Made by a program: the position numbers and the translations under genes. 64,000 nucleotides of DNA from Synergistaceae bacterium. GTDB taxonomy: Bacteria; Synergistota; Synergistia; Synergistales; Aminobacteriaceae. Position 1 is the first letter of the stretch. The number at the start of each line of letters is the position of its first letter. The stretch is from contig JAHDKT010000029.1 of the NCBI GenBank assembly GCA_018436725.1, positions 1-64,000 of the forward strand, in the 5' to 3' direction. Positions 1 to 64,000 of the stretch are shown here, piece after piece. Below the pieces are notes generated by a model, which did no database searches, was not told where the DNA came from, and was given only the letters and a program-made list of their open reading frames with translations.

Positions 1-49
1 AACCTTGCCAAGGTTGGGGTCGCGGGTTCAAATCCCGTCTTCCGCTCCA
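1..49 (+). tRNA. tRNA-Gly (GCC), 3' part only
   Basis: The window opens inside this gene. The anticodon arm with GCC, the T arm (GGTTCAAATCC) and the acceptor end with an encoded CCA are visible; the 5' half lies upstream. It is the first of three closely spaced tRNAs that probably share a transcript. Confidence 0.9.
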
Positions 50-65
50 TTTTTAAAGGATATGC

Positions 66-139
66 GGCGGCATAGCCAAGTGGTAAGGCAGAGGACTGCA
101 AATCCTTTATCCCCAGTTCGAATCTGGGTGCCGCCTCCA
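66..139 (+). tRNA. tRNA-Cys (GCA)
   Basis: A seven-base acceptor stem (GGCGGCA with TGCCGCC), an anticodon loop reading CTGCAAA (anticodon GCA), a T arm with GTTCGAATC and an encoded CCA end are all present. It lies 16 bases after tRNA-Gly. Confidence 0.96.
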
Positions 140-154
140 AAGTTTTCTTTAAAT

Positions 155-230
155 TCCTCGGTAGCTCAATCGGCAGAGCGGGTGGCTGTTAACCACTAGG
201 TTCGAGGTTCGAGTCCTCGCCGAGGAGCCA
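155..230 (+). tRNA. tRNA-Asn (GTT)
   Basis: The acceptor stem pairs TCCTCGG with CCGAGGA, the anticodon loop reads CTGTTAA (anticodon GTT), and the gene encodes CCA. It is the last gene of the cluster and is followed by a terminator. Confidence 0.96.
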
Positions 231-240
231 GAAAGTTTCC

Positions 241-278
241 AGGCCGTTCTGGATTTTTCCGGAAGGCCTTTTTCTTTT
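241..278 (+). terminator. Terminator of the first tRNA cluster
   Basis: AGGCC pairs with GGCCT around a further imperfect TTCTGG/CCGGAA stem, followed by a T-rich stretch. It starts 10 bases after tRNA-Asn. Confidence 0.7.
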
Positions 279-381
279 GTGTCTTACCGCGCGTGTACTT
301 CTTCGAAAAATGCGACTCCGATACTTTTTTCGGCGCGTTGTGTGCATCGGAATACACTTTATTTAGAAACGAGGTGGATAT

Positions 382-546
382 ATGTTTAAAAAGCTAGTGT
401 ATATGGCCGGGAAACCTTTCTGGCTTCTGCCCGAGGGCAGTCTGCTCGACGTCGAACAGCGTAACGGCCGTATTGTCGATCCGGTTGTTTTCCGCAAGAA
501 GAACGACGCCAGAAGCAACGAGAACACCCATTTGAGTATGAATTAG
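382..546 (+). CDS. Small orphan protein, 54 aa, unknown function
   Basis: The ATG lies 5 bases after a strong ribosome site (GAGGTGG) and the reading frame runs to TAG. The product begins MFKKLVYMAGKPFWLLPEGS and has a basic, polar C-terminal half; it shows no signal peptide or metal motif. The gene stands alone, with the tRNA terminator upstream and its own perfect hairpin terminator downstream, which supports a real single-gene transcript. I do not recognise the family. The first 25 residues look like a small folded motif (hydrophobic residues followed by PEGS), but no function can be assigned. Confidence 0.6.
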   Translation: MFKKLVYMAGKPFWLLPEGSLLDVEQRNGRIVDPVVFRKKNDARSNENTHLSMN

Positions 547-589
547 TCCTTCCTCCAGGAAGCGCACTGAATACATATCGACGAGGAAG

Positions 590-615
590 GCTCCGGAAAT
601 CCGGAGCTTTTTTTT
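590..615 (+). terminator. Strong intrinsic terminator
   Basis: A perfect 8-bp stem (GCTCCGGA/TCCGGAGC) with a two-base loop and eight T residues ends the small gene at 382-546. Confidence 0.88.
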
Positions 616-1050
616 GTACTCCCGAAAGAAGTGCCCGTTCCTCATTTCTTAGTCAGACTTTTTCCGCCTCCGCGAGTACTCGCTTTGACCGTATTTACTC
701 CGAAATCATGATAGAATACCCAACTGATACCGGTGTTTTCGTGTCTCATGATAGGGCGCTGAAAATCCGTAACTACCGAGAGCGACTCTGTGGATAAGTC
801 GCGGCCGGGACAACCCCGTAACAAAGACAGTACGAATCGTCTCCGCGCTCTTCTTCACTCGCCGGGGTGGAAATGACGAAACCCGTTCGCTGTGTAATGA
901 CGCGATCAAGGCGTGGCAAATCGAGCGGAGCACTCAACGAGTGGAAAGAGCCCCGCAACGCTTGTGTTCCTCGACTATATCGCAAATCGCCGAGATGCAA
1001 CACGCCTTCGGTCTTGAAAAAGAAAGCAATGGCCTTCGGGAGGGAACATC
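616..1050. other. Long leader/intergenic region before the diguanylate cyclase
   Basis: About 435 bases without a convincing gene on either strand. Open frames here have no ribosome site and read as arginine- and serine-rich noise. TTGACC at 685-690 and TAGAAT at 712-717 resemble promoter hexamers, but their 21-base spacing is too long for confidence. If transcription starts there, the mRNA would have a leader of more than 300 nt. I looked for cyclic-di-GMP riboswitch cores and saw none. Confidence 0.4.
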
Positions 1051-1974
1051 GTGAAGATACTGATAGCAGAAGACGACCTGACATCGCGAAAGATTCTCGC
1101 AGGCGTGCTCCGCAAGATCGGCCACGAGGTGCTGGAGACGGTGGACGGACTTGCCGCATGGACGGAACTGCAAAAAGAAGGCGCTCCCAAGCTGGCCATC
1201 CTCGACTGGATGATGCCGGGAATGGAGGGGTTGGACGTGGTGCGAAAGGTCCGTTCTCTGGATCTGGAGAAGCCGCCGTATATCATCATGCTCACTACGA
1301 GGGGAGAGAAGGCGGACGTGATCGCGGGGCTCGATGCCGGAGCGAACGACTACCTTTCGAAGCCGTTCGACACGGGAGAGCTTCAGGCGCGCGTCGAGGT
1401 GGGGCGTCGCATGATGGAGTTGCAGGACGCCCTCGTCGAAAGCCGGAAAGCGCTGGCTTACGAAGCGTCTCACGATCCGTTGACGAAGCTATCGAATCGG
1501 CGGGCGATCCTGGAGTATCTCGAGCACGAGATCTCCTGCGCGAAACGGTCCGGCGACATCGTTACAGCGGGTATGTGCGACATCGATCATTTCAAAAAGG
1601 TGAACGACACCCTGGGACACCAGACGGGGGACGACGTCCTCTGCGAACTGGCCTACCTGCTGCGCGACCACGCCGAGACGAGGGGGCGGGCCGGGCGCAT
1701 GGGAGGAGAAGAGTTTTTGCACATCCTGCGGCTGCCGCCGGAAAGCGACTTCATGGCGGAGTACGCGGCGCTGTGCTCCCGTATTGCTGCGACCTCATTG
1801 AAGACTCGTTCCGGCGATATTCTCGTTACTGTGAGCATCGGTGTTTCGCGCGCAGGCGAGGGGAGTTCCGTGGACGGGATGCTGGGGCTTGCGGACGCGG
1901 CCCTGTATCGAGCGAAAGCGCTCGGGCGCAATATGGCGCTCTATGCCGACAACAGAACGGAGAATGCGAACTGA
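1051..1974 (+). CDS. Response regulator with GGDEF diguanylate cyclase domain
   Basis: Cytosolic two-domain signalling protein of 307 aa that should make cyclic di-GMP from two GTP when phosphorylated. Residues 1-120 form a receiver domain with the acidic pair at 7-9, phosphoacceptor Asp52 in LDWMMPG and Lys104 in SKPFD. A short linker leads to a GGDEF domain with the metal-site CDIDHFKKVND near 176 and an intact GGEEF active site at 218-222. The RxxD inhibitory site expected just before GGEEF is absent, so product inhibition there is unlikely. The start is GTG after GGGAGGG. No histidine kinase is adjacent, so the partner is encoded elsewhere. Confidence 0.93.
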   Translation: MKILIAEDDLTSRKILAGVLRKIGHEVLETVDGLAAWTELQKEGAPKLAILDWMMPGMEGLDVVRKVRSLDLEKPPYIIMLTTRGEKADVIAGLDAGANDYLSKPFDTGELQARVEVGRRMMELQDALVESRKALAYEASHDPLTKLSNRRAILEYLEHEISCAKRSGDIVTAGMCDIDHFKKVNDTLGHQTGDDVLCELAYLLRDHAETRGRAGRMGGEEFLHILRLPPESDFMAEYAALCSRIAATSLKTRSGDILVTVSIGVSRAGEGSSVDGMLGLADAALYRAKALGRNMALYADNRTENAN

Positions 1975-2073
1975 CCTGCGCCTAAGGTTCCGCTCGCTTC
2001 CAAGATGTTCTTGCGAGGGAATGCCCGGTGTCCGCAGGGTGTTCCCTCTTTGTTTTTGCCTCGTTGCACGATC

Positions 2074-2112
2074 TTGACCTCCCGTCAGGCCGGTAGTATA
2101 CTGCAACATACC
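2074..2112 (+). promoter_or_regulatory. Sigma-70 promoter and possible operator for the efflux operon
   Basis: TTGACC at 2074-2079 and TATACT at 2097-2102 are separated by exactly 17 bases, just upstream of the TetR gene. An imperfect palindrome (GGTAGTAT/AACATACC, 2092-2112) overlaps the -10 box and is where a self-repressing TetR protein could bind. The promoter is seen directly; the operator role is inferred. Confidence 0.7.
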
Positions 2113-2133
2113 GAACGGTCGGGAGGTGGTTTT

Positions 2134-2742
2134 GTGGCGGAGGATTCACGGAATGCGCGAAAGACCATTCTCGACGCCGCAAGGGAAGGTTTTGCCCTTA
2201 AGGGGTACTATGGAACGAGCATGGACTTCATCGTGAAAAAAACAGGTTTGAGCAAAGGAGCTATCTACTGGTACTTCCCCGGGAAGTGGGAGATGTACAC
2301 GGCGGTTCTCTCGGAAGAATCGGAGAGGATCAAAGGAATCGTCCTCGCTGCGGAAACCACTCCGGCGCTTCCGCAGCCGACGGAGTTTTTCATGACGAGA
2401 GGAGAGCGTATTATCGATATGTTGGCCGACGACCCGCTCTGCCGCCTTCTTTTCGTGCACCTCATGCTGGAAGCGATGCGCGGGAGAGAGGAGATGATCG
2501 ATTTCGTCACGTCGTTGCGGGGCTCCATCACCGAGGATGTGCTCGCCGTCTTCGAACGGCTTTTTCCAGGAAATTCTCTTCAAATTCACGCTCTTTCACA
2601 TCGGGATCTGGTGAGCATGTTCGTGAGTATTCTCCACGGACTGATATTGAACCTTGAACTGACCGTGAGCAGGGAAGATGCTAAGAAGAGCTGGCGTTTT
2701 CTTGTCGGGAGCATTTGGGGAGGGATCCCTCATGAATCGTAG
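2134..2742 (+). CDS. TetR-family transcriptional repressor of the efflux operon
   Basis: DNA-binding protein of 202 aa. The N-terminal helix-turn-helix (residues about 10-55) carries the family signature, GYYGTSMDF followed by KKTGLSKGAIYWYF. The helical C-terminal part would bind a drug or metabolite and form the dimer. GTG at 2134 is chosen because it follows GGGAGGTGG; the frame is open further upstream, but those residues lack a ribosome site and sit before the promoter. The gene overlaps the outer-membrane channel gene by 11 bases and heads the four-gene export operon, so it most likely represses its own transcript until inducer binds. Confidence 0.9.
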   Translation: MAEDSRNARKTILDAAREGFALKGYYGTSMDFIVKKTGLSKGAIYWYFPGKWEMYTAVLSEESERIKGIVLAAETTPALPQPTEFFMTRGERIIDMLADDPLCRLLFVHLMLEAMRGREEMIDFVTSLRGSITEDVLAVFERLFPGNSLQIHALSHRDLVSMFVSILHGLILNLELTVSREDAKKSWRFLVGSIWGGIPHES

Positions 2743-4069
2743 ACTGTCGATTCCAATGCTTTTCGCTCTCGCTTTCGGGGCGATTTTTCTCGGATGTTCC
2801 GCATGGGCGTTCGAAAAGCCGTTGCTGACCTTGGAGAAGGCCCTCGAAATGGCGGAGCAAAAGAATCCGGTCATCTCCGCCTCCGGGGAGAGAATCGCGC
2901 AGGCGCGGGCGCGGCTGGATCAAGCTTCGGCAGCGTCGCTCCCGCAGCTTGGAGTGTCGCTCCTCTACCAGGAGGCGCAGAACGAACTTCGGTATCCGGT
3001 GATTCCGGCCGGATACGCAAAGGCCGGCTTCGAGAGCACGTGGAAGGCTGCGCTTACGTTGAACTGGCTGCTGTACAGCGGAGGCGCCGTCCGGTTGAAC
3101 ACGGAATCGAAGCGGGTCGCTCTTTCGGGCGTGGAGGCGCGAGAGCTTCGAACTCGCCAGACGATCGTCTGGGGAGTGACGGGGGCGTGGTACGACCTTC
3201 GGCGCGCCGAGGGAAAACTCTCGGTCGCCGAAGATGTACTGGAGCTGACGAAAGAGCATCTACAGCACGTCGAAGCCCTCTTCAGAAACGGTGTGACGGC
3301 GAAGAACGAAGTGCTCCGCGTGCAGGTTTCCGTCTCGGAGGCGGAATTGAACAGGATACGGGCGGAGAACGCCGTCGCAGTCGGGTGGAAGGCGTTGGAG
3401 AGGGCTGTCGGCGTTCCGCTTTTCGGGAACTTCACTCTTCCCCCCCGCGAAGAGAATCCGCAGGTTGCTCTCGTTCCTCCGGACGCCGTGTCCGTCGGGC
3501 TTGCCCGTCGTCCGGAGATGGAAGCGCTCGGCCTGGCGGCGCGTTCCGCGTCGCTTGCTTCGAAGGCCGCCGAAGCGCAGGGCGGACCGCAAATTGCCCT
3601 CGTAGGGGAAGTCTACGCAGCGGACGAGCGGTTTTTTCCGCAGAAGCAGAACGACTGGAAAGCGACATTGCTCGCTTCATGGAGTTTCTTCGACGGAGGC
3701 GCCTCCTCCGCACGAGCGCGCGAGGCCGGTGCGGCCGCGGAGGAGTTTCTTTTTCAGATGGAGGACATGAAGCGACAGATCGAACTCGAGATCTCCGTCG
3801 CCCGGCTGAACTGCGAATCGTCGCAGCAGCGGATCGTCGCGGGACGGGCGATGGTGGAGAGCGCCGAGGAGGACTATCGAATGGCGCTTCGCCGGTACAC
3901 GGCGCAGGTGGGGACGAATATCGACGTCCTCGATGCGCGCGTCGCTCTCTCCAATGCGCGCAACCAGCTTGTGGAGAGCGTCTACGACGCGCTCAAGGCG
4001 AGAACTGAGATGGAGTTCGCGATGGGAACCATCGGAAGCGGCAAGGCGACGGAGGAACAACGGAAATGA
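2732..4069 (+). CDS. TolC-family outer-membrane efflux channel
   Basis: Protein of 445 aa with an N-terminal signal peptide ending near AWA at about residue 25, then two tandem helical repeats of the OEP type (each with long alpha-helices, e.g. LTLEKALEMAEQKNP and later ARRPEMEALGLAARSA). The family forms a trimeric barrel and periplasmic tunnel that takes substrate from RND pumps out of the cell. ATG at 2732 follows GGGAGGG; an upstream in-frame start would place extra residues before the signal peptide. It overlaps the next gene by 4 bases (ATGA), indicating translational coupling to the adaptor. Confidence 0.92.
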   Translation: MNRRLSIPMLFALAFGAIFLGCSAWAFEKPLLTLEKALEMAEQKNPVISASGERIAQARARLDQASAASLPQLGVSLLYQEAQNELRYPVIPAGYAKAGFESTWKAALTLNWLLYSGGAVRLNTESKRVALSGVEARELRTRQTIVWGVTGAWYDLRRAEGKLSVAEDVLELTKEHLQHVEALFRNGVTAKNEVLRVQVSVSEAELNRIRAENAVAVGWKALERAVGVPLFGNFTLPPREENPQVALVPPDAVSVGLARRPEMEALGLAARSASLASKAAEAQGGPQIALVGEVYAADERFFPQKQNDWKATLLASWSFFDGGASSARAREAGAAAEEFLFQMEDMKRQIELEISVARLNCESSQQRIVAGRAMVESAEEDYRMALRRYTAQVGTNIDVLDARVALSNARNQLVESVYDALKARTEMEFAMGTIGSGKATEEQRK

Positions 4070-5154
4070 AAAAGTATGCGATGTTCTTGCTCTTTTTCGC
4101 GGTCTTCGGCGGCCTGATTCTCTACAGGAGGCATGAGATCGCCTCCACAAGGGCGGAGGTTCCAGAAGCGGAGGCGCTCCCCGTGCGGACGGTCTCTCTT
4201 CTTCCGATGCTTTTCGAGGAGATCGTTTCCTTCGCGGCGAACGTCGAGCCTGAGGAGACTGCGGCTGTCGTAAGCAAAGTACCCGGGCGGACTGTCCTTC
4301 GTGTGTATGTGAACGAGGGAGATGCCGTCAAGCGGGGGCACAAGCTCGCCGAGGTCGACGACAGCCTTCTTCGTCAGCAGATCGCGCAGGCCGAAGCCGC
4401 CCTTGGAAAGGCGCGCACGTATGCGGCGACGATAGGGAGCGATTTCAAGAGAATAAAGGCTCTTTTCGAGGAGAACGTCGTCAGCCGTCAGCAGTACGAA
4501 AGAATGGACGGGGAGTTCAAAATCGCCGGCCGTCAGATGGAGGAGGCCAGAGCCGCGCTGAATCAGCTGCGCATCATGCTTGGCTACCATACGCTGGAGG
4601 CCCCGGTGGACGGTGTCGTCCTCGCGCGGAATGTCGACCCCGGAGACACCGTTTCGCAGTCTCCCGCGTTCATCATTTCCCGCCAGGAGAATGTCACAGT
4701 ATCCGGAGGCGTTCCGGAACGATTCTACCCTTCGGTACGGAGAGGGCAGAAGGTGTCCGTCGCTCTTGACGCCTTCCCCGGAGAAAGTTTTGAAGGAGCC
4801 GTGGCGCGTATCGCTCCCGTACTTGACCCCGCGACGCGCACAGGAAAGGTCGAGGTGCTGCTCCCTTCCGGCGGCCGTATCCGCCCCGGCATGTTCGCTC
4901 GCGTCGCCATCCGCCTGGGAGAGCGAAACGGAGTCGCGCTGCCGCTCGAAGCGATCGGACGGCTCTCCGGCTCGGGGGAGAGCATGTGTTTCGTCGTCTC
5001 CTCGGACGTCGCGCTGCTGCGGAAAATAGTCACCGGGGCCGAGAAGGACGGGTACGTCGAGATCGTCGGCGGCCTCGACGAGGGCGAAGAAGTAGTCGCC
5101 ACGCGTTCGGAGAGGGTTCGCGACGGTGTGCGGGTGAAGGTGACGAGCCGATGA
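4066..5154 (+). CDS. RND efflux periplasmic adaptor (HlyD/MFP family)
   Basis: Membrane-fusion protein of 362 aa linking the inner-membrane pump to the TolC channel. One hydrophobic N-terminal segment (residues 4-21) anchors or exports it. A lipoyl-like half-motif (VPGRTVLRVYVNEGDAVKRG) is followed by a coiled-coil hairpin around 100-170, the second lipoyl half (LEAPVDGVVLARNVDPGD), and beta-barrel and membrane-proximal domains. It overlaps both neighbours by 4 bases. The set of regulator, channel, adaptor and pump is a complete tripartite exporter. Confidence 0.93.
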   Translation: MKKYAMFLLFFAVFGGLILYRRHEIASTRAEVPEAEALPVRTVSLLPMLFEEIVSFAANVEPEETAAVVSKVPGRTVLRVYVNEGDAVKRGHKLAEVDDSLLRQQIAQAEAALGKARTYAATIGSDFKRIKALFEENVVSRQQYERMDGEFKIAGRQMEEARAALNQLRIMLGYHTLEAPVDGVVLARNVDPGDTVSQSPAFIISRQENVTVSGGVPERFYPSVRRGQKVSVALDAFPGESFEGAVARIAPVLDPATRTGKVEVLLPSGGRIRPGMFARVAIRLGERNGVALPLEAIGRLSGSGESMCFVVSSDVALLRKIVTGAEKDGYVEIVGGLDEGEEVVATRSERVRDGVRVKVTSR

Positions 5155-8100
5155 ACCTTCCGGAGCTTTCCGTCAAGCGGAGAACGGCGATGCTGATGGT
5201 ATTTCTCGCGGCGATTTTGCTGGGCGGCATCGTCTTCATGGGGTTGAAGCTCGACCTGCTCCCCAAAATCGAGCCTCCGGTGGTGAATATTTTAACCGCA
5301 TGGCCGGGCGCCTCGGCGGGAGACGTGGAACAGAGCGTTTCGAAGAGGCTGGAGGATTCGCTCTCTCTTATCGAAGGCGTTGACAAGATCTTCTCCAAGT
5401 CGATGGACAACATCTCGGTGGTGACCGTCCAGTTCAAATGGGGGGAGGATCTCGACGTGAAGATGGGAGATATCCGAGACTCGGTGAACTTCGCGAAGCG
5501 CGATCTCCCGTCCGACGCCGAAGAACCGATTTTGCTGCGGATCACCTCGGGGACGATTCCCTTTCTCACGCTCTCGCTCACAGCGAAGCGCTCTTTCGAA
5601 GGACTGCATCGCTTCGCGGAGCGCGTGGTCGTCGAGAATATCTCCCGCATCCCCGGAGTGGGGCAGGTGCTTGTCTACGGAGGCGACCAGCGGGAGATTC
5701 AGATCCGCCTCGACGCGGAGAAGCTGGAGGCCTTCGGCATACCGGCCGCCTCCATCGTCGCGGCCGTCGAGAGGGAGAACCTCGACATTCCCGCCGGTTC
5801 GCTGAAAGAGGGGGGCACGGAGTACTACATCCGGGTTCCCGGCCGCTTCACATCGGTCGGCGAGATCGCCAGGACCGTTATCGGCGCGTCGGGAGGATCG
5901 CTCGTCCATCTTGAAGACGCGGCGGAAGTGGTCGATACCTACAGGGATCCCGATATCCAAGGGTATCATTTCGACGAACGGGCGGTTATCATGGCGGTCC
6001 TCAAGACAAGCGACGCGAACACCGTCGAGGTGAGCAGGGCCGTGCTCGCCAAGCTGCGGGAGCTGAAGGAACATGAGTTTCCGGCGGATGTGGACTATCA
6101 CATCGGCATGAACACTTCGGAGTTCATCCTGAACTCCATCAACAACCTGACGCGCTCGCTGCTCGCGGGTATCGTGCTCGTCATCGCCGTGACATGGATC
6201 TTTCTGAAGCGTTTTTCCGCTTCGCTCATCGTCTGCGGCGCCATTCCCTTTTCGCTTGTCATCACTTTTATCCTGATGGGGGAACTGGGCTACACGATCA
6301 ATATCTTCACGCTCTCCGCGCTCGCCATGGCCAGCGGCATGGTCGTGGACAACTGCATCGTGGCCACCGACCAGATCGTCTACCACTTGGAGAAAGGAGC
6401 GAGAAAGAACGTCGCGAGCATCGTTGGAACCGGCGAGGTACAGTCCGCGATGATCGCCTCCACGCTCACGACCGTCGTGGTGCTGCTTCCTCTCGCCTTC
6501 ATCCGCGGGCTCGTCGGCGTCTTCTTCTCGTCGCTGACGGTCGTCATGGTGGCCGCCGTCGCCGCCTCTCTCTTCGTCAGCCTCTCCTTCATTCCGATGA
6601 TGGCGAGCGCCTTTTTCCGCCGTGAAGAGGATCGCCTGTTCATCCATCGCTTCTCGGACAAAATCATCGGCCGGTTGGAGGGAGGGTATGAGGAGCTTCT
6701 TGAATGGAGCCTCTCGAATCGAAAAAAAGTGCTCTTCACCGCGGTAGCGCTGCTTGCGTTCACGGTGATAGGGTTCCGCTTCATAGGTACGGAACTCTCT
6801 CCCGAACCGGACACGGGAGAGATCACGATCACCGTGACGCTGCCCGAAGGGACGAGGATCGACGAGACCGACGCTCTCGTGCTGCGTACCATAGAGCATG
6901 CGCGAAAGACAGTCCCCGAGGCCGTCAACGTCTACGGTTACGACGGCCGGGATGAAAAGGGGTTTACCGCCGCAGTAGGGCAGCAGGCCGGACCGAACAT
7001 CGGCAACGTCGGGCTGAAACTCGTCGACAAGGGGAGCAGAAAACGAAGCGCGTTCGAAATAGGAGAGGAACTGCGCGGTTGGCTGCGAGCGCAGCCGGGC
7101 ATAGAAAAGATGAACGTGCTGGTTTCTTCGCCCATCAAGGCGATGTTTCTGGGGTCGAAACCGCTGAACATCGAGGTCTACGGGGACGACCTGCATCAGG
7201 TGGTCTCCGTCGCCGAGGAGATGCAGCGGATCGTAGGCTCCATTCCGGGAACGGTCGACGTCAGCCTCAGCCAGAAGCAGAGCAGGCCCGAGATACGTGT
7301 GAACGTGGACCGTGAGAAGGCCGCCATGCTCGGCGTCAGCACGGCGTCTGTTGCCGGGACGCTCCGGACGTACTTTTACGGGCACGAGACGACGGAAAAG
7401 TTCTGGGAGGGAGAGGACGACTACCCCATCAGGTTCCGCCTCAAGGAGGAGCAGCGCAACTCGCGGAGCATCTTCGAGCGTCTGATGGTTCCTTCGGCGA
7501 CGGGAAAACTGACCCGCCTCTCCACCGTTGCGGCGTTCGAGGATACGATGGGGCCTCCGGAGATACAGAGGAAGAACAAACAGCGCTATGTCACCGTGGA
7601 GGCTAACATCCATGGACGCTCTCTCGGAGAGATCACCGCGGATGCCCGAAAGCTCGTGGAAACCCTCGAAATCCCGCAGGGAGTCGCCATCGAATTCGGA
7701 GGGCAGATCCGCGAACAGGCGGAAGCCTTCCAGCAGATGGCGCTGCTCGTCCTCCTCGGCGTTCTGCTTGTGTACATGGTCATGGCGGGGCAGTACGAGG
7801 CGTATCTCGACCCCTTCGTCATCATGTTCAGCATACCGTTCGCTCTGACGGGAGTGGTCTTCGCCTTTCTTCTTACGGGGCTCTACATCTCGTTGCAGGC
7901 GATGCTGGGAGTCGTCATGCTCGTCGGTATCGTGGTAAACAACGCCATCGTCCTCGTCGACTACGTGAATCTGCTGCGAGCGAGAGGAACTCCGTTGCGG
8001 AGAGCGCTGGTCGAATCCGGAGGACGTCGCCTCCGTCCCGTCCTCATGACCACGCTCACCACCTTCTTCGGCATGCTGCCGATGGCCGTGAGCAACGCTA

Positions 8101-8258
8101 TCGGTTCCGAAGTCTGGAAACCGCTCGCCGTCTCGGTCATGGGGGGGCTTGCGTTCTCCACACTGATCACCCTGGTGCTGGTCCCTGTCATGTACAGCTT
8201 CTTCGAGGAGAACGTACGAAGGAGAGGACGCTTCGCGGAGGCGGTGAGAGAAGGATGA
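5151..8258 (+). CDS. RND-family efflux pump, inner-membrane subunit
   Basis: Proton-driven transporter of 1035 aa, the normal length for the AcrB/CusA/SwrC superfamily. It begins with a membrane helix (AMLMVFLAAILLGGIVFMG), then a large periplasmic loop, a bundle of membrane helices near 340-540, a second loop and a second bundle near 860-1020. The TM4 signature reads GMVVDNCIVATD, with a single Asp where AcrB has two, as in several heavy-metal or lipid-type branches. Substrate cannot be read from sequence. ATG overlaps the adaptor stop (ATGA). Confidence 0.94.
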   Translation: MNLPELSVKRRTAMLMVFLAAILLGGIVFMGLKLDLLPKIEPPVVNILTAWPGASAGDVEQSVSKRLEDSLSLIEGVDKIFSKSMDNISVVTVQFKWGEDLDVKMGDIRDSVNFAKRDLPSDAEEPILLRITSGTIPFLTLSLTAKRSFEGLHRFAERVVVENISRIPGVGQVLVYGGDQREIQIRLDAEKLEAFGIPAASIVAAVERENLDIPAGSLKEGGTEYYIRVPGRFTSVGEIARTVIGASGGSLVHLEDAAEVVDTYRDPDIQGYHFDERAVIMAVLKTSDANTVEVSRAVLAKLRELKEHEFPADVDYHIGMNTSEFILNSINNLTRSLLAGIVLVIAVTWIFLKRFSASLIVCGAIPFSLVITFILMGELGYTINIFTLSALAMASGMVVDNCIVATDQIVYHLEKGARKNVASIVGTGEVQSAMIASTLTTVVVLLPLAFIRGLVGVFFSSLTVVMVAAVAASLFVSLSFIPMMASAFFRREEDRLFIHRFSDKIIGRLEGGYEELLEWSLSNRKKVLFTAVALLAFTVIGFRFIGTELSPEPDTGEITITVTLPEGTRIDETDALVLRTIEHARKTVPEAVNVYGYDGRDEKGFTAAVGQQAGPNIGNVGLKLVDKGSRKRSAFEIGEELRGWLRAQPGIEKMNVLVSSPIKAMFLGSKPLNIEVYGDDLHQVVSVAEEMQRIVGSIPGTVDVSLSQKQSRPEIRVNVDREKAAMLGVSTASVAGTLRTYFYGHETTEKFWEGEDDYPIRFRLKEEQRNSRSIFERLMVPSATGKLTRLSTVAAFEDTMGPPEIQRKNKQRYVTVEANIHGRSLGEITADARKLVETLEIPQGVAIEFGGQIREQAEAFQQMALLVLLGVLLVYMVMAGQYEAYLDPFVIMFSIPFALTGVVFAFLLTGLYISLQAMLGVVMLVGIVVNNAIVLVDYVNLLRARGTPLRRALVESGGRRLRPVLMTTLTTFFGMLPMAVSNAIGSEVWKPLAVSVMGGLAFSTLITLVLVPVMYSFFEENVRRRGRFAEAVREG

Positions 8259-8554
8259 AAATGGTGTGGCTGCATTGCAGCGAAACGCTGGCCGCGGAGG
8301 TCGCCGAGATACTCGACGCTGCCGGCATAGAGTTCTACAGCGTGTGGCGGAACGTTCTCGGGAAGGACAACCGGGGAACCCGGACACGCTGGGACGACGC
8401 CGTGTTTCCCGGGAAGAACTGGGCGATTCAGTTTTTGTGCCCTGGCGAAGCCGTCGACGCATTAAAGCGGCGGTTCGATGCGCTGGCGGAGGATCCGTAC
8501 GTGAAGGAGTCCGGAATCGTCGTCTACGCCGCCGAGGCGGAGAGGGTTTATTGA
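8255..8554 (+). CDS. Small PII-like transporter-associated protein
   Basis: Cytosolic protein of 99 aa with a ferredoxin-like/PII-type pattern: short beta strands at both ends (MKMVWLHCSE; SGIVVYAAE) around helices and a GTRTRWDDAVFPGKNWAIQF segment. It resembles small proteins annotated as transporter-associated (PG0541-like) that follow RND genes in Bacteroidota and Synergistota. It overlaps the pump gene by 4 bases, so it is made with the pump; a regulatory role on the exporter is inferred, not shown. Confidence 0.7.
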   Translation: MKMVWLHCSETLAAEVAEILDAAGIEFYSVWRNVLGKDNRGTRTRWDDAVFPGKNWAIQFLCPGEAVDALKRRFDALAEDPYVKESGIVVYAAEAERVY

Positions 8555-8613
8555 AGAGGTGAGCCGCGGGGCGCTTGGTGTAGAATGAAAGGGATTCCGA
8601 AAGGAGGATGCCC

Positions 8614-9579
8614 ATGATACGGCACATCACCAGAATCGATTTTCGGAAAACCCTTCTGTCCCCGCTGCTTTCGACCGCTGCGGCCCTTATCCTCATAGCG
8701 TTGCTGCCGCTGCTGCAAAAGGGGCTCTCGCCCGAGGTTTCGCGTTTTCTGCTGCGCAGCGCGAAAATCTACCTTGTAGCCTCGGCCGCGTGGCTCTTCA
8801 TCGGCGCGGTGTTCCTCATGGAGATCGTCTTCCGTAAACACTACGACGTGTCGGTAGCGGACAATCTTCATGCGAGGAAGTTCCAGACGCAGTTCGTCAT
8901 CTTCAAGCGGCTTCTGCTGACGCTGATCGTCTTCGTCGCGTTTTCCATCATCCTGCTCAGCATCGACGATTTCAGACGCATAGGCACATCGCTGCTTGCG
9001 TCCGTCGGCATCGCCGGAATCGTGGTCGGCTTCGCGGCGCAAAAAACAGTGGCCACCATTCTCGCCGGAATACAGCTCGCGGTGTCGCAGCCGATCCGGA
9101 TCGACGATGTCGTCGTCGCGGAGGGGGAGTGGGGGCGCGTCGAGCAGATCACATTCACGTACGTTGTGCTGAGGCTATGGGATCATCGACGCCTTGTTCT
9201 GCCCACCACTTACTTTTTGGAGCGCCCGTTCCAAAACTGGACGCGCATCTCGGCCGACCTTATTGCGACCGCTTTTTTCCGCGTCGATTTCTCAGCGGAT
9301 GTCGAGAAACTCCGCGAGCGCTTTTTCACGATTCTTGGGTCGACGCCTCTTTGGGACGGCAAGGCCAAAGCGCTTCAGGTGACCGACTGCGGGGAGCGTT
9401 CGATGGAAATCCGGGCGCTGATGAGCGCCTCCAACGGCTCCGCCGCCTGGGATTTGCGGTGCCTCGTCCGCGAAGAGATGGTTTCCTGGCTGCGCGACGA
9501 GCACCCGGAGTGGCTTCCCAAAGTGCGCATTCTGACCGGGGAAGAGGAAAAACAACTTTTTTCGCCGCTCGACGGTTGA
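8614..9579 (+). CDS. MscS-family mechanosensitive channel
   Basis: Inner-membrane protein of 321 aa. Four hydrophobic segments (near 16-35, 52-75, 95-120 and 125-150) precede a beta domain and a cytoplasmic alpha/beta C-terminal domain. The pore-lining TM3 and following signature are clear: LASVGIAGIVVGFAAQKTVA, then AGIQLAVSQPIRIDDVV and LPTTYFLERPFQNW. These channels release solutes on hypo-osmotic shock. The start at 8614 is placed 6 bases after AAGGAGG; the ATG at 8608 touches that site. It follows the efflux operon after a 59-base gap. Confidence 0.92.
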   Translation: MIRHITRIDFRKTLLSPLLSTAAALILIALLPLLQKGLSPEVSRFLLRSAKIYLVASAAWLFIGAVFLMEIVFRKHYDVSVADNLHARKFQTQFVIFKRLLLTLIVFVAFSIILLSIDDFRRIGTSLLASVGIAGIVVGFAAQKTVATILAGIQLAVSQPIRIDDVVVAEGEWGRVEQITFTYVVLRLWDHRRLVLPTTYFLERPFQNWTRISADLIATAFFRVDFSADVEKLRERFFTILGSTPLWDGKAKALQVTDCGERSMEIRALMSASNGSAAWDLRCLVREEMVSWLRDEHPEWLPKVRILTGEEEKQLFSPLDG

Positions 9580-9603
9580 CATCTCCGTTTCACCCGCTAT
9601 AAT
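9576..9603 (+). promoter_or_regulatory. Promoter of the Thr-Tyr-Thr tRNA cluster
   Basis: TTGACA at 9576-9581 and TATAAT at 9598-9603 are both consensus, with a 16-base spacer. The -35 box overlaps the stop codon of the channel gene, and the first tRNA starts 13 bases after the -10 box. Confidence 0.88.
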
Positions 9604-9616
9604 ATACCTTCGTTGA

Positions 9617-9692
9617 GCCGGTGTAGCTCAGTTGGTAGAGCAGCTGACTTGTAATCAGCAGGTCCCCGGTTCAAGTCCGGGTGCCGGCTCCA
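9617..9692 (+). tRNA. tRNA-Thr (TGT)
   Basis: Cloverleaf with acceptor stem GCCGGTG/TGCCGGC, anticodon loop CTTGTAA (anticodon TGT), T arm GGTTCAAGTCC and encoded CCA. Confidence 0.96.
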
Positions 9693-9707
9693 GCTTGACA
9701 ATCATGT

Positions 9708-9792
9708 GGTGGGATGGCCGAGTGGTCAAAGGCAGCAGACTGTAAATCTGCCGACACCGTCTACGAAGGTTCGAATCCTTCTCCCACCACCA
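9708..9792 (+). tRNA. tRNA-Tyr (GTA)
   Basis: Class II tRNA with a long variable arm; acceptor stem GGTGGGA/TCCCACC, anticodon loop CTGTAAA (anticodon GTA) and encoded CCA. 85 nt, as expected for bacterial tRNA-Tyr. Confidence 0.96.
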
Positions 9793-9806
9793 CTTTTTTC
9801 GAGAAA

Positions 9807-9882
9807 GCCGACTTAGCTCAGCAGGTAGAGCACATCCATGGTAAGGATGGGGTCTCCGGTTCAAGTCCGGAAGTCGGCTCCA
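9807..9882 (+). tRNA. tRNA-Thr (GGT)
   Basis: Acceptor stem GCCGACT/AGTCGGC, anticodon loop ATGGTAA (anticodon GGT), T arm GGTTCAAGTCC and encoded CCA. It is the last chromosomal gene before prophage DNA, so its 3' end is a plausible integration target. Confidence 0.95.
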
Positions 9883-9890
9883 GTAATAGC

Positions 9891-9927
9891 AAGGGTTCCC
9901 GAGATTATCGGGAGCCCTTTGTTTTTT
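9891..9927 (+). terminator. Terminator after the second tRNA cluster
   Basis: A 12-bp near-perfect stem (AAGGGTTCCCGA with TCGGGAGCCCTT) and a T-rich run follow tRNA-Thr by 8 bases. Confidence 0.85.
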
Positions 9928-9964
9928 CCCGTACTCGATATGTACTCGCTCATGCGAAAAAAGA

Positions 9965-9997
9965 GCCCCTTCGGAGTTTTCCGAGGGGGCCTTTTTT
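9965..9997 (+). terminator. Second hairpin terminator at the chromosome/prophage border
   Basis: GCCCCTTCGGA pairs with CCGAGGGGGC around a GTTTT loop and is followed by six T residues. Two terminators in a row separate the tRNA transcript from the leftward prophage genes. Confidence 0.8.
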
Positions 9998-10026
9998 GTA
10001 TTCGTTTCGCGTGTAGATTACGGCGT

Positions 10027-10572
10027 TCAATCAAACCCCTCCCCGAACCTTCCACCATCCAATCCAAACTCCCAGAGGTCCAGTACGCTCCGAAGGCGCA
10101 GCCGGTCGATCCACTGATCGTACCCGTAGCTTCTGGCGGAGTCGAACGACGCGAGGAGAGCGCGCCGGAAGTGATTCGGCATGGTCATCATCCGATTGAC
10201 GCGGAGAACGCCGGTTGCGGAGTCGATGGCGAGCATGTGGACTATTCGTCCCTGCTCCCAGGCAAACCGCCGCGCCTCTTGCTGCTCCGCAGGGTAGACG
10301 TCCGGAGTGTACTCAAGCTCAAAAACCAGAGGTCCAGATCCGAAGCGGATAAGCCCGAGGAAAAACGGTCCGTCGGCGAAGTATCGAGCGCGGACTTTCA
10401 GCGTGCGGATCGACTCGGATTCGTCCTCGGTCATCTCCGGGAGGTAGAGCGGCATATACACGCTGAATCCTCCGGAGGAATCGCGTATCTGGTCGAGGAT
10501 CGCGCCCGAGACTCCCGGGCGCGGCCAGAACGGAGCGGGCGCTGTGGCGCCGGTGCGGAAGGCGATAATCAT
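10027..10572 (-). CDS. Hypothetical prophage protein, 181 aa
   Basis: Not recognised. The sequence is soluble-looking and rich in aromatic residues and arginine, with a central segment (FELEYTPDVYPAEQQEARRF) that alternates beta-like and helical stretches. The ATG follows the stop of the upstream signal-peptide gene by only 1-2 bases, so the two are translationally coupled. It is the last gene of the leftward lysogeny block and therefore probably expressed from the prophage; lysogenic-conversion or exclusion roles are possible but unproven. Confidence 0.65.
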   Translation of the reverse strand: MIIAFRTGATAPAPFWPRPGVSGAILDQIRDSSGGFSVYMPLYLPEMTEDESESIRTLKVRARYFADGPFFLGLIRFGSGPLVFELEYTPDVYPAEQQEARRFAWEQGRIVHMLAIDSATGVLRVNRMMTMPNHFRRALLASFDSARSYGYDQWIDRLRLRSVLDLWEFGLDGGRFGEGFD

Positions 10573-10573
10573 T

Positions 10574-10909
10574 TCAACGATACCTTTCCCATTCGACCTT
10601 AGACGCCTGCGGAGCCTTGCCGGTGTTATTGAGCACGTATGCGCTTGTCTTCACGCGCTTCCCCGGCGCGAGGATGACGGAGAAAAAGCACTCTCCGAGG
10701 ATGTCTTCAAAGATGCTCATCAGGTACATCGACGCTCTGAAAGTTATTCTCTTATCCGTTTGATTGTGAAATTCTATCGTCACCATGCGCGATGTGATCT
10801 TCAGGTTGCTGTATTCAATCTCATCGTCCACCTTGCCGGAAGAGAACAGCGCGAAGGCCGAAGACGCGAGAGCAAGTACCAGAACGAACGCGAGTATTGC
10901 CTTTTTCAT
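10574..10909 (-). CDS. Exported small protein, 111 aa, unknown function
   Basis: A clear signal peptide opens the protein (MKKAILAFVLVLALASSAFA, cleavage after AFA), leaving a mature domain of about 90 aa with beta-strand character (KITSRMVTIEFHNQTDKRITF). This resembles small periplasmic immunoglobulin-like folds. Carried next to the repressor and expressed in the lysogen direction, it may change the envelope of the lysogen. No family is claimed. Confidence 0.7.
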   Translation of the reverse strand: MKKAILAFVLVLALASSAFALFSSGKVDDEIEYSNLKITSRMVTIEFHNQTDKRITFRASMYLMSIFEDILGECFFSVILAPGKRVKTSAYVLNNTGKAPQASKVEWERYR

Positions 10910-10921
10910 ATCATTCCCTCC

Positions 10922-11518
10922 TTACTCAAATTTTATGGATATGAGTTTCCATTGCCCATTTCCGACGTATTGAACCTCCGCTTCGAAATACTTTCTAATT
11001 TCTGCGCCGAAAGCATTTTGAGCATCAACGTAAGAAACAACTTTCCAAGTGCGATTCCCCATATCGGTGAAATGCGCATTCCATATCCAGGGAAACTTTG
11101 CAGTACTTGGAGATCGAAGCCGTTCTTCGACGAATCCCTTCGCCCACACATAAGCGCCACCCTCCGTGTCTTCTCTAGGTGGAGACGTGTCTACTCTTGG
11201 GGCAGGAGCAGATGTTGCTTTTGGTACTGGCGCTACTGCTACAGGTTCTCCCCTAAAGGAATCGATCCATCTTGAAGCGACTGGGTAGAATACGAGGAAG
11301 AGGGGGATCATCAAAACCGCAGCGAAGATAGACATGGCCTTACTTTCGCTGATAAGGATCTTTGCTTTTTTTTCAGACGGGGGTTCTGTCGCGGCTATGG
11401 CCGACAAAAGATCAAAGTCGGGGCCTTCGCGGACTATTCTTTTCACGAGTTCATCCTTTTGTTTTTGTGAAAGTCCGGATTCTCGTACTTGCTGAATCAA
11501 AGAGTCTATTGACGGCAT
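10922..11518 (-). CDS. Single-span membrane protein, 198 aa, unknown function
   Basis: An N-terminal cytosolic helical region is followed by one membrane helix (near 63-83, ending FLVFYPVASRW), a proline- and alanine-rich linker, and a C-terminal domain of about 80 aa. That domain contains SPSTAKFPW and a later VVSYVDAQNAFGAEIRKYF segment, a pattern I have seen in small periplasmic domains of unknown function. It lies between the exported protein and the repressor. A role in superinfection exclusion or envelope sensing is a guess from position. Confidence 0.65.
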   Translation of the reverse strand: MPSIDSLIQQVRESGLSQKQKDELVKRIVREGPDFDLLSAIAATEPPSEKKAKILISESKAMSIFAAVLMIPLFLVFYPVASRWIDSFRGEPVAVAPVPKATSAPAPRVDTSPPREDTEGGAYVWAKGFVEERLRSPSTAKFPWIWNAHFTDMGNRTWKVVSYVDAQNAFGAEIRKYFEAEVQYVGNGQWKLISIKFE

Positions 11519-11542
11519 ATCAGTTACCCCCTTGGACGATTC

Positions 11543-12289
11543 TTAAGGTCTGTGATCAAGTTCCAAATCCGCTTTTACGATTTTCCCTCTGACGTGAACA
11601 AAGTCAACCTCTATATCCTCTTCTGTATATCCAAGCGCTCGTCCATCCGAGGAAAGCAATTTCCCCCCTGCGCCTGGGCGAGGATAAATTTTCTTAATTA
11701 CAGGGTTACCGTTTATTTCTACCAACACGATGTCCCCAGGCTTTATTTCTGCGGCGGGATTGACTATTACAGTGGTGTCTGGTGGTATGCCAAAGTCGAC
11801 CATGCTGGTCCCGTCTGTCGATATCGCGAAAGGGGGCCTGTATGGATCGATAGGTCCCAGCTTTTGCTCCGCTATAACCTCGAAATCCAAAGAATCGAGA
11901 TCCGTTACATCCCCATAAGCAACCCCCACACCGCCACAGTGAGCGGTGTATTCCACGGAAATCTTTGGAACAAACACAAGAGAATTTAGAGCAAAGAGCC
12001 CTCCCGGCAATCTCCGAAAGGATTGCATGGCATTTATAAGCGCTGGTTTTGTTTTATCATTTTTGTCTACGCGAGCTTCCGGTAAAACCAAATCCTCCAA
12101 AGAGATGTCCAGCGCCTGCGCAATGGCTTCCACGTCTTTCACAGAAGGAGACGTAATCCCCCTTTCCCACCTTCTTATGGTGTCACGAGAAAGTTTTCCT
12201 CCCCGAATACTCATCACCTTCTCGGCCAATACCTCTTGCGACATATCCCTTTTAGCCCTGCACAATTTGATGCGCTCCCCCACATCCAT
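11543..12289 (-). CDS. CI/LexA-type prophage repressor (XRE HTH plus S24 peptidase)
   Basis: Repressor of 248 aa that should keep the phage lytic genes off. Residues 5-65 are an XRE helix-turn-helix (SQEVLAEKV then LSRDTIRRWERG). The C-terminal half is an S24 autopeptidase: the nucleophile motif is GTSM (STDGTSMVDFGI), followed by IKPGDIVLVEINGNPVIKKI with the catalytic Lys. An AHCGGVGV stretch upstream is the likely self-cleavage zone after RecA activation. ATG follows an AGGGGG ribosome site. It is divergent from the Cro-like gene across 184 bases containing palindromes. Confidence 0.92.
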   Translation of the reverse strand: MDVGERIKLCRAKRDMSQEVLAEKVMSIRGGKLSRDTIRRWERGITSPSVKDVEAIAQALDISLEDLVLPEARVDKNDKTKPALINAMQSFRRLPGGLFALNSLVFVPKISVEYTAHCGGVGVAYGDVTDLDSLDFEVIAEQKLGPIDPYRPPFAISTDGTSMVDFGIPPDTTVIVNPAAEIKPGDIVLVEINGNPVIKKIYPRPGAGGKLLSSDGRALGYTEEDIEVDFVHVRGKIVKADLELDHRP

Positions 12290-12325
12290 GGTTTCGCCCC
12301 CTTTGCGCCCCCACAGCGCTCAATG

Positions 12326-12336
12326 CACATAATGTG
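12326..12336. promoter_or_regulatory. Candidate operator palindrome near the repressor start
   Basis: CACATAATGTG is a perfect inverted repeat 37 bases upstream of the repressor gene. Its position between divergent repressor and Cro genes suggests an operator. Confidence 0.45.
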
Positions 12337-12377
12337 GCATAAACAACGCAAAAAAACAAGAAGCAAAAATACAACCG

Positions 12378-12403
12378 CAAATGCTTTATTTTTACGGCAT
12401 TTG
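12378..12403. promoter_or_regulatory. Candidate operator inverted repeat
   Basis: CAAATGC and GCATTTG form a perfect 7-bp inverted repeat with a 12-base AT-rich centre, located midway between the divergent genes. The motif ACAACGCA also recurs at about 12344 and 12432. Confidence 0.45.
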
Positions 12404-12417
12404 ATTCTTAAGCCCTA

Positions 12418-12446
12418 TTGATGTTGCAAAAACAACGCATTATAAT
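12418..12446 (+). promoter_or_regulatory. Early rightward promoter (pR-like)
   Basis: TTGATG at 12418-12423 and consensus TATAAT at 12441-12446 with a 17-base spacer, 28 bases before the Cro-like start. This is the promoter expected for the early lytic transcript. Confidence 0.8.
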
Positions 12447-12473
12447 GACCTCAGAACGGAAGGGGGTGCAAAA

Positions 12474-12725
12474 ATGAAGCAAACGACTCTGGCGAATTTT
12501 AGGAGAGAGGCAAAATTAAGCCAAAAAGAAGTTGGAGAGCGCATAGGAAGGAGTAGAGATTCTGTGCGTCGGTACGAACACATGGAGGTTGAGTTGCCTT
12601 CAAGCGCAATTTCTATTCTTGCGGAACTATACGGAAAAAGCGAGATGGAAATTCTTCGAGCCAGCCTAAACCCTCCTCCAGCCCCCGTGAAACCGGGGGA
12701 GCGGTCAAGTTCCAAGACGGCGTAG
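12474..12725 (+). CDS. Cro-like XRE-family regulator
   Basis: Protein of 83 aa with an XRE helix-turn-helix at residues 6-55 (LSQKEVGERIGRSRDSVRRY). It is the first gene after the early promoter and opposes the repressor, as Cro does. Start ATG follows a GGAAGGGGG ribosome site. The C-terminal tail is proline-rich and ends soon after a run of five G bases at 12695-12699. In the -1 frame from that run the reading continues smoothly to 12898, so the original protein may have been about 140 aa. Confidence 0.82.
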   Translation: MKQTTLANFRREAKLSQKEVGERIGRSRDSVRRYEHMEVELPSSAISILAELYGKSEMEILRASLNPPPAPVKPGERSSSKTA

Positions 12726-12748
12726 AGGAGGCGAAAGCGTTCAAGGCC

Positions 12749-12898
12749 GTGGCGGCGGAGTGCCTGCCGATCTTCGTCGACCATAGCGAGTTTCTGGAGT
12801 TCATCCTCGACCTGGCGGACAACGGCAAGATCGACGAACCGGTACGACGGATGAAGGTTGAGCGACTCAGGGACGCGTTGACGGAGGCATTGATATAG
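12749..12898 (+). CDS. Possible 49-aa protein, or the frameshifted C terminus of the Cro-like gene
   Basis: A coherent frame with acidic and hydrophobic helices (PIFVDHSEFLEFILDLADNG) ends at TAG 12898. The only usable start is GTG at 12749, with a GGAGG site too far upstream (about 16 bases). The same frame extends upstream without a stop to the G5 run in the Cro-like gene, so this is better read as the tail of that protein separated by one base. Confidence 0.45.
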   Translation: MAAECLPIFVDHSEFLEFILDLADNGKIDEPVRRMKVERLRDALTEALI

Positions 12899-13013
12899 AC
12901 CCACATGGACAAAGCGAGAGATAGCCCACCCGGCAGTACGGTCGGCGATGAACGCCAAGCTCTTGCCTACAACTGAATAGAGGTACTCAGCTTTTTGAAA
13001 GGAGGCATAGAAA

Positions 13014-13244
13014 ATGCTCGTAATCACAACGGATGGCGAAGTATTGGACGGAAAGAGTTCTCTTACGGGAAGAGAAATTGCTGCCGTCGTTCTTCTCAGG
13101 GAGGACGGCAGCGAGGATCTCAAAGAACGGTTGGAAATCAATATTCTTCCTCGGATGAGGGATACATCTCCCTCCGAGCTTCTGTCGTTGGGCGAGGATT
13201 GCTTACGTAAATATCGCAACCGTCACCCTTTGCAGAGTGCATAA
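13014..13244 (+). CDS. Hypothetical early phage protein, 76 aa
   Basis: ATG lies 8 bases after AAAGGAGG. The product starts with a beta-like segment (MLVITTDGEVLDG) and a helix (LTGREIAAVVLLRED), then a charged C terminus. Family unknown. It is partly overlapped by an opposite-strand frame at 13138-13383. Confidence 0.6.
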   Translation: MLVITTDGEVLDGKSSLTGREIAAVVLLREDGSEDLKERLEINILPRMRDTSPSELLSLGEDCLRKYRNRHPLQSA

Positions 13245-13383
13245 CACCCACGACGTCATAGCACGTGTTCTCCACCTCGACAATCTCCCCTTTTCTGGGC
13301 ATCTGGGCAAAGACTCCTGTTCCAAGGTTGCTGGAAGACCCTGACGAGACGTCGATCAGTATCGGCTTATGTATTGGAATCAC
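13138..13383 (-). CDS. Possible opposite-strand small protein, 81 aa
   Basis: The translated product looks like a real small beta protein: PRKGEIVEVENTCYDVVGVM fits compact beta-barrel phage proteins of the type found next to regulators. GTG at 13381-13383 is the nominal start, with GGGAG directly abutting it, so the true start may be a few codons in. It overlaps 13014-13244 by 107 bases tail to tail. Either frame could be the shadow; both have a ribosome site. Confidence 0.42.
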   Translation of the reverse strand: MIPIHKPILIDVSSGSSSNLGTGVFAQMPRKGEIVEVENTCYDVVGVMHSAKGDGCDIYVSNPRPTTEARREMYPSSEEEY

Positions 13384-13433
13384 CTCCCTTCACCGGGGGA
13401 TGGAAAAAGCATAGCACGAAAGGAGGTCGCCGC

Positions 13434-13706
13434 ATGACCGTAGAACTCTTGGAATCCATACGCAGCTCCCTGATCGAGCTGACCGATCTCGTCGAGACCG
13501 CGACGCGCTCCGAGCCTCGCCTCATGGATGAAACGGAGGCGGGGCGCTACATCGGAATGTCCACGGCGTACCTGCGGAAAGCGCGGTGCGAGGGCAGCAT
13601 CGGAGAGCGCACGCAGGCGCCGGTGCATCTGAAGATAGGGAACGCGGTCCGGTACGACAAGACGGACCTGGACCGATGGATAGACGAGCAGAAACGACAC
13701 AGATAG
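13434..13706 (+). CDS. Excisionase/MerR-like helix-turn-helix protein, 90 aa
   Basis: N-terminal helix (residues 1-25), then a winged-helix DNA-binding unit: MDETEAGRYIGMSTAYLRKA followed by a charged loop, IGNAVRYDKTDLDRWIDEQ. This arrangement is typical of DNA-binding helpers of the Xis/AlpA/MerR type that bend DNA in excision or regulate phage promoters. ATG follows AAAGGAGG. Confidence 0.75.
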   Translation: MTVELLESIRSSLIELTDLVETATRSEPRLMDETEAGRYIGMSTAYLRKARCEGSIGERTQAPVHLKIGNAVRYDKTDLDRWIDEQKRHR

Positions 13707-13718
13707 GAGGCGGACATC

Positions 13719-13793
13719 ATGACGTTGATACGGATGCTCCTCGCGTCCGGAGCGCTCAGAGGGCCGTTCAGAAGACGGTGGCGACTATGGTAG
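13719..13793 (+). CDS. Possible 24-aa leader peptide
   Basis: ATG stands 8 bases after a strong AGGAGG and the frame ends at TAG 13793, overlapping the start of the next gene by 7 bases. The peptide is basic at its end (FRRRWRLW). The ribosome site is the main support; it may serve to couple translation into 13787. Confidence 0.33.
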   Translation: MTLIRMLLASGALRGPFRRRWRLW

Positions 13794-13948
13794 TCCACTG
13801 CAAGGACTGCAAGCGGTGGCAGGATGCGCAGGGCGTCGGCAATCACCGTCGGTGCCCCGCGTCGGGGGAAATGCGGTGGGCCGGAGACGATGCGGAAGAG
13901 TGCTGCCGCCTCGTCTTCATTCTGAAGGGGGAGGAGATCGCATGCTGA
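13787..13948 (+). CDS. Small cysteine-rich phage protein, 53 aa
   Basis: The product has a CKDCKRW motif near its N terminus, then a lone Cys (RRCP) and a CC pair near residue 40, a pattern that could bind one zinc ion. Unknown function; small CxxC proteins of this kind are common in early phage operons. It overlaps the next gene by 7 bases. Confidence 0.6.
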   Translation: MVVHCKDCKRWQDAQGVGNHRRCPASGEMRWAGDDAEECCRLVFILKGEEIAC

Positions 13949-14094
13949 ACTGGTCCATTTACGGGAAGTCTGACGCTAAAACGCTCGTCGAAGATTTCGT
14001 GGAGGCCGCGCAGAAGCGCGATAGGGAAATGCTCGCGGTCGAAGGCGACTGCATCAAGGCGGACATTTTACATCTGGTGGAGGTGGGGGCGTGA
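13942..14094 (+). CDS. Hypothetical phage protein, 50 aa
   Basis: Mostly helical, acidic protein (LVEDFVEAAQKRDREMLAVE). ATG overlaps the upstream gene; GGGGGAGGAG is a good ribosome site. Function unknown. Confidence 0.55.
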   Translation: MLNWSIYGKSDAKTLVEDFVEAAQKRDREMLAVEGDCIKADILHLVEVGA

Positions 14095-14165
14095 TGTTCG
14101 CGCTCGGATTCGTGACGTGCTTTATCCTTTTTGCCGTTATTGTCTATTGGGGACTGCTCAAATGA
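14094..14165 (+). CDS. Tiny membrane peptide, 23 aa
   Basis: Almost the whole peptide is one hydrophobic helix (FVTCFILFAVIVYWGLL). It overlaps both neighbours by 1-4 bases and is preceded by GGAGGTGGGGG. Position and ribosome site support translation; function unknown. Confidence 0.45.
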   Translation: MFALGFVTCFILFAVIVYWGLLK

Positions 14166-14515
14166 AGAGCGCCTACATCTGCCACCCGCTACGCGGGCGC
14201 ACCGGCAGCCCGGAGGAAATACGCTCGAACCTTGAGCGCATCGACGAGATAGTCAAGAACTTGGCCGCGATATACCCGGACGTGCTGCTACTTTCGCCCT
14301 TGCACGCCTTTTCTTTCTACGACCCTCGCGGGCCGCAGGAACAGGTTCTCGGGCAGTGCGTCGCGATGCTCGAACGGGCCGACGAGCTGTGGGTGTTCGG
14401 TGAGTGGTGGAATTCTCTCGGGTGTCTCCTGGAGATCGACGTTGCCCGGCGGAGCGGTAAGCCGGTCGTCGACATGACGAGCGGCGAAGATGAAACGCTA
14501 AGGGGTGTGGTGTAG
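14162..14515 (+). CDS. DUF4406-like nucleoside 2-deoxyribosyltransferase-fold protein
   Basis: Cytosolic protein of 117 aa with the Rossmann-like pattern of this superfamily: an N-terminal strand ending AYICHPLRG, a helix with IRSNLERIDEIVKNL, LSPLHAFSF, and GQCVAMLERADELWVFGEWW followed by GCLLEIDVARRSGKPVV. The family cleaves or transfers deoxyribose on nucleosides, or binds nucleotides; substrate is not known here. It sits in an early phage operon with 4-base overlaps. Confidence 0.75.
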   Translation: MKSAYICHPLRGRTGSPEEIRSNLERIDEIVKNLAAIYPDVLLLSPLHAFSFYDPRGPQEQVLGQCVAMLERADELWVFGEWWNSLGCLLEIDVARRSGKPVVDMTSGEDETLRGVV

Positions 14516-14674
14516 ATGAAAGTGACGATAGATCAGGTAATGAATTGGCGGCCGTGCCCGGACTATCCTCGCAGGCTGGTGACGAAGCTGTTTGCCGCTG
14601 AGGTTGCCGCATGGGCTGCCGCATGTGATGCCCAACTCGAGATGACGGTCGATGTTTTGAGGAGGATGACATGA
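14516..14674 (+). CDS. Hypothetical phage protein, 52 aa
   Basis: Starts immediately after the preceding stop. Contains WRPCPDYP and a long alanine-rich helix. Overlaps the next gene by 4 bases. Unknown function. Confidence 0.55.
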   Translation: MKVTIDQVMNWRPCPDYPRRLVTKLFAAEVAAWAAACDAQLEMTVDVLRRMT

Positions 14675-15012
14675 TGGCGAGTATAACGTTTGAGAGAACC
14701 CCAGGCGGCGCAATAACTATCACCGGCGCGGAACTTGAGTCGATTGAGGAATACATCTCCCGTCAGAACGGTATGAGATATGAGATCAGGGATTGCGATC
14801 GCGCGTTTTACGCGCAGGGCGGCAATACAGTTTCCATCGACGGATACTTGATCCGCTTTTTCGATCACACGCGCCCGCTGCTCTTGGAATTTCTGACGGC
14901 CACGAAGGCGGAGTTGGAACGACAGTTGCGCGAAATGCCGCTGGTGGTGCGGATAAGGACGGAGGAAGAGGAGGAAGAGGAGGAAGAGGAGGAAGCAAGC
15001 GATGAATCTTGA
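14671..15012 (+). CDS. Hypothetical phage protein with poly-glutamate tail, 113 aa
   Basis: The first 90 residues look folded (EYISRQNGMRYEIRDCDRAF). The C terminus is a run of about eleven Glu residues encoded by an imperfect GGAAGA/GGAGGA microsatellite at 14961-14995, which could change length by slippage. Overlaps the next gene by 11 bases. Confidence 0.6.
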   Translation: MMASITFERTPGGAITITGAELESIEEYISRQNGMRYEIRDCDRAFYAQGGNTVSIDGYLIRFFDHTRPLLLEFLTATKAELERQLREMPLVVRIRTEEEEEEEEEEEASDES

Positions 15013-15160
15013 TCATGCTAGGCGATGCAGCCTGTGCGGACGTTTGCCGAATGGTCTCACTGGATTCGGGCAAGAAGAAAACGGGAATTGGATATGCGGC
15101 GCCTGCGTCTTAGAACGCGAAGAAAAATACAAACATTTGGAGGTTGACGGCGAGAGATGA
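15002..15160 (+). CDS. Small zinc-ribbon protein, 52 aa
   Basis: Two CxxC pairs (RCSLCG near residue 9 and ICGAC near 32) make a classic four-Cys zinc ribbon. The remainder is charged. Partner unknown. 4-base overlap with the next gene. Confidence 0.6.
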   Translation: MNLDHARRCSLCGRLPNGLTGFGQEENGNWICGACVLEREEKYKHLEVDGER

Positions 15161-15240
15161 AATTCGCATATAACGACGACCTGAAGGACTTCATCGATGC
15201 GGTTTTGCCGGGAGATCAGGACGACGAAGACGATGAATAA
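15157..15240 (+). CDS. Tiny acidic protein, 27 aa
   Basis: Sequence ends in an acidic tail (GDQDDEDDE). The start overlaps the previous stop (ATGA) and a GGAGGTTGACGGCGAG ribosome region precedes it. Last gene before a terminator pair; acidic mini-proteins can be DNA mimics, but this is speculation. Confidence 0.45.
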   Translation: MKFAYNDDLKDFIDAVLPGDQDDEDDE

Positions 15241-15248
15241 AACAAAAA

Positions 15249-15309
15249 CCTCCGCTTTCGCGGAGGCCCCAGAGAAGAGCCGGGTGCTGGAACACCCGGC
15301 CTCTATTTT
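15249..15309 (+). terminator. Tandem hairpins ending the early small-gene operon
   Basis: CCTCCGC/GCGGAGG (15249-15266) and GCCGGGTG/CACCCGGC (15279-15300, followed by CTCTATTTTA). Together they likely attenuate or end the early transcript before the recombination genes. Confidence 0.7.
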
Positions 15310-15330
15310 ACACCATAGGAGGAACAAATC

Positions 15331-16140
15331 ATGAGAATCGAAACCAATCTGTCAATCGAAGAGTACCATTCCGGGCCGGGAGTGAGCAAGTCCGACCTTG
15401 ACCTCATAGCGAGATCCCCGGCGCACTACGTGACGTCGAAAGCACTTGGCAGAGAGGAGACGGCCGCGATGGTGATCGGCTCTGCGTTCCATACCATGAC
15501 GCTCGAACCGGAGAAATTCGACGTCGAGTTCGCCGTTTTGCCCGAAGGGCTGGACCGGAGGACGAAGGCCGGCAAGGAGACGTTCGCCCGCTTCGAGATG
15601 GAATCGGTCGGAAAACGGATCATCGGAGCCGACGATCTTGCCGCGGTGCAAGCTATGGCAGCTTCGGTACGTTCCCATCCGCTGGCCGGGCCGCTGGTAC
15701 GGGGTGGAACGACGGAGCAGTCGATCTTCTGGGAACCGGCCGTAGTCGAAGGCGTTTTGAGCAAATGCCGTCCGGACTTCGTCAAACAGCTTTCCGACGG
15801 AAGGTACGTGGTGGTGGATCTGAAGTCGACGGAAGACGCCCGCCCCTTCGCCTTCGAGCGCTCCGCGTGGAATTTCCGCTATCACGTGCAGTCAGCGTAC
15901 TACTGGGATGGATGCACGGAAGCCTTCTGCAGGGCTCCGGACGCGTTCATCTTCGTGGCGGTCGAGAAGAAGCCTCCGTATGCGGTGTCGGTGTACGAGG
16001 CGTCGATCGACATGATGCACGCCGGGCGAGCGGAGTATCACGCGGATTTGATGACGTTCCGGCGCTGCGAGCTGTCGGGCGACTGGCCCGCGTATCCGGT
16101 CGAGATTCAGAAGCTGTTGCCGCCGAAATGGGCGGCGTAA
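15331..16140 (+). CDS. PD-(D/E)XK nuclease, RecE/RecB-like exonuclease (DUF3799 type)
   Basis: Protein of 269 aa matching the phage exonuclease VIII-like family. Signatures in order: GVSKSDLDLIARSPAHYV, IGSAFHTMTLEPEKF, RPD near residue 148, the catalytic VVDLKST, and the QSAYY motif. The enzyme would resect double-strand ends to leave 3' single strands. The next gene is a RecT-like annealing protein, so the two form a phage recombination pair of the RecET/Red type. ATG follows ATAGGAGGA. Confidence 0.88.
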   Translation: MRIETNLSIEEYHSGPGVSKSDLDLIARSPAHYVTSKALGREETAAMVIGSAFHTMTLEPEKFDVEFAVLPEGLDRRTKAGKETFARFEMESVGKRIIGADDLAAVQAMAASVRSHPLAGPLVRGGTTEQSIFWEPAVVEGVLSKCRPDFVKQLSDGRYVVVDLKSTEDARPFAFERSAWNFRYHVQSAYYWDGCTEAFCRAPDAFIFVAVEKKPPYAVSVYEASIDMMHAGRAEYHADLMTFRRCELSGDWPAYPVEIQKLLPPKWAA

Positions 16141-16153
16141 GGGAGGAATCGTT

Positions 16154-17212
16154 ATGGAAAAGGCTCTTGCAACAACAACGGAAACCCGCGAAGTGTCCAT
16201 ATTTCAGACCGGAGGCGACTTCTCGAAGGCGCTTCAGATGGCGAAGATTTTAGCCTCTTCTTCCATGGTTCCGGATCAATATCGGGGCGAGAAGGGGATA
16301 CCGAACGCCATAGTCGCCATGGAGATGGGGCACAGAATGGGGATAAGCCCCTTCATGGTCATGCAGAACTTGAGCGTGATCAAGGGGCATCCCACGTGGA
16401 GCTCGGCTTTCCTGATAGCGCTGATCAATAGTTCCGGGCGTTTCGATCCTCTTAAATTCGACATTTCGGGCATGGGCGACGGTCGCGGATGCGTCGCATG
16501 GACCACGCTCAAACTTACCGGCGAACGTCTGGAAGGACCGAGAATCGATATCGCCATGGCCAAAGCGGAGGGATGGTACGGACGGGACGGGTCGAAGTGG
16601 AAGACTATGCCGGACGTGATGCTGCGGTACCGGTCCGCATCGTTTTTCTCGCGTCTTCACGCCTACGATTTGACTTGCGGGCTGTATACGATGGACGAGG
16701 TTATCGACATCGATCCTCGCGATGTGCGTCAGGAGACGAGTTCCTCTCTTGCGAATGAGCTTCTGGCGGAGCAGGCGACGTCTGTGCCTTCGCCTGCTTC
16801 TGAGCCTTCTCCCGACCCCGAAGTCGTCGATGCCGAGTTCGACGGTCCGGAGGAAGCGAAGAGAGAGGAAGAATCGGACGCGATTCCCTCGATGCAGACG
16901 AAGGGAGCGCTTTGGAACAGGTACCTGAAGCTGCTCGGGAATAAAAACCACGCTATTAACGCGATCAAGAAGATCACGGAGGGGCGCGGGTCGGACGACT
17001 GGACGATGCGCGATATCGAGGCGCTGAACAAGGATCTGGAACGGCGGGCCGAGGAAGAGGCGGCGAAAGCGCAGGCGCTGGCGAGCGCGCCGAAGGAACC
17101 CGATTTCGGAGGAGCCGACTTCGACTTCGACGCCACGGTTTCGGCTTCGGGAGAGAGGCAAGAGAAGAACGAAAATCACGAGACGCGCGATACCGCGGAC
17201 GTGACGTTCTGA
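16154..17212 (+). CDS. RecT-like single-strand annealing protein
   Basis: Protein of 352 aa. The core (residues 30-190) has MEMGHRMGISPFMVMQNLSV and SSAFLIALINSSGRFDPL, then MLRYRSASFFSRLHAYDL, a pattern found in the RecT/Erf-like branch that anneals single-stranded DNA. A low-complexity acidic linker (about 200-250) leads to a helical C-terminal tail. Paired with the upstream nuclease, start 14 bases after its stop behind GGGAGGA. Family placement is firm in context, less so from sequence alone. Confidence 0.78.
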   Translation: MEKALATTTETREVSIFQTGGDFSKALQMAKILASSSMVPDQYRGEKGIPNAIVAMEMGHRMGISPFMVMQNLSVIKGHPTWSSAFLIALINSSGRFDPLKFDISGMGDGRGCVAWTTLKLTGERLEGPRIDIAMAKAEGWYGRDGSKWKTMPDVMLRYRSASFFSRLHAYDLTCGLYTMDEVIDIDPRDVRQETSSSLANELLAEQATSVPSPASEPSPDPEVVDAEFDGPEEAKREEESDAIPSMQTKGALWNRYLKLLGNKNHAINAIKKITEGRGSDDWTMRDIEALNKDLERRAEEEAAKAQALASAPKEPDFGGADFDFDATVSASGERQEKNENHETRDTADVTF

Positions 17213-17222
17213 GGAGGGCGGG

Positions 17223-18497
17223 ATGAATATGAAGATAGTCGAGTTCCGGGCGGAGAGATTCAAGCGGCTCTCCGCCGTCGAAATCACTCCCGGCGACGGC
17301 GTGGTGGTGGTCTCCGGAAAGAACGGCGCCGGCAAGAGCAGCGTGCTCGACGCGATCTGGCTCGCTCTCGGAGGCGGCAGTGCTGCGAAATCCAGCGCGA
17401 CGACGCGCCCGGTGAAGGACGGAGAGAAGGACGCCGTGGTTCGGCTGAACCTCGGAGAGATCGTCGTCACGCGAAAATGGACCTCCTCGGGAGGGACGAC
17501 GCTGACGGTCGAAGGGGCAGACGGGAAGAAGTTCTCTTCTCCGCAGGCGTTGCTGGATACGCTGGTCGGCTCCCTCTCCTTCGACCCCCTCGCTTTTTCC
17601 CGCATGCCCGCGAAGGATCAGCGGAAGGCGTTGACGGACCTCGTGCAACTGGATGTCGATCCAGAGAAGATCGACAAGGAACGTCAGGACGCCTACGACG
17701 AACGCACCGAGGTGAACCGCGAGCTGAAGCGTCTCGAGGTGAAACTCTCTTCGATGAAGGCGCCCGTGCCCGGTATTCCGGAAGAGGAGGAAAGCTTGTC
17801 CGCGCTTCTCGGCGAGCTGAAGAGGGCGAACGATATTCAGGCGTTTCAGGACGCGGAGCGGCGCCAACTTGAAGATATGCGGAAGCGGGCCGCCGCGTTG
17901 AAGGCCGATATAGAACGTCTGCGCGCCGAACTGGGTTCGAAAGAGACGGAGCTGACCGATCTCGCCGCGCGGGGTAAGGCGCAGGCCGAAGCCGTTGCCG
18001 CGCTTGTCGCTCCCGATACGGAAAGTCTGTCGAAGAGGATTCAGGACCTGGAAGCCACCAACGCCGCCGTGAGGGCCGCGAAGGAGCACAGGGAGACGAG
18101 CGCGGCCGTCGCAGCGAAGCGGAAGGAATCGGAGGCTCTGACCGAAAAGATCGATACTCTCGACCGGTCGAAGGAGGAGGCTTTCAATAGGGCCAAGTTC
18201 CCAGTCGAAGGCCTGGCGTTCGACGCGGAAGGCGTGACGTTCAAAGGAGTGCCGTTCCTGCAGTGCTCGGCTGCGGAGCAGATGCGGATTTCCATCGCGA
18301 TCGCCGCGGCGCTGAACCCCGAAATTCGCGTGATCCGGGTTTCGGACGGCTCGCTGCTCGACTCCGCGTCGATGGCCGAAGTGGAGCGCCTGGCGAAGGA
18401 GCACGACATGCAGATTTGGATCGAGCGCGTGGACGAATCAGGGCAGGTTGGCGTCGTGATCGAGGACGGGGCGGTAAAGAGCGCCGAGGCGGTGTGA
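17223..18497 (+). CDS. SMC/Rad50-like AAA ATPase
   Basis: Protein of 424 aa. Walker A is GKNGAGKSS at about residue 32; a long coiled coil spans roughly 145-310; an ABC-like signature (CSAAEQMRISIAIA) and a Walker B-like segment follow. In phages such proteins sit beside RecE/RecT-type genes and act in end processing. The usual Walker B glutamate position is not clear (RVSDGSLLD), so ATP use may differ. Starts 10 bases after the RecT-like gene behind GAGGAGGGCGGG. Confidence 0.83.
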   Translation: MNMKIVEFRAERFKRLSAVEITPGDGVVVVSGKNGAGKSSVLDAIWLALGGGSAAKSSATTRPVKDGEKDAVVRLNLGEIVVTRKWTSSGGTTLTVEGADGKKFSSPQALLDTLVGSLSFDPLAFSRMPAKDQRKALTDLVQLDVDPEKIDKERQDAYDERTEVNRELKRLEVKLSSMKAPVPGIPEEEESLSALLGELKRANDIQAFQDAERRQLEDMRKRAAALKADIERLRAELGSKETELTDLAARGKAQAEAVAALVAPDTESLSKRIQDLEATNAAVRAAKEHRETSAAVAAKRKESEALTEKIDTLDRSKEEAFNRAKFPVEGLAFDAEGVTFKGVPFLQCSAAEQMRISIAIAAALNPEIRVIRVSDGSLLDSASMAEVERLAKEHDMQIWIERVDESGQVGVVIEDGAVKSAEAV

Positions 18498-18498
18498 T

Positions 18499-18840
18499 AT
18501 GGAAACGAACGACGAGAAGAAAATCATCGATTTGTCGGAGCACGCGGAGGACGGTGCGGCAACGGCGGCGGATTCTCCGGACGGCGAAGCGCCCTGCGCG
18601 ATCGCCGTGACCGCCGACGCTTCCGGTCAAATATTCGCTTTCGCCGAAGCTTGCAAGCTGGAAGAGTACACGGACGGATCGTTCGAAAAAGCGAAAAAAA
18701 CCGCCGCGATGGCGAAGGCTCAGGAATCGATAGCGAAAGAGGATAAAAACTTGCCGGGGCCATCTATGAGACCAAAAAGCGACAGCTGTGCTGGGCAGAG
18801 GTCAGGGCGAAAATCGAAGAGGCCAGAGTCGAGAGCATAA
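18499..18840 (+). CDS. Hypothetical phage protein, N-terminal part; probably frameshifted
   Basis: Starts one base after the ATPase stop. The first 82 residues are acidic and helical (PCAIAVTADASGQIFAFAEA). After a run of five A bases (18745-18749) the frame turns into atypical, arginine/serine-rich sequence and stops at 18840. The -1 frame after the A run reads KLAGAIYETKKRQLCWAEVR and continues to 19121, so a single base seems to be missing from this gene. Confidence 0.6.
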   Translation: METNDEKKIIDLSEHAEDGAATAADSPDGEAPCAIAVTADASGQIFAFAEACKLEEYTDGSFEKAKKTAAMAKAQESIAKEDKNLPGPSMRPKSDSCAGQRSGRKSKRPESRA

Positions 18841-18866
18841 AAGCGCCCGGACGAGCATACGTCGCG

Positions 18867-19121
18867 GTGGACTGGAGAGGCATGCTATTTGTAACCAGAG
18901 CGAAAAAGTTGCGGGACTACGGTCTTTCCGAGTCGGCGTTCTATGCGGCGTTTCTGGATGGCGGCGAAATCGAACTGGACGTCGCCAAGGAAATCGACAT
19001 CGACTATAGGGATCCGAGCGAGGAACAGGGCGAGGAATCGAGCGAGGAATCGAACGAGGACGATGAGCTTCCCGAGCAAGCCGTGGAACAAACCGTAGAA
19101 GAAAATCCGGACGAGGCGTAG
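18867..19121 (+). CDS. Hypothetical phage protein, C-terminal part of the frameshifted gene
   Basis: Nominal start GTG has no ribosome site. The frame continues upstream without interruption to the A5 run, joining the 18499 frame by a one-base shift; the restored protein would be about 207 aa. This part includes RAKKLRDYGLSESAFYAAFL and a long acidic tail rich in Glu. Function unknown. Confidence 0.55.
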   Translation: MDWRGMLFVTRAKKLRDYGLSESAFYAAFLDGGEIELDVAKEIDIDYRDPSEEQGEESSEESNEDDELPEQAVEQTVEENPDEA

Positions 19122-19202
19122 TTTCGAGGTGTTTGGAAAGCGAATTGTTTCGAAAGCGGGGAGGGCGGAAGCTCTCCTCGCGCTATAGAAAGGATGTTGA
19201 GG

Positions 19203-20033
19203 ATGGAAGAGATGCAGGTACAGATCATCAGCGAGATGCGCGTTCATGAGAAGGGGATCGTCCCGATCTACGCCGACGAGGAGAACGAGCACTTTGTGAA
19301 CGCTCGCGAGCTTCATGCGTTTTTGGAGAGTAAGCAAGAATTTGCTAATTGGGTAAAGAATCGCATCGAAGCGTATAGGTTTGTTGAGGGCGAAGATTAC
19401 GTTTGCTTGACAAATTTATCAAGCAAAGAGAGACGGGGTGGACACAACGCTATCGAATATTTACTCAATCTCGATACCGCCAAGGAGATTGCCATGGTGG
19501 AGAGAAACGACCGCGGGCGCGAGGTCCGCAGGTACTTCATCGAGGTCGAGAAAAGAGTTCGGCGGATGCTCTCTTCGCCGCGCCTTCTGGAGGAGATGAA
19601 GGCGGAGCTGAAGGACGCCATCAAAGAAGAACTCCGAAACGAACTGTCCCTCCCGATCCGCGAGAACGTCATCTCCGAGTTTCCGCAGCCTATTCGGGTG
19701 ATCGGCGATCTCGTCGTGCGCCTCTACAAGGGCATCCCGGTCGTTTCCTCCTTCGATTTGGCGTTGACGTTCAACCGAAAGCACTTCCGCATCGTGTGCG
19801 ACATCCGGAACACCTATTGCGGGGACACGCTCTACGAGCACGAGGAGCTGTTCCATCGCTGCGACATCGTCCCCGTGGACGGTCGGCGGGAGGAGCACTT
19901 CTTCATCACGGTCAACGGGCTCGACCTGCTGTTCAGGCGCTGGGGCGGCTGGGGCCCGGCGTGGAAACGGAGGGAGCTGCTCGAGAATTTCAAGAGGGCT
20001 GGAAAGGATCATCTCGACCTTTCCGACGACTGA
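19203..20033 (+). CDS. AntA/AntB-type antirepressor with phage regulatory C-terminal domain
   Basis: Protein of 276 aa. Residues about 25-120 show the AntA domain: VNARELHAFLESKQEFANWV, FVEGEDYVCL, and a DTAKEIAMVERNDRGREVRR box. A second region near 165-265 (HFRIVCDIRNTYCGD, then FFITVNGLDLLFRRW) resembles Rha/KilA-C-type regulators. Such proteins bind repressors or DNA and switch the phage to lytic growth. ATG at 19203 is preferred, 8 bases after AAAGGA; the ATG at 19194 touches that site. The centre of the AntA domain is more AT-rich than its flanks, suggesting domain exchange. Confidence 0.83.
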   Translation: MEEMQVQIISEMRVHEKGIVPIYADEENEHFVNARELHAFLESKQEFANWVKNRIEAYRFVEGEDYVCLTNLSSKERRGGHNAIEYLLNLDTAKEIAMVERNDRGREVRRYFIEVEKRVRRMLSSPRLLEEMKAELKDAIKEELRNELSLPIRENVISEFPQPIRVIGDLVVRLYKGIPVVSSFDLALTFNRKHFRIVCDIRNTYCGDTLYEHEELFHRCDIVPVDGRREEHFFITVNGLDLLFRRWGGWGPAWKRRELLENFKRAGKDHLDLSDD

Positions 20034-20042
20034 GGCGAGCCG

Positions 20043-20252
20043 ATGGCCAGCAAGAAATACGACCTCTGCGTGAAGACCGGCGAGTACGAGAAGGACGGCC
20101 AGACGAAGGGCAGATACGAGAGCGTCGGCGCCGTTTTTACCGACGACAAGGGGCCGTTCATTCTGCTGAAGCGCGCCTTCAATCCGGCGGGCATTACTCC
20201 GAAGGAGGGGTCGGATTCGATCAAGGTGTACTGCTTCAAGCCGAAGGGGTGA
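20043..20252 (+). CDS. Conserved phage hypothetical protein, 69 aa
   Basis: Beta-rich small protein (YDLCVKTGEYEKDGQTKGRY, then GPFILLKRAFNPAG). The pattern is familiar from many phage replication operons, but its role is unknown; a single-strand-binding-like beta fold is possible. Lies between the antirepressor and the primase. Confidence 0.68.
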   Translation: MASKKYDLCVKTGEYEKDGQTKGRYESVGAVFTDDKGPFILLKRAFNPAGITPKEGSDSIKVYCFKPKG

Positions 20253-20257
20253 CCGAG

Positions 20258-20950
20258 ATGACTGTCGAAGAGGTGAGAACGCACGTAAAAGCCTCCGCCG
20301 AAGCCCTCTTCGACGAGGGGCAGGTGACGGAGCTGCGGGTGATCATGCAGAACGGGTACATCCACAGCGGATACTACGACAACTTCGAAGCCCTTGCGGA
20401 AGCGGCCGCGCACTGGGACCGCAAAACGGGGACGCAGGGCATCTACTGGACGCTGAACCCTGTGCATCCGGACTGCCTCCACAGGGCGAAGAACAAGATG
20501 CGGGAGCGCGTGAGCAAGCGCCAGTCCACGACGAGCGACAAAGAAATCATCCGGCGAAAGTTGATTCTGGTGGACATCGACGGCGCGAACCGTCCGACGG
20601 GGGTGTCTTCGACGGACGACGAAGTCGCCAGGGCGAAGGAGTGCGCCCTGCGGGCCGCCGCGTTTCTCTTCCGGGAAAGAGGGTGGACGGCGCCCCTTGT
20701 CGGAATGTCCGGGAACGGATACCACCTTCTGTACAAGATCGACCTCCCGAACGACGACCGGTCGACGACCGCGGTGAAGAAGGTGCTACATGTTCTGGCG
20801 GCGCTCTTCGACGACGATGCGGTCAAGATCGACACGTCCGTTTTCAATGCGTCGAGGATTTCGAAGGTGTACGGGACGATGGTACGGAAGGGCGACGACA
20901 CGGGGGAGCGACCGCACAGACGGGCCGTTCTGGTAAGGGGGGGTTCGTGA
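20258..20950 (+). CDS. Archaeo-eukaryotic-type primase (AEP) catalytic protein
   Basis: Protein of 230 aa with the AEP active-site series: LVDID near residue 103, SGNGYHLLYKI near 160, and FNASRISKVYGT near 200 with the conserved Arg. It would make primers for phage replication. The start is ATG at 20258; the frame is open far upstream, but that part is the shadow of the antirepressor gene. Its stop overlaps the helicase start by one base, so in this phage the primase and helicase, often one polypeptide, are separate coupled genes. Confidence 0.87.
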   Translation: MTVEEVRTHVKASAEALFDEGQVTELRVIMQNGYIHSGYYDNFEALAEAAAHWDRKTGTQGIYWTLNPVHPDCLHRAKNKMRERVSKRQSTTSDKEIIRRKLILVDIDGANRPTGVSSTDDEVARAKECALRAAAFLFRERGWTAPLVGMSGNGYHLLYKIDLPNDDRSTTAVKKVLHVLAALFDDDAVKIDTSVFNASRISKVYGTMVRKGDDTGERPHRRAVLVRGGS

Positions 20951-23250
20951 TGGCGGCTTCAAGCATTGTCTCCGCGGACGCGGTCTATTCTCTCGCGGAA
21001 CTGTATCAGGAGGAGGAGCCGCGCCCGATAGGAAGGCCGCGAAAGGGGGACATGCTGGACGTCCCCCGGTGGATTCAGGAGCACCTTCCCGGGATAGAAG
21101 TGGTTCGTGAAAAGACATGGAACGGCGCATTGATCTACGAGCTTTCGGAGTGCCCTTTCGACGGGGCGCACAAGGCTCCGGATTCCATGATCATCCAGCA
21201 GACGAGCGGGGCGCTTGGGTTCAAGTGCTTCCACAACAGCTGTCAGGCGTACGGATGGAAGGAGCTGCGGGAAAAGGTCGACCCGCATGGAAACTACGAC
21301 GCTTCGCAGCGGAAAAAGAAGGCGAAGCGGACGCGGGAGGAGATCGAGGAGGACATCTTCGCGATCTCTCAGGATACTGGGTTACCCACGATCGAGCTGG
21401 GAGACCGGCAGCTGCGCGACGTGGAGGATGAATGCCTGGACGCTGTCATGGCTGCCGGGAAGGATGATCCCCTCGTGTACATTCGGGGAGACCGCCTTGT
21501 GCGGATCACGGAGGATTCGAAGGGCAATCCGAAGATCGACACGCTGACCAGCGAGGCCATTCCGACCATATTGACGCGGGCTGCGAATTTCGTGCGGACC
21601 ACAGGCGAAATGGTGACGGGCGTATTCCCGCCCGCCGATCTGGCGCGCGCCGTGGTGAACAGGGGACGATGGCCGTTCCCGCCTCTTCATGGGGTCGTCG
21701 AAATCCCGGTGCTTCGGGAGGATGGAACGATACTTGATACTCCCGGATACGACCGGGCGAGCGGACTGTATTTCATCCCGAGCGGGCCGGTGCCGTCGAT
21801 CAAAACGCATCCCACAAGGCAGGACGGTCAGGACGCTGCAAGGTTCATCATCGACATTCTTTCGGATTTTCCGCTGCAGGACGATTGTTCCCGGGACAAC
21901 TCGATCGGGACGCTATTGACGGCGGTTGTGAAGGAGTACGTCGGGCTGGCGCCGATGGCGCTGATCGATGCCCCGACGCAGGGCACGGGAAAAGGCAAGC
22001 TGGCGCAGCTCGTCTCCATCGTGGCGACGGGGCGAGAGCTGCCGGTGTCGACGGAGGTGCGCGACGACGAGGAGTGGCGGAAGCAGATCACTTCGACGCT
22101 GCTGGCCGACCGGCCCGTGGTGATCATAGACAACGTGGAGAAAACGCTTTCCTCCCCGCAGCTCGCGGCGGTGCTCACGTCCTCGGAGTGGTCGGACAGG
22201 CTTCTCGGAAGATCAGAGACTTTGCGTCTCTACGCACGAGCGATGTGGATCGCGACGGGTAACAACATCCGTCTGGGCGGAGACATCCCGAGGCGGTCGT
22301 ACTGGATTCGGCTGAACGCGAACATGGCCCGGCCGTGGACGCGCGATCCGAGGGGCTTCAAACGCGAACTGCCGGGATGGGCTTTCGAGCACCGTGCCGA
22401 GATCGTCGCCGCGTTGCTGACGATGGCGCGGGCGTGGTTTCTGGCCGGAAAGCCGGAGTGGAGCGGTCGTCCTCTGGGCAGCTACGAGAAGTGGTCGAAG
22501 GTGGTGGGCGGCATTCTGGAGTTCTGCGGATGCACGCAGTTCTTGAAGAACCTTGAAGATCTCTACGAGCAGTCGGACGACGAGCCCGCCCAGTGGAGCG
22601 AATTCATAGGGGACATTTTCGAGGGATTTCTTGAGGAAGAAAATACCGAGAGAGGGTACCAATTTTCAAGTAAAGACAATACCCCTACGGGTAGTAATTT
22701 TTTAGCAAAGGGAAAAAATAACAATCTGGAGTTTTCTGAACGCTCTACCCCTCCATTCACCGTGAGTCAGCTTGTGAAGCGGGTTTGCGGTGATTTAACC
22801 GAAAATCAACACGAGAGCGGCGAATTTTGGAGACCGCGAAAAATAATTACCGTTCCCGAATCGCTCGGAGACCCCAAAGACCGCACTTTTTCAAAACGTC
22901 TCAGTCATGCGCTGCGAAGAAGAAAAGACCAGATATTCGATACGCCGCAAGGGCTTGTGCAATTGAAGGCCGCGATACCTGACACCCACAAAAAGATGCA
23001 AAGATGGTCTTTATGTTCGGTACCAAGTGCGGGGTTAGCGGGTTCTGCGGTATTAACTCTCCCCCAGGTCTATACAGAAAAAAATAATTCGGAAATGCAA
23101 AGAACGCATAAGAGAATTAATTATATATCTGATATAGAGCCGGGGGAAACTAACCACGCAGAGCACGCTAAACCCGCAGATGAAGAAAAAGCCATCCTGA
23201 TCAATTTCGACGACGATCCGGACGAGCGGGCCGCGATTCAGGACGAGTGA
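20950..23250 (+). CDS. D5-like replicative helicase with primase zinc-finger region
   Basis: Protein of 766 aa. Residues 30-110 carry a CHC2-like zinc region (CPFDGAH and FKCFHNSC). The helicase core has Walker A (APTQGTGKGKL, about 340), Walker B (VVIIDNVE) and a sensor segment (WIATGNNIR followed by RRSYWIRL). Together with the upstream AEP gene it forms a primase-helicase system. From about 22,620 the coding DNA becomes AT-rich and the protein low in conservation, consistent with a swapped C-terminal module. Confidence 0.87.
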   Translation: MAASSIVSADAVYSLAELYQEEEPRPIGRPRKGDMLDVPRWIQEHLPGIEVVREKTWNGALIYELSECPFDGAHKAPDSMIIQQTSGALGFKCFHNSCQAYGWKELREKVDPHGNYDASQRKKKAKRTREEIEEDIFAISQDTGLPTIELGDRQLRDVEDECLDAVMAAGKDDPLVYIRGDRLVRITEDSKGNPKIDTLTSEAIPTILTRAANFVRTTGEMVTGVFPPADLARAVVNRGRWPFPPLHGVVEIPVLREDGTILDTPGYDRASGLYFIPSGPVPSIKTHPTRQDGQDAARFIIDILSDFPLQDDCSRDNSIGTLLTAVVKEYVGLAPMALIDAPTQGTGKGKLAQLVSIVATGRELPVSTEVRDDEEWRKQITSTLLADRPVVIIDNVEKTLSSPQLAAVLTSSEWSDRLLGRSETLRLYARAMWIATGNNIRLGGDIPRRSYWIRLNANMARPWTRDPRGFKRELPGWAFEHRAEIVAALLTMARAWFLAGKPEWSGRPLGSYEKWSKVVGGILEFCGCTQFLKNLEDLYEQSDDEPAQWSEFIGDIFEGFLEEENTERGYQFSSKDNTPTGSNFLAKGKNNNLEFSERSTPPFTVSQLVKRVCGDLTENQHESGEFWRPRKIITVPESLGDPKDRTFSKRLSHALRRRKDQIFDTPQGLVQLKAAIPDTHKKMQRWSLCSVPSAGLAGSAVLTLPQVYTEKNNSEMQRTHKRINYISDIEPGETNHAEHAKPADEEKAILINFDDDPDERAAIQDE

Positions 23251-23320
23251 GGGCGTTCGATGCATGAGGATGTTCGCATGAGGCCCTTCGCATGAGCGCT
23301 CACAGCGCGAGGTCCTTCAA

Positions 23321-23722
23321 ATGAAATGCCACGAACTGGTCCGCGTCCTCTCGGAGCGGAAGGTAACGCTTTCGCTCAGGGGAGACGGGAAGGTGAAGGC
23401 GACGCCTCCGGAAGAGGCCGTCTCCCTCGTCGAGGATATGAAGCGGTACAGGCCGGTGATGCTGGCTCTCGCCGCGGGAACGCACAAGGACGAATCCTTC
23501 CGGCGGGCGGTCAGGAAAATCCGAATCGCCTGTCCGGAGCTGCTGAACGACGGACGGTGCCACGGGTGCATCGAATGCGCGGAGTGGTCGCCCGTCTGGG
23601 TGGACGGAGAAGGCCCGTCGGGAATATGCGTCGCCACTCCGGAAACCGGTGCGGCGAAGAAGATGCTCGGCGGCGAGAAGGGCAAGTCTGAGAAAAACAA
23701 GAGAAAAACGAACGGAGGTTGA
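23321..23722 (+). CDS. Hypothetical cysteine-containing phage protein, 133 aa
   Basis: N-terminal helix and beta pair (LVRVLSERKVTLSLRGDGKV) resembling the small TubC-like docking pattern, a central helix, then a CxxC-like set (GRCHGCIECAEW) and a lysine-rich tail. The ribosome site is weak. Located between helicase genes; role unknown. Confidence 0.6.
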   Translation: MKCHELVRVLSERKVTLSLRGDGKVKATPPEEAVSLVEDMKRYRPVMLALAAGTHKDESFRRAVRKIRIACPELLNDGRCHGCIECAEWSPVWVDGEGPSGICVATPETGAAKKMLGGEKGKSEKNKRKTNGG

Positions 23723-23726
23723 GCGA

Positions 23727-26471
23727 ATGATCGAGCCGAGACCGTACCAGAAGGAGGCGGTGCAGGCGATTCTCGACGCCCGAAAGCGAGGCGTCGCAAG
23801 GCAGCTGGTGGTGCTCCCTACCGGATGCCACGAAGCCGGAACGCAAATACTCATGCGCGACGGAACGATGAAGGCTGTTGAAGATGTCGCGGTCGGCGAC
23901 CAGCTCATGGGGCCGGATTCTACGCCCCGCAATGTGCTTCGCCTGATTCGAGGCGTCGGTTCAATGTACAAGGTGATTCCGACTAAGGGGGAACCCTTCG
24001 TCGTGAACGAGGATCACATTCTCAGCCTGGAAAAGACGAACGAAAGGGCCGATCCGAAGCGGATTTACCCATGCACGAAAAGAGGATTTGTGAATATCTC
24101 CGTCCGCGAGTATTTGGGAAAAAGCGCGACGTTCAAGCACATGCACAAGCTCTATCGGCGGGGCGTCGAGTTTCCGGAACGCGAAGAGGCGCTTTATCTT
24201 GCTCCGTATTTTCTCGGGGTGCTTCTTGGAGACGGATGTTTTGCAAACGGATGCCTGATGGTGACGACGCCGGATGACGAGATTGTCGAGGAGTGCTTTG
24301 CCCAGGCGTTGAACCACGATCTGGAAATTCGCGTTGAGGAAATGTTGGGCAACGAGGCGAAAAACTACCACTTCGTCCCGCCGGAGAGACGTCGAGCGAA
24401 GAAGCGCAGCAACGAGATTCGAGAAGCGCTCAGATCGATGGGGCTTCTTGGGCTGACGTGCTCGGATAAATTCGTCCCGGAAAGGTACAAGCTGGCCGGA
24501 AAAGAGGAGCGGTTTCAAGTTCTGGCCGGGCTTTTGGATACCGACGGCACGCTATGCAACAACGTTTTCGAATTCAGCTCGAAGTCGCTCAGGCTTGCTG
24601 AAGACGTTGTCTTTTTAGCGCGCAGTCTCGGATTGGCTGCTTATCGCAGCGTAAAGATCGTGAAGGACGTTGAGTACCAGAGAGTGAATATCTCCGGAGA
24701 GATTTCCGATATACCCACTCGTATCGAACGGAAAAGAGCGGCGCTCAGACAACAAAAGAAAAGCATCCTCGTTTCCGGGTTCCGGGTCGAACCCGTGGGG
24801 ACGGGGGAATATTTCGGGTTTGAGCTGGACGGCGACAGGCTCTATCTGATGGGCGATTTCACGGTAACGCACAACTCGGGAAAAACGATTTGTTTTGGGA
24901 TGCTGGCGAAAGCGCTCGACGTGCCCACGATCGTACTGGCGCACAGAGAGGAGCTGTTGAACCAGGCAAAGGCGAAGATTCGGATGGTCTGGCCGGAGGG
25001 AGACGTCGGTATTTTGCAGGCGGATCGCCTTGAGGGGTTGTCGTCCCGGGTTTGCGTCGCTTCGGTGCAGACGGCGATTACGGAGCGGCGTCTCGACGCC
25101 CTGAGAGAGAAGAGCTTCAGGCTGATGGTGGTTGACGAGGCGCATCACGCGACGGCGGAGAGCTACATGCGCCTTATGGGCGAACTCGGATTCCTTGCAG
25201 ACGATCCGGAGAAGCTGCTTGTCGGCGTGACGGCCACTGGATACCGGGGAGACGGGGTAGCCCTGAGCGAAGCGTTTCAGGAGGTCGTGTTCGAGCGCTC
25301 CATCATGACGATGATCCGGGCGGAATATCTCTGTGACGCGAAGGGGATCTCCGTTTCGACGAAGGCGGACCTGTCGCAGGTGCATACGAGGGCCGGAGAC
25401 TTCGCGCTAAACGAGCTTTCGGACGTCATCGACATTCCGGAGAGAAACGATCTGGTCGCCAGAAGCTACGTGGAACACGCGAGCGCCAGGAAGGGCGTTG
25501 TGTTCTGCTGCGATGTGAAACACAGCATGCACATGGCGGAATCTCTGCGAAACCACGGGGTGAAGGCCGAGGCCGTCTACGGGGACATGGACAGGGACGA
25601 ACGGCGAGTAACGCTCGAGAGGTTCGACACCGGGCCTCTGGATGTGCTGACGAACTGCAACGTGCTGACGGAGGGGTGGGACGCCCCCGCAACCTCGGCG
25701 ATCCTGCTGGCCCGACCGACGAAGAGCCCGGTGCTCTACACGCAGATGGTCGGGCGGGGTCTCCGGAGGGCGCCGATGAAAACGGACTGCCTTGTGATGG
25801 ACTTCGTCGACACGGCCGGTCGGCATTCCTTGTGCAGCCTTGCGACACTGGCGGGAAACCCGCGCGTTGTCCCGAAGAAGGGGGAAACTCTCAGCGAGGC
25901 GTACGACAGGGTGGAGCGCGAAGAAGAGCAGGCGGAGCGTGTTGTGAAGCTCAAGCCGAAGACGGCGGAGTTCGAACTCTTCGAGAAGTCGAAGTTCATC
26001 TGGTCGGCCGTCGGGGAACATTTCAAGCTCTCCATGGGAAAGAATCACGACCTGTTCGCGAAGAGGGTGTCCGGCGGATACGTTCCATTGGAGTTCCCGC
26101 CGGAAGGGGACGTGATTCATCTTTCCGAGGATCCCCTTCCGCTGGGCTACGCGATGGGCGTGTGCGAAGACCATTGCAGGCAGTACGGGCGGTCTTCGAT
26201 CGCGATGAAAAATGCGCCGTGGCGGAAAAACAAGGCCACGGAGAAGCAGATCGACACGTTGAAGCGTCTCGGAGTGCCTCACGATCCCGATATCACCGCG
26301 GGCGAGGCGTCGGCGTTGTTGCAGCAAAAGCTGGACGAGCCCGCGACGAGCAAACAGAAGTACACCATCAGGAAAAACGGACTGCACCCTACTCCGGACG
26401 TGCTGACGAAAGCGCATGCGTCCAGGCTGATAGGGCAGTGGGCGAAGGAGAGAAAAGGGGTGGCGGTATGA
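23727..26471 (+). CDS. SF2 DEAH-box helicase interrupted by an intein
   Basis: Precursor of 914 aa; the mature helicase would be 564 aa. N-terminal extein has the Q-like region (PRPYQKEAVQAI) and VVLPTG; after the intein the Walker A resumes as SGKT. Later motifs are DEAHH (motif II), SVQTA (Ib region), the C-terminal domain with VFCCDVKHS and QMVGRGLRR (motif VI). It unwinds DNA or RNA in phage replication or repair. The intein occupies the nucleotide-binding loop, so helicase activity needs splicing. ATG at 23727 is chosen; the resolvase start overlaps its stop. Confidence 0.92.
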   Translation: MIEPRPYQKEAVQAILDARKRGVARQLVVLPTGCHEAGTQILMRDGTMKAVEDVAVGDQLMGPDSTPRNVLRLIRGVGSMYKVIPTKGEPFVVNEDHILSLEKTNERADPKRIYPCTKRGFVNISVREYLGKSATFKHMHKLYRRGVEFPEREEALYLAPYFLGVLLGDGCFANGCLMVTTPDDEIVEECFAQALNHDLEIRVEEMLGNEAKNYHFVPPERRRAKKRSNEIREALRSMGLLGLTCSDKFVPERYKLAGKEERFQVLAGLLDTDGTLCNNVFEFSSKSLRLAEDVVFLARSLGLAAYRSVKIVKDVEYQRVNISGEISDIPTRIERKRAALRQQKKSILVSGFRVEPVGTGEYFGFELDGDRLYLMGDFTVTHNSGKTICFGMLAKALDVPTIVLAHREELLNQAKAKIRMVWPEGDVGILQADRLEGLSSRVCVASVQTAITERRLDALREKSFRLMVVDEAHHATAESYMRLMGELGFLADDPEKLLVGVTATGYRGDGVALSEAFQEVVFERSIMTMIRAEYLCDAKGISVSTKADLSQVHTRAGDFALNELSDVIDIPERNDLVARSYVEHASARKGVVFCCDVKHSMHMAESLRNHGVKAEAVYGDMDRDERRVTLERFDTGPLDVLTNCNVLTEGWDAPATSAILLARPTKSPVLYTQMVGRGLRRAPMKTDCLVMDFVDTAGRHSLCSLATLAGNPRVVPKKGETLSEAYDRVEREEEQAERVVKLKPKTAEFELFEKSKFIWSAVGEHFKLSMGKNHDLFAKRVSGGYVPLEFPPEGDVIHLSEDPLPLGYAMGVCEDHCRQYGRSSIAMKNAPWRKNKATEKQIDTLKRLGVPHDPDITAGEASALLQQKLDEPATSKQKYTIRKNGLHPTPDVLTKAHASRLIGQWAKERKGVAV
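23826..24875 (+). mobile_element. Intein with LAGLIDADG homing endonuclease, in the helicase Walker A loop
   Basis: 350 codons in frame. It begins with Cys1 (CHEAGTQILMRDG), has block B-like NEDHIL, ends GDFTVTHN, and the +1 extein residue is Ser, all correct for splicing. The penultimate His and terminal Asn are present. Two dodecapeptides of a LAGLIDADG nuclease are clear: YFLGVLLGDG at intein residues 128-137 and VLAGLLDTDG at 232-241, both with acidic catalytic residues. The insertion point PTG/SGKT is a known favoured intein site in P-loop NTPases. Confidence 0.93.
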
Positions 26472-27013
26472 AAACGGAGCAAGATCATGGCAAGAGACAA
26501 AGCGCAGAGCAGACCGCAGGACTTACACAGTACGCCGTCGGCATCGACCCGGGGGTGACGGGCGCCGTGGTGATCCTGGAGGCGGAAACGAAGCGGTGCG
26601 TTTTCGTCGCCGATTTCGAGGAAGACCTCGTCGGCATATCCCTGTTTCTGAAAGCATATCGCCCTTCTTTCGCAGTCGTCGAACGTCAGCAGTATATGGC
26701 CAAAGGGGGGAGGGCGCAGGGAGCGAAGAGCGCCTTCTCCCTGGGAGAAAATTACGGTCTCTGGAAGGGGCTTCTGCAGGGGTTGGACGTTCCCTTCCAG
26801 ACGATTCCCCCGATAGCCTGGCAGAAATATATCTTCGGGAGCGGAACGGTCTGCGAGGATACGAAGGAGCGATCGATCAGGATGGCGATGCGTCTGCTGC
26901 CGGACTTGCCGCTCGTACCGGCGGGAGGTAGAACGCAGCGACACGGCCGAAGCGACGCGGGACTGCTGGCGCTGTACGCGGCCGCCGTGATCCGGAAGAG
27001 GGGCGCGGCATGA
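26468..27013 (+). CDS. RuvC-like Holliday-junction resolvase
   Basis: Protein of 181 aa with an RNase H-fold: GIDPGVTGAVVIL (first Asp), VVERQQY (Glu), and HGRSDAGLLALYA (C-terminal His/Asp pair). These match the four acidic/His ligands of RuvC-type enzymes. It would cut branched DNA formed by phage recombination before packaging. Overlaps the helicase stop by 4 bases. Confidence 0.87.
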   Translation: MKTEQDHGKRQSAEQTAGLTQYAVGIDPGVTGAVVILEAETKRCVFVADFEEDLVGISLFLKAYRPSFAVVERQQYMAKGGRAQGAKSAFSLGENYGLWKGLLQGLDVPFQTIPPIAWQKYIFGSGTVCEDTKERSIRMAMRLLPDLPLVPAGGRTQRHGRSDAGLLALYAAAVIRKRGAA

Positions 27014-27042
27014 GACTCGAACCCGAGAAAGGAGCAGAAAAA

Positions 27043-27366
27043 ATGAAAATGCGTCCAACCGACGGTCCCTACAGACCGGGGAAGCAAAACGGCATCGTCG
27101 TTTCCGACGCCTCGAACGGTCTCACTCTGAACGGGGCTACGGGGAAGCGGTCCGTCGATTATTACGGCGGGAACCTGATCGCGGAATCGGTATCGCCGTG
27201 CAACGTGCCGCTGCTCGCCGCTTCCTGGGATTTGCTGCGATTGCTGCGGAATCTGGTGAGTCGAGACAGGCGGATGGTAGAAGCCGGCGGTCTCATGCAA
27301 TCCACCGCGGAGCTTGATGAGGCGGAGGGGTTTTTGGCGGTGCTCGATAGCGAGGATCCGTCATGA
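27043..27366 (+). CDS. Conserved phage hypothetical protein, 107 aa
   Basis: Belongs to a small-protein type seen three times in this window (also 27979 and 29379): an N-terminal RPTDGPYRP segment, a beta-rich middle and a C-terminal helix (AASWDLLRLLRNLV). Start at 27043 follows AAAGGAGC; ATG at 27010, overlapping the resolvase stop, is an alternative. Function unknown. Confidence 0.65.
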   Translation: MKMRPTDGPYRPGKQNGIVVSDASNGLTLNGATGKRSVDYYGGNLIAESVSPCNVPLLAASWDLLRLLRNLVSRDRRMVEAGGLMQSTAELDEAEGFLAVLDSEDPS

Positions 27367-27524
27367 GACGCCCGAAGGATCACCTGACGCTCCGGCACAT
27401 GATGGCCCGAATCGCCGAAGAAGACGGCATGCCGGAGCTGGCCCGGAGCTTGGATCGCCGCCCCGAGCCGCTGCGGGAGGAGATGCCGTGGTGGGAGCAG
27501 CGGACGCCTAAAAAGGGGGTGTGA
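27363..27524 (+). CDS. Hypothetical phage protein, 53 aa
   Basis: ATGA overlap with the preceding gene. Charged, with a PWWEQR motif near the end. Unknown. Confidence 0.5.
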   Translation: MRRPKDHLTLRHMMARIAEEDGMPELARSLDRRPEPLREEMPWWEQRTPKKGV

Positions 27525-27528
27525 GCTG

Positions 27529-27717
27529 GTGCTCTTTGGTATGCAATTCTGGCAGCCATTTTCCTGGGAGAGCTGGCCAATTTTCAAACATTTCAACTAC
27601 CACCGCAACGAGGGGCTGCGAAGATACGCTCCGAAGCCCCCGCAGAAGACGTTCAAGCCGCAGCGTCTGACGATTGCTCGGAAGTCGTTCGAGCGCAGAA
27701 AGAGCGGGCGCCCATGA
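27529..27717 (+). CDS. Hypothetical phage protein, 62 aa
   Basis: GTG start (an ATG follows at 27541). Aromatic N terminus (FWQPFSWESW) and basic C terminus. Unknown; locally more AT-rich. Confidence 0.45.
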   Translation: MLFGMQFWQPFSWESWPIFKHFNYHRNEGLRRYAPKPPQKTFKPQRLTIARKSFERRKSGRP

Positions 27718-27800
27718 AAGCCCTATTTGACAACAACGCCCCGGCGAGCTGCTCGCGCAACGCAAAGCCTTGCGGCAAGCGGGATGGCTTAATTGATTAG
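27714..27800 (+). CDS. Tiny hypothetical protein, 28 aa
   Basis: ATGA overlap with the preceding stop; contains two Cys (CSRNAKPC). Only position supports it. Confidence 0.33.
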   Translation: MKALFDNNAPASCSRNAKPCGKRDGLID

Positions 27801-27811
27801 GAGGGGTCGGC

Positions 27812-27982
27812 ATGGACAAGATCAAACACACGGGCACGATGTACGCGGTCTGCCCGTGGTGCGGCAGGGAGGTCGCGGACAGCTGGGAATTATGGCACCC
27901 GGAAAGCGAGTGCGAGTGTAATCAGTGCGGGCGGTTGTTCAAGGCGACGCGGATTGTGACTGCGGAGAAGGTGGAGGCATGA
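27812..27982 (+). CDS. Zinc-ribbon protein, 56 aa
   Basis: Two CxxC pairs (VCPWCG at about 14 and CNQCG at about 36) with a preceding C-E-C make a four-Cys zinc ribbon of the Com type. In Mu, a Com zinc protein activates translation of mom; here a fused Mom-like gene lies about 9 kb downstream, but no direct link is shown. Strong ribosome site (GGAGGGG). Confidence 0.62.
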   Translation: MDKIKHTGTMYAVCPWCGREVADSWELWHPESECECNQCGRLFKATRIVTAEKVEA

Positions 27983-28254
27983 AGGCGAGTTCTGGACCGT
28001 TCGAGATTGACACCTACGGACACGGACACGGACACAATGTGTTCGAAAACGACAGAAACATTTGGGTCGCCCATTACCCGGATTCTACGGGCGCCTCCGA
28101 AGCAAACGCGCTGCTTTTCACGCGCGCGCGAGACATGCTGCGCCTGCTGCGGGAGGTTGCGCCGACGCTCGGGCACTATCACGGTCCGCTAGGAGGCTGC
28201 ACGGCGTGCGACATTGACGCGTTACTTGAAGACTTGAGGGAGGTCGAGGCATGA
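27979..28254 (+). CDS. Conserved phage hypothetical protein, 91 aa
   Basis: Second of the three related small proteins: GPFEIDTYGHGHGHN at the N terminus, an IWVAHYPD strand, then ARDMLRLLREV helix and a CTACDIDALLEDL end. Overlaps both neighbours by 4 bases. Confidence 0.65.
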   Translation: MKASSGPFEIDTYGHGHGHNVFENDRNIWVAHYPDSTGASEANALLFTRARDMLRLLREVAPTLGHYHGPLGGCTACDIDALLEDLREVEA

Positions 28255-28394
28255 GGTGGCGTGAAATGTGGGAAGATTTAAGCGAAGTGCTATTTATAGC
28301 GGTTGTTTTAGGTTTTGGAATGGGACTATGCGGAATCGCTTTTTTATCTGCCATTGTCATTCCCATTGAGCTAGTAAGGTGGTTGTTGACATGA
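28251..28394 (+). CDS. Small membrane protein, 47 aa
   Basis: One or two hydrophobic helices (LFIAVVLGFGMGLCGIAFL) cover residues 13-43. AT-rich compared with neighbours. ATGA overlaps on both sides support translation. Confidence 0.55.
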   Translation: MRWREMWEDLSEVLFIAVVLGFGMGLCGIAFLSAIVIPIELVRWLLT

Positions 28395-28588
28395 GCCGCA
28401 AACATCCCCGCGACAGGCGGGCAAAGATGCTCAAACTCTGGCTCCGGGGGCTGCGGAAGACGTCAAGGCAGGAAGAGGACGCGAAGAAGGCGCTGAACAG
28501 GCGCAGGACGTTCCTCTGCCTGATGGGTAAAAGCGCGTGGCAACTTTCACGCTACCTCGCGGGCGTGCGAAAGGGGACGATACTTTGA
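28391..28588 (+). CDS. Basic hypothetical protein, 65 aa
   Basis: Highly basic helical protein (KMLKLWLRGLRKTSRQEED), possibly nucleic-acid binding. ATGA overlap upstream, TTGA overlap downstream. Confidence 0.52.
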   Translation: MSRKHPRDRRAKMLKLWLRGLRKTSRQEEDAKKALNRRRTFLCLMGKSAWQLSRYLAGVRKGTIL

Positions 28589-28956
28589 GTCGGAATCAAA
28601 CGGTTTACTCGGTATGGGTTTGGAAGGACGGATGGATGAGACGATATCGCTTTGACAACGCCGTCAAGGCAAGACGCTTCGCTCGGAAAACAGACGGCAA
28701 TGTGTGGGGTGTGACGTATCAGAGATCGACTCCTTCAAGCCGCCGGGCTGTGGAGGAGCACAATTTCGGCGCGAAACACTTTAGAAGGCACTTGCGCGAA
28801 CACCGCAATGTTCGGAGACGCAATACGATGGCAATGAGAATGTCAGAGCGCGACGGCATGAAGATTCTTGACAAGGACGGGCGCGTCGTGGTTGACAAGG
28901 GGTTTTTCGCCTTCGAGAGATATTGCAACGGCAGGCGAAGGGGGACGATCCTGTGA
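28585..28956 (+). CDS. Hypothetical phage protein, 123 aa
   Basis: TTG start overlapping the previous stop. N-terminal YSVWVWKDGWMRRYRFDN resembles small phage beta proteins; the middle is arginine/histidine-rich; a short C-terminal unit (ILDKDGRVVVDKGFF) follows. Unknown. Confidence 0.55.
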   Translation: MSRNQTVYSVWVWKDGWMRRYRFDNAVKARRFARKTDGNVWGVTYQRSTPSSRRAVEEHNFGAKHFRRHLREHRNVRRRNTMAMRMSERDGMKILDKDGRVVVDKGFFAFERYCNGRRRGTIL

Positions 28957-29195
28957 TTCACACTCCGCTCGGGAAGATCGAGCAACTACCCTCCGGGAGA
29001 TGGCTTGGCTACCTCGAAATCGGTCCGCGCTCCGTCGCCGAAGGTCCGATTTGGCCTATCGCGCAGCTCGAAGGGCGCACGCGGGAGCAGCTCATGCAGC
29101 GGATGCTGAACGAAGCGCGGTTACAGGCGGGGCTGCTCGGGACGATGATCCACTGGGCTGAAAATCAGGAATGGGCGAGGAGGAAGAAAAAATGA
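28953..29195 (+). CDS. Hypothetical phage protein, 80 aa
   Basis: GTG start with GTGA overlap. Beta-rich beginning (MIHTPLGKIEQLPSGRWLGY), then a helical, basic end. Unknown. Confidence 0.55.
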   Translation: MIHTPLGKIEQLPSGRWLGYLEIGPRSVAEGPIWPIAQLEGRTREQLMQRMLNEARLQAGLLGTMIHWAENQEWARRKKK

Positions 29196-29413
29196 ATCAT
29201 ACCAACGCAAGAGAGGTTGCAGCACTTGCTGCAAGGATAATCGCGCCAACATCCCAACCTTTCACTGTATCAGAGAATCCCATTTTCAAAGATGACGAAG
29301 CGATGAAATTGATTCGACTACTACAAGACAAGGGGTATGCGGCTGACGAGGTTTATAACGCGATGGAGGTGACGAATCATGAAGTACTCGAAAGGCAAGT
29401 TGCATATCTATGA
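29192..29413 (+). CDS. Hypothetical phage protein, 73 aa
   Basis: Helical protein (KLIRLLQDKGYAADEVYNAM). Overlaps the previous gene by 4 and the next by 35 bases. Confidence 0.52.
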   Translation: MNHTNAREVAALAARIIAPTSQPFTVSENPIFKDDEAMKLIRLLQDKGYAADEVYNAMEVTNHEVLERQVAYL

Positions 29414-29666
29414 TGAGGATTATCCGCGCATTGATATATGCGCTCCAAACTCCTACATGTGCTCTATGACTTTGGAAAAAGAAAACACGCGTGAGCAGGG
29501 GCTAGAGGATGCTCGTAGGATTGTCGCCCTTTGGAACGCCGCCGCCGAACTGGAACTTGATACCGAACAAATCGAGCGCGGGATTATCGACGACGCTTTT
29601 ACTGCGTTGAAAGAGAAGGTTGACGAAGAACTCTATGCCTCGTACATGAAGGAGATGACGCCGTGA
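29379..29666 (+). CDS. Conserved phage hypothetical protein, 95 aa
   Basis: Third member of the small-protein type at 27043 and 27979: KGKLHIYDEDYPRIDIC, a beta strand, then LEDARRIVALWNAAAEL and a C-terminal helix. ATG follows a GGAGGTGA site. Confidence 0.6.
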   Translation: MKYSKGKLHIYDEDYPRIDICAPNSYMCSMTLEKENTREQGLEDARRIVALWNAAAELELDTEQIERGIIDDAFTALKEKVDEELYASYMKEMTP

Positions 29667-29824
29667 ACACCAAGCTACTCGACCGCACCGGGCTTCGCTC
29701 CGCCGCAATCGCGGCTAAAACCTGCATAGGCCGCGCCGACGATGGGCGCGATGATCGGGCATGTGTACGCGGAACATGCAGACGAGATCAAGCCCTACTT
29801 AGGGCAGGGGGTGGTCGCGGATGA
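29663..29824 (+). CDS. Possible basic protein, 53 aa
   Basis: GTGA overlap upstream and ATGA overlap downstream fit the operon pattern, but the product is arginine-rich with little structure. Weakly supported. Confidence 0.35.
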   Translation: MNTKLLDRTGLRSAAIAAKTCIGRADDGRDDRACVRGTCRRDQALLRAGGGRG

Positions 29825-29970
29825 CGTTTGAGGAGCTGAAAACCCTTGTCATGGAATGGCAATCGGCACGGGATGCGGATGATTATTTCCGCGAAATCGA
29901 CACGGAACGCCGTCTTGAAGACGCGGCTATCAAGCTGATGGAGGAACGAGACGAGGAAAAGAAGTCATGA
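29821..29970 (+). CDS. Small acidic helical protein, 49 aa
   Basis: MTFEELKTLVMEWQSARD opening; its start resembles the next gene (MTHDELKALLREWYEAGK), so the two are probably tandem relatives. ATGA overlaps. Confidence 0.52.
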   Translation: MTFEELKTLVMEWQSARDADDYFREIDTERRLEDAAIKLMEERDEEKKS

Positions 29971-30131
29971 CGCATGACGAGCTGAAAGCCCTCCTCCGGG
30001 AGTGGTACGAGGCCGGAAAGTCCGTCAAACTCGGTAGCATGGCGAGCGTTGACGAGTTCATGGATGTTCAGTTCAGGCTGAAGTCATACGCCCGGACGCT
30101 GTGCGAGGGAAAGGCGGAGGTGACGGAATGA
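29967..30131 (+). CDS. Small helical protein, 54 aa
   Basis: Paralogue-like partner of the preceding gene by its N-terminal TxxELKxLxxEW pattern. ATGA overlaps both sides. Unknown role. Confidence 0.52.
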   Translation: MTHDELKALLREWYEAGKSVKLGSMASVDEFMDVQFRLKSYARTLCEGKAEVTE

Positions 30132-30493
30132 GCGTCCTCGAATTTGCAAAACTCGCTGCCTCCGCGTCGTGGTGGATTATGCTCGCGTCATTTTGGATTC
30201 TTGTAGCTGCGTTTTTCTGGGGCGCTATTCGGAATGAGATTAACCGATGGAGGTGCGGGATGACGAATGCGGAGATTATCGAATTCAAGGAGGCGGAGAT
30301 ACAGCGTCTCGAATCGGAGAATGCGGAAATGCTGACGGCGTTGAAAGCAATTAAGACCGAACTTGACGCAGATTTATTCTGCCCCATCTGCGAGTGGGTT
30401 AGAGGAACCCATAGTAAAAAATGTCCGGGGCACTTGGTAAATGCCGCCATCAAGAAAGCGAGGGGCGAGAGCAGTGAGCAAGAAAATGTGTGA
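30128..30493 (+). CDS. Membrane-anchored coiled-coil protein with Cys pair, 121 aa
   Basis: Residues 12-37 are a membrane helix (WWIMLASFWILVAAFFWGAI), followed by a coiled coil (IIEFKEAEIQRLESENAEML), then FCPICEW and KKCPGH, a possible zinc site. Unknown function. ATGA overlap upstream. Confidence 0.58.
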   Translation: MSVLEFAKLAASASWWIMLASFWILVAAFFWGAIRNEINRWRCGMTNAEIIEFKEAEIQRLESENAEMLTALKAIKTELDADLFCPICEWVRGTHSKKCPGHLVNAAIKKARGESSEQENV

Positions 30494-30698
30494 AATCTGC
30501 GGGCAGCGACCCGCGACAGTCCCGGACAGAGACCGACCGGGTCGCCCGGTAAACAGGGTTTGCTCGGAGTGCCACAGGTCCCGGCTGGCGGGAGATATGA
30601 AAATTGTCATGGCTGCCGCTGCAAAGCAAGCGAGGACGCTAGGAATAGCGTTGGTTATGCTGCTTGACGAAAAGCAGAAAGCGAGGAGAGAGGAATGA
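30474..30698 (+). CDS. Small zinc-finger protein, 74 aa
   Basis: MCEICGQRPATVPDRDRPG followed by VCSECHRSR gives a CxxC/CxxCH metal site. GTG at 30474 is preferred, 6 bases after GAGGGGCGA. Overlaps its neighbours by 20 and 4 bases. Confidence 0.55.
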   Translation: MSKKMCEICGQRPATVPDRDRPGRPVNRVCSECHRSRLAGDMKIVMAAAAKQARTLGIALVMLLDEKQKARREE

Positions 30699-30874
30699 TC
30701 TGGTTCTTTCTCTCCGTGCTGTTCGCGTCCAACGCCATGCTGTGGTGGCGCGTCTCGTATCTTGAGCGCGTTGTCGTGAAGCTGGCCGAATTCGAGATCT
30801 TCTACGCCACGACCGGAGGTACCGGCGGGACCGGGAAGATGGAATTCGAGCAGATATGGAGGCCGGGGAAATGA
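30695..30874 (+). CDS. Small membrane protein, 59 aa
   Basis: Signal-anchor helix at the N terminus (MIWFFLSVLFASNAMLWW) and a glycine-rich tail. ATGA overlaps on both sides. Confidence 0.52.
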   Translation: MIWFFLSVLFASNAMLWWRVSYLERVVVKLAEFEIFYATTGGTGGTGKMEFEQIWRPGK

Positions 30875-31125
30875 CCGAGAAGATCGAACCCGAATGGCAA
30901 AAGGAAATTCCGCTCCGCTGCAAGCGCTGCGACGGCTGCCGCGACATCTCGCCGCTGGCGTACAACGCTTTCCATCTGGAAAAAAAGGTTCGAAAGCTCG
31001 AAGAGCGCAACTCATTTCTCGAAGCGCAGTGCCGCGCCGCGATGGAGCGTGGATCGGATTCCTTCAGGGCGCAGATGAAGGAGCTGCTCGGAGACAACGA
31101 ACCGAACCGGAGGCGCTGCGGGTGA
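30871..31125 (+). CDS. Hypothetical coiled-coil protein with CxxC pair, 84 aa
   Basis: CKRCDGC at residues 17-23, followed by a helix FHLEKKVRKLEERNSFLEAQ. Overlaps the next gene by 4 bases (GTGA). Unknown. Confidence 0.52.
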   Translation: MTEKIEPEWQKEIPLRCKRCDGCRDISPLAYNAFHLEKKVRKLEERNSFLEAQCRAAMERGSDSFRAQMKELLGDNEPNRRRCG

Positions 31126-31541
31126 CCCGCGAAGCCGCGGTCAAATGGTGTTTGGACCGCAGTTTGATTTTCGTCGACTTTTTCAACGGCTCCATAATCT
31201 ACGTCCGCCCGAACGGACAAATCGCACAGACGGAGGTGCAATCGGTGACGCGGGATGATGCTTTGCTCAGGGAGGCAGTATCGAAATTGGGATCCATCAA
31301 TCAGCTCAGACAGGCTCAGGAAGAGGCTGGCGAGCTGATCGCCGCCATAAACCAGTACTCGCGGGGGCGGATAGGGCCGTCTGTACTCGCCGAGGAGATA
31401 GCGGACATGGAGATCATGATCGAGCAGGCGAGGGTGATCGTGGGCGACGCGGCCGTGGACGAGCACAAGAAGTTCAAGCTGCAACGGCTGAGGGCGATGG
31501 TCGAGGGCGGGGTGGGGTTTGACGGTGTGCAAGGCGCTTAG
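31122..31541 (+). CDS. MazG-like nucleotide pyrophosphohydrolase domain protein
   Basis: Protein of 139 aa. The C-terminal 75 residues match the all-alpha NTP-PPase pattern with two acidic clusters: QAQEEAGELIAAINQY and EEIADMEIMIEQA, which bind Mg and cleave nucleoside triphosphates. The N-terminal 45 residues are a separate beta unit. In phages these enzymes adjust nucleotide or (p)ppGpp pools. GTG start overlaps the previous stop. Confidence 0.75.
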   Translation: MTREAAVKWCLDRSLIFVDFFNGSIIYVRPNGQIAQTEVQSVTRDDALLREAVSKLGSINQLRQAQEEAGELIAAINQYSRGRIGPSVLAEEIADMEIMIEQARVIVGDAAVDEHKKFKLQRLRAMVEGGVGFDGVQGA

Positions 31542-31947
31542 AAACGCAAGGGTGTTAATGGGAAGGGCTTTGATAGCGGCGTATAAGGACAGGTGGATTC
31601 CGCGAAAGAGAGAAGTTGACAAGATTATCGAAGAAATGGTGATGGGCGGGAAGTGGCTGAAAGAGGATATGGTGCAGGGTGGCGACGTCATTCCCCCGCA
31701 AGAAGTCTTGCTACACCTCAAGGAGAATAATAAAAATTACATCGCGCTGTTGTCCAACATAGAAAAAATGGAGAGGATTATTGAATCTCTCACAGACGAA
31801 CAGGTTTTCATCCTCGAAGAGCACTTTTGGAGGGGGATACCTTGGTATGAGGTCGCGGATGTTATCTCAGTCAGCAGAACAACCTTTTTCCGAAAAAAGT
31901 ACGATATCGAGGAGTATGTTGGGGCGCACTGGAAAGAGGGGGAATGA
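31519..31947 (+). CDS. Sigma-like/ArpU-type late transcription regulator
   Basis: Protein of 142 aa: long helical N-terminal part, then a region-4-like helix-turn-helix (LTDEQVFILEEHFWRGIPWY, VADVISVSRTTFFRK). In many phages this gene ends the early operon and activates late genes. TTG at 31519 (or GTG at 31525) follows a G-rich site. The coding end is part of a strong terminator, so early transcription stops here. Confidence 0.75.
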   Translation: MTVCKALRNARVLMGRALIAAYKDRWIPRKREVDKIIEEMVMGGKWLKEDMVQGGDVIPPQEVLLHLKENNKNYIALLSNIEKMERIIESLTDEQVFILEEHFWRGIPWYEVADVISVSRTTFFRKKYDIEEYVGAHWKEGE

Positions 31948-31962
31948 TCCCCCTCTTTTTTT
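31934..31962 (+). terminator. Early-operon terminator
   Basis: AGAGGGGG/CCCCCTCT stem with a six-base loop and seven T residues. The stop codon of the late regulator lies inside the hairpin. Confidence 0.87.
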
Positions 31963-32103
31963 GTGCCCAAAAACCCCTCAACTTTTGGCAAACTTGGTAC
32001 TTTAGACCTATGTACGCCAGCAGATTTTATGGTAGTATATAGATAGAAAAGGAAATAAGATTCTGAAAGCGCAGTCAATGAAAGATCGGAGGAGGGGATT
32101 TGA

Positions 32104-33129
32104 ATGGCAACCACGGTCACAATTAAAGAGCGTAAAACGGGGATAGTCGTTGAAACGCAGGAGTTCGAAGAGGGGAATGCGTACTATTGGTTTATACACA
32201 AGTACCCAGGGTATAAGCAACGGAGCGTGGTCGCGGAAATCACAACCACATATCCGGGGCGTCCGGATTATATCCGCACGGAGGAATATCCCCTCACGTG
32301 TATCGCGAGTGATCTTTACGACGCTGGGAAAGCGGCAGCTGAGGACGAGTACAACAATGCAAACGCGCTGATCAAGGGCAAGCGAGGCGCGGCGGAAATG
32401 CGCAAGCCGCTCGAGGAGCGGAAAATGAAGCGCCTGAGCGCCCTCAGGAGGGGCTACGACAAGCTCAAGGGCGAGCTTTGGTTGTCAAAAGGGTGGAGCG
32501 ACGATGGGTCTAGACAGAATTTCATCGACAAATGGAGGGGGCACAAATCTTCTCGCAGGCATACGTGGGGCATCAAACAGGGGCATGCCCTTGCGGAGAG
32601 GGCTGGCCAAAATTTCGACGAGCACGGATCGTCGAGCGGCGACTACCTGAGCACCGGCGTGGTCGATTACGTCTCCCCATGGGATGGCTCAGCCGCCGCA
32701 CCATATTGTGACATGGGGGGAGAGGGGCTAGCTCTCATACGGATAACCCGCACGAGAGTCTACGCGAAGTCGTCGAAGTGGTTTCCAGCGCGAGCCTTTA
32801 CACTCTTCCTCGTCGGGAAAAATGAGGCAGGAACTTATTTCGCGCACCCTGTCGCAAAAACATGTGAGACGGTTGCGGATGCCGTCCAGTGGATTTGGGG
32901 CGGGCGGGCAAGGGACATCATTGCCAGGCAGGGAGACATCGCGTTGATAGGCGGCAATGGCGGCCCGAAGCTTCCGAATGACGGATTGCCTCGGGGACAC
33001 GTGATCGACGAGGCGGCAGGCATAGTACGCCACTCCACCCACCCGGACATTCCTCTTCCGGGGAAGGGACAGAGAATCATCGTCGGAAGGAGAGCCGCCG
33101 TCTATGCCTCCGACGCCACGCGGGACTAA
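32104..33129 (+). CDS. Hypothetical phage protein, 341 aa (accessory island)
   Basis: Not recognised. N-terminal 65 residues are beta-rich (GIVVETQEFEEGNAYYWFIH), a basic helical stretch follows (residues 70-140), and the C-terminal part has a PLPGKGQRIIVGRRA motif typical of glycine-turn beta proteins. No signal peptide or membrane helix. It begins after an AT-rich 150-base gap (TTTTATGGTAGTATATAG near 32,025 may hold a promoter) and is closed by a hairpin, so it is a separately transcribed cassette. Confidence 0.65.
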   Translation: MATTVTIKERKTGIVVETQEFEEGNAYYWFIHKYPGYKQRSVVAEITTTYPGRPDYIRTEEYPLTCIASDLYDAGKAAAEDEYNNANALIKGKRGAAEMRKPLEERKMKRLSALRRGYDKLKGELWLSKGWSDDGSRQNFIDKWRGHKSSRRHTWGIKQGHALAERAGQNFDEHGSSSGDYLSTGVVDYVSPWDGSAAAPYCDMGGEGLALIRITRTRVYAKSSKWFPARAFTLFLVGKNEAGTYFAHPVAKTCETVADAVQWIWGGRARDIIARQGDIALIGGNGGPKLPNDGLPRGHVIDEAAGIVRHSTHPDIPLPGKGQRIIVGRRAAVYASDATRD

Positions 33130-33135
33130 TAAAAA

Positions 33136-33170
33136 CGCCGCCTTCGTTGCGAGCGAGGGCGGCGCATTTT
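33136..33170. terminator. Hairpin between accessory cassettes
   Basis: CGCCGCC pairs with GGCGGCG, with A-rich DNA before and CATTTT after; could act in both directions. Confidence 0.6.
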
Positions 33171-33206
33171 CCACCCGGCGCGAACCGGGAAGAAGGGAGC
33201 ATTGCA

Positions 33207-33416
33207 ATGACATCTTATCACGGGTTGAGCGGAATTTATAGGCGCGGAAAGGTGGTTTTTGTAAGGTTTTTCGGGAACACGAGGATTCGACCCGACCAGG
33301 CGAAGCGCGCATTCCCGACCGAAGAGCAGGCCCAGGATTTCTACGCGTGGGCGACGGAGCGGGCGGACAGTGAAAATTTGTCACTCGGAGGATTTTTGAC
33401 CGGAGGCGGCGCGTAG
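33207..33416 (+). CDS. Small hypothetical protein, 69 aa (accessory island)
   Basis: Beta-strand N terminus (GIYRRGKVVFVRFFGNTRIR) and a helix with EEQAQDFYAWATERA, the look of small AP2-like or DNA-binding domains. ATG follows AAGGGAGC. A GGGGCG/CGCCCC hairpin follows the stop. Function unknown; size and place suit an anti-defence gene. Confidence 0.55.
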   Translation: MTSYHGLSGIYRRGKVVFVRFFGNTRIRPDQAKRAFPTEEQAQDFYAWATERADSENLSLGGFLTGGGA

Positions 33417-33532
33417 GGGCGACAGCGCCCCTCCACAAAATTCCAATCGAACCGTAGCGGGATTTTTTCACCGATATGACCCCTATATAGGTGAAAGATA
33501 AATTCGAGCCCGAGAAGGGCGGAGGTGGCAAG

Positions 33533-33868
33533 ATGATGCGAAGAGAGCGAGCGATAGGAGACCTTCGGATGATCGCGGAGGGGTTTGTACTCCCCATAGA
33601 GTTCCGGCATTATGGGAACCGGGAGCCCTACTATTGGGAGCTCCCGGACAAAGGGCGAGATATCCGAATAACGATACCTGTGGGATGTTCACTTCAGGTG
33701 TCGCAGGACTACGACACCCAGGCGAACGGGGGGACGCGCCCCGTCTTTGTCAGAGCGGGGGATGTCCCGGTGGTCGTGTCTCTTACGGTGGTAAGGCCCG
33801 GGAACGCACACATGTTCGCAGTCGTAGATATGGAAATCTACGACGCGGACGCCGTGGTGGTGGAGTGA
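33533..33868 (+). CDS. Hypothetical protein, 111 aa (accessory island)
   Basis: Mostly beta protein (PVVVSLTVVRPGNAHMFAVV) with an aromatic segment FRHYGNREPYYWELPD. Start ATG at 33533 is 6 bases after GGAGGTG; a GTG at 33491 has no such site. Unknown function. Confidence 0.58.
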   Translation: MMRRERAIGDLRMIAEGFVLPIEFRHYGNREPYYWELPDKGRDIRITIPVGCSLQVSQDYDTQANGGTRPVFVRAGDVPVVVSLTVVRPGNAHMFAVVDMEIYDADAVVVE

Positions 33869-33883
33869 AAGGGGGAGATTGAA

Positions 33884-34087
33884 GTGATTAGAGTAGAAGA
33901 CAAAAAACTCAACGACTGGCTAAATTATCAACTGGCAGAGGGGCGCGGCATAACGCCCGGCGATGGTTACGACGAGTTTTATCTTGAGGATGAAGACGGG
34001 AATGTGTACGAGGGGAAATACATTTGGGAATCGGAAGGGTTCGAGAGGCTTTCCATTAACGGAGAAGAACTTGAGCATAATGGATAG
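33884..34087 (+). CDS. Small acidic protein, 67 aa (accessory island)
   Basis: Strongly acidic (DEFYLEDEDGNVYEGKYI), GTG start after GGGGGAG. Small acidic phage proteins are frequent anti-restriction or anti-CRISPR candidates because they can mimic DNA; this is a hypothesis only. Confidence 0.55.
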   Translation: MIRVEDKKLNDWLNYQLAEGRGITPGDGYDEFYLEDEDGNVYEGKYIWESEGFERLSINGEELEHNG

Positions 34088-34109
34088 CAAAGTGAAGGGG
34101 GGAGTTGAC

Positions 34110-34571
34110 ATGGAACACAAAAACATCGAAGCGTTTTTTTCTTTCCTGGAGCGGAATTTGGCGAAGCCGGAGACCTTGAAAAGCGAAGGCGTTAGGCGGG
34201 AATGGGAGAGCGATCTTGAAAGGCAGACGGCAATAACCGGTTCCAGTCGCTTTGAGATTGATAGTAGTCAAACGAAAAACGGGTACCCGCAGACGTACTA
34301 CTTCCGACGGGAGCGTTTCCTCGACGGCGACGACTGGAACTACCGCATCATCCATGGAGAGATGGACAAGAACGTCAAGGTTGTTACAAATCGTAGCATC
34401 GCCCCCGCGTTCTGGTCGAGGGTCGACGTCGAGTCGGAGAGTGGAAACGTCGTCGCGGAATTCCTCGCAACGGGCGGATCGTCGTCCTGCGAAATATCCA
34501 TCTCGGAGATCGCCATGGCGTACGCAAAAAGCTTTTCCGAGTGGGAGGATGGCGCGGTGGAGGTTGGATAG
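34110..34571 (+). CDS. Hypothetical protein, 153 aa (accessory island)
   Basis: ATG 7 bases after AGGGGGGAG. Alpha/beta protein with HKNIEAFFSFLERNL, a beta-rich centre (WNYRIIHGEMDKNVKVVTN), SRVDVESESGNVVAEFLATG and a C-terminal helix. Family unknown. Confidence 0.57.
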   Translation: MEHKNIEAFFSFLERNLAKPETLKSEGVRREWESDLERQTAITGSSRFEIDSSQTKNGYPQTYYFRRERFLDGDDWNYRIIHGEMDKNVKVVTNRSIAPAFWSRVDVESESGNVVAEFLATGGSSSCEISISEIAMAYAKSFSEWEDGAVEVG

Positions 34572-34584
34572 GGAAATAAAAACT

Positions 34585-34612
34585 CCGCCTCTCCTTTTCA
34601 CGGGAGAGGCGG
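34585..34612. terminator. Hairpin between accessory cassettes
   Basis: A 10-bp perfect stem CCGCCTCTCC/GGAGAGGCGG. The T-rich side (AGTTTTTATT) lies on the minus strand, so it may serve leftward or both directions. Confidence 0.58.
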
Positions 34613-34696
34613 AAATCAGAGGTAGTATTTCTCGTGTTGCGCCCTTACGGGTATCAGAGGATAAAGGAACAATAGCACGTCGGGGGAGTGATGTCA

Positions 34697-35707
34697 ATGG
34701 GCGATTTGAAAAATATCGAACTTTCTCTTCACGCGGCATGTCCCGCAGCGTGGCGCGAAGCGGAGGGGATGCGAGCCAAGAAGGGAAGAGCGCTGCCACA
34801 TTGGAGCAGGTGGTGTTACCTCCCGCTTGCGGGGTGGATCGCGATCGTCTCCAGGGGCTGCGACATGTCGCAGGTCTCCGTGGAGCCCACGCAGGCGGCC
34901 GCACTCTTCGCGGCAATCGGATCATGGCGTATCGGGCGTGGAATATACCGTTTCGACGAAACTTTGTTTCAGGAGCTTATCTCCACACCGATGGAAGGGA
35001 ACATCCCTTGCGACGTGATCTTTCGTCTACCCGAGTGGTGCGTCTATCTGGAGACTGGGCCGCTCGGGTTCCCCGGGGTATTCGTCCACCTGGAGGAGGA
35101 CGCGAACAACGGGGAGAGGGAGCTGCGATTCCTTTTCCACGAGCCCGAAGGGGACCTTATCCCCGCCGTCGTTCATCTGGGAGACTATTCGCTCGCCGAG
35201 GGCGTGCGTCGCTCCGTGGAGATGGTCAAGCTCAACATGTCGAAACAGGGATTGCCCTATTCGTCCGAGCGAATGGCGTTGGACGCCGCGGGAATCATGA
35301 ACAAGGTGGGAAGCGTTATGCCGCTCGTGCTCTACATCTGCTCCGCAAACTCGGAGGTCAGGCGGCGCGAAAATGACGCGCAGCCTACGCGCAGGAAACC
35401 AAAGGGCAAGGCTGCAAAATTCGCCGTCTCTCCCACAACATGGGAGGTGGGGTACAGGATCGGCGCCGCCATCCGCGCAGGGCGATCGAAGGAAGAGCAA
35501 GGGGAATCGTCTGAGTCGCAGTATCCGGGGGTAGGTATACCAAAGCGTCCGCACGTGCGAAGGGCGCACTGGCACGGGTACTGGACGGGACCGCGCGACG
35601 GGAAGCGCCTCTTCTCGCTGAAGTGGCTACCGCCCATTCCCGTAAACATCGACACGGACGAAGACGGCCCGATGGTCATACATCCAGTAGAGGAGGAGCA
35701 ATCATGA
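34697..35707 (+). CDS. AcrVA2-like anti-CRISPR candidate
   Basis: Protein of 336 aa that resembles the AcrVA2 family over its length: GSWRIGRGIYRFDE and LPEWCVYLETG in the N-terminal half, and a signature RPHVRRAHWHGYW near residue 284, followed by a beta-strand end (FSLKWLPPIPVNID). Characterised AcrVA2 of Moraxella phage lowers Cas12a production by acting on its nascent chain and mRNA. Homologues occur in many mobile elements, also where Cas12a is unknown, so the target here is open. ATG at 34697 is 8 bases after GGGGGAG; GTG 34688 and ATG 34691 are alternatives. Followed directly by a partner-like gene. Confidence 0.78.
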   Translation: MGDLKNIELSLHAACPAAWREAEGMRAKKGRALPHWSRWCYLPLAGWIAIVSRGCDMSQVSVEPTQAAALFAAIGSWRIGRGIYRFDETLFQELISTPMEGNIPCDVIFRLPEWCVYLETGPLGFPGVFVHLEEDANNGERELRFLFHEPEGDLIPAVVHLGDYSLAEGVRRSVEMVKLNMSKQGLPYSSERMALDAAGIMNKVGSVMPLVLYICSANSEVRRRENDAQPTRRKPKGKAAKFAVSPTTWEVGYRIGAAIRAGRSKEEQGESSESQYPGVGIPKRPHVRRAHWHGYWTGPRDGKRLFSLKWLPPIPVNIDTDEDGPMVIHPVEEEQS

Positions 35708-36132
35708 AAAAATACACGGTCAGAGTGCAGGACAAGACGGCGGAGACGGTAGAAACTTTCCCGGGGTTCGCCCCGACACACGCGGCGGAGGAGCTGTTGG
35801 ATGCTGCGGCGGAATGGGTGCGGCAGGGAGAAGTTGACGCGCTCCCGAGGCTGACGGAGCAGGAGAAAATAGCCATTGTCGGCGTGGTCAATTCCTGGTA
35901 CATCGAACCGCTCTGGACAATCTTGCCGGGAACGCTCGCCATGGAGATCCGCGACTACCTCGCCCCCGGCGAAGAGGGATTTTTCCTCGGGTGGACCGAC
36001 GAGGCGAAGAAGGAGTTCGTGGAGAAACTATCGAAGCTGACTCCTCCGGAGGCGCTGGCGGTTGTGCTCTGGGGCAAGCGATTCTGGGAATCCGAGGAGC
36101 GGGACGTGTTCAAGTATTGCGCGGACGCGTGA
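35704..36132 (+). CDS. Hypothetical protein co-transcribed with the AcrVA2-like gene, 142 aa
   Basis: Starts inside the stop region of the AcrVA2-like gene (4-base overlap). N-terminal beta segment (MKKYTVRVQDKTAETVETF), then an all-helical acidic body (LTEQEKIAIVGVVNSWYIEP; LTPPEALAVVLWGKRFW). Not recognised. Tight coupling to the preceding gene makes it a candidate regulator (Aca-like) or a second inhibitor, though no helix-turn-helix is visible. Confidence 0.6.
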   Translation: MKKYTVRVQDKTAETVETFPGFAPTHAAEELLDAAAEWVRQGEVDALPRLTEQEKIAIVGVVNSWYIEPLWTILPGTLAMEIRDYLAPGEEGFFLGWTDEAKKEFVEKLSKLTPPEALAVVLWGKRFWESEERDVFKYCADA

Positions 36133-36210
36133 AGGTTGGGAATGAATTCCACATCGGAATCGTTTATTATATTAGGGTCGACGATCGGCCCTGGACAAGG
36201 GGCGAAGAGA

Positions 36211-36603
36211 ATGTATGTGTCTAGATACAGCAACAAGAAGATTACCAACGATCTGTATGTGCCTTTAAGAATTTCAATCGGCGCTCCTAGGTGGCGACTG
36301 GGATACAAGATCGTCGGAGCGGTAAAAGAGCTGATGCCTTTCGGTCTGCTCGACCTCGAAAGGGCGGAATATGAAGAGAGATACCGCGCTCAACTTGAGA
36401 AAATTGGAGTAGGTGCGATATCGAAAAGGCTGGAATCCCTCAGGGACGGGGACAAGAATGTTGTGCTCCTGTGCTACGAGGATATTCGGAAGCCTGGCGA
36501 ATGGTGCCATAGGACGCTCTTTTCTCTTTGGTGGAAAGAGAAAACTGGCGAGGGCGTCGGGGAGCTGGAGATGTCGGAGGCAAAACAGGGGGTTTTGTTC
36601 TAA
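36211..36603 (+). CDS. DUF488-like protein
   Basis: Protein of 130 aa. The family pattern is present: YVSRYSNKKI at the start, PRWRLGYKI, and VLLCYEDIRKPGEWCHRTLF with the conserved Cys and His-Arg pair. DUF488 proteins are small cytosolic proteins of unknown biochemical role, often carried on mobile elements near defence genes. ATG at 36211 gives the usual family start; a TTG at 36136 would add 25 unrelated residues. A strong terminator follows. Confidence 0.72.
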   Translation: MYVSRYSNKKITNDLYVPLRISIGAPRWRLGYKIVGAVKELMPFGLLDLERAEYEERYRAQLEKIGVGAISKRLESLRDGDKNVVLLCYEDIRKPGEWCHRTLFSLWWKEKTGEGVGELEMSEAKQGVLF

Positions 36604-36618
36604 GGAAACCCGAGCGAT

Positions 36619-36644
36619 GAGGGGCCGTTGGCCCCTCTTTTTTT
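36619..36644 (+). terminator. Strong terminator closing the accessory cassette
   Basis: GAGGGGCC/GGCCCCTC, three-base loop, seven T residues. Confidence 0.87.
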
Positions 36645-36681
36645 ATGCCGTTTGTCACCCTAAAAAAGGTGGGGATTGTAG

Positions 36682-38136
36682 ATGTTTCAGGGAACGATCC
36701 CGAGCAATGTTCAAATGATGCTTGGAGAGATAGTTGGCAGTTGGAACGCCAGCGATATTTACGTGGGATGCTCTGGTAATTTTACCGTCGAGCGCGTGTT
36801 GCATAACCACGCGAAGGCGAGGTTGCACGGAAACGACGTGACGGCGTACTCGTGTCTTATAGGCGATTACCTTGCGGGGAATGAATTGGGCGCGAGGGTT
36901 AACCCAAAGTACGACGGCCCGATGTCCTTTGTCGAGAAGTACATAACCGACGACGCTTCCGTAATCGCGGTAACGTTAATTCTCTCCAAGCTCGCGGATG
37001 CGCTGAAGTCAAAGAAAAGGAACGCGTATTACGAAAGACTGATCCAAGCGTATAAGGATCAGTGGGAAACCATCTTCGCCTCGCAGTATAACTTGGTGCT
37101 TGCGTTGCCAAAGATGCTGACGAGCTTCTGCCGGGGCGACGTTTGCGAATGGGTGAAGGGGCTCGACAAGAGTCAGGGGTTTATCTGTCACCCCCCCTTT
37201 TACAAGGGTGGTTACGAAAAAATGTTCGCGGCGATAGAGGACGTAATCGCGTGGGCTCCACCAGAGTACGAAATGATCGACCAGGAAAAAATTCATGCGC
37301 TTTTCGAGGAGGCGATGGGTTTCAGGCATTTTCTATTCGTAATAAACAAAGAAATGCCAGAACTCAAAAAAAACCTCATAGGATTAGCACAGACGACCAA
37401 CAGGGGGACGCCGTTATATGTCTATGCGAACCACGACCGGTCGAGGATTGTCATGCCGTCGCAGAAAGCCACAACGCCAGCAATAGCGAGGTTAGGGCAA
37501 AATGACGACGTTGGAGAAACAATCTCCTTGGTAAAGCTGCAATCGGCAGAATTCCAAGGCTTGCGGTCTCAATATCTAAACCCGCACATCAAACCGGCGA
37601 GCGAGTCTTTGGCACTGGGGGTTGTGGTAGATAAAAAACTTGTGGGAGCCTTCGCCGTATCCGTAGCCCCAACAATGGGAAATTTCGATAAACACGTAAG
37701 CACGCCGACCGTCTACCTCTTGAGCGATTTTCCCGTCGCCCCATCCAAGTACAAGAGGCTTGCAAAGCTTGTGCTCTACGCGGCGCTGAGCAAAGAGTCG
37801 AAACTGATAATGGAGATGCTTTCGAACAGGAGAGCAAGAACGCTCATTACGACAGCGTTTTCAAAGAAGCCCGTGTCAATGAAGTACCGCGGGCTTTTTG
37901 ATCTCGTCTCAAAAAAGGAGCTTGACGGTGTGGATGAGAATGAAACGGACATGTCGAAAATCTACTACGGGTCAGGGTTCCAGCTGAACTACGCGGCCCC
38001 CCTGGGTGCATGGACGCTCCAAGAGGGACTGGCGCTCTGGAAAAAGAAGTGCTCGCAGGTTGAGCAAAAAGAGGAGGTGTGTGAGGTTGGACGTCCACGT
38101 GATGGAGATAGACCCGCGGGAGCTCCGATTACTTGA
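36682..38136 (+). CDS. Fused adenine-methyltransferase-like and GNAT (Mom-like) protein, putative anti-restriction DNA modification
   Basis: Protein of 484 aa. N-terminal half looks like an adenine methyltransferase fold: a glycine-containing YVGCSGNFTVER motif at 27-37 and HPPFYKGGYE at 170-179 in the place of the catalytic D/N-PP-Y/F motif (His replaces Asp/Asn). The C-terminal half (about 300-440) looks like a GNAT acyltransferase of the Mom kind, with LALGVVVDKKLVGAFAVSV and RARTLITTAFSKKP then SMKYRG. Similar phage proteins are annotated as anti-restriction adenine methyltransferases. It may modify adenines to block host nucleases. The ParB-like gene overlaps its end by 50 bases. Confidence 0.68.
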   Translation: MFQGTIPSNVQMMLGEIVGSWNASDIYVGCSGNFTVERVLHNHAKARLHGNDVTAYSCLIGDYLAGNELGARVNPKYDGPMSFVEKYITDDASVIAVTLILSKLADALKSKKRNAYYERLIQAYKDQWETIFASQYNLVLALPKMLTSFCRGDVCEWVKGLDKSQGFICHPPFYKGGYEKMFAAIEDVIAWAPPEYEMIDQEKIHALFEEAMGFRHFLFVINKEMPELKKNLIGLAQTTNRGTPLYVYANHDRSRIVMPSQKATTPAIARLGQNDDVGETISLVKLQSAEFQGLRSQYLNPHIKPASESLALGVVVDKKLVGAFAVSVAPTMGNFDKHVSTPTVYLLSDFPVAPSKYKRLAKLVLYAALSKESKLIMEMLSNRRARTLITTAFSKKPVSMKYRGLFDLVSKKELDGVDENETDMSKIYYGSGFQLNYAAPLGAWTLQEGLALWKKKCSQVEQKEEVCEVGRPRDGDRPAGAPIT

Positions 38137-38962
38137 GCTGAACGCCCGGTATATGAAGCATGAGGAGTTTGCGAGGTTGGTGGAGAATATCAGAAGGGAC
38201 GGAAGATTGACATCCGCCCCTTTTTGCTGCCGCGAGAAAGACGGAGGATACAAGGTTCTTTCCGGAAATCATAGAACGAGAGCCGCCATAGAAGCGGGAA
38301 TCGAAAAAATTACATGCTTGGCAACAGACGATGACCTTTCCGAGGATCAGCGGATAGCGATTCAGCTGTCGCACAATGCCATATCGGGGCACGACGACCT
38401 TGGGACGTTGAAGATCCTGTATGAGCAAGTGCTGGACATCGAGATGAAAAAATACAGCGGCCTTGACGATAAAACGCTGGAATTGCTTCAGCAGGTGGAC
38501 AGCGTGCGAATGGCGGAGGCCAACCTGAGATTCCTCACGTTAAGCGTGGTATTCCTCCCGGACGAGATAGAAGCTGCTCAAAAGACTCTAGACGATGCGA
38601 TAGGGTCGGCGAAGGGCGCTGATGTGAAGTGGCTTGCGAGAATGGCGGAGTATGACAAGTGGTTGGATTCCATAGAAGCGGCGGGCTCCTCTCAAGGGAT
38701 AAAAAATAACGCGACTGCGCTCAAAATAGTATTCGACATCTTTGAGGACAACATGCATCAGCTGTCTGACGCGTGGAGCGACGACGAAGACTCGAAGGCG
38801 TGGGTTCCGTTGGAGGCCGTGATAGGGAAGACAAAGATCCCGGAGGGGGCGGCGAAGGTAATAAAACGAGCAGTGGAAAAGATGATAGGGGAAAAGAGCC
38901 TCAATTCCTCGAACCGTTGGCAGGCGCTTGAATACTGGGCCGCTGACTATTTATCGAGGTAG
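38087..38962 (+). CDS. ParB/sulfiredoxin-fold nuclease-like protein
   Basis: Protein of 291 aa. ParB N-terminal core: EIDPRELRLLELNARYM, then VLSGNHRTRAAIEAGI with the conserved GxHR box, followed by a helical region (LSEDQRIAIQLSHNAISGHDD). Such domains can bind or cut DNA or hydrolyse nucleotides. Its overlap with the Mom-like gene suggests joint action in base modification. TTG at 38087 is 9 bases after GGAGG; ATG at 38102 is an alternative. The remainder is helical with no known domain. Confidence 0.75.
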   Translation: MDVHVMEIDPRELRLLELNARYMKHEEFARLVENIRRDGRLTSAPFCCREKDGGYKVLSGNHRTRAAIEAGIEKITCLATDDDLSEDQRIAIQLSHNAISGHDDLGTLKILYEQVLDIEMKKYSGLDDKTLELLQQVDSVRMAEANLRFLTLSVVFLPDEIEAAQKTLDDAIGSAKGADVKWLARMAEYDKWLDSIEAAGSSQGIKNNATALKIVFDIFEDNMHQLSDAWSDDEDSKAWVPLEAVIGKTKIPEGAAKVIKRAVEKMIGEKSLNSSNRWQALEYWAADYLSR

Positions 38963-38966
38963 CGCT

Positions 38967-39494
38967 ATGCCTGCGTTCGATAAATACAATTCGAAGTATC
39001 ACGATGACTGGGGGTGGTCCCTCGCCATTAAGGGATGCACTAATGAGGAGATTGCAACGGCATTCGGCATAAGCAAGCGGACTTTGATCAGATGGATGAA
39101 CCAGTACGAATCGCTAAAAAACGCCATCAACGAGGGGAAGGCTTCGGCTGACGCCAAGGTCGAAAGAAAGCTCTACGAGCGCGCTCTTGGCTATGAGGTG
39201 GAAGAGGAGCAGAAGGTTTTAAACGTAAGCAAAGAAGGTGGATCTCGGATAGGCAGAATCACCATAACGAAAAAACACGTGCCCCCAGACCCGACCTCTT
39301 GCATTTTTTGGTTAAAAAATCGACACCCTGATATCTGGCGCGACGTGCAGCGCATGGAGCACGGCGGCAAGGTGGAGGTGAGCCATGACCCGCAGATCGA
39401 GCGGCTCATCGAAGACCCCGAGGCGCAGCGCCTCCTCGCGGAACTCCACGCGAGAGCGACTTCAGGACACGTGGAAGGCGCTGGCGAGGCGTAG
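38967..39494 (+). CDS. Terminase small subunit
   Basis: DNA-recognition subunit of the packaging motor, 175 aa. N-terminal helix-turn-helix (AIKGCTNEEIATAFGISKRT, then LIRWMNQY), an oligomerisation helix region and a C-terminal tail that contacts the large subunit. Starts 4 bases after the ParB-like stop. The last 110 bases overlap the large subunit gene in another frame. Confidence 0.84.
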   Translation: MPAFDKYNSKYHDDWGWSLAIKGCTNEEIATAFGISKRTLIRWMNQYESLKNAINEGKASADAKVERKLYERALGYEVEEEQKVLNVSKEGGSRIGRITITKKHVPPDPTSCIFWLKNRHPDIWRDVQRMEHGGKVEVSHDPQIERLIEDPEAQRLLAELHARATSGHVEGAGEA

Positions 39495-40854
39495 GTTCTG
39501 GTTCTTCTGCCAGTACTCGCACTTCGGCAAGTGGCGTCTCGCTCCCCATCTGGAACTCCTCTGCTCCGAACTCGAAGAGGTCGAGGCCGGGCGACTTGAT
39601 CGGTTGATTCTGACTGTCCCTCCGCGACATGGCAAGTCTATGTGCGTCACGGAGACCTTTCCGGCCTGGTATCTGGGCCGCAATCCCGAGAAGCGCGTCA
39701 TCGAGGCGTCGTACAGCGACGATCTCGCCCGGACCTTCGGCGACAAGTGCCGCCGGAAGATCGAAACCTTTGGCCCGGAACTCTGGGGGCTGGAGATCGA
39801 CCGTCGGCGCGCGGACAAGTCCGACTGGGGGATCAAGGATCACAACGGCGGAATGGTCTCGGCGGGGATCGGCGGAGGAATCACGGGCAAAGGGGCCGAC
39901 CTGCTGATAATCGACGACCCGGTAAAGAACAGACAGGAAGCCGACTCGCAGACCTACCGCGACCGCGTCTGGTCGGAGTGGCAATCCACCCTTTCCACGC
40001 GGCTGCATCCGATGGCCGCGGTCGTCGTCGTCCTGACCCGATGGCACGAGGACGACCTTGCCGGAAGGCTGATCAAAGCGGAGCCGAACAGGTGGAAGCT
40101 GCTGAACCTCCCGGCTATCGCCGAGGAGAACGACCCGCTCGGACGTCCGATAGGCGCGGCGCTCTGGCCGGAGAGGTACGACGAGGCCGAGCTTGCACGG
40201 AAAAAGATTACGTCTGGATCGCGCGACTGGGAGGCGTTATATCAAGGGAGGCCGAGTCCGACGAAGGGATCCATCCTTCTCCGGGGGTGGTGGAGGGAAT
40301 ACCGCTTGCCTCCCGAGACGATGGTGAAAGGTATGGATCAGGTGATTCTGTCGTTCGACTGCGCCTTCAAGGACAAGGACACATCCGACTACGTCGTCGG
40401 TCAGGTGTGGTGCCGAAAGGGGCCGGACGCCTATCTGCTCGACCAGGTGCGCGGCCGGATGGACTTTCCCTCTACGCAGCGAGCGTTGAAGGCTCTGTCG
40501 GCCAAGTGGCCGATGGCGCGGGCGAAGCTCGTGGAGGATAAGGCGAACGGCACGGCGATCATAGCGAGCCTTCGCAAGGAGACGTCCGGCCTCATCCCAA
40601 TCGAGCCGGACGGCGGCAAGGTAGTCCGGGCGAACGCCGTGACCCCGTTCATCGAGGCGGGGAACGTCCATCTGCCCGAACCTCGCTTCGCTCCGTGGAT
40701 CGGCGACTTCATCGAGGAGTGCGCCGCGTTCCCGAACGGAGCGCACGACGACCAGGTGGACGCTATGACGCAGGCACTCTCCCATCTGCTGGGTAGGTGC
40801 AGAGGCGGAAAACCCGTAGCAGGCGGCGCCAGACAGGCGCACCTGCTTTTTTAA
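39385..40854 (+). CDS. Terminase large subunit
   Basis: Packaging ATPase-nuclease of 489 aa. Walker A PPRHGKS near residue 81, Walker B LLIIDDP near 173, C motif region VVVLTRWHEDD, and the RNase H-like nuclease with SFDCAFKDKDTSD near 327 and HDDQVDAM near 453. Start ATG follows GGTGGAGGTG inside the small-subunit gene, an unusually long but convincing overlap. Confidence 0.94.
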   Translation: MTRRSSGSSKTPRRSASSRNSTRERLQDTWKALARRRFWFFCQYSHFGKWRLAPHLELLCSELEEVEAGRLDRLILTVPPRHGKSMCVTETFPAWYLGRNPEKRVIEASYSDDLARTFGDKCRRKIETFGPELWGLEIDRRRADKSDWGIKDHNGGMVSAGIGGGITGKGADLLIIDDPVKNRQEADSQTYRDRVWSEWQSTLSTRLHPMAAVVVVLTRWHEDDLAGRLIKAEPNRWKLLNLPAIAEENDPLGRPIGAALWPERYDEAELARKKITSGSRDWEALYQGRPSPTKGSILLRGWWREYRLPPETMVKGMDQVILSFDCAFKDKDTSDYVVGQVWCRKGPDAYLLDQVRGRMDFPSTQRALKALSAKWPMARAKLVEDKANGTAIIASLRKETSGLIPIEPDGGKVVRANAVTPFIEAGNVHLPEPRFAPWIGDFIEECAAFPNGAHDDQVDAMTQALSHLLGRCRGGKPVAGGARQAHLLF

Positions 40855-40875
40855 TGGCCGGAAAGGGGGGAGAAA

Positions 40876-42099
40876 ATGACAAATGTGGACGTGACGAAGA
40901 CCTACGGCGTCGGATACTCAGACGTCCTGATGCAGCTTCTGTTCTCGCTCTCGCAGCCGGTACAGAACCCGGAGCAGATGCTTCCGGAATACCACGAAAT
41001 GGCGGAGATGGACGAGACCGTCGGGACCGGGCTGGAATTTCTGTGCTATGCGGTGGTCTCGAAGATCCAGCCGTTCGATCACCCCGATTCCCGCGTCAAG
41101 GACCTGGTGCGCCTTTGCGGAGAACGCATCTCGGGCACGCTGGAGGAGTCTCGCAGGGCGCTGCTTTCCAGTGCGCTAACGTACGGTTTCGGCGTCGAAG
41201 AGTTCACGCTCGGAGTGAGCAACTCCCAGTGGTTCTTGTCTTCACTGCAACTGTTCGACGCGCTGACCGTGAGATTCCTTTTCGAGAAGGCCGCGGACAA
41301 CTCTCTGCGAATCGCGACGATACGGCAGACCGCCGCGGGCAAGGAGATCGATATTCCCGCCTCGAAGTGCCTCGTATTCCGCCACAACGCCGGGACGAAT
41401 CCTTATGGACGGTCCCGCCTCAAACGATGCTGGCGCTGGTACTCCTTCAAGCGCGCGATTCCGAAGTTCTGGGCTATCGCTCTCGAACGCTTCGGAATGC
41501 CGATGTTGGTGGGGAAAAGTTCCGATCCGAAGGCGTTGGAGGAGATTCTGAAGGACGCATACAGTCAAGCGTACGCGTCGATCTATACAGACGACAGCAT
41601 CGAGGCGGTCGGACAAGGCATGCCAGCCGGGCTCAGCGGAGCGTACGAGAGCGCCGCCGAGTTCTGCAACAAGATGATTTACAGAAGTCTTTTCCTTCCG
41701 TCTCTGCTGGAAAGCGGCGACGGCGGAGGCTCCTACGCTCTGGGGAAAATCCATTGGCAAATGTTCAACGATGCGTGCATCTGGCTGGCGAAGGAGCTGG
41801 CGGAGGCCGAGATAGAGCGGTTATGGCGCCCGATCATCGAGTGGAACTTGGGCCCGATGGAGAGTTACGGCACGCTGAACGTCTTTAACTCTCAGACTCC
41901 CGAGGAGCAGGAAATCATGTCAAGGATTTTCCTGAACGGGGTCAACGCCGGGATGCTGTTCCCGGAGGAGGGCGACGCCGACTGGATGCGGGAAAGGCTG
42001 GGCTTTCCCCTCAGTCCGGAGGGGGGTGAAGCCGACGGATGGAGAGCAAAATTATCTCGGCTGGAAGGGACAATAGCCGACGGGCAAAAATCAGGATAG
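40876..42099 (+). CDS. Portal protein, Mu gp29-like (DUF935)
   Basis: Protein of 407 aa. Portal features: an acidic N-terminal region (LPEYHEMAEMDETVGTGLEF), the clip and wing segments with FRHNAGTNPYGRSRLKR, WAIALERFGMPMLVGK and a C-terminal helical crown. It forms the dodecameric ring for DNA entry. Overlaps the next gene by 61 bases. Confidence 0.88.
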   Translation: MTNVDVTKTYGVGYSDVLMQLLFSLSQPVQNPEQMLPEYHEMAEMDETVGTGLEFLCYAVVSKIQPFDHPDSRVKDLVRLCGERISGTLEESRRALLSSALTYGFGVEEFTLGVSNSQWFLSSLQLFDALTVRFLFEKAADNSLRIATIRQTAAGKEIDIPASKCLVFRHNAGTNPYGRSRLKRCWRWYSFKRAIPKFWAIALERFGMPMLVGKSSDPKALEEILKDAYSQAYASIYTDDSIEAVGQGMPAGLSGAYESAAEFCNKMIYRSLFLPSLLESGDGGGSYALGKIHWQMFNDACIWLAKELAEAEIERLWRPIIEWNLGPMESYGTLNVFNSQTPEEQEIMSRIFLNGVNAGMLFPEEGDADWMRERLGFPLSPEGGEADGWRAKLSRLEGTIADGQKSG

Positions 42100-43610
42100 C
42101 CGCCGTTCGCAGAGCGATGCGCCGCTTGCTCAAAAATGCGCGCGAATTGGAGAGCGTCATCGTTCCGCGAGTGGCGGCCTGGATGAAAAAGCAGGACAGG
42201 TTCTCGATCGGCGGCGACTTCCCGAATATCGCTCCCCTCATCGCAGAGCTGATGAAGTCCTCCATGCACTACGGAGCGCAGGACATGGAGCGGCAGGTGG
42301 AGGAGCTTCGAGGCGTGCGAGTCAGGAGATTCGCAGACTGGACCGCAGTGCTGCCGGAGGAGGCCCTGTCGTGGATCGACGCGTACATGCCGCAACTCGT
42401 CGGCGTACTCGAAGACGCGCTGCTGGAGAAGTACAGAAGCCTGATAGCGGACGGGATGAGGCGTGGGTTGACCAACAGGGAAGCGGTGAAGGAGTTGGGG
42501 AAGACCTTCGACCGGTTCTCTCAATTCCGCCTCGAAACCATCGTCCGCACGGAGTCGATGCGGGCGTACAACCTCGGCTCCCTTATCGGAATGAAGCGGG
42601 CTCGCGGGGTCGCCGGTGTGGAGTTCCTCGCCATCATGGACGAGCGCGTCACGCCGCAGTGCGAGGCGAGAAACGGAATGAGGCTGCGGCTCGACGATCC
42701 GCACATCGTCAACAACACGCCCCCGCTGCATCCGCGTTGTCGCTCCATGCTGATTCCGATCCTCGACGACGAGGTGGAAGAGGGGTGGAGAGGAGACGGC
42801 GAGCTTGCCGCGAGGCTTGAGATAGACGAGCCTGGTATTCAGAGGCCGGTCGACATCGAGGCGGTGCGGAAGGTATGGGGTGGGGCAAAAGAGCCGTCGG
42901 CTGTTGACATCATTTCCAAAGACCCATATTTCAAGAGCAATATGGGATGGGGAACGAATGAAGCGCTGGAGAGCGAAATGATGGGGGGGCGCGAGTTCAA
43001 ATACCGCAGCAGAGAGGCGGAAGAAGCTCAGAGAAAAGAGATAATGAGGAGATTTGAGTCGTCAGGAACCCCAATTTCAGCGGATGATGCTGAAAGAATT
43101 GTAAGATATTTGGATGATTATACCGCTGGAGACTATTCCAAGGTAAGGGATTGGATGCGCATTCAAGACGGGTTGCGACCGATTCGCGACATAACCAACA
43201 GAAACATTGAGCAATTCGCTGATCACGCGAGATGGCTTGAACGATTTATCGCCAATAGCCCGCGTCCGGATATCGAGAACGGTGGCTTGCATCGAGGCAT
43301 GGGAAGGATACCGGATTATCTTGAAAATGCAAAAGTAGGAGACGTGGTTCACTCGTCTTCAATGGTCAGCGCAACTAGTGATTTTAAAATAGCAGAGAAG
43401 TTTGGGGATCGGTGCATTGTAACCTATGAAAATCCAAGGGATTTACGGGGGACTGGTGTAAAACCATTCTCGTCGAATCGCATGGAAGAGGAGTATCTTG
43501 TGTCCTCTGCTAATCTGTATGAGATTTTAAGTGTAAACACTTCTCCGGAGGGTGTGGCGCTGTACAGGCTTCGATGTGTTGGATACAGAACCCCGACGGG
43601 GTTGAATTGA
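42039..43610 (+). CDS. Mu gpF/SPP1 gp7-like head protein fused to an ADP-ribosyltransferase-like domain
   Basis: Protein of 523 aa. Residues about 60-250 are the minor head domain: ETIVRTESMRAYNLGSLIG, then QCEARNGMRL and PPLHPRCRSM. After a linker the C-terminal 200 residues resemble mono-ADP-ribosyltransferases of the R-S-E class: LHRGM (Arg419), VHSSSMVSATSDFKIAEKF (about 437-455) and RMEEEYLV (Glu cluster 483-485). Coding DNA from about 42,900 is clearly more AT-rich. Head proteins of this family enter the capsid, so the domain could be delivered into the host with the genome. Confidence 0.85.
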   Translation: MESKIISAGRDNSRRAKIRIAAVRRAMRRLLKNARELESVIVPRVAAWMKKQDRFSIGGDFPNIAPLIAELMKSSMHYGAQDMERQVEELRGVRVRRFADWTAVLPEEALSWIDAYMPQLVGVLEDALLEKYRSLIADGMRRGLTNREAVKELGKTFDRFSQFRLETIVRTESMRAYNLGSLIGMKRARGVAGVEFLAIMDERVTPQCEARNGMRLRLDDPHIVNNTPPLHPRCRSMLIPILDDEVEEGWRGDGELAARLEIDEPGIQRPVDIEAVRKVWGGAKEPSAVDIISKDPYFKSNMGWGTNEALESEMMGGREFKYRSREAEEAQRKEIMRRFESSGTPISADDAERIVRYLDDYTAGDYSKVRDWMRIQDGLRPIRDITNRNIEQFADHARWLERFIANSPRPDIENGGLHRGMGRIPDYLENAKVGDVVHSSSMVSATSDFKIAEKFGDRCIVTYENPRDLRGTGVKPFSSNRMEEEYLVSSANLYEILSVNTSPEGVALYRLRCVGYRTPTGLN

Positions 43611-43634
43611 CAATTCTCCGAGCACGGGAGGTGG

Positions 43635-43862
43635 ATGGCTATGGTTAGCGCGACTGAATTTAGAATATCAGATCCCGATTCTGGTGGAGCTATATATCGA
43701 GGTGGTCGATTGTACAGGGTTGAGAGCGGGGTTTTGGTTGATGTGGGGGCTGTACCAGTAGATATTTTAAGCCAGATCCAAAGCGCCCCGCCAGTGAATC
43801 GCGATGCAATTAGAGATGCAGATTCGAAGTTGATGGCGCGTTTAAGCGAATCGAAGGAGTGA
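43635..43862 (+). CDS. Small protein after the ADP-ribosyltransferase domain, 75 aa
   Basis: ATG just after GGGAGGTGG. Sequence: MVSATEFRISDPDSGGAIYR opening, a valine-rich middle, and a charged helix at the end. It has the same low GC as the upstream domain, so both probably arrived together. It could protect the producing cell from the enzyme, or be a minor head protein. Confidence 0.58.
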   Translation: MAMVSATEFRISDPDSGGAIYRGGRLYRVESGVLVDVGAVPVDILSQIQSAPPVNRDAIRDADSKLMARLSESKE

Positions 43863-43916
43863 TACGCATACACCCCGCGCCGGGCAAATCGCTACCTTGA
43901 CGCCGGGTTGTTCCGA

Positions 43917-43943
43917 GACCGCTCCCCAGGGCGGTCTTTTTTT
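43917..43943 (+). terminator. Terminator-like hairpin inside the head operon
   Basis: GACCGC/GCGGTC with loop and seven T residues, 55 bases after the small gene. Confidence 0.72.
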
Positions 43944-44008
43944 ATGCCTATTCCACGAGCCGCAAGACACTTTGTGACTCGTGGATGGGCTTTTAATCAC
44001 CACAAATC

Positions 44009-44037
44009 AAGCCGTCTCTTCGGGGGCGGCTTTTTTT
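44009..44037 (+). terminator. Second terminator-like hairpin before the protease gene
   Basis: AAGCCGTC/GGGCGGCTT-type stem with a TCTTCG loop and seven T residues. Together with the previous hairpin it interrupts the late operon just downstream of the inserted module. Confidence 0.75.
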
Positions 44038-44059
44038 GTATCCGCAGGGAGGTGAACGA

Positions 44060-44965
44060 ATGCGAGAGATTCTGACGGAAGCGGTCCAGCTCGGAGAGGA
44101 CTTCTGGTACAACGTGCTGCCCGTGGGGCAGTTCCACGACCCGCGGTACGGGCGAATTTCCGTCACGCCCACGCTGGTCGGGGGACTGGCTTCCAGCTTC
44201 GGCAAGGCGACGTCGTACCCACCGCCGGTCAAGATCGGGCATGGGGACGGGGCGGCGAGCCCCGGAGTGGTGAAGGAGGTGAAGGCGGAATCCGACGGGC
44301 TGCATGTGCGCTTCGAGGTGGACGAAAAGGCGGCGAAGGACGTGCGTGAAAAACGATTCCGCTTTTTGTCCGCCGAGTACGACCCGGACTACATGGACAA
44401 GGCCACGGGACGGCGAATAGGTCCGGCGTTGCTCGGGGTGGCGTTGGTGAATCAGCCGGGGCATCCCGGCGTCAAGCCCATCGCGTTCAGCGACGGGGAA
44501 TGGAAGCAGGAAGGGGATGGCAGTGTGGACGAAAGAGTGAAAGAGCTTGAAATCAAGCTTGCGGATGCGTTGAAGGAGCGGGATGAGCTGAAAGCGAAGC
44601 TCGCGGAGGAAACGAAGAAGGCGACGGACAGCGTCGCCCTTGCGGAAGCGCTTGCGAATGACCTTTCCGATGTCCGCAGGGAGAAGCGCGAAGCGGAGGT
44701 CAAGGTGTTCTGCGACAAGGCGGTCGAACAGGGGGTTCCTCCCGCGATCGTCGAGAAGGTGAAGCCCGTGCTGCTGTCGGAGGCTTCCGGAGGGGAGATT
44801 TGCCTGTCGGACGGGAAGAAGGTCCAGATGAGCGTTTTCCTTTCGGACTTGCTTGAGTCGATGCCGAAGATTCCTCTCGGCTCGCTCGGGCAGCGGGAGT
44901 CTGGCGGAGTGCCTGCGGTGGTCACGAAAGTGATCAACGACGTGAACGGCACGAAGAAGGGATAG
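44060..44965 (+). CDS. Phage head protease/scaffold, Mu gpI-like
   Basis: Protein of 301 aa. N-terminal protease region with VKIGHGDGAASPGVVKEV (catalytic His region) and FRFLSAEYDPDYMDKATGR; then NQPGHPGVKPIAF, and a long charged coiled coil (residues 155-230) that serves as internal scaffold. It guides capsid assembly and is later cleaved. ATG lies 7 bases after GGGAGGTG. Confidence 0.84.
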   Translation: MREILTEAVQLGEDFWYNVLPVGQFHDPRYGRISVTPTLVGGLASSFGKATSYPPPVKIGHGDGAASPGVVKEVKAESDGLHVRFEVDEKAAKDVREKRFRFLSAEYDPDYMDKATGRRIGPALLGVALVNQPGHPGVKPIAFSDGEWKQEGDGSVDERVKELEIKLADALKERDELKAKLAEETKKATDSVALAEALANDLSDVRREKREAEVKVFCDKAVEQGVPPAIVEKVKPVLLSEASGGEICLSDGKKVQMSVFLSDLLESMPKIPLGSLGQRESGGVPAVVTKVINDVNGTKKG

Positions 44966-44977
44966 GAGGTCGGTTCG

Positions 44978-45703
44978 ATGGTGCAGAGATTCGGAGTTCC
45001 GTACTTCGGAAAAGTGGGGGAAACGGAGCGTCACCGCGATCTTTCGGTCGGCGTTTACGACCATGAAATTCGTCGGGTGGTGGACCTGGTCAATGCCAGC
45101 ACCTCCGCCGTGGCGGAATACAAGCGGGGGCAGATTCTGCTTCGCAACGCGTCCGGAGTCGTTTCGGCGCTTGCGGCAGAGGATCTGACGCCGGTTACGC
45201 ATACGCTGCTCGCTCCCGGAGATGTTGTCGAAGTCGAAGACGAAGCCGTTGGAACGGGGAACGGAACGCTTACGACTTTCACGCTGGATCACGCTCCGGT
45301 CGTGGCGGACACGCTCGTTCTCACGGTGAACTCCGTGGAAGTGACCACTGGGTTCACCCTGGATGCGCACAGAGGAGTTGTCGAGTTTGACGCCGCCGTC
45401 ACCAACGAGCACGCCGTCGTTGCGAGCTACAGCTACACGGAACCTGCGGAGGAGGAGTCGATAATCCTCTCCTCCCTCACGGATTGTTTGCCGCTGGTGG
45501 CCGAGGTCGACGCGACCGTCCCGAAGAAAGTCGGCGAGACGAACGGGACCGCGACGGTCAACGTCCTCGTAAAGGCAGAAGTCGCGAAAGACATGCTCTA
45601 TGTCGGCGCTACGGCCTGGGCCGACCTTGACGCAGCGGTCGCCGCGAAGCTCGAAAACTGGATGACGCTCGCCGGGCTTGTCCCGGCCGACGTCGTGAGA
45701 TAG
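44978..45703 (+). CDS. Head decoration-like protein with a beta module, 241 aa
   Basis: N-terminal part fits capsid cement proteins (KRGQILLRNASGVVSALAAE), and a C-terminal VLVKAEVAKDMLYVGATAWA segment completes it. Between them (residues about 88-160) lies an extra beta module, DEAVGTGNGTLTTFTLDHAP to VVASYSYTE, which recurs in a tail protein here (56185). Lies between scaffold and capsid genes, the usual place for decoration proteins. Confidence 0.75.
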   Translation: MVQRFGVPYFGKVGETERHRDLSVGVYDHEIRRVVDLVNASTSAVAEYKRGQILLRNASGVVSALAAEDLTPVTHTLLAPGDVVEVEDEAVGTGNGTLTTFTLDHAPVVADTLVLTVNSVEVTTGFTLDAHRGVVEFDAAVTNEHAVVASYSYTEPAEEESIILSSLTDCLPLVAEVDATVPKKVGETNGTATVNVLVKAEVAKDMLYVGATAWADLDAAVAAKLENWMTLAGLVPADVVR

Positions 45704-45714
45704 GGGGCACTGGA

Positions 45715-46791
45715 ATGACCACGAATAGCGCGTACAACACCGAATGGCAGACCCTCACGCATGTGGTGCAGGAGCTTGTAATCGAGCCGTCGTATTTCGG
45801 CAAAAGGCTCGGCGTAAAGGGGGCCATCACGAGCCCGACAACCTCCTGCCAGTTCGACGTGGTGCACGGGCGCCGGGATCTTGCTCCGATGGGGTTCCCC
45901 GGAGATCCCGCGACCCGCGTCGATTACAGCGAGAAATTCGAGACGAAGACGGCGACGCCGCCTCAGATTTTCCTCGAAGACCCGATCAGAGCGAACGTGC
46001 TGGCTTCGATGCGCATCCCCGGGAGAAGCCCGCTCCTTACCGGCAGCGGGAATCAGGGCATGCTCTCCGAGGCCTTTCTGCGTCATGTGGCCATCAAGCA
46101 GCGGAACCTGCTGAAGGCGATCGAGAGGCGCGAGGAATGGCTGTGGGCGCAGGTGGCGACCACTGGGAAGATCGACTACGTCGGGAACGACGGGCGGCGG
46201 TTCCAGATCGACTTCGGAGTGCCCGAGACGAACATTTTCACCAGCACCGAAAAGTGGGACGGCGCTGAGCCTGTGGACCCGCTGTTCCATCTGCGCGAGC
46301 TGCGCGATCTTTACCTCGAACAAAACGGCATGTTGCCGACCGTGCAGGTGCTCGGCAAAAAGGCCGCCGCCGCGTTCCGCAAGAACAAGTACGTTCAGGG
46401 GTGGATGAAAAGCGCCGGCGTCCAGCTCCTTCAGCTCAACATGGGGCAGAGTGAGACTCTGGTGACGCCCGTTGCGACCATCCCGGACATGGGGCTGCTG
46501 GTCGAGCACGCGGGGAAGTACCCGGCGGACAATACGGGAGTCGCGACGCCCTACGTTCCGGAGGGGGCCATCGTGCTGACCACGCCGGAAGTGTTCCAGC
46601 TTCATTACGGGGCAATCCATGACTTCGACATCGACCCGGATTATCCGCTCCTTCAGGCGTCGCGGTTCAGCAAAATGAAGATCAGCCACGACGGCAAGAG
46701 CAAGAGCCTGTTCGTCGAGAGCCACCCGCTGCCCGTGCTGGAAATCGACACCGGGATCATGGTGGTCACGGTGACCGGCGGAGACGATTAG
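45715..46791 (+). CDS. Major capsid protein (phage E family)
   Basis: Protein of 358 aa with the HK97-type order: an N-terminal arm, FLRHVAIKQRNLLKAIERRE spine helix region, a P domain with LRDLYLEQNGMLPTVQVLG, and a C-terminal beta part (LQASRFSKMKISHDGKSKSL then LPVLEIDTGIMVV). It builds the shell with the decoration protein. Confidence 0.88.
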   Translation: MTTNSAYNTEWQTLTHVVQELVIEPSYFGKRLGVKGAITSPTTSCQFDVVHGRRDLAPMGFPGDPATRVDYSEKFETKTATPPQIFLEDPIRANVLASMRIPGRSPLLTGSGNQGMLSEAFLRHVAIKQRNLLKAIERREEWLWAQVATTGKIDYVGNDGRRFQIDFGVPETNIFTSTEKWDGAEPVDPLFHLRELRDLYLEQNGMLPTVQVLGKKAAAAFRKNKYVQGWMKSAGVQLLQLNMGQSETLVTPVATIPDMGLLVEHAGKYPADNTGVATPYVPEGAIVLTTPEVFQLHYGAIHDFDIDPDYPLLQASRFSKMKISHDGKSKSLFVESHPLPVLEIDTGIMVVTVTGGDD

Positions 46792-46794
46792 CCC

Positions 46795-47202
46795 ATGTAC
46801 TGCTCTCCCGAGGATGTCCGAGGAGAATTGTACATCCCTCTCCTCACACAGATGAGCGCCAAGTTTTCCGTACCGGGGGAGTTCGATATCTTTCTTGAGC
46901 GTCACATAGGGGCGGCTTCGGATTTCGTCGACGCCGCCCTTTCCGCTGCGTTCACCGTGCCGCTCGCGCTTCCGATTCCCTCGGCGGTGCGCACTGCGAC
47001 GGCGAAGGAGGCGGCCTACTACGCGGCGGCCCAGTTTTCGGAGGCGGAGGAGATTCTGCAGGACCGTCACGAGACCGCCGTCGCCATGTTGTCCGCCATT
47101 GTCGCAGCGGGGCGCTTGCCCGGACAACCTTCGAAGAGCACCGAAATAACGGGGGGCTCCGACAAGCGCGTGTTCACCGACGACGTGCTGAGCCGGTGGT
47201 GA
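46795..47202 (+). CDS. Mu gp36-like head-tail connector (DUF1320)
   Basis: Protein of 135 aa: MYCSPEDVRGELYIPLLTQM, a central helix (FLERHIGAASDFVDAALSAA) and AAYYAAAQF. These helical adaptors bind beneath the portal. Begins 4 bases after the capsid stop. Confidence 0.78.
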   Translation: MYCSPEDVRGELYIPLLTQMSAKFSVPGEFDIFLERHIGAASDFVDAALSAAFTVPLALPIPSAVRTATAKEAAYYAAAQFSEAEEILQDRHETAVAMLSAIVAAGRLPGQPSKSTEITGGSDKRVFTDDVLSRW

Positions 47203-47206
47203 TCCC

Positions 47207-47713
47207 ATGAAGATATCTCTTGAGATGATCGGCGTGCAGACCACGCGGCAGCAGGTGGACAAACTGAAGGATAGGCCGACTGCCAGCAGGCTGTGGAGTA
47301 CCGTCGCGCAGATCATGAAGGCCGAGACGCTGCGATGTTTCGCCGAAGAGCGCGCTCCTTCTGGCGCGAAGTGGAAGCCGCTTTCAGACGCCGCCCTAAG
47401 GTCAAGGGCGTACAGCCACACGAAAGGCGCGCGGAAACGGCTGAAGCGCATCCGAGGGAATCAGTCCGCAGCGTTCAAAAAGGCGATGGGCGGCGCGCGC
47501 ATCCTTCAGGATACCGGACGTCTGCGGGCGTCCATTTCGGCGAATCACGGCGCAGGATGGGCCGAGGTCGGAACGACGATCAAGTACGCCCCGACGCATC
47601 AGTACGGCGACAAGCGGCGCAATATCCCGGCCCGCCCCTTCATAGGCCTTTCCCAGTCCATGCGCGACCGAATACAGGCGACGACGCGCAAGTGGCTTGA
47701 GGAGGGGGTGTAG
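47207..47713 (+). CDS. Mu gpG-like virion morphogenesis protein (tail completion)
   Basis: Protein of 168 aa with the family signature: APSGAKWKPLSDAALR, GARILQDTGRLRASIS, then KYAPTHQYGDKRRNIPARPF and a terminal helix. It joins the tail end to the head. Confidence 0.85.
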   Translation: MKISLEMIGVQTTRQQVDKLKDRPTASRLWSTVAQIMKAETLRCFAEERAPSGAKWKPLSDAALRSRAYSHTKGARKRLKRIRGNQSAAFKKAMGGARILQDTGRLRASISANHGAGWAEVGTTIKYAPTHQYGDKRRNIPARPFIGLSQSMRDRIQATTRKWLEEGV

Positions 47714-47715
47714 AG

Positions 47716-48117
47716 ATGATCGAGACGGCGCTGACGCTCCTCAAGGACGGGCTTGCCGCTCTGACCGATCTCGCCGCGTTCGTGGAGGAGAAGAGCGGCC
47801 TTCCGCTCACCATCACGACCGACGCGCAGTCTGCGACGCCTCCGTGCGCGCTCGTGCTCCCGTCGAGGGGCAATTACGGCGTCAACGGCGGTGCGGGCTC
47901 CTGCGGGTTTTCCGTGACGCTCATACTCCCGTTCTTCGGGGGGAGTATGAGCGACGTGTTGCACGCCGTGGACCTCCTCGGTGGAGGGCTGTACCGGGCG
48001 ACGGCGAGAGCGCCTGACGGAACGCGGCTGACGCGGGTGGAGGTCGGGGAAATAGAGGAAACGGGAGATCGTCCGGGAGTCTGGGCGGTCTCCTTTTTTT
48101 GCGAGTTCGCATACTAA
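47716..48117 (+). CDS. Mu gp37-like tail terminator (DUF1834)
   Basis: Protein of 133 aa, alpha/beta fold (MIETALTLLKDGLAALTDLA, GFSVTLILPFFGG, WAVSFFCEFAY). It caps the tail tube in this gene order. Start 9 bases after GGAGGGGG. Confidence 0.75.
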   Translation: MIETALTLLKDGLAALTDLAAFVEEKSGLPLTITTDAQSATPPCALVLPSRGNYGVNGGAGSCGFSVTLILPFFGGSMSDVLHAVDLLGGGLYRATARAPDGTRLTRVEVGEIEETGDRPGVWAVSFFCEFAY

Positions 48118-48129
48118 GGGGGTACGAAA

Positions 48130-48909
48130 ATGACATTCGTCAAAAACGCCGACAACATCCTGATCGGAACGGGGAGGGTCTTTATCGACGGTTCGTGCGT
48201 CGGTCAGATTTCCGGACAGTTCAGGGCCAAGGTCGGCAATACGTGGTACACGGTGGAGGCCGGGTTTCCGTCCTCGAAGGTGAAGCAGGCTCTTACCGGG
48301 GAATCCGGAGAGGTCGCGTTCAACCTGCTGGAAATCGACCTCGATGTGATCCGGTCGATAATGCCGCAGTTCGCGGAGTACACGGAGGAAGCGGGGGAAA
48401 GCGCGGACTTCGTCTCCGAGGTTGTACCCATTTACCCTTCGAAGCACACGAAGCTTGGGAACAGCCGGATTACGACGCTCGACAGCGTGAAAACAGTGGC
48501 GGACACGCCTGCGACGCTGGTGGAGGGAACAGACTACTATTTCGACAGGCTGAACGGAACGCTTTACATGATTTCAACATCCGTCGCAGTCGAGAGCGGC
48601 GACAGCGTGACGGTCAAGTACAAGCACGCCACGTTCACCGGCGCCGGATTCGGAGTCGGCGGAGGCACGACCACGAGCGACACGTTCCTCGTCGAGTTCT
48701 GGCACAAGAAAACGAACGGGAAATACCTGTGCAAGAGATTCTGGAAATGTCAGGTCGCGGGAGACTTCGAAATGCTTTTCGAAGAGGCCGCGCACACCAC
48801 GCTTCCGGTGCTGCTGACGGTACTCTCGGACAGCACGAAGCCCGCAGGGCATCAGCTGTACAGAACGATCGAGTACGACGCGAGCGCCGCTCCCGAAGGC
48901 GGGTGGTAA
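48130..48909 (+). CDS. Major tail tube protein
   Basis: Protein of 259 aa, beta-rich, with an N-terminal NADNILIGTGRVFIDGSCVG and a C-terminal FLVEFWHKKTNGKYLCKRFW, typical of long-tail tube subunits. The middle (about 120-165) contains a domain related to the repeated beta module (EGTDYYFDRLNGTLYMIS then VTVKYKHA). Position before the chaperone and tape measure supports the call. Confidence 0.78.
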   Translation: MTFVKNADNILIGTGRVFIDGSCVGQISGQFRAKVGNTWYTVEAGFPSSKVKQALTGESGEVAFNLLEIDLDVIRSIMPQFAEYTEEAGESADFVSEVVPIYPSKHTKLGNSRITTLDSVKTVADTPATLVEGTDYYFDRLNGTLYMISTSVAVESGDSVTVKYKHATFTGAGFGVGGGTTTSDTFLVEFWHKKTNGKYLCKRFWKCQVAGDFEMLFEEAAHTTLPVLLTVLSDSTKPAGHQLYRTIEYDASAAPEGGW

Positions 48910-48912
48910 GCC

Positions 48913-49269
48913 GTGCGCGATTTTCCCAGACCGAAGAAGGTCGAGGTGAAGATTTTCGAAGAGGTCCACGAGATGCGTCGAATTTCATTCGTGGACTTCA
49001 TGGAGATCATGCCCGAGATCGTCGAAAAGGTGTACCGCACCGAGGGTCCCGTCACTCCGGCGAAGGTGTTCGACGCCGCATTGCCGTGCATGGATCGCAT
49101 TCTGCGGACGTCGTTTCCCACGTTCACCGCCTGGAACGACCTGCCGGTCGAGCATTCGCTCTCCCTGCTCGAAGTCATCTGGGAGGAGAACGACATCTCC
49201 GGAATGATCGTAAATTTTACGAGCAAAATTCAGAAGGGACTGGGGGGGAAGGCGTTCCTGAAGATCTGA
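48913..49269 (+). CDS. Tail assembly chaperone, short form (G)
   Basis: Protein of 118 aa, helical (FVDFMEIMPEIVEKVYRTEG; LLEVIWEENDISGMIVNF). GTG start 3 bases after the tube stop. It coats the tape measure during tail building. Seven G bases at 49242-49248 near its end allow a -1 shift into the T frame. Confidence 0.8.
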   Translation: MRDFPRPKKVEVKIFEEVHEMRRISFVDFMEIMPEIVEKVYRTEGPVTPAKVFDAALPCMDRILRTSFPTFTAWNDLPVEHSLSLLEVIWEENDISGMIVNFTSKIQKGLGGKAFLKI

Positions 49270-49466
49270 CGTGGCCCTACATCCACCTGACTCTGAGGAT
49301 GCACTTCGGCATCACGCAAGAAGAGTTCTGCGGCATGACGTACTGGCAGGTGCGTGGGTACCTGCTCGCGTTGCCGTATGCGCTCGGGACGAAAAAAGAA
49401 ACCTCCGCGAAGGAGGACGACGAGGCTCGTCTTGACGAGTTTTTGAAGCGAATGGGCCGGGGCTGA
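48913..49466 (+). CDS. Tail assembly chaperone, -1 frameshift product (GT)
   Basis: Zero frame reads CTG GGG GGG AAG; slipping back one base on G GGG GGG gives GAA GGC and then DLTWPYIHLTLRMHFGITQE to a stop at 49466. The fusion has 112 residues of G plus 72 of T (184 aa). The T part has the helical signature TQEEFCGMTYWQVRGYL found in such chaperones. Location between tail tube and tape measure is the classical place for this shift. Confidence 0.8.
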
Positions 49467-49484
49467 TGCTCCGGCTCTTTTTTT
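49456..49484 (+). terminator. Terminator-like hairpin after the tail chaperone
   Basis: GCCGGGGC and GCTCCGGC pair (one G-U) around TGAT, which includes the T stop codon, then seven T residues. The tape measure gene starts 22 bases later. Confidence 0.75.
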
Positions 49485-49505
49485 GTATGCAGAGGTGGTG
49501 AAAAT

Positions 49506-52500
49506 GTGAATCTGAACGACGTGCGGATGCGGATAACCGCCGACGTCGCCGGGGCGCTCTCCGCGCTCGATGCTTTCTCAGGCAAGCTGAACACGTTCGG
49601 CAACCAGGCGCAGACGCTCGGCTCTTCGCTCGGGGGGGTGTTCAATCCGCTGATGAGCGCGTTGACCGCAGGAGTCGCGGCGGTCACGGCGGCGACGGCG
49701 GGGCTGACGAAGCAGATGCTCGACGTGGGCGGCGGCTTCGAGCTGCAAATGGCGATCGTGCAGGGGAAGGCGAACGCGAGCGCGGAGGACTTGGGGCGCA
49801 TGTCCGCGAAGGCGCGCGAACTTGGCGAAACCTTGCCGATAACGGCGACCGAGGCCGCGCAGGCGATGACGAACCTCACCGCCGCCGGCGCCGGGGTGGA
49901 AGGCACTCTTGCGGCGGTAGCGGACATCACGAAGCTCTCCGTGGTGCAGAATTACGACCTTGCCCGCACGAGCGCGCTGGTCGTCGAAACGCTGCGGAAC
50001 TTCAAAATGGAATGGTCGGAAGCGGGAAAAGTCGGAGACACGTTCAACCACGTCTTCAACAACACCGCGTTGAGCATAGACCAGCTCGCAGGAGGCTTCC
50101 AGTACATTTCACCCCTCGCGCGCCATCTGAACATGTCTCTGGAGGAGACCGTGACCGTTCTCGGGATGCTCGCCGACGCCGGTCTTAAGGGGGAGCAGGG
50201 CGCGACGACCCTGAGAGCCGTCATGGTCAACATCATCGATGCGGCGAACAAGGCCGACAGCGCCGCCGCGAAGGTGTTTGAGGAACTGGGGGTAAAGCTC
50301 CACGACGCGCAGGGAAATATGCGGAACGGCATGGACGTGCTGCTCGATCTGTCCAATACCTCGATGAACGCCGCCCAGTCGTTCGAAATCTTCGGCACCC
50401 GCGCGTTCGCAGGCGGCCTCGTGGCGAAAGAGGCGTTCGGACAGCTCGGAGAGAAGTTGAAGGAGTTGGAACAAGACGCGGGCAACGTGGACCGGAATCT
50501 CAAGCTTATTACCGCAACGTTCCTCATGCTGAAAAAGGGCATCGAAAGCGCTGCGGAAGAGACCACGCACATCGGATTCGCTCAGATCGAAACCGAGGCG
50601 AAAAGCGCTGCCGAGAGCATCAGGGGCCTCATTCTTGAATTCAATTCATGGGCGCGGGAGAGCGAGATATTCGGCAAGACGCTCGGCACGCTCTTCGGAG
50701 AGTTCAACAAGGGCATCCCGTCGGTGGAGAGCTTCCGCGCGTCGCTCAAGTCCATCAAGGTGGAAGATGTCGTGGCGAGATTCAACGACTTCGTGGCCGG
50801 AACGAAACGTCTTGTCGCCGGGCTGATGGACTTCGCCAACGCCGTCCCGTGGGGGCTGATCATCGATAACCTGGGGACGATCGCACAGATCATAGTCGTA
50901 GGTTGGGCGGCCGGGAAGATTGCCGCCGTAACCGCCGCCATCGTTGGCCTTTCCGGGGCTTTCGACGTTCTGAAAACAGCCGTGGTGGGCGCCGGGGCGG
51001 CAATCGCCGCTCATCCCATCCTTACCGCGCTTGCCGCGACGGCGGCGGGCATCGCCTCCATCGTCGACTCGGCGAACAAGATCGACGAGGCGCGGGCAAA
51101 GATAGAGGAGTACAACGCCGAAGCGGAGCGCATGGAGGATATCGCCCTAGCCTACACCGAGGCTCTCAACGGGAATCTTGAAGCCTTGGAAATCTTGCCG
51201 AAGAAGTATCAAGATATGGCGAATGAAACACTGAAAGCCCGCATTGAGACGGAGAAATTCCAGAAGGCCTTCGATGGCGTGACCGATGCCGCGCTACTGG
51301 CAACGAAGGCGATTTTCGAAGCAGGGCTATCCTCAGAGGAGCAGGTGAAACAGCTCTCCGCTCTCTGGGGCGATGAACTCGCCGACAACTTCCGGCGCAA
51401 CGGCGCTTCGGCGATGGGAGCCTTCCTCTCGAACTTCGAGAACATGCCCGCGGACGTCCGGAGCGTTATGGTCCAGGTGGCGAACTCCGTGCTCGAAGGC
51501 GTCGAGAAGGTAAAGGACGCTGTGGAGGATGTGCCCAAAGCCACGGAGACGGTCGCGGGATCGCTCCGGAGTGCCGCCGCTGAAATACAGGAGTACTTCG
51601 TCGCGGCGAGTGAAAGCGTCGGGGAACTTGTGAACGACGCTTTCCTCAGTGCGGAGCAGGGGGTCGACTCCCTCAAGGAGCAGATTGGCGCGAAAGCGGA
51701 AGAAGTCGGGAAAAGCCTTGCGGAGAAATTCAAAAACCCGGCACTCAAAGACGCGGTTGTCAACTCCATGCGCGAGATCGGCAAGCAGAGCGGAAACGCC
51801 CTTTTCGTCGAGGTCGCGGACGCGATGCAGAAGGTAGAGAAGACCGTCAAGGAGTTTTCCGACAAGGCGAAGACGCTGCTTGCGGAAGCCTTCGAGGAAT
51901 TCGACACACTTGGAGTGGGCGTCGGCAACGTGCTTGCCGAGACCGAGAACTTCGTTGGGATGGTGATGGAATCCGCAGGGAAGAGCCTTGTCCAAATCGT
52001 GAACAAGACGACCGGCGAAATCGTCGCCACCGGAAGCGAAGCGGCGCAGATGATGGGATCCTCGATCGGCGACATTCTCCGGGAGAACCAAACGCTCGCA
52101 CGCACGACCGGCGGCATGGTCGCAGGGGAATTCAACGCAGCGGCGTTGCAGCTTCAGGAGTCGGCGCGGAAAGCGCAGGCGGCGGCGGAGTTGGCAGGTG
52201 GCGCGATTGAAAAGAAGCTTACCGAGCCTATGGACAGGTTCGCGAATAAAAGCGTGCAGCTTGTGGACGACGGCATGGGGAATCTGAAAATGGTCGTCGT
52301 CGACGCCGCCGAAGCAGGTGGAAGCGCCATCACGGGAAAGATGATTCCACCGCTCGAAAAGACCGGCGAGACCGCAAAAACAACAGGCGCCGCGATCGGA
52401 GGGCTTGCCGCCGAAGCCGTCAAAGTCGCGGACGGATTCAAGGCCGCAATCGACGGTATCGACAATGCAATCAGCACAATGGGCGAGCGCATGGTATCCG

Positions 52501-52823
52501 CGCTCCATAGCGCCGTCGAGGGCTTGAAGGTTGTCTTCGAGCAGATCGGCATCGACAGCGGTAATTCCATGATGACGGCGCTCAATCGCCAGGTCGAGGC
52601 GGCTATCCCGTCTCTGAGCACGACCGCAGCGAACGCTGGTATGTCCATGGGTCAGTCGATGGGGCGAAGCCTCGAAAGCGCGATGCAGACATCGCTGCAA
52701 AACATCGCCCGCGCAATAGACGCAATGGCGCGGCGTGCGGCATCCGCAGTACCGGCGGCGGCAGGCTCCGGCGGGAACGTTGACGCGGCAGCGCTGGCGG
52801 CGGCATACGCGAGGGAGGGGTAA
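49506..52823 (+). CDS. Tape measure protein
   Basis: Protein of 1105 aa that sets tail length and passes through the tube. N-terminal MNLNDVRMRITADVAGALSA, a TP901-type region (AREAE-like MSAKARELGETLPITATEAA, LNMSLEETVTVLGMLADAGL, GEQGATTLRAVMVNI), hydrophobic segments near 455-520 and a very long alpha-helical body with a serine- and alanine-rich end. GTG start follows AGAGGTGG. Confidence 0.9.
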   Translation: MNLNDVRMRITADVAGALSALDAFSGKLNTFGNQAQTLGSSLGGVFNPLMSALTAGVAAVTAATAGLTKQMLDVGGGFELQMAIVQGKANASAEDLGRMSAKARELGETLPITATEAAQAMTNLTAAGAGVEGTLAAVADITKLSVVQNYDLARTSALVVETLRNFKMEWSEAGKVGDTFNHVFNNTALSIDQLAGGFQYISPLARHLNMSLEETVTVLGMLADAGLKGEQGATTLRAVMVNIIDAANKADSAAAKVFEELGVKLHDAQGNMRNGMDVLLDLSNTSMNAAQSFEIFGTRAFAGGLVAKEAFGQLGEKLKELEQDAGNVDRNLKLITATFLMLKKGIESAAEETTHIGFAQIETEAKSAAESIRGLILEFNSWARESEIFGKTLGTLFGEFNKGIPSVESFRASLKSIKVEDVVARFNDFVAGTKRLVAGLMDFANAVPWGLIIDNLGTIAQIIVVGWAAGKIAAVTAAIVGLSGAFDVLKTAVVGAGAAIAAHPILTALAATAAGIASIVDSANKIDEARAKIEEYNAEAERMEDIALAYTEALNGNLEALEILPKKYQDMANETLKARIETEKFQKAFDGVTDAALLATKAIFEAGLSSEEQVKQLSALWGDELADNFRRNGASAMGAFLSNFENMPADVRSVMVQVANSVLEGVEKVKDAVEDVPKATETVAGSLRSAAAEIQEYFVAASESVGELVNDAFLSAEQGVDSLKEQIGAKAEEVGKSLAEKFKNPALKDAVVNSMREIGKQSGNALFVEVADAMQKVEKTVKEFSDKAKTLLAEAFEEFDTLGVGVGNVLAETENFVGMVMESAGKSLVQIVNKTTGEIVATGSEAAQMMGSSIGDILRENQTLARTTGGMVAGEFNAAALQLQESARKAQAAAELAGGAIEKKLTEPMDRFANKSVQLVDDGMGNLKMVVVDAAEAGGSAITGKMIPPLEKTGETAKTTGAAIGGLAAEAVKVADGFKAAIDGIDNAISTMGERMVSALHSAVEGLKVVFEQIGIDSGNSMMTALNRQVEAAIPSLSTTAANAGMSMGQSMGRSLESAMQTSLQNIARAIDAMARRAASAVPAAAGSGGNVDAAALAAAYAREG

Positions 52824-52827
52824 AAGC

Positions 52828-53142
52828 ATGAAGATTTTAGGCTCGGATTTGCTTTACCCTCCGACGAATCAGGACTACAAGCGCGAGACGTTCCCCATCG
52901 GAGTACAGCGGCGCGCGCTGGACGGCTCCATGGATACACATGTTCGGGCGACTAAAAAACGGTGGTCGTTCAAGGTGCTTGAACAGGGGCTTGAAGCTCT
53001 GCTCGTCCCGTATCTGGACGGAACGCCGTTCGAGTTCGAGGACATCGACGAGGAGGAATACATGGTCGTTCTCACCGGCGTCGTCCCTGTCGCCGGATAT
53101 CCGTCCGTGGCGGAACTCTCCATCAGTCTGGAGGAAGCATGA
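52828..53142 (+). CDS. Small tail protein, 104 aa
   Basis: Beta-rich protein (FPIGVQRRALDGSMDTHVRA, KKRWSFKVLEQGLEAL, YMVVLTGVVPV) resembling distal tail or tube-tip components. Starts 5 bases after the tape measure and overlaps the next gene by 4. Confidence 0.68.
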   Translation: MKILGSDLLYPPTNQDYKRETFPIGVQRRALDGSMDTHVRATKKRWSFKVLEQGLEALLVPYLDGTPFEFEDIDEEEYMVVLTGVVPVAGYPSVAELSISLEEA

Positions 53143-54641
53143 TGCGGTGCTCTCTGGGGTATTTAGCCTCCGACCGCATCCGCTGGCAGATGACCGCACG
53201 GATACCGGCGCGGCAGCTCATGCGGGCCGTGCTGCCGTACCACGCCGCCGCGCTCCTCCCGGCGAGAATGGGATGGGGGCAGAATCTTGTTCCGTGGGAA
53301 TTGGACCTCCGTTCCGACGAGGCCGGGACGGGCTCGTGTCCGTGGGAGATCACCATCCGCTCGACGACTGATCCGCGAATTACGTCATCGGAGGGAGCGC
53401 TTTTGCCGGGCAGTTACCTTGAATCCCTTCCGAACGGCGAGACGAAAGCGGCACTCGTTCTTCGGGCAAGCGTCCCGGCGGGCAAGACCGTATCCGTCTC
53501 CACGGTGGACGAGCTGACGCTTTTCTCCGGTTCCGTAGTCAGGAGCGCCTACGACGCGGAATCCGACACGTGGACCGTCACGGCGGCGGACCCGCTTTCC
53601 GCGCAGGGCATGGATGAGGAATTCGAGATCGTCCGTGCGGGTGACGTGGCGGAAGTGATACCGTTCGAGTTTTTGGACTTGTCGCAAGGTACCGCATTCC
53701 CGACGGTCCCGGTATCCGAAGGTATCACGCTGCGGTACTGGGTGCAGCTTTTGGAGGCGTTGCGCGGTGCGCGGCTGTACTACGATCCGGTAGCGGAGAG
53801 CTACGTTCTCTCGGACAACCCGCGTGCATGGAACCTCTCCAAAGTTCTCACGTTCTCGGAGGAGGTAGATGCTTCGCAGTACTTCAATCTCGTGGTCGCT
53901 GAACAGAACGACTCATGGGAAGAGAACGCGGCGAGGGCGACAACCACGAAGGATTACCAGAGCTACCGGCTGACCGTCGACCGCGCCGGAGACAAAATTT
54001 TCAGCGCGAAGTTGACGAGAGAGGGCGCAACGCTCGTCGACGAGGTATTCGAGTACGACGCTGACAATCAGCTGACAAGACAGGTATCGAGGAAAGATTC
54101 CAAGACGACCACGACCGAATACGTTATTCAACCGGGGGAAGTTCCGTTTGTGAAGCGCGAAATGTCCGTCACGGTCGACCCGTCGACGGAGACGGAGTTC
54201 GACGAAAGGCGCATCAGGAGCGTGGACGTGGCTTTAAGCGACGAGCGCTCCCTCGTGGTGCGGTTGATCGAGACTCGGGAATGGTGGGAGGGAGAAGGGG
54301 CGGGTACAACACCCGCCGCGCCGGAACCGGACCCGCTGGACCCGCCGACGCCGGAACCTCTGACGCTGTACATGCCTGTGATGTCGGTATCCGTGGCATC
54401 TAGCGGACGCGCGACGATCTCGTTTTACCTCCAAGGCGGGACGAGCGCGGACGTATTCAGCGGGCTGACCTACACCGCTCCCGCCGGGATCGACGTGAGC
54501 ACCGGCACCGGGCAGACTCGGTATCGCTCGTATCTGGTGACGCGAGGCGGCGCAACGCCGGGGACGTATCAAATCCCGTTCGTCGTCACGTCCGGCTCCA
54601 CGACATGGAATAGAACGGTATCGGTGGTGGTGACGATATGA
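53139..54641 (+). CDS. Tail hub-like protein with Ig-like C-terminal domain, 500 aa
   Basis: N-terminal MTARIPARQLMRAVLPYHAA and a beta barrel-like body fit hub proteins of baseplates. A proline-rich linker (PAAPEPDPLDPPTPEPLTLY, about 390-410) is followed by an Ig-like beta domain (SVASSGRATISFYLQGGTSA). Such add-on domains bind polysaccharide weakly. It overlaps the next gene by 4 bases. Confidence 0.68.
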   Translation: MMRCSLGYLASDRIRWQMTARIPARQLMRAVLPYHAAALLPARMGWGQNLVPWELDLRSDEAGTGSCPWEITIRSTTDPRITSSEGALLPGSYLESLPNGETKAALVLRASVPAGKTVSVSTVDELTLFSGSVVRSAYDAESDTWTVTAADPLSAQGMDEEFEIVRAGDVAEVIPFEFLDLSQGTAFPTVPVSEGITLRYWVQLLEALRGARLYYDPVAESYVLSDNPRAWNLSKVLTFSEEVDASQYFNLVVAEQNDSWEENAARATTTKDYQSYRLTVDRAGDKIFSAKLTREGATLVDEVFEYDADNQLTRQVSRKDSKTTTTEYVIQPGEVPFVKREMSVTVDPSTETEFDERRIRSVDVALSDERSLVVRLIETREWWEGEGAGTTPAAPEPDPLDPPTPEPLTLYMPVMSVSVASSGRATISFYLQGGTSADVFSGLTYTAPAGIDVSTGTGQTRYRSYLVTRGGATPGTYQIPFVVTSGSTTWNRTVSVVVTI

Positions 54642-56188
54642 GCACGACGATGACGCCTTCCGCGTTCATATCCAAAATTCGCGCCGGGGAGGCGATTGTT
54701 CCGCCGGTGACGGTCAAGGCGTTCGGCCCCGGCGATATCCCCGGAGGGTACAAGGCGTTCGATGGCGGCACATATACGATCAACGACCCGAAATATGGGC
54801 CGGTCGGGACAAAACATTTGCGCCCTCGCGTGACTGGGTCGAACCCGTGGTCAATCGCTATCGGCGGCGGTGTGCTGCTGGAGAATTACAATCCGGTCGG
54901 GTACAAGACGGATATCGTAATTACGAAGTCGGCAAGCGGACATGTGGTCGTTCGCGGCGAATGGTCCATGGCGACGACGATCCTGGATAATCGCGGGAAC
55001 AAAACGTTCGGTCAGTGGAGCAATTTCGATGGGCGAATCGAGTTCGACGTGAGCGCGGGAACTACTGAGCCTACGCCGACCGACCCGGCGACCCCGTTTA
55101 CCGTGACCGGTCCGTCGGGGATTTTCCCGCGCCCTGAAAGATCCGCGATCATCGGAGTGTTGCGGCAATCAATCCCGTATCAGAATACGACGGTAGTTTT
55201 TTCGCCGTCGAACCCAGGGTGCGGAGTAGCGGGGCGGTCCGACGGTGGGAGAGACATTTCCATCGGCCCAAGCACGCGGCTCGGTAAATTCCGAATCGGA
55301 ATTCAGGGGCTGGTATCCGGGCAATACGTCACGGTCTACGCCGCTGGAGAAGTGGAAATCACCGCTACCGAGGGTACCCCGGAAGACCCGGTTGTCCCCC
55401 CCGACTATCCTTATGTCCCCGACCCCGTTTTGCCTGAGGTCCCGTCCGTCCCATCGATGGTGCTGCAAAAATCCACGGTCGAAACTACGGCCTTGGGAGA
55501 CGAGGACGGAAACGTCGAATGGGTCGTCGTGGCGACGACGGAAGCGGACGGAACCGGAAGTATCGAGGCTGAAGCTTTGCCGCGTCGAATGATTAGCGAC
55601 TACTTGCCCGCGCCGAAGATTTTCAGACCTGTACAGCGGCGATCTTTGAAGCGCTCCTTGACAGTTGAGGACGCGCAATCGGTCGAGGAGCTTGGGGAGC
55701 AAGAGAAGCGGATTCGCTTCGCTGGCGTGGATTCCTGGGGAGCGCTTCAACAGTACGCGGAATCCGCACTGCGGGACGCGGCGCGATGCGTTCGGGGAAT
55801 GGCGACGATTCCATGCAATCCCATGATGAGGTCTGGCGACACGGTGAATTACAACGGGCACGAATGGTACGTCGAGCGGGCGCAGCACAATTTCAGCGAC
55901 TGGACGACGCACGTCACCATGCGGCGCGTTCCTTTGGGCGCGGAGATTGCCGGAGTGTTCTTTTCATCTCCTGGGAATGTGGAAAGCGCGATAGTGCGCG
56001 TGGTCAAGGACGCTACAGGTCGCGTGAATAACGCGGTCGAGGCTACGGTGCTGCAAAAGCTGGACGCAAGGACGTACACGGTCAAGGTCCAAAACTCAGA
56101 CGAGATTGTCACGGTCAAGAGCGATCACGTGCTTTTCGGTGATCTCATCGCCGGGCGGACAATTCTGATAGGGAGGGGAACAAAGTGA
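54638..56188 (+). CDS. Second tail hub/baseplate protein, 516 aa
   Basis: N-terminal half is low-complexity beta sequence with a PVVPPDYPYVPDPVLPEVPS linker at about 250-270. The C-terminal part (VEELGEQEKRIRFAGVDSWG; MMRSGDTVNYNGHEWYVERA; VLQKLDARTYTVKV) looks like the end of a hub plus an OB-type domain. Together with 53139 it may represent one ancestral hub gene split by inserted Ig-like domains. Confidence 0.65.
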   Translation: MSTTMTPSAFISKIRAGEAIVPPVTVKAFGPGDIPGGYKAFDGGTYTINDPKYGPVGTKHLRPRVTGSNPWSIAIGGGVLLENYNPVGYKTDIVITKSASGHVVVRGEWSMATTILDNRGNKTFGQWSNFDGRIEFDVSAGTTEPTPTDPATPFTVTGPSGIFPRPERSAIIGVLRQSIPYQNTTVVFSPSNPGCGVAGRSDGGRDISIGPSTRLGKFRIGIQGLVSGQYVTVYAAGEVEITATEGTPEDPVVPPDYPYVPDPVLPEVPSVPSMVLQKSTVETTALGDEDGNVEWVVVATTEADGTGSIEAEALPRRMISDYLPAPKIFRPVQRRSLKRSLTVEDAQSVEELGEQEKRIRFAGVDSWGALQQYAESALRDAARCVRGMATIPCNPMMRSGDTVNYNGHEWYVERAQHNFSDWTTHVTMRRVPLGAEIAGVFFSSPGNVESAIVRVVKDATGRVNNAVEATVLQKLDARTYTVKVQNSDEIVTVKSDHVLFGDLIAGRTILIGRGTK

Positions 56189-57198
56189 TACCAAAGATCG
56201 ACATCTACAATGCCGCCGGGAGCGCCGTACAGGATTTAGCCTCGTTCGGCTCGCGTCCTCTCGGGGGGACGTCGAATCCGATTGAGGTGCAAATCTGGAA
56301 CGACAAAAGCACGACCGTAACAAATGAAGCGGTTGGAACAGGCGACGGGGTGACGGACGCCTTTTCGCTGGCGAACGGGAATTTGATACCCGGCTCGCCG
56401 TGCGTGGTCAAGGTCGCCGGGACAACGAAGACCGAAACGACGCACTACAGCCTTGACCGGGTGACGGGGATAGTGACATTCACACCGGGCAATATCCCGA
56501 CCGCCGGTCAAGCGGTGACGGTCTCATATCACTACGGCGCCGGCGCGGCGACTGCGGCGAGCGTGTACCTGCTGGCACGCCGGAGACAGACGTTCGTGGC
56601 GTCCGGCGCGTCAGTGACTCTCGCGGCGACGCCTTCGCGCATCTACGAGGTGCAGATCAATAGCGCCGTCACAACTGACTACACACTGACGGACAAGGTT
56701 GTCACGTTCGATCCGGCGCCGACGCCGGGAGACGCGATCCTCGTGATTTACGAGGATGAGAGCTGCAATCTGCAAATGCTCCAAGTCAAGAGTTCCGGCG
56801 TGGTTGATCCCTTCACGGTCGGCCTCTCCGACGACGCGCAAGGCTCGTATCTGGGGATAGGCGGGAGCGCGGAAGTCACGGACGAATCCGTGGGCGTGGG
56901 CGACGACGCGACTACGGTTTTCAGTCTGCTTTTCCCGTGCGTCGTGGAGGGAACGTTGGTCGTCAAGGTGGACGATGTGGAGACGGAGGTCACGCTAGAC
57001 CCTGTGACCGGGGAAATCGAGTTTGCGACGGCTCCGGCGGACGAGGCGGTCATCACGGCGTCGTATCGGTACTACCGGGTGCGGCAGATCGGCGCGATCA
57101 ATCCGGGATGCGCGAGACTGGTGCAGCTCCGGGGGCATGCTCCGACGACGGCGACGCTCAGTAGGGGTGAGGCCCATTTGGAGGTGTGGGCGGTGTGA
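56185..57198 (+). CDS. Tail protein with repeated beta modules, 337 aa
   Basis: Contains at least two copies of a module: NEAVGTGDGVTDAFSLANGN to VTVSYHYG (about 51-117), and DESVGVGDDATTVFSLLFPC to ASYRYYR (about 236-303), with a degenerate copy between (ITTDYTLTDKVV-like). The same module is in the head protein at 44978. C-terminal GCARLVQLRGHAPTTATLS. Likely a distal tail or fibre-attachment protein. GTG start. Confidence 0.68.
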   Translation: MIPKIDIYNAAGSAVQDLASFGSRPLGGTSNPIEVQIWNDKSTTVTNEAVGTGDGVTDAFSLANGNLIPGSPCVVKVAGTTKTETTHYSLDRVTGIVTFTPGNIPTAGQAVTVSYHYGAGAATAASVYLLARRRQTFVASGASVTLAATPSRIYEVQINSAVTTDYTLTDKVVTFDPAPTPGDAILVIYEDESCNLQMLQVKSSGVVDPFTVGLSDDAQGSYLGIGGSAEVTDESVGVGDDATTVFSLLFPCVVEGTLVVKVDDVETEVTLDPVTGEIEFATAPADEAVITASYRYYRVRQIGAINPGCARLVQLRGHAPTTATLSRGEAHLEVWAV

Positions 57199-58733
57199 GC
57201 TATCGCGTGCTGAGCCGCGATGCGGGAAGAAGAGAGGTGAGGCGCGTCGATCTGCCCGTGGTGCCGTGGACGCCAATGTCCGGCGGATATTACGGGTGGG
57301 GATACACCTCGAAACTTGGCGTTCCGGATTGGGAAGTCCAAGACCCAAACACCTATTCGCCGCGTCTCGTGTGGGCTCCGGTTTATCTGAAGCAAATCGT
57401 TGCTTTTTACGGGGGGGCGCTGGCCCAAGGTGCGGACAATCGACTGTACTATTGGGGGGATTTCCCTTTCGTCGACTCGCAATTTCAGCCCACGCTCCAC
57501 CCGTTCGACCCCGGCGAGCCCGTTAAAATCCACGTGCTGGAAGGCCTGTACTGGGGAATGCCTATTTTTTTGATCGGGCTTGAAAGCGGCCGCGTATGGT
57601 GTCTCGGAACAAACGACTTCGGACAGCTGGGGCTTGGGATCGCCGATTTTTCCTATGTCGCCGAAACGTTTACGGAAGTTCCGTTATTGCGCGGATTTGC
57701 GAAAATAGGAGTATTCATGGCAGGAAGAAACGTCAATCCAATCCCCACCTTCCCCGTCCTGTGTGTCTACGGTGTCCACGGTAACGACATGTACCTGTGG
57801 GGGGATTTCGTAGAGAGTGGCCCCTCCGCTCCGGCGCTTTACCAAAGGTTTTCCTACCCGGTTGTGGACGTTGCAAGCCCAGACACGGATAGATCGAATT
57901 GCGAAAGGCCCTCGTGCTGGGGGGCCTTGATCACGTTGTCGAACGGGGATGTGTATTTCAGAGGCACCAGCGACACGGGGGCGGCTCTGGCAATCGGATT
58001 TCACGAAGACTCTAGACTTTTCACGCTGACAAAACACCCCCATTTATCGGGAGTCAAAAAAATCCTCAAATTGGGACCGGAATTTATCGATATCACGCAC
58101 AGCGAAAGCAGGTGCGTAGCTCTAAAGTCGGACGGGTCCATCTGGTGCTGGGGCTATGTGACGCTTTATACCGACGGGACAAGCCGTGACGAATTCGTAT
58201 ATACGCCGATTCGAATACCGGGCCTTTCGAAGATCGCCGATATCGCGGCCAATTTGGACGTCCTATTTGCGCTGGATGCGCACGGCGACGTGTGGGTGTG
58301 GGGAGGTCGCGCCGGATACGCCGACGCGAGAAGGGGGCTAGGAGAGGGCGCGCCCGTAAACGTGCCGCCGCAAAAGATTCCGGGGATGCCAATGATTTCC
58401 GCTCTCGGAACCCCAAGCAGCGCGGCGTTCGCGATCCCGAAATCATCGATCCCGATTGAAAAGCCTGTGCGTCCGGGCGGGGAAGCGGATCTGGAATCTA
58501 TCGCGTGGCTGTGGGATGAATGGAATTGGGCTCCAGAGGAGGGATGGCCCACGAACTGGCCGTGGGGCGAAGCGCATCCGTGGCTTGGAGGAGACGCCGC
58601 TCCGCTCCCGGCAGGGTATACGGATAAGCCTGATTGGAGCTGGCTTTGGACGTGGGACTGGCAGATGACCGAAGAAGGTCCGGAAAATATTCCATGGGGA
58701 GACGCTCACCCGTGGAAAGTCCCGGAAATGTAA
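57195..58733 (+). CDS. RCC1-like beta-propeller tail protein with Trp-rich C terminus
   Basis: Protein of 512 aa. At least four RCC1-type blades: GRVWCLGTNDFGQLGLGI, GDVYFRGTSDTGAALAIG, GSIWCWGYVTLY and GDVWVWGGRAGYADARRGLG. The end has two tandem Trp-rich units (WDEWNWAPEEGWPTNWPWGE and WTWDWQMTEEGPENIPWGD), each followed by AHPW. Propellers of this type are used by phages as receptor-binding or tip proteins. GTG at 57195 overlaps the previous stop (GTGA). Confidence 0.8.
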   Translation: MSYRVLSRDAGRREVRRVDLPVVPWTPMSGGYYGWGYTSKLGVPDWEVQDPNTYSPRLVWAPVYLKQIVAFYGGALAQGADNRLYYWGDFPFVDSQFQPTLHPFDPGEPVKIHVLEGLYWGMPIFLIGLESGRVWCLGTNDFGQLGLGIADFSYVAETFTEVPLLRGFAKIGVFMAGRNVNPIPTFPVLCVYGVHGNDMYLWGDFVESGPSAPALYQRFSYPVVDVASPDTDRSNCERPSCWGALITLSNGDVYFRGTSDTGAALAIGFHEDSRLFTLTKHPHLSGVKKILKLGPEFIDITHSESRCVALKSDGSIWCWGYVTLYTDGTSRDEFVYTPIRIPGLSKIADIAANLDVLFALDAHGDVWVWGGRAGYADARRGLGEGAPVNVPPQKIPGMPMISALGTPSSAAFAIPKSSIPIEKPVRPGGEADLESIAWLWDEWNWAPEEGWPTNWPWGEAHPWLGGDAAPLPAGYTDKPDWSWLWTWDWQMTEEGPENIPWGDAHPWKVPEM

Positions 58734-58750
58734 TTCAAGGAGGACTGAAA

Positions 58751-59155
58751 ATGCCGACGTACAAAAACAACAACACCACGCAAATCTATTGGAGAAATAT
58801 CCTGTGGGAGCCTGGCGAAAGCCGGGCTCTCACTCACTTTGTGCCTCACGCGGACTTGGGGCTGACCGAGACGGCGAGCACTCCCGCAGTCACTCCGCCG
58901 GTGCTCATCTCGGAGGACGTGGTGCTCTCGGCTGGAGTGGCTCAGACGAAGACCATTCCGTATAGCGCTCGTGTGCAAATCAGCGCGATGGCGCTCTCCG
59001 GCACGGCGACGCTGAGCATTGGATCGAAAGAGGTGCCGTTGGATTCGAACGCGGATTACGTTTCGACCGCGCTTCCGTGGGACAAAGTCGCGAGCATCGG
59101 CCTCGCGTCGACCGCCGGGGCTACGGTGCGCCTGCTCGTGGAGGGGGTGCTGTAA
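58751..59155 (+). CDS. Phage structural hypothetical protein, 134 aa
   Basis: Opens with MPTYKNNNTTQIYWRNILWE, then beta-rich sequence (VQISAMALSGTATLSIGSKE). This kind of small beta protein is often found between tail-fibre genes. Ends 1 base before the next start. Confidence 0.65.
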   Translation: MPTYKNNNTTQIYWRNILWEPGESRALTHFVPHADLGLTETASTPAVTPPVLISEDVVLSAGVAQTKTIPYSARVQISAMALSGTATLSIGSKEVPLDSNADYVSTALPWDKVASIGLASTAGATVRLLVEGVL

Positions 59156-60121
59156 ATGCCGCTGGTCAAACGGGGCGGAGATTCCTACACCCTGCCGGCG
59201 GCGAGCGCGGAGGTGCTCGGTGGCGTAAGGGTGGGGGAAGGGCTGTCCATTGACGACGGGGTCCTGAGTGCGGAAGGAAGCGACTACGAACTTCCCGCAG
59301 CGTCTGCGGACACGCTCGGGGGTGTGAAGGTCGGAACCGGGCTGGAGATCGAAGACGGAGTTCTTTCGGCGACAGCAAGCTTCCCGGAAATAACGGAAGG
59401 TGACGCGGGCAAGGTAGTCGCCGTGAAGTCCGATGAGACCGGACACGAGCACAAGGCGATCCTAGCCGCCACGACGAGCGCGGCGGGGCTGATGAGCGCG
59501 GCGGACAAGACGAAGCTGGACGGGCTTCTTCCCCTCTGGACCTCCGCCGGGAACGTGACGACCACCTCGACGACCGGATTCAGCGTCACGGACGACGCGA
59601 CAAATCAAGCGATCTACGCGCCGGGGCGACCGCTCAAGGTCGGGAGCACATATCAGATTGTGGGAAGCTACACAACGGGCGCGGTGGTGCTGACCGGCGC
59701 GGCTCTGACGAATGAAACCGAGTACGCCGTTGAGTACGGGGACTTTCTGCGGGTTCAGAAGGTGGATGTGAATCTGCCGGGCGCGTTCGCCGCCGAAGCG
59801 ACGACTACGGCGATTGTCGATCTGACCGGCGATCCGCTGTATTGGGACGCGGGACCGGCGGAACTGGTCGCCGTGAAACACCTGATCCAATCGGAGGATA
59901 GCGCGGCGACGACAACGCAACCGGAGATAAATGTATCCATCGACGGCACGGACGCGCTTGCTTCAGATTCCGAGACGGCGACGACGAGGACTACTGTCGG
60001 TTGCGGGCTGCTCGCCGAGTACGGCGACGCGATTGAGGTCGAAGTTGTCAAAGCTACAGGCGGCACTCCGGCTAACGACGCGCTTGATCTTTCCGTGTCG
60101 CTGCTGTTCGTGGTCAAGTGA
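59156..60121 (+). CDS. Tail fibre protein with LGGV repeats, 321 aa
   Basis: Two tandem repeats of about 33 residues (LPAASAEVLGGVRVGEGLSI and LPAASADTLGGVKVGTGLEI, each followed by DGVLSA) as in fibrous head and tail spikes. Then TTSAAGLMSAADKTKLDGLL, another common fibre motif, and a C-terminal beta domain. Trimeric fibre is likely. Confidence 0.78.
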   Translation: MPLVKRGGDSYTLPAASAEVLGGVRVGEGLSIDDGVLSAEGSDYELPAASADTLGGVKVGTGLEIEDGVLSATASFPEITEGDAGKVVAVKSDETGHEHKAILAATTSAAGLMSAADKTKLDGLLPLWTSAGNVTTTSTTGFSVTDDATNQAIYAPGRPLKVGSTYQIVGSYTTGAVVLTGAALTNETEYAVEYGDFLRVQKVDVNLPGAFAAEATTTAIVDLTGDPLYWDAGPAELVAVKHLIQSEDSAATTTQPEINVSIDGTDALASDSETATTRTTVGCGLLAEYGDAIEVEVVKATGGTPANDALDLSVSLLFVVK

Positions 60122-60131
60122 GGTGATGAAC

Positions 60132-60650
60132 ATGTACCGTAAAAGATGGATAAGTGAAAGCGAATACCTAATTCAGCAGTACGCAGGTGGACGCTGGCGG
60201 CAATCCTCCGAGGAGAGCGCCGGGTTCGTGCGCTGGCTTGCCGAAGGCAATGCGCCGGAGGAGATCGCGTATGTTGCGCCGGAGCCGCCTGTGCCGCCGA
60301 CGCTGGACAGTCTCAAGTCTCAAAAAGAGACTGAAATTCGAGCCGCATACGAGGCTGCTCAAAAGGCGGGGGTGCTTACCACTCCGGGGCTGACGATGCG
60401 CTTCGGGGATTCGGATTGTGTCGCGGTGGATGGCGTGGTGAGGTACTCGGAAATGAAAGGATTGCCGATTGTTCCGCTGCTGGTGGAGGCTGACGGTACG
60501 AATCACAACGACGTGAGCCTCGCGGACGGGAAACAGATTGTGATAGAGCAGTTCGAGGCGGCGTTTCAGGCCGATCTGAAGCTGCGGGGGTTGCTTGCCG
60601 CGATCGACGCCGCCGAAAGCGCGGAGGACTTGGAGCTGATCGAATGGTGA
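60132..60650 (+). CDS. Tail-fibre accessory protein (DUF4376-like), 172 aa
   Basis: N-terminal part is short and aromatic; residues 60-172 have the DUF4376-type pattern: LKSQKETEIRAAYEAAQKAG, LPIVPLLVEADGTNHNDVSL, QIVIEQFEAAFQADLKLRGL. These proteins assist or join tail fibres. ATG at 60132 is 6 bases after GAGGTG; ATG 60126 is an alternative. Confidence 0.72.
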   Translation: MYRKRWISESEYLIQQYAGGRWRQSSEESAGFVRWLAEGNAPEEIAYVAPEPPVPPTLDSLKSQKETEIRAAYEAAQKAGVLTTPGLTMRFGDSDCVAVDGVVRYSEMKGLPIVPLLVEADGTNHNDVSLADGKQIVIEQFEAAFQADLKLRGLLAAIDAAESAEDLELIEW

Positions 60651-61690
60651 TTCTGCGGAAACCGAGGGCGCGGAAGTCCGGCGCGGGGCTGATTATCTGC
60701 GGCGTACAGCACACCGGCAGTCAGGACGGTAACAATGGCTGGGCGCTGCGGCAGGTGACGGCAAGTTCCCCGCTGCAAGCCGCGACGCTGAATACGGCGT
60801 ACTTCGATGAGCACCCGCTGTTTCAGTTCCCGGACTGGACGGACGCGAGCGGGAACGTCTTCTGCGAGATTCCTATTGCTTACTGGTGGAGGGGAAATCT
60901 CCCTGATACGACGGACGGCACTACGCCGCGCTGGACGATGCTGATGAGCACGCAGCCGGGTACGGTGACTATTTCGGGAACGGAGTGTGAGTTTACGGCA
61001 GCACCGGGCGCGTTCAAACGGGCCGGTGCGTGGATGGACAAGTTTTACTTCGGCAAGTATCGAGGATGCAATGTTGGGAATAATAAAGTTGGAAGCAAAA
61101 GTGGACAAACACATTGGGTCCAAATTGCATGGACATATTTCAAGAATTATTGTGCGAATAACGGCGCGAATTATCACATGATCACAATTCACGAGTGGCA
61201 GGAAATTTGTGCTAGAGCTGTTATCGAAAAGAGCACATTTCAGCTCATCTCAGAAGCAAACCGCCAAAATGCTGCATTATGCAAATATCGCGGAATTGAA
61301 GAATTTGCATATCACGGTACGGCGCGCACTGAGTTTTTAGATGGAATTAGGATAGACGCAACAGGGAAATACGAAATTTGGAACGAAGCTGGGGGGAATT
61401 ATGAAAATACTGGCGTCACTGCGCCGAATCGACCCAGCGAAACATTGGGATATTCCCAAACGTTACTATCTGGGGACAATTTTGATTTTCTGTTTCTGGG
61501 TGCTTCGCTTGACGCATCTAGCACCTGCTGTATGCCAGATTTTAGCGGGCGCATAAGCAACTCTACAAGTCGCATTTGCACAGCTGAATTTTCAGGCACC
61601 TACGCATTAGGTGGAGCCTTTAACGCAACATTTTATCTTTCGAGCGCGAATACCGACGTTACGGCGGGAACCCGCCTCTGCAAGTGGTGA
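60644..61690 (+). CDS. C-type-lectin-like tail-tip protein
   Basis: Protein of 348 aa. N-terminal basic, then FCEIPIAYWWRGNLPD, KFYFGKYRG, THWVQIAWTYFKNYC and ITIHEWQEICARAV, a pattern seen in formylglycine-enzyme/C-type-lectin folds used by phage receptor binders. It ends ALGGAFNATFYLSSANTDVT then AGTRLCKW, where such domains close. From 61,060 the coding DNA becomes clearly AT-rich. No reverse transcriptase is in the window, so no diversity-generating element can be claimed. Confidence 0.68.
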   Translation: MVILRKPRARKSGAGLIICGVQHTGSQDGNNGWALRQVTASSPLQAATLNTAYFDEHPLFQFPDWTDASGNVFCEIPIAYWWRGNLPDTTDGTTPRWTMLMSTQPGTVTISGTECEFTAAPGAFKRAGAWMDKFYFGKYRGCNVGNNKVGSKSGQTHWVQIAWTYFKNYCANNGANYHMITIHEWQEICARAVIEKSTFQLISEANRQNAALCKYRGIEEFAYHGTARTEFLDGIRIDATGKYEIWNEAGGNYENTGVTAPNRPSETLGYSQTLLSGDNFDFLFLGASLDASSTCCMPDFSGRISNSTSRICTAEFSGTYALGGAFNATFYLSSANTDVTAGTRLCKW

Positions 61691-61694
61691 GCGC

Positions 61695-62006
61695 ATGTGG
61701 ACGATCTTACTGATACCCGTAGTCCACGAACTCGGTCACTGGCTGGCGGCTCTCGCTTTCGGGAGTCGCATTTTCTTTCATTTTTCGTGGGCGGATTTCA
61801 AGGGGATTCCGATCCCCCGGTGCGTGTGGTACTGGCCGCAAGGCGTCACCGAGAGACAGCTCACGGTGATCTGTCAGGCCGGGTTCGTGGCGGAGTTGGC
61901 TATCTTACCGCTCCTTCCGTGGCAGTACGCGGTGGGGGTGCTGATCCACTTCGCGGCGTACCCGTGGTACGCTGGGGAAACATCTGATTTTAAGGGGATG
62001 ATTTAA
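61695..62006 (+). CDS. Membrane protein with HELGH metalloprotease-like motif, 103 aa
   Basis: A hydrophobic N-terminal helix contains HELGHWLAAL (HExxH zinc motif, residues 10-14), followed by FFHFSWADFKGIP, a second helix (AGFVAELAILPLLPWQYAVG) and a WYAGETSDF ending. The layout is like a miniature M50 (site-2) protease, but the LDG motif of that family is missing; the C-terminal E/D may supply the third ligand. Placed at the head of the lysis genes. Protease activity is unproven. Confidence 0.65.
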   Translation: MWTILLIPVVHELGHWLAALAFGSRIFFHFSWADFKGIPIPRCVWYWPQGVTERQLTVICQAGFVAELAILPLLPWQYAVGVLIHFAAYPWYAGETSDFKGMI

Positions 62007-62570
62007 TTGTTCGAGCGCTGCATGAAATTCGTCAAGGTCGCGGAAGGCGGCGCGAATTTCGACGTCGTGAACGGGAAACCCGTTTTGAAGCGGTCCGCGC
62101 GAAACGACAGGGGCGGCCCGACGAAGTACGGCGTAACCTGGGGGACGCTGGCGCGGGCATATTCGCAGGGCGTCGTGGATCACAACGACATCGTTCAGCT
62201 GACGCGCCAGGAGGCGGTCAGGATATTCGAGGCGTTCTACTGGGTTCCTTCGCGGGCGGATCGCCTCCCGTGGGGGCTGTGTTTGGCGCATTTCGACACC
62301 TCCATAACCTCGGGAGTCGGCGGCGCGGGAAAGTTGCTGCAACGGGCCGTAAACGACCTGTCGATTCGAAAAATCGCGGTTGACGGAATCATCGGTCCCG
62401 ACTCGCTGCGGGCTATCGGCGACCTCGACGTTATGGCGCTGGTGAAGCAACAGACGGAGGTACGCAAGGCGTTTTTTCACGGACTTGTGGCGCGCGATCC
62501 GGGGCAGGGTGATCACCTGCAAGGCTGGATCAATCGCCTGAACAGGCTGCGCCGGGAGGTGGGACTATGA
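62007..62570 (+). CDS. Endolysin, glycoside hydrolase 108 family with peptidoglycan-binding domain
   Basis: Protein of 187 aa. Catalytic domain has the EGG motif (VAEGGANF, Glu13), NDRGGPTKYGVTWGTL, and EAFYW; the second domain (GAGKLLQRAVNDL, VDGIIGPDSLRAI, FFHGLVARDPGQGDHLQGW) matches the wall-binding module. It cuts the glycan chains of peptidoglycan at lysis. TTG start directly after the preceding stop, with AAGGGG upstream. No signal peptide, so it needs a holin. Confidence 0.9.
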   Translation: MFERCMKFVKVAEGGANFDVVNGKPVLKRSARNDRGGPTKYGVTWGTLARAYSQGVVDHNDIVQLTRQEAVRIFEAFYWVPSRADRLPWGLCLAHFDTSITSGVGGAGKLLQRAVNDLSIRKIAVDGIIGPDSLRAIGDLDVMALVKQQTEVRKAFFHGLVARDPGQGDHLQGWINRLNRLRREVGL

Positions 62571-62968
62571 GCGAGGAACGGAAATACGGGTTCTGGGAGT
62601 TCGCGAGCGAGAATCCCATGACGCTGCTGATGGTGCTCTTGATCCTTGTGGGACTTGTCGCCATTCTGGCGGGATACAGGGAGGGGCTTGTCTCGGTGCT
62701 CAGTGGAATCTTCGGCTCTCTGAAGAAGGACGACGCGGACAGAAAACTCCAGGAAAAAGAGCTGGACGCGCGCAAGATCGAGGCGGACAATCGGCGGTTT
62801 GAAAAGGAGATTGTCGAGAGCAGAAAAACACACGACGAGGAGGTCGAAGAAAATGCGGCAAGCGCAAAAGCGGAGTGCGACGAAATGGATATCGATGAGT
62901 TGGTTGATATTGGCAACGCTATGCTTCGTGGCGCTGCCCCAGGCTACGGCGGAGATACGCCGAGCTGA
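62567..62968 (+). CDS. Inner-spanin-like membrane coiled-coil protein, 133 aa
   Basis: One N-terminal membrane helix (MTLLMVLLILVGLVAILAGY, residues 18-37) and a long coiled coil (DDADRKLQEKELDARKIEAD). The size and design match Rz-like inner spanins; holin is an alternative. The next gene starts inside it in another frame. Confidence 0.65.
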   Translation: MSEERKYGFWEFASENPMTLLMVLLILVGLVAILAGYREGLVSVLSGIFGSLKKDDADRKLQEKELDARKIEADNRRFEKEIVESRKTHDEEVEENAASAKAECDEMDIDELVDIGNAMLRGAAPGYGGDTPS

Positions 62969-63272
62969 CGGGAAAATCGTCATGGAGGAGGCTGACTACC
63001 GCCTCCTGATCACCGAGATTCAGACTCTCAAGGCCGAGGCCGCAGCGCTTCGGGCGGTCGTCGAGAAGGAGCGCGCCGGGCAGAACGAATACATGGTCCG
63101 CGTCTCGCTGGAACGCCAGGCACACGAGGCGTTGTTCGAGGCTCAGAAAGACCGCATCGACCGGTTGACGCGGCAGAAGTGGTATCCGGGGATCATCGCC
63201 GGGGTCGGCGGTACATGGAAGGGGGAGGTCCAGGGTGTTGTCGGCATCGGCTGGAAAATCGACCTGTGGTGA
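62853..63272 (+). CDS. Exported coiled-coil protein, outer-spanin-like, 139 aa
   Basis: N-terminal signal sequence (MSWLILATLCFVALPQATA after a short basic lead), then a coiled coil (EIQTLKAEAAALRAVVEKER) and a C-terminal beta end (VGGTWKGEVQGVVGIGWKI). The last strand pattern resembles outer-membrane or periplasmic anchors. Embedded 116 bases within the preceding gene, as Rz1 is within Rz. No clear lipobox, so the outer-membrane link is uncertain. Confidence 0.63.
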   Translation: MRQAQKRSATKWISMSWLILATLCFVALPQATAEIRRADGKIVMEEADYRLLITEIQTLKAEAAALRAVVEKERAGQNEYMVRVSLERQAHEALFEAQKDRIDRLTRQKWYPGIIAGVGGTWKGEVQGVVGIGWKIDLW

Positions 63273-63279
63273 CGAGGCG

Positions 63280-63654
63280 ATGGAGGGGATTTACGAGCGC
63301 TCGATTGAGGGGGTGCAGCGGAGCCTGGGGGTGCTCCAAGGGCGCCTGTCGGCCGTGGAGTCGGGGGTGAAGGAGGCCAACGACACTCTGAGAAAACTCT
63401 TGGAGCAGACCGCCATGATCGCGGAGCTGCAAAGGGTTGCCATCGCCCACGACAAGCGACTTGTGGCTATCGAGCGATGGTGCTCCGAAAATACCCCGGC
63501 ACTGCTGACCTTCGCCGAGCATATCCGCACCGACAAGCCGGTGGACGCCGTCGCCGGGGAATGGGCGCTGCGGGTCGTGCTCGTCGTCGGCGGGGCGGGT
63601 GGAATGTGGCTCATGTCGCGGCTTCCGAGGATTTGGGAGCTGCTGGGGGGGTGA
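63280..63654 (+). CDS. XhlA-like holin-associated protein, 124 aa
   Basis: Long N-terminal coiled coil (VQRSLGVLQGRLSAVESGVK) and a C-terminal membrane helix (LRVVLVVGGAGGMWLMSRLP), the layout of the haemolysin XhlA family that works with a holin in lysis. ATG after a GACGAGGCG weak site. Last rightward gene of the prophage. Confidence 0.75.
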   Translation: MEGIYERSIEGVQRSLGVLQGRLSAVESGVKEANDTLRKLLEQTAMIAELQRVAIAHDKRLVAIERWCSENTPALLTFAEHIRTDKPVDAVAGEWALRVVLVVGGAGGMWLMSRLPRIWELLGG

Positions 63655-63660
63655 AAAAAG

Positions 63661-63695
63661 GGGGGAGCTACCGCTCCCCCTCGTTATTCTTTTCC
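63661..63695. terminator. Bidirectional terminator between lysis genes and integrase
   Basis: GGGGGAGC/GCTCCCCC stem; T-rich on both sides (TTATTCTTTT rightward, CTTTTTTC leftward), ending both converging transcripts. Confidence 0.85.
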
Positions 63696-63738
63696 CTCCA
63701 CTCTAGGCTGGCGCGCAGCATGTGCCAGTTGTCTCACC

Positions 63739-64000
63739 TTATAGCAAATCGACGGCGCGCTTCTTCACGTCCGGGGCGAGGTGTGCGTACCGGAGCGTCA
63801 TTTTCAAATCGGCGTGCCCGAGCAGCTCCCGGACGGTGTTCAAATCGACTCCGGCCATCACGAGCCGGGAGGCGAAGTCATGGCGCATGTCGTGCCAGCG
63901 GAAATTCTCTATCCCCGCACGCTTCAGGATCGTCTCCCAGGCGGTGCGGTAGTTTGGGATTGGCTCTCCGGTGCGGGTATGGGGGAAGACGTGCTTGCTC
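63739..64000 (-). CDS. Tyrosine-family integrase, C-terminal part
   Basis: Leftward gene entering from beyond the right edge; the last 86 or so residues are visible. They contain the catalytic core: NFRWHDMRHDFASRLV (HxxR), LLGHADLKMTLRYAHL with the His and nucleophile Tyr. Stop is TAA. It integrates and excises the prophage, so the right attachment site should lie past the window. The upstream domains cannot be seen. Confidence 0.92.
   Translation of the reverse strand, partial: SKHVFPHTRTGEPIPNYRTAWETILKRAGIENFRWHDMRHDFASRLVMAGVDLNTVRELLGHADLKMTLRYAHLAPDVKKRAVDLL

Follow-up and report, generated by a model that had tools for sequence, protein, structure and literature searches.

AcrVA2 of Moraxella phages (7CI1, 7CI2) is known as an inhibitor of Cas12a. 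A gene predicted to encode an AcrVA2-like anti-CRISPR lies in a 64,000-nucleotide stretch of a Synergistaceae contig (JAHDKT010000029.1, positions 1 to 64,000; hereafter the window), and thus in a host far from Moraxella. The locus raises the question of whether this host has a Cas12a for the protein to act on, or whether the family to which it belongs has another target.

The prophage gene encodes a full-length AcrVA2 homologue

The gene has 336 open codons from an ATG, and two alternative in-frame starts, GTG at 34688 and ATG at 34691, lie just upstream, preceded by GGGGGAG. The gene and its motifs are:

34697–35707, plus strand: AcrVA2/FinQ-superfamily protein of 336 aa (PHROG 6160), by phmmer, PHROG profile, fold and pN/pS
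34919–34960, plus strand: motif 1, GSWRIGRGIYRFDE (residues 75–88), with W77 in 85 of 87 non-redundant relatives
35027–35059, plus strand: motif 2, LPEWCVYLETG (residues 111–121), with P112 in 87 of 88 relatives
35546–35590, plus strand: C-terminal signature RPHxRRxHWHxYWxG, with H286, R288 and H291 in every relative of an 18-row alignment

Searching with phmmer, we found that the 336-aa protein matches the PDB sequences of AcrVA2 (7ci1/7ci2) with E=4.4e-18, and that the matches ranking below AcrVA2 were noise. The match to 7ci1 consists of two separately significant stretches (residues 73–120 and 204–317), and the profile of PHROG 6160, for which no function is listed, covers residues 14–319 (E=2.9e-58). 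An AlphaFold2 model of the protein (17-row alignment, pLDDT 74.6) retrieved AcrVA2 in Foldseek at 2e-14 and aligned with 7ci1 across model residues 1–317 with a VIA Z of 21.1, against 2.8 for the next unrelated fold. Because the phmmer stretches, the profile coverage and the fold agree, the match to AcrVA2 is full length and not confined to the C-terminal motif. The three motifs that the original prediction had named as shared with AcrVA2, in the same order and at similar length, were all found in the protein, the third, RPHVRRAHWHGYW, at residues 284–296. The relationship to AcrVA2 thus held up: the product of 34697–35707 is a true full-length AcrVA2 homologue, at about 20–25% identity, and its membership of an AcrVA2/FinQ superfamily is nearly certain. 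Pfam, NCBIfam and PADLOC hold no model for it. Besides AcrVA2, the Foldseek and VIA searches returned nothing of note, so the structure assigns no catalytic mechanism to the C-terminal module.

Six residues (W77, P112, H286, R288, H291 and G298) do not vary in the 18-row family alignment. A comparison of 88 non-redundant sequences gave a concordant picture; because this larger set was gathered partly via the C-terminal motif, its C-terminal invariance is biased. A 416-aa viral protein (L012:4146–5393 and L013) carries a C-terminal RRAHWHGYWTGPR module behind an N-terminal part that is largely different, and the C-terminal module could therefore be one that is exchanged between proteins.

Measured against a copy on a viral contig, to which it is 97% identical, the gene has a pN/pS of 0.11, indicating that it is maintained by purifying selection. 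When the region 34397–35707 was compared with the related viral contig L003, the AcrVA2-like gene showed 45 differences in 1005 nt (95.5% identity) and was more divergent than the surrounding 6.3-kb block (about 98.7% identity); judged from the sequences, the gene looks as if it had been swapped or diversified.

The gene is probably autonomous cargo of a temperate phage

Three features of the window define the prophage:

9836–9882, plus strand: attL, the final 47 nt of tRNA-Thr(GGT), with an exact copy (attR) at contig positions 65004–65050, beyond the window
11543–12289, minus strand: CI-type prophage repressor (PHROG transcriptional repressor, 5e-25)
39385–40854, plus strand: terminase large subunit of the same prophage (PHROG 38, 7e-127)

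The span from attL to attR gives a chromosomal prophage of about 55 kb in a tRNA-Thr gene, in which the AcrVA2-like gene has the replication region on one side and the terminase on the other. The prophage also encodes an AntA antirepressor, a helicase, a resolvase, a ParB-like protein, a Mu-like portal and protease, and capsid, tail and lysis genes. Both the location in a prophage and the non-Moraxella host, which we judge from its 16S sequence to be a member of the Synergistota, were predicted correctly. Close to the AcrVA2-like gene, window positions 36682–38136 encode a protein in which a phage DAM-like domain is fused to a phage GNAT-like one (PF22555 and PF22559), making it a candidate for DNA modification. 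No Acr or Aca family was named when 45 prophage ORFs were scanned with NCBIfam and Pfam, libraries that contain few Acr families.

No partner gene is kept near family members among 114 loci, as expected for a protein that works alone, and autonomous cargo of a temperate phage is the best reading of the gene. The protein might instead regulate a gene of the phage that carries it or of the host and not be a weapon at all. Purifying selection would suit such a role, as would the fact that no defence target is proven, but the patchy distribution without conserved neighbours fits cargo better than core phage regulation, and we consider a regulatory role very unlikely.

FinQ belongs to the same family

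A tblastn search with the 336-aa protein matched 99 phage records (Moraxella, Leptospira, Lactobacillus, Pasteurella, Shewanella and jumbo Erwinia phages) and 659 plasmid records. Among the plasmid matches listed, most are IncI-type plasmids with the gene annotated as finQ; the identification as FinQ is that of the record annotation, and the sequence compared below is from pESBL-12, not from the original R820a. This FinQ matches AcrVA2 7ci1 with E=3.5e-16, the AcrVA2 of Moraxella phage Mcat24 with 26% identity over 279 aa, and the 336-aa protein with 28% identity over 286 aa (102 bits, residues 77–333). FinQ therefore belongs to the same family as AcrVA2 and the 336-aa protein, and the family is carried by conjugative plasmids as well as by temperate and jumbo phages. 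Distant members are found in jumbo phages of Erwinia amylovora (L020 and about 60 phage records), a host whose CRISPR systems are of types I-E and I-F and which is not known to carry Cas12a.

The FinQ proteins of IncI1 plasmids such as R820a share homology over residues 77–333 (about 25–28% identity) and the C-terminal signature with the 336-aa protein, but they are carried by conjugative plasmids and act on F tra transcripts, whereas the 336-aa protein is encoded by a chromosomal prophage. In the family tree, the deep nodes of which were not resolved, the 336-aa protein grouped with neither AcrVA2 nor FinQ. ORF43 of phage vB_SbaS_Y11 (PMC10846135) is another member of the family, with 29% identity to the 336-aa protein, but it comes from a Shewanella phage and groups with the Moraxella AcrVA2 proteins in the tree. 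AcrVA2-like genes beyond Moraxella are thus already recognised. In a docking study of Y11, residues of a peptide pocket were proposed, but these vary within the family alignment and hence are no help in assigning a target. In a literature search whose coverage did not extend to the primary AcrVA2 papers we found no paper naming both AcrVA2 and FinQ; the link between the two, like the type I-E self-targeting described below, looks new.

By analogy with the action of FinQ on F, the 336-aa protein could act against competing mobile elements, such as superinfecting phages or conjugative plasmids. The homology to FinQ and the range of mobile elements (phages, both temperate and jumbo, and conjugative plasmids) that carry the family are in line with this idea, but the nearest relatives of the protein are phage genes and not plasmid genes, and no competitor target was identified. 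We regard it as unlikely.

The host has no detectable Cas12a

TIGR04330 matched no Cas12a in the host genome (G000; 4.78 Mb, 127 contigs), and none was found in nine other family-bearing genomes, leaving 10 of the 11 examined without Cas12a. The search itself works, since it found Cas12a in two (G015 and G074) of 188 Synergistota genomes; five genomes of the host's genus had none, nor had the host's taxonomic family. Because none was found there, a resident Cas12a is excluded as the target in this host, which lowers the claim that the protein is a Cas12a inhibitor but not its homology to AcrVA2. Of the two answers that the original prediction had left open, a Cas12a in the host was thus not borne out, and a different target gained ground with the inclusion in the family of FinQ, which is reported to act on tra expression of the F plasmid.

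Only two of the 188 Synergistota genomes carry the AcrVA2 family, the host and G074, which belongs to the same order. In G074, two or more intact AcrVA2-family genes accompany a Cas12a that starts ...IYQLSKTLRFEL and includes the LSKT motif; by a hand calculation, the probability that Cas12a and the family coincide in one Synergistota genome by chance is about 0.02. Its locus (L048; G074:C31:1–16000) reads cas12a-cas4-cas1-cas2, with a transposase adjoining cas2 at the contig end, and contains no type V-A array within 16 kb of cas12a. Some relatives thus plausibly face Cas12a.

The phage might likewise meet Cas12a in other hosts, so that Cas12a would be the target, as for AcrVA2, and its lack in the present host would be incidental. 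The coexistence of Cas12a and intact family genes in G074, at odds of chance as low as those given above, argues for this reading. Against it stand the missing Cas12a in the host's genus and family and in nearly all family-bearing genomes examined, and the family proteins of G074 are just 33% identical to the 336-aa protein. We judge this reading improbable, although less so than regulation of a phage or host gene.

Spacers of the host type I-E system match the prophage

The host has one cas operon, of type I-E, comprising cas3 (883 aa), cse1, cse2, cas7, cas5, cas6, cas1 and cas2, all eight with open reading frames. Its array (L038, G000:C36:15000–34999; contig positions 20914–28000) has about 75 repeats and 74 readable spacers and is interrupted by an IS21-type istA/istB pair. 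Allowing up to five mismatches, 11 of the 74 spacers match the prophage in the window (four perfectly, one with a single far-end mismatch and four with two mismatches), whereas shuffled spacers gave no match. Two further host spacers match the related viral contig L003. The protospacers in the window include:

21901–21932, plus strand: protospacer of spacer 58 from the leader; 32/32, PAM AAC
20528–20559, minus strand: protospacer of spacer 4; one mismatch at position 32, PAM AAC
18625–18656, minus strand: protospacer of spacer 5; 32/32, flank AGC
27845–27876, plus strand: protospacer of spacer 7; 32/32, flank TAC
63056–63087, plus strand: protospacer of spacer 29; 32/32, flank GGC
41170–41201, minus strand: protospacer of spacer 68; two mismatches, PAM AAC

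The leader-proximal spacers 2, 4, 5 and 7, four of the seven newest, match the prophage, and we therefore conclude that they were acquired recently from this phage. The flanking (PAM) consensus of the prophage protospacers is AAC. The opposite orientation of the array, which would give a PAM of TCC, was rejected, because the repeat shape, the degenerate end repeat and the side on which cas2 lies place the array on the minus strand, with AAC. In the canonical orientation a GGA (TCC otherwise) is found on the 3' flank of the protospacers at 18625, 20528, 21901, 27845 and 41170 and of one in L003. The tetranucleotide composition of the CRISPR contig, cas genes excepted, is that of other host contigs; the genome has 7% contamination, and a strain mixture may lie behind the matches between spacers and prophage.

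We found the same arrangement in Marinomonas shanghaiensis DSL-35 (G003; C56, C21), which has a complete I-E operon. Six of its 102 I-E spacers match the 49-kb contig that carries its AcrVA2-family gene, one of them perfectly and with the classical PAM AAG, while 184 kb of other contigs gave no match, nor did shuffled spacers. This case is free of most of the doubt about strain mixture, as its record is that of a named strain rather than of a metagenome bin. I-E Cas7 occurs in 4 of 10 other family-bearing genomes compared with 21 of 188 Synergistota genomes, a comparison between different taxa and hence only suggestive of I-E being commoner among family-bearing genomes. A Shewanella genome with a type I-E system and without Cas12a also features in the paper on the AcrVA2-like ORF43 (PMC10846135). 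D. piger has an I-E system, and none of its spacers, only 10 in number, matches its prophage.

A narrower version of the explanation we favour below would make the 336-aa protein an anti-CRISPR that lowers Cascade or Cas3 mRNA and so lets the prophage coexist with the host I-E system. The complete operon, the spacers directed against the prophage (including several of the newest, with the PAM consensus AAC), the parallel in Marinomonas, the distribution of I-E Cas7 and the lack of any recognised known Acr in the prophage all point in this direction. On the other hand, the Acr could be any other prophage gene that went unrecognised, strains may be mixed in the contaminated genome, an I-E system that targets its own genome may just be silent, D. 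piger offers no self-match, and the host I-E Cas proteins lack an LSKT-like N-terminus. On balance we see this as a possibility that deserves attention but is rather doubtful as it stands; a Cas protein of the resident I-E system is our guess at the most attractive single target candidate.

A proposed shared mechanism with member-specific targets

According to a review that covers a preprint (PMC13131331), AcrVA2 binds the nascent N-terminus of Cas12a (LSKT) and causes the loss of its mRNA. AcrVA2 reportedly also acts on other tagged nucleases (meeting report, PMC12908700), and AcrVA2.1 partly inhibits Cas12a2 (PMC9811890). FinQ, according to PMC8744291 (citing Ham and Skurray 1989), lowers or ends F tra transcripts at several sites and independently of Rho. 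One mRNA-lowering mechanism with differing target peptides fits AcrVA2 and FinQ alike, and such a shared mechanism predicts another peptide for the 336-aa protein.

The explanation we favour, at slightly better than even odds, is that the 336-aa protein is a full-length AcrVA2/FinQ member and autonomous phage cargo that couples nascent-peptide recognition to mRNA loss, with targets specific to each member. By homology, such a mechanism is likely for this protein. As a specific short peptide leaves the ribosome, a groove in the central domain would bind it, and the basic/aromatic module conserved at the C-terminus (H286, R288, H291) would couple this recognition to the loss of the translated mRNA, a division of labour that we infer. 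The peptide read would differ by member: that of Cas12a for the Moraxella AcrVA2 proteins, one encoded in the F tra operon in the case of FinQ, and for the 336-aa protein a further peptide, not one from a resident Cas12a.

Several points weaken this explanation. The decay of mRNA has been reported for Moraxella AcrVA2 only, and FinQ was described as a transcription terminator and not as an mRNA-decay factor. The 336-aa protein has about 25% identity to AcrVA2 and FinQ and groups with neither, and the docking-derived pocket residues vary. Moreover, a search of the F tra proteins for an LSKT-like N-terminus returned only TrbB (MSLTKS...), at about chance level. With no convincing LSKT-like N-terminus among the F tra proteins, FinQ, if peptide-directed, must read something other than LSKT.

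Implications for the AcrVA2/FinQ family

It is the connection to FinQ and the I-E self-targeting, rather than the gene itself, that raise the interest of this locus. To our knowledge, translation-coupled destruction of mRNA directed by a short peptide is hardly known in bacteria beyond AcrVA2. Across the family, the genes silenced are probably various, belonging to rivals or to defence. As a bolder proposal, which we put forward tentatively and think unlikely to hold in full, AcrVA2 and FinQ would be branches of a large mobile-element family of nascent-peptide-directed mRNA silencers with varying targets, and in Synergistota and Marinomonas phages the target would be a Cas protein of the resident I-E system, making these members I-E anti-CRISPRs that act on Cas expression. 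The I-E self-targeting in two unrelated hosts provides a concrete first candidate for a target other than Cas12a. If FinQ, present in hundreds of sequenced IncI plasmid records, works in the same way, the decades-old puzzle of how F tra transcripts are stopped at multiple sites would become directly testable, and the family would be a natural collection of peptide-addressed gene silencers.

Follow-up and report, generated by a model that had tools for sequence, protein, structure and literature searches.

Introduction

What could be the function of a phage protein in which a DNA methyltransferase-like half without the customary catalytic residue is joined to a GNAT-like half, and whose gene runs into that of a ParB-like protein? 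The question is raised by a gene of the window analysed here, a stretch of 64,000 nucleotides that represents the start of a contig in a 4.78-Mb assembly, and is addressed below through the predicted structure of the protein, the residues conserved among its relatives and the genes that accompany it.

Genomic setting

The left part of the window is filled by chromosomal genes (a GGDEF regulator, TetR, an outer-membrane efflux protein and AcrB) and by a tRNA cluster ending at 9882, beyond which begins a phage genome encoding a repressor, a RecT-like protein, a helicase, terminase, capsid and tape-measure proteins; because this phage gene set follows the chromosome and the tRNA cluster, the genes in question (Table 1) can be placed inside a prophage. 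Furthermore, the fusion family was found in only 3 of the 188 genomes of the host's phylum, one of the three cases being a degraded remnant, and is therefore a rare accessory gene and not a host gene. In the same prophage, the N-terminal part of the helicase gene product (23649-26471) matches the homing-endonuclease Hint domain (6.5e-18) and LAGLIDADG, and the gene is predicted from these matches to carry an intein or an intein fragment. Positions 34688-35707, two genes before the DUF488 gene, encode a 339-aa protein of phage family phrog_6160 (2.4e-58).

Table 1. Features of the locus (window coordinates)
Feature	Position	Strand	Evidence and remarks
DUF488-family gene (DUF488-N3a-like), ~130 aa	36211..36603	+	phrog_2450 1.4e-16; PF22751 1.7e-4, below cut-off
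Intrinsic-terminator-like hairpin, GAGGGGCC-GTT-GGCCCCTC + T7	36619..36644	+	between DUF488 and fusion genes
Complete DAM-like/GNAT fusion gene, 484 aa, ATG start	36682..38136	+	phrog_7858 1.2e-80, residues 1-461
DAM-like methyltransferase-fold half, residues 1-268	36682..37485	+	PF22555; model and Foldseek (7m6b, E. coli Dam 2g1p); conservation
GNAT-fold half, residues 279-456	37516..38049	+	PF22559; GNAT-only model; Foldseek matches among GNATs, Mu Mom 8bv8 included
ParB-like gene, probably starting at GTG 38081 or TTG 38087; longest open frame from GTG 38006	38081..38962	+	phrog_7405 8.5e-71
Terminase small subunit	38928..39494	+	phrog_309 2.5e-46; directly downstream of ParB-like gene
Terminase large subunit	39385..40854	+	PF03237, PF17289, phrog_38 7e-127

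The two halves of the fusion protein

The initial annotation had described a 484-aa protein with a methyltransferase-like N-terminal half, its characteristic motif, the string HPPFYKGGYE with His at the position of the catalytic Asp/Asn, and a C-terminal half with GNAT-like features. All these elements are present in the ORF and both halves are recognized by Pfam above the curated cut-off of 27 bits in one and the same protein, PF22555 (DAM-like-phage1) matching residues 2-268 (E 5e-72, 243 bits) and PF22559 (GNAT-phage-like) residues 279-456 (E 3.8e-52, 177 bits). PHROG 7858 covers the whole fusion protein at 1.2e-80, so that this match is far above chance.

The DAM-like half displays motif I (GCSGNFTVE, within the region of residues 27-38, YVGCSGNFTVER), motif II with Asp52, Asp153 and motif IV (HPPFY), where His170, within CHPPFYKGGYE, occupies the first position of (D/N)PP(Y/F). 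The methyltransferase fold and the glycine-containing motif I of the amino-methyltransferases are thus present, whereas the D12/Dam motif (D/N/S)PP(Y/F/W) is replaced by HPPF. The GNAT half contains the conserved stretches YLLSDFPV, YKRLAKL, TTAF and PVSMKYRG; the CoA-loop consensus RxxGxG/A is not visible in the alignment.

An AlphaFold2 model of the fusion protein, built from 49 relatives, has a mean pLDDT of 89.1 and a pTM of 0.75. When searched at full length against the PDB with Foldseek it retrieves 7m6b "Mcbe1" (3.4e-5), which we take to be a DNA methyltransferase, then Mu Mom 8bv8 (4e-5), the best GNAT match of this search, and E. coli Dam 2g1p (2.6e-4). The GNAT half modelled alone (pLDDT 93.9) retrieves human Naa60 (9.9e-6), Mom (1.6e-5), RimI and further GNATs with similar scores. 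Thus, in the comparison of the two halves with Mom and D12 enzymes proposed as a check by the initial annotation, the methyltransferase and GNAT folds were both recovered but Mom scored no better than Naa60 or RimI: the resemblance to 8bv8 is real at both lengths without being specific and Mom, ranking third to fourth and not distinct, had to be abandoned as the nearest relative of the GNAT half. Membership of the Mom family by sequence is likewise ruled out, since the window protein has no match to Pfam Mom (PF25680) and the hhalign similarity to Mom (72-85% probability) is weak and reliable over only ~26 columns. On the predicted structures the GNAT fold itself is secure, and its closeness to Mom is compatible with the data, not demonstrated by them. 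No credible solved relative was found for the fusion or the ParB-like protein by profile search or for the DUF488 protein by single-sequence search.

Fold matches of the model in BFVD include a Salmonella phage Mom, the best being A0A8S5SJK3, a 695-aa phage "amidoligase enzyme" aligned over nearly the whole fusion protein (E 1.5e-24, 482 columns), which hints at the existence of fusions of amidoligase, DAM-like and GNAT domains. The GNAT half also matches phrog_2443, a family with an amidoligase link, at 1e-4. The amidoligase loci retrieved and scanned (16 further viral-contig loci being left out of the scan) were without fused domains, and the amidoligase connection is a lead.

Two clades and a constrained loop

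A maximum-likelihood tree of 87 fusion-family sequences separates, with 100/100 support, the clade of the window protein (clade 1, 51 sequences) from a very distant sister clade (clade 2, 36 sequences). The first position of (D/N)PP(Y/F) is Asn in all 36 members of clade 2; in clade 1 it is Phe in 39 sequences, Tyr in 10, Ser in one and His in the window protein. Since Asp or Asn occurs in none of the 51, the substitution at His170 represents a clade-wide change and not a quirk of this protein. Motif I differs as well, being GCSGNFT-like in clade 1 vs. EPC(A/S)G, i.e., D12-like, in clade 2.

Asp/Asn at this position is considered essential for amino-methylation. The earlier suggestion that the methyltransferase half may only place the base agrees with the disappearance of this residue from the whole of clade 1 while the cofactor-site motif, conserved in both clades, was retained; C-S-G-x-F-T is kept throughout the 49-row clade-1 alignment, and Gly32, Phe34, Asp52, Pro172, Leu363, Thr390, Arg403 and Tyr437 are invariant over the 87 sequences.

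The site around the substituted position stays under constraint. Intein-like insertions are found in two distant relatives (L071:7833-10124 and L079:7872-10061), in both cases immediately behind PP(F/T)Y. Both begin with Cys and end with HN before Ser/Thr; they were identified as inteins from these splice-junction residues, a LAGLIDADG-like segment and their clean removal with respect to close relatives, the Pfam insert domains being below cut-off. Inteins usually occupy conserved active sites of essential proteins and their location exactly at the PP(F/T)Y loop therefore argues that the loop is still constrained and probably functional.

A ParB-like partner

That the neighbouring gene encodes a ParB-type protein with a GNHR box is borne out by its phrog_7405 match, by weaker ParB-family matches (ParB_N 3.8e-5, just below cut-off; PF02195, 24.1 vs. 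a cut-off of 26.3) and by the box itself, which reads SGNHR (GxxR) and is accompanied by HNAISGHDD. Among 86 ParB-like sequences SG.HR and HN...G..D show little or no variation, and none at G87, H89, R90, H123 and N124. These two motifs correspond to nucleotide-binding boxes of the ParB-CTPase fold (PMC12704722), of which the window's ParB-like protein has both GxxR (Box II) and Box III. The overlap of 50 bases with the fusion gene previously reported holds for a start at TTG 38087 and depends on the start codon, becoming 56 bases from GTG 38081 and 131 with the longest frame; the homologues start near 38081-38087 and AGGAGG is located at 38072-38077.

The ParB-like gene lies directly downstream of the fusion gene, usually overlapping it, in nearly all of the ~140 loci. 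In clade 1 it comes after the fusion gene on the same strand in all but 2 of 90 loci, one of the two exceptions being cut off by the end of the contig, and in one further locus the distance is 1.2 kb; in clade 2 an overlap of 24-66 bases is found in nearly every locus whose contig continues. A survey of the ParB fold describes phage proteins in which it is joined to a DNA methyltransferase and an archaeal ParB-fold/DUF488-HTH fusion (PMC12704722). True Mom genes also adjoin ParB-like genes or lie one gene away from them in Microbacterium phage MenE and Arthrobacter phage BarretLemon (L091:3469-4621 and L098:2136-3561).

A third gene

The locus had been regarded as a two-gene pair; the unit comprises instead three genes, the DUF488 gene upstream having been missed. 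Its frame is open from 36136, but homology begins at ATG 36211, the probable real start. The residues C..E...CHR are present and Cys113, Cys124, His125 and Arg126 (long-frame window numbering) are invariant in the aligned DUF488 cluster; the match to DUF488-N3a (PF22751) reaches 22.3 bits against a cut-off of 27 and the gene is therefore classified as DUF488-like only. In a neighbour clustering of 80 viral-contig relatives and the named loci, the DUF488 cluster is common to 42 loci, only the fusion and ParB families being commoner. Searched by profile, the gene is found upstream on the same strand in 57 of 81 clade-1 loci, with 7 more too short to judge (among the 24 without it there, some carry it on the opposite strand or within the extended frame), and upstream in 46 of 53 clade-2 loci.

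A hairpin between the DUF488 and fusion genes is the only terminator-like site on the + strand, the overall number of such sites not exceeding that of shuffled sequences. Because of its location co-transcription is not assured, and the two genes may here give separate transcripts unless antiterminated.

Conservation and spread of the module

Among the 77 loci whose sequence extends far enough, at least 59, from both clades, have the large terminase gene starting 1.1-3.6 kb downstream of the fusion gene, and the order trio-then-terminase is conserved to the same extent. Jeon and several clade-1 loci have kept the trio with no terminase in the downstream flank.

The fusion-ParB pair, with which the DUF488 gene is usually associated as in the window, occurs in phages or prophages of mycobacteria, Gordonia, Microbacterium, Streptomyces, Peribacillus, Salmonella, Faecalibacterium and many uncultured hosts, with identities falling to ~20%. 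Cultured phages having members are Jeon, Clawz, Sting and ValentiniPuff, and the trio is intact in Gordonia phage Clawz and Mycobacterium phage Jeon. The latter two belong to clade 1 (aromatic-PP), Microbacterium phage ValentiniPuff to clade 2 (Asn-PP). One scan of genome contigs gave no confirmed relative. A known anti-phage defence system was considered and rejected, PADLOC having no model that matches the fusion or DUF488 proteins and only a marginal match (0.0099) of the ParB-like protein to a methyltransferase model.

Of the 53 clade-2 loci, 10 have a SAM synthetase gene close by on the upstream side, as does one clade-1 locus; in Faecalibacterium phage FP_Brigit (L003:3465-4643) and relatives it is ~3 kb upstream of the fusion gene. 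A PAPS-reductase-family gene (L005:5775-6719), of a family seen in 5 loci, directly precedes the fusion gene in a Streptomyces plasmid prophage, and a DUF5131 gene, weakly radical-SAM-like (L012:3380-4216), is found in the flanks of 7 relatives.

What may the module do?

If the window clade has lost a residue considered essential, why should the methyltransferase fold be retained? We give an even chance to the premise that the three genes constitute a late-acting phage module through which the phage's own DNA undergoes base modification prior to being packaged, each detail of the mechanism, taken by itself, falling short of that level. The DAM-like half, which retains a methyltransferase fold of the Rossmann type together with the cofactor-site motif and the base-pocket loop PP(F/T)Y, would in clade 1, without Asp/Asn, probably grip the DNA (and perhaps SAM) and present a flipped base. 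The GNAT half would be the likely group-transfer enzyme, i.e., the writer, working in a manner resembling that of Mu Mom without this implying Mom identity; the ParB-like protein, with its NTP-binding fold, would probably load the writer or move it along DNA, and the DUF488 protein, in which a Cys and the CHR string do not vary, would be a further enzyme alongside it. The complete picture is that of a DNA hypermodification machine: a methyltransferase fold that no longer transfers methyl groups would flip the base, possibly bind SAM and so serve the GNAT writer as a platform, a ParB-type NTPase clamp would do the loading, and a DUF488 cysteine enzyme would assist, a new base in virion DNA being the product. 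This picture is a tentative and rather doubtful one. Beyond the folds, the residue conservation, the trio and the terminase synteny that were observed, the substrate would be DNA, the labour would be divided as outlined and the product could protect from restriction; adenine may be the target and counter-defence the role. Counting against this reading are the results that Mom is not unique in the GNAT-only search, that the profile similarity is weak and that the CoA-loop consensus is not visible, together with the lack of an obvious role for DUF488 in base modification and the terminase link, which could mean a function in packaging or at DNA ends.

The latter possibility, a role in DNA-end processing or in support of packaging (e.g., around cos/pac cleavage), with the DUF488 protein acting on termini to which the other two bring it, is the main alternative by virtue of the terminase synteny, seen in both clades, and of the DNA-end processing that Burroughs and Aravind reportedly predicted in 2023 for DUF488-clade enzymes of viral conflict systems. 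However, the trio persists without terminase in the downstream flank of Jeon and several clade-1 loci, methyltransferase and GNAT folds indicate base chemistry, and Mom is also a late gene so that late-gene proximity does not discriminate; we regard this alternative as unlikely. Even less probable in our opinion is that the DAM-like half continues to work as a normal DNA methyltransferase, with the GNAT half as an accessory, an idea favoured by the invariant Asn and D12-like motif I of clade 2 and by the SAM synthetase genes near some members, but opposed by the Phe, Tyr, His or Ser of the window clade and by the equal conservation of the GNAT half. A similarly low probability is attached to a module directed at the host or at a superinfecting phage (protein or RNA acylation, exclusion by a ParB-like "nuclease") and not at phage DNA: host proteins are targets of phage GNATs such as Rac (PMC7824862), and phages and mobile elements are known to encode DNases with a ParB fold (PMC5512222), yet the PADLOC results give no support and both the late-gene position and the fusion to a DNA-methyltransferase fold favour DNA.

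Comparison with known systems

The family is not a new one, both domains being already named in Pfam: PF22555 and PF22559, like PHROG 7858, describe the same two domains over the full length of the window protein and far above cut-off, and the third gene weakly matches what is already a dedicated family, DUF488-N3a. Since Pfam has the two domains under descriptive names and this family besides, the kind is known by prediction. PF22555 and PF22559 presumably represent the phage systems of Burroughs and Aravind (2023, NAR Genom Bioinform, rhodanese-phosphatase superfamily). The literature searched yielded no paper naming these families and no experimental work on any fusion-family member.

Mom enzymes make N6-carbamoylmethyladenine in DNA. 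Mu Mom (PF25680, 8bv8) shares with the window protein the GNAT-type fold, the lack of an obvious CoA-loop consensus and, for some Mom genes, a ParB-like neighbour; on the other hand, the Mom motifs ELxRLW, SFAD and YQAxNF are not recognized in the window protein, the Mom proteins examined have no DAM-like half attached and DUF488 is absent from the Mom loci searched. The D12/Dam adenine methyltransferases resemble the fusion protein in fold (E. coli Dam), glycine motif I and PP loop, but the window clade lacks the catalytic Asp/Asn and has a GNAT half fused. Orphan phage ParB-CTPase-fold proteins (PMC12704722) have in common with the ParB-like protein the GxxR and HN..G.DD boxes, the phage setting and the link to methyltransferase domains, whereas the window's ParB-like protein has a long C-terminal region without Pfam match and no ParA neighbour was seen.

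New from this analysis are the split of the family into an Asn and a predominantly aromatic clade, the inteins and the terminase synteny. The clade split offers a natural test of whether a methyltransferase fold may become a base-presenting platform, and this broad, conserved and apparently DNA-acting module represents a good place to seek a new DNA base and a new form of restriction evasion.
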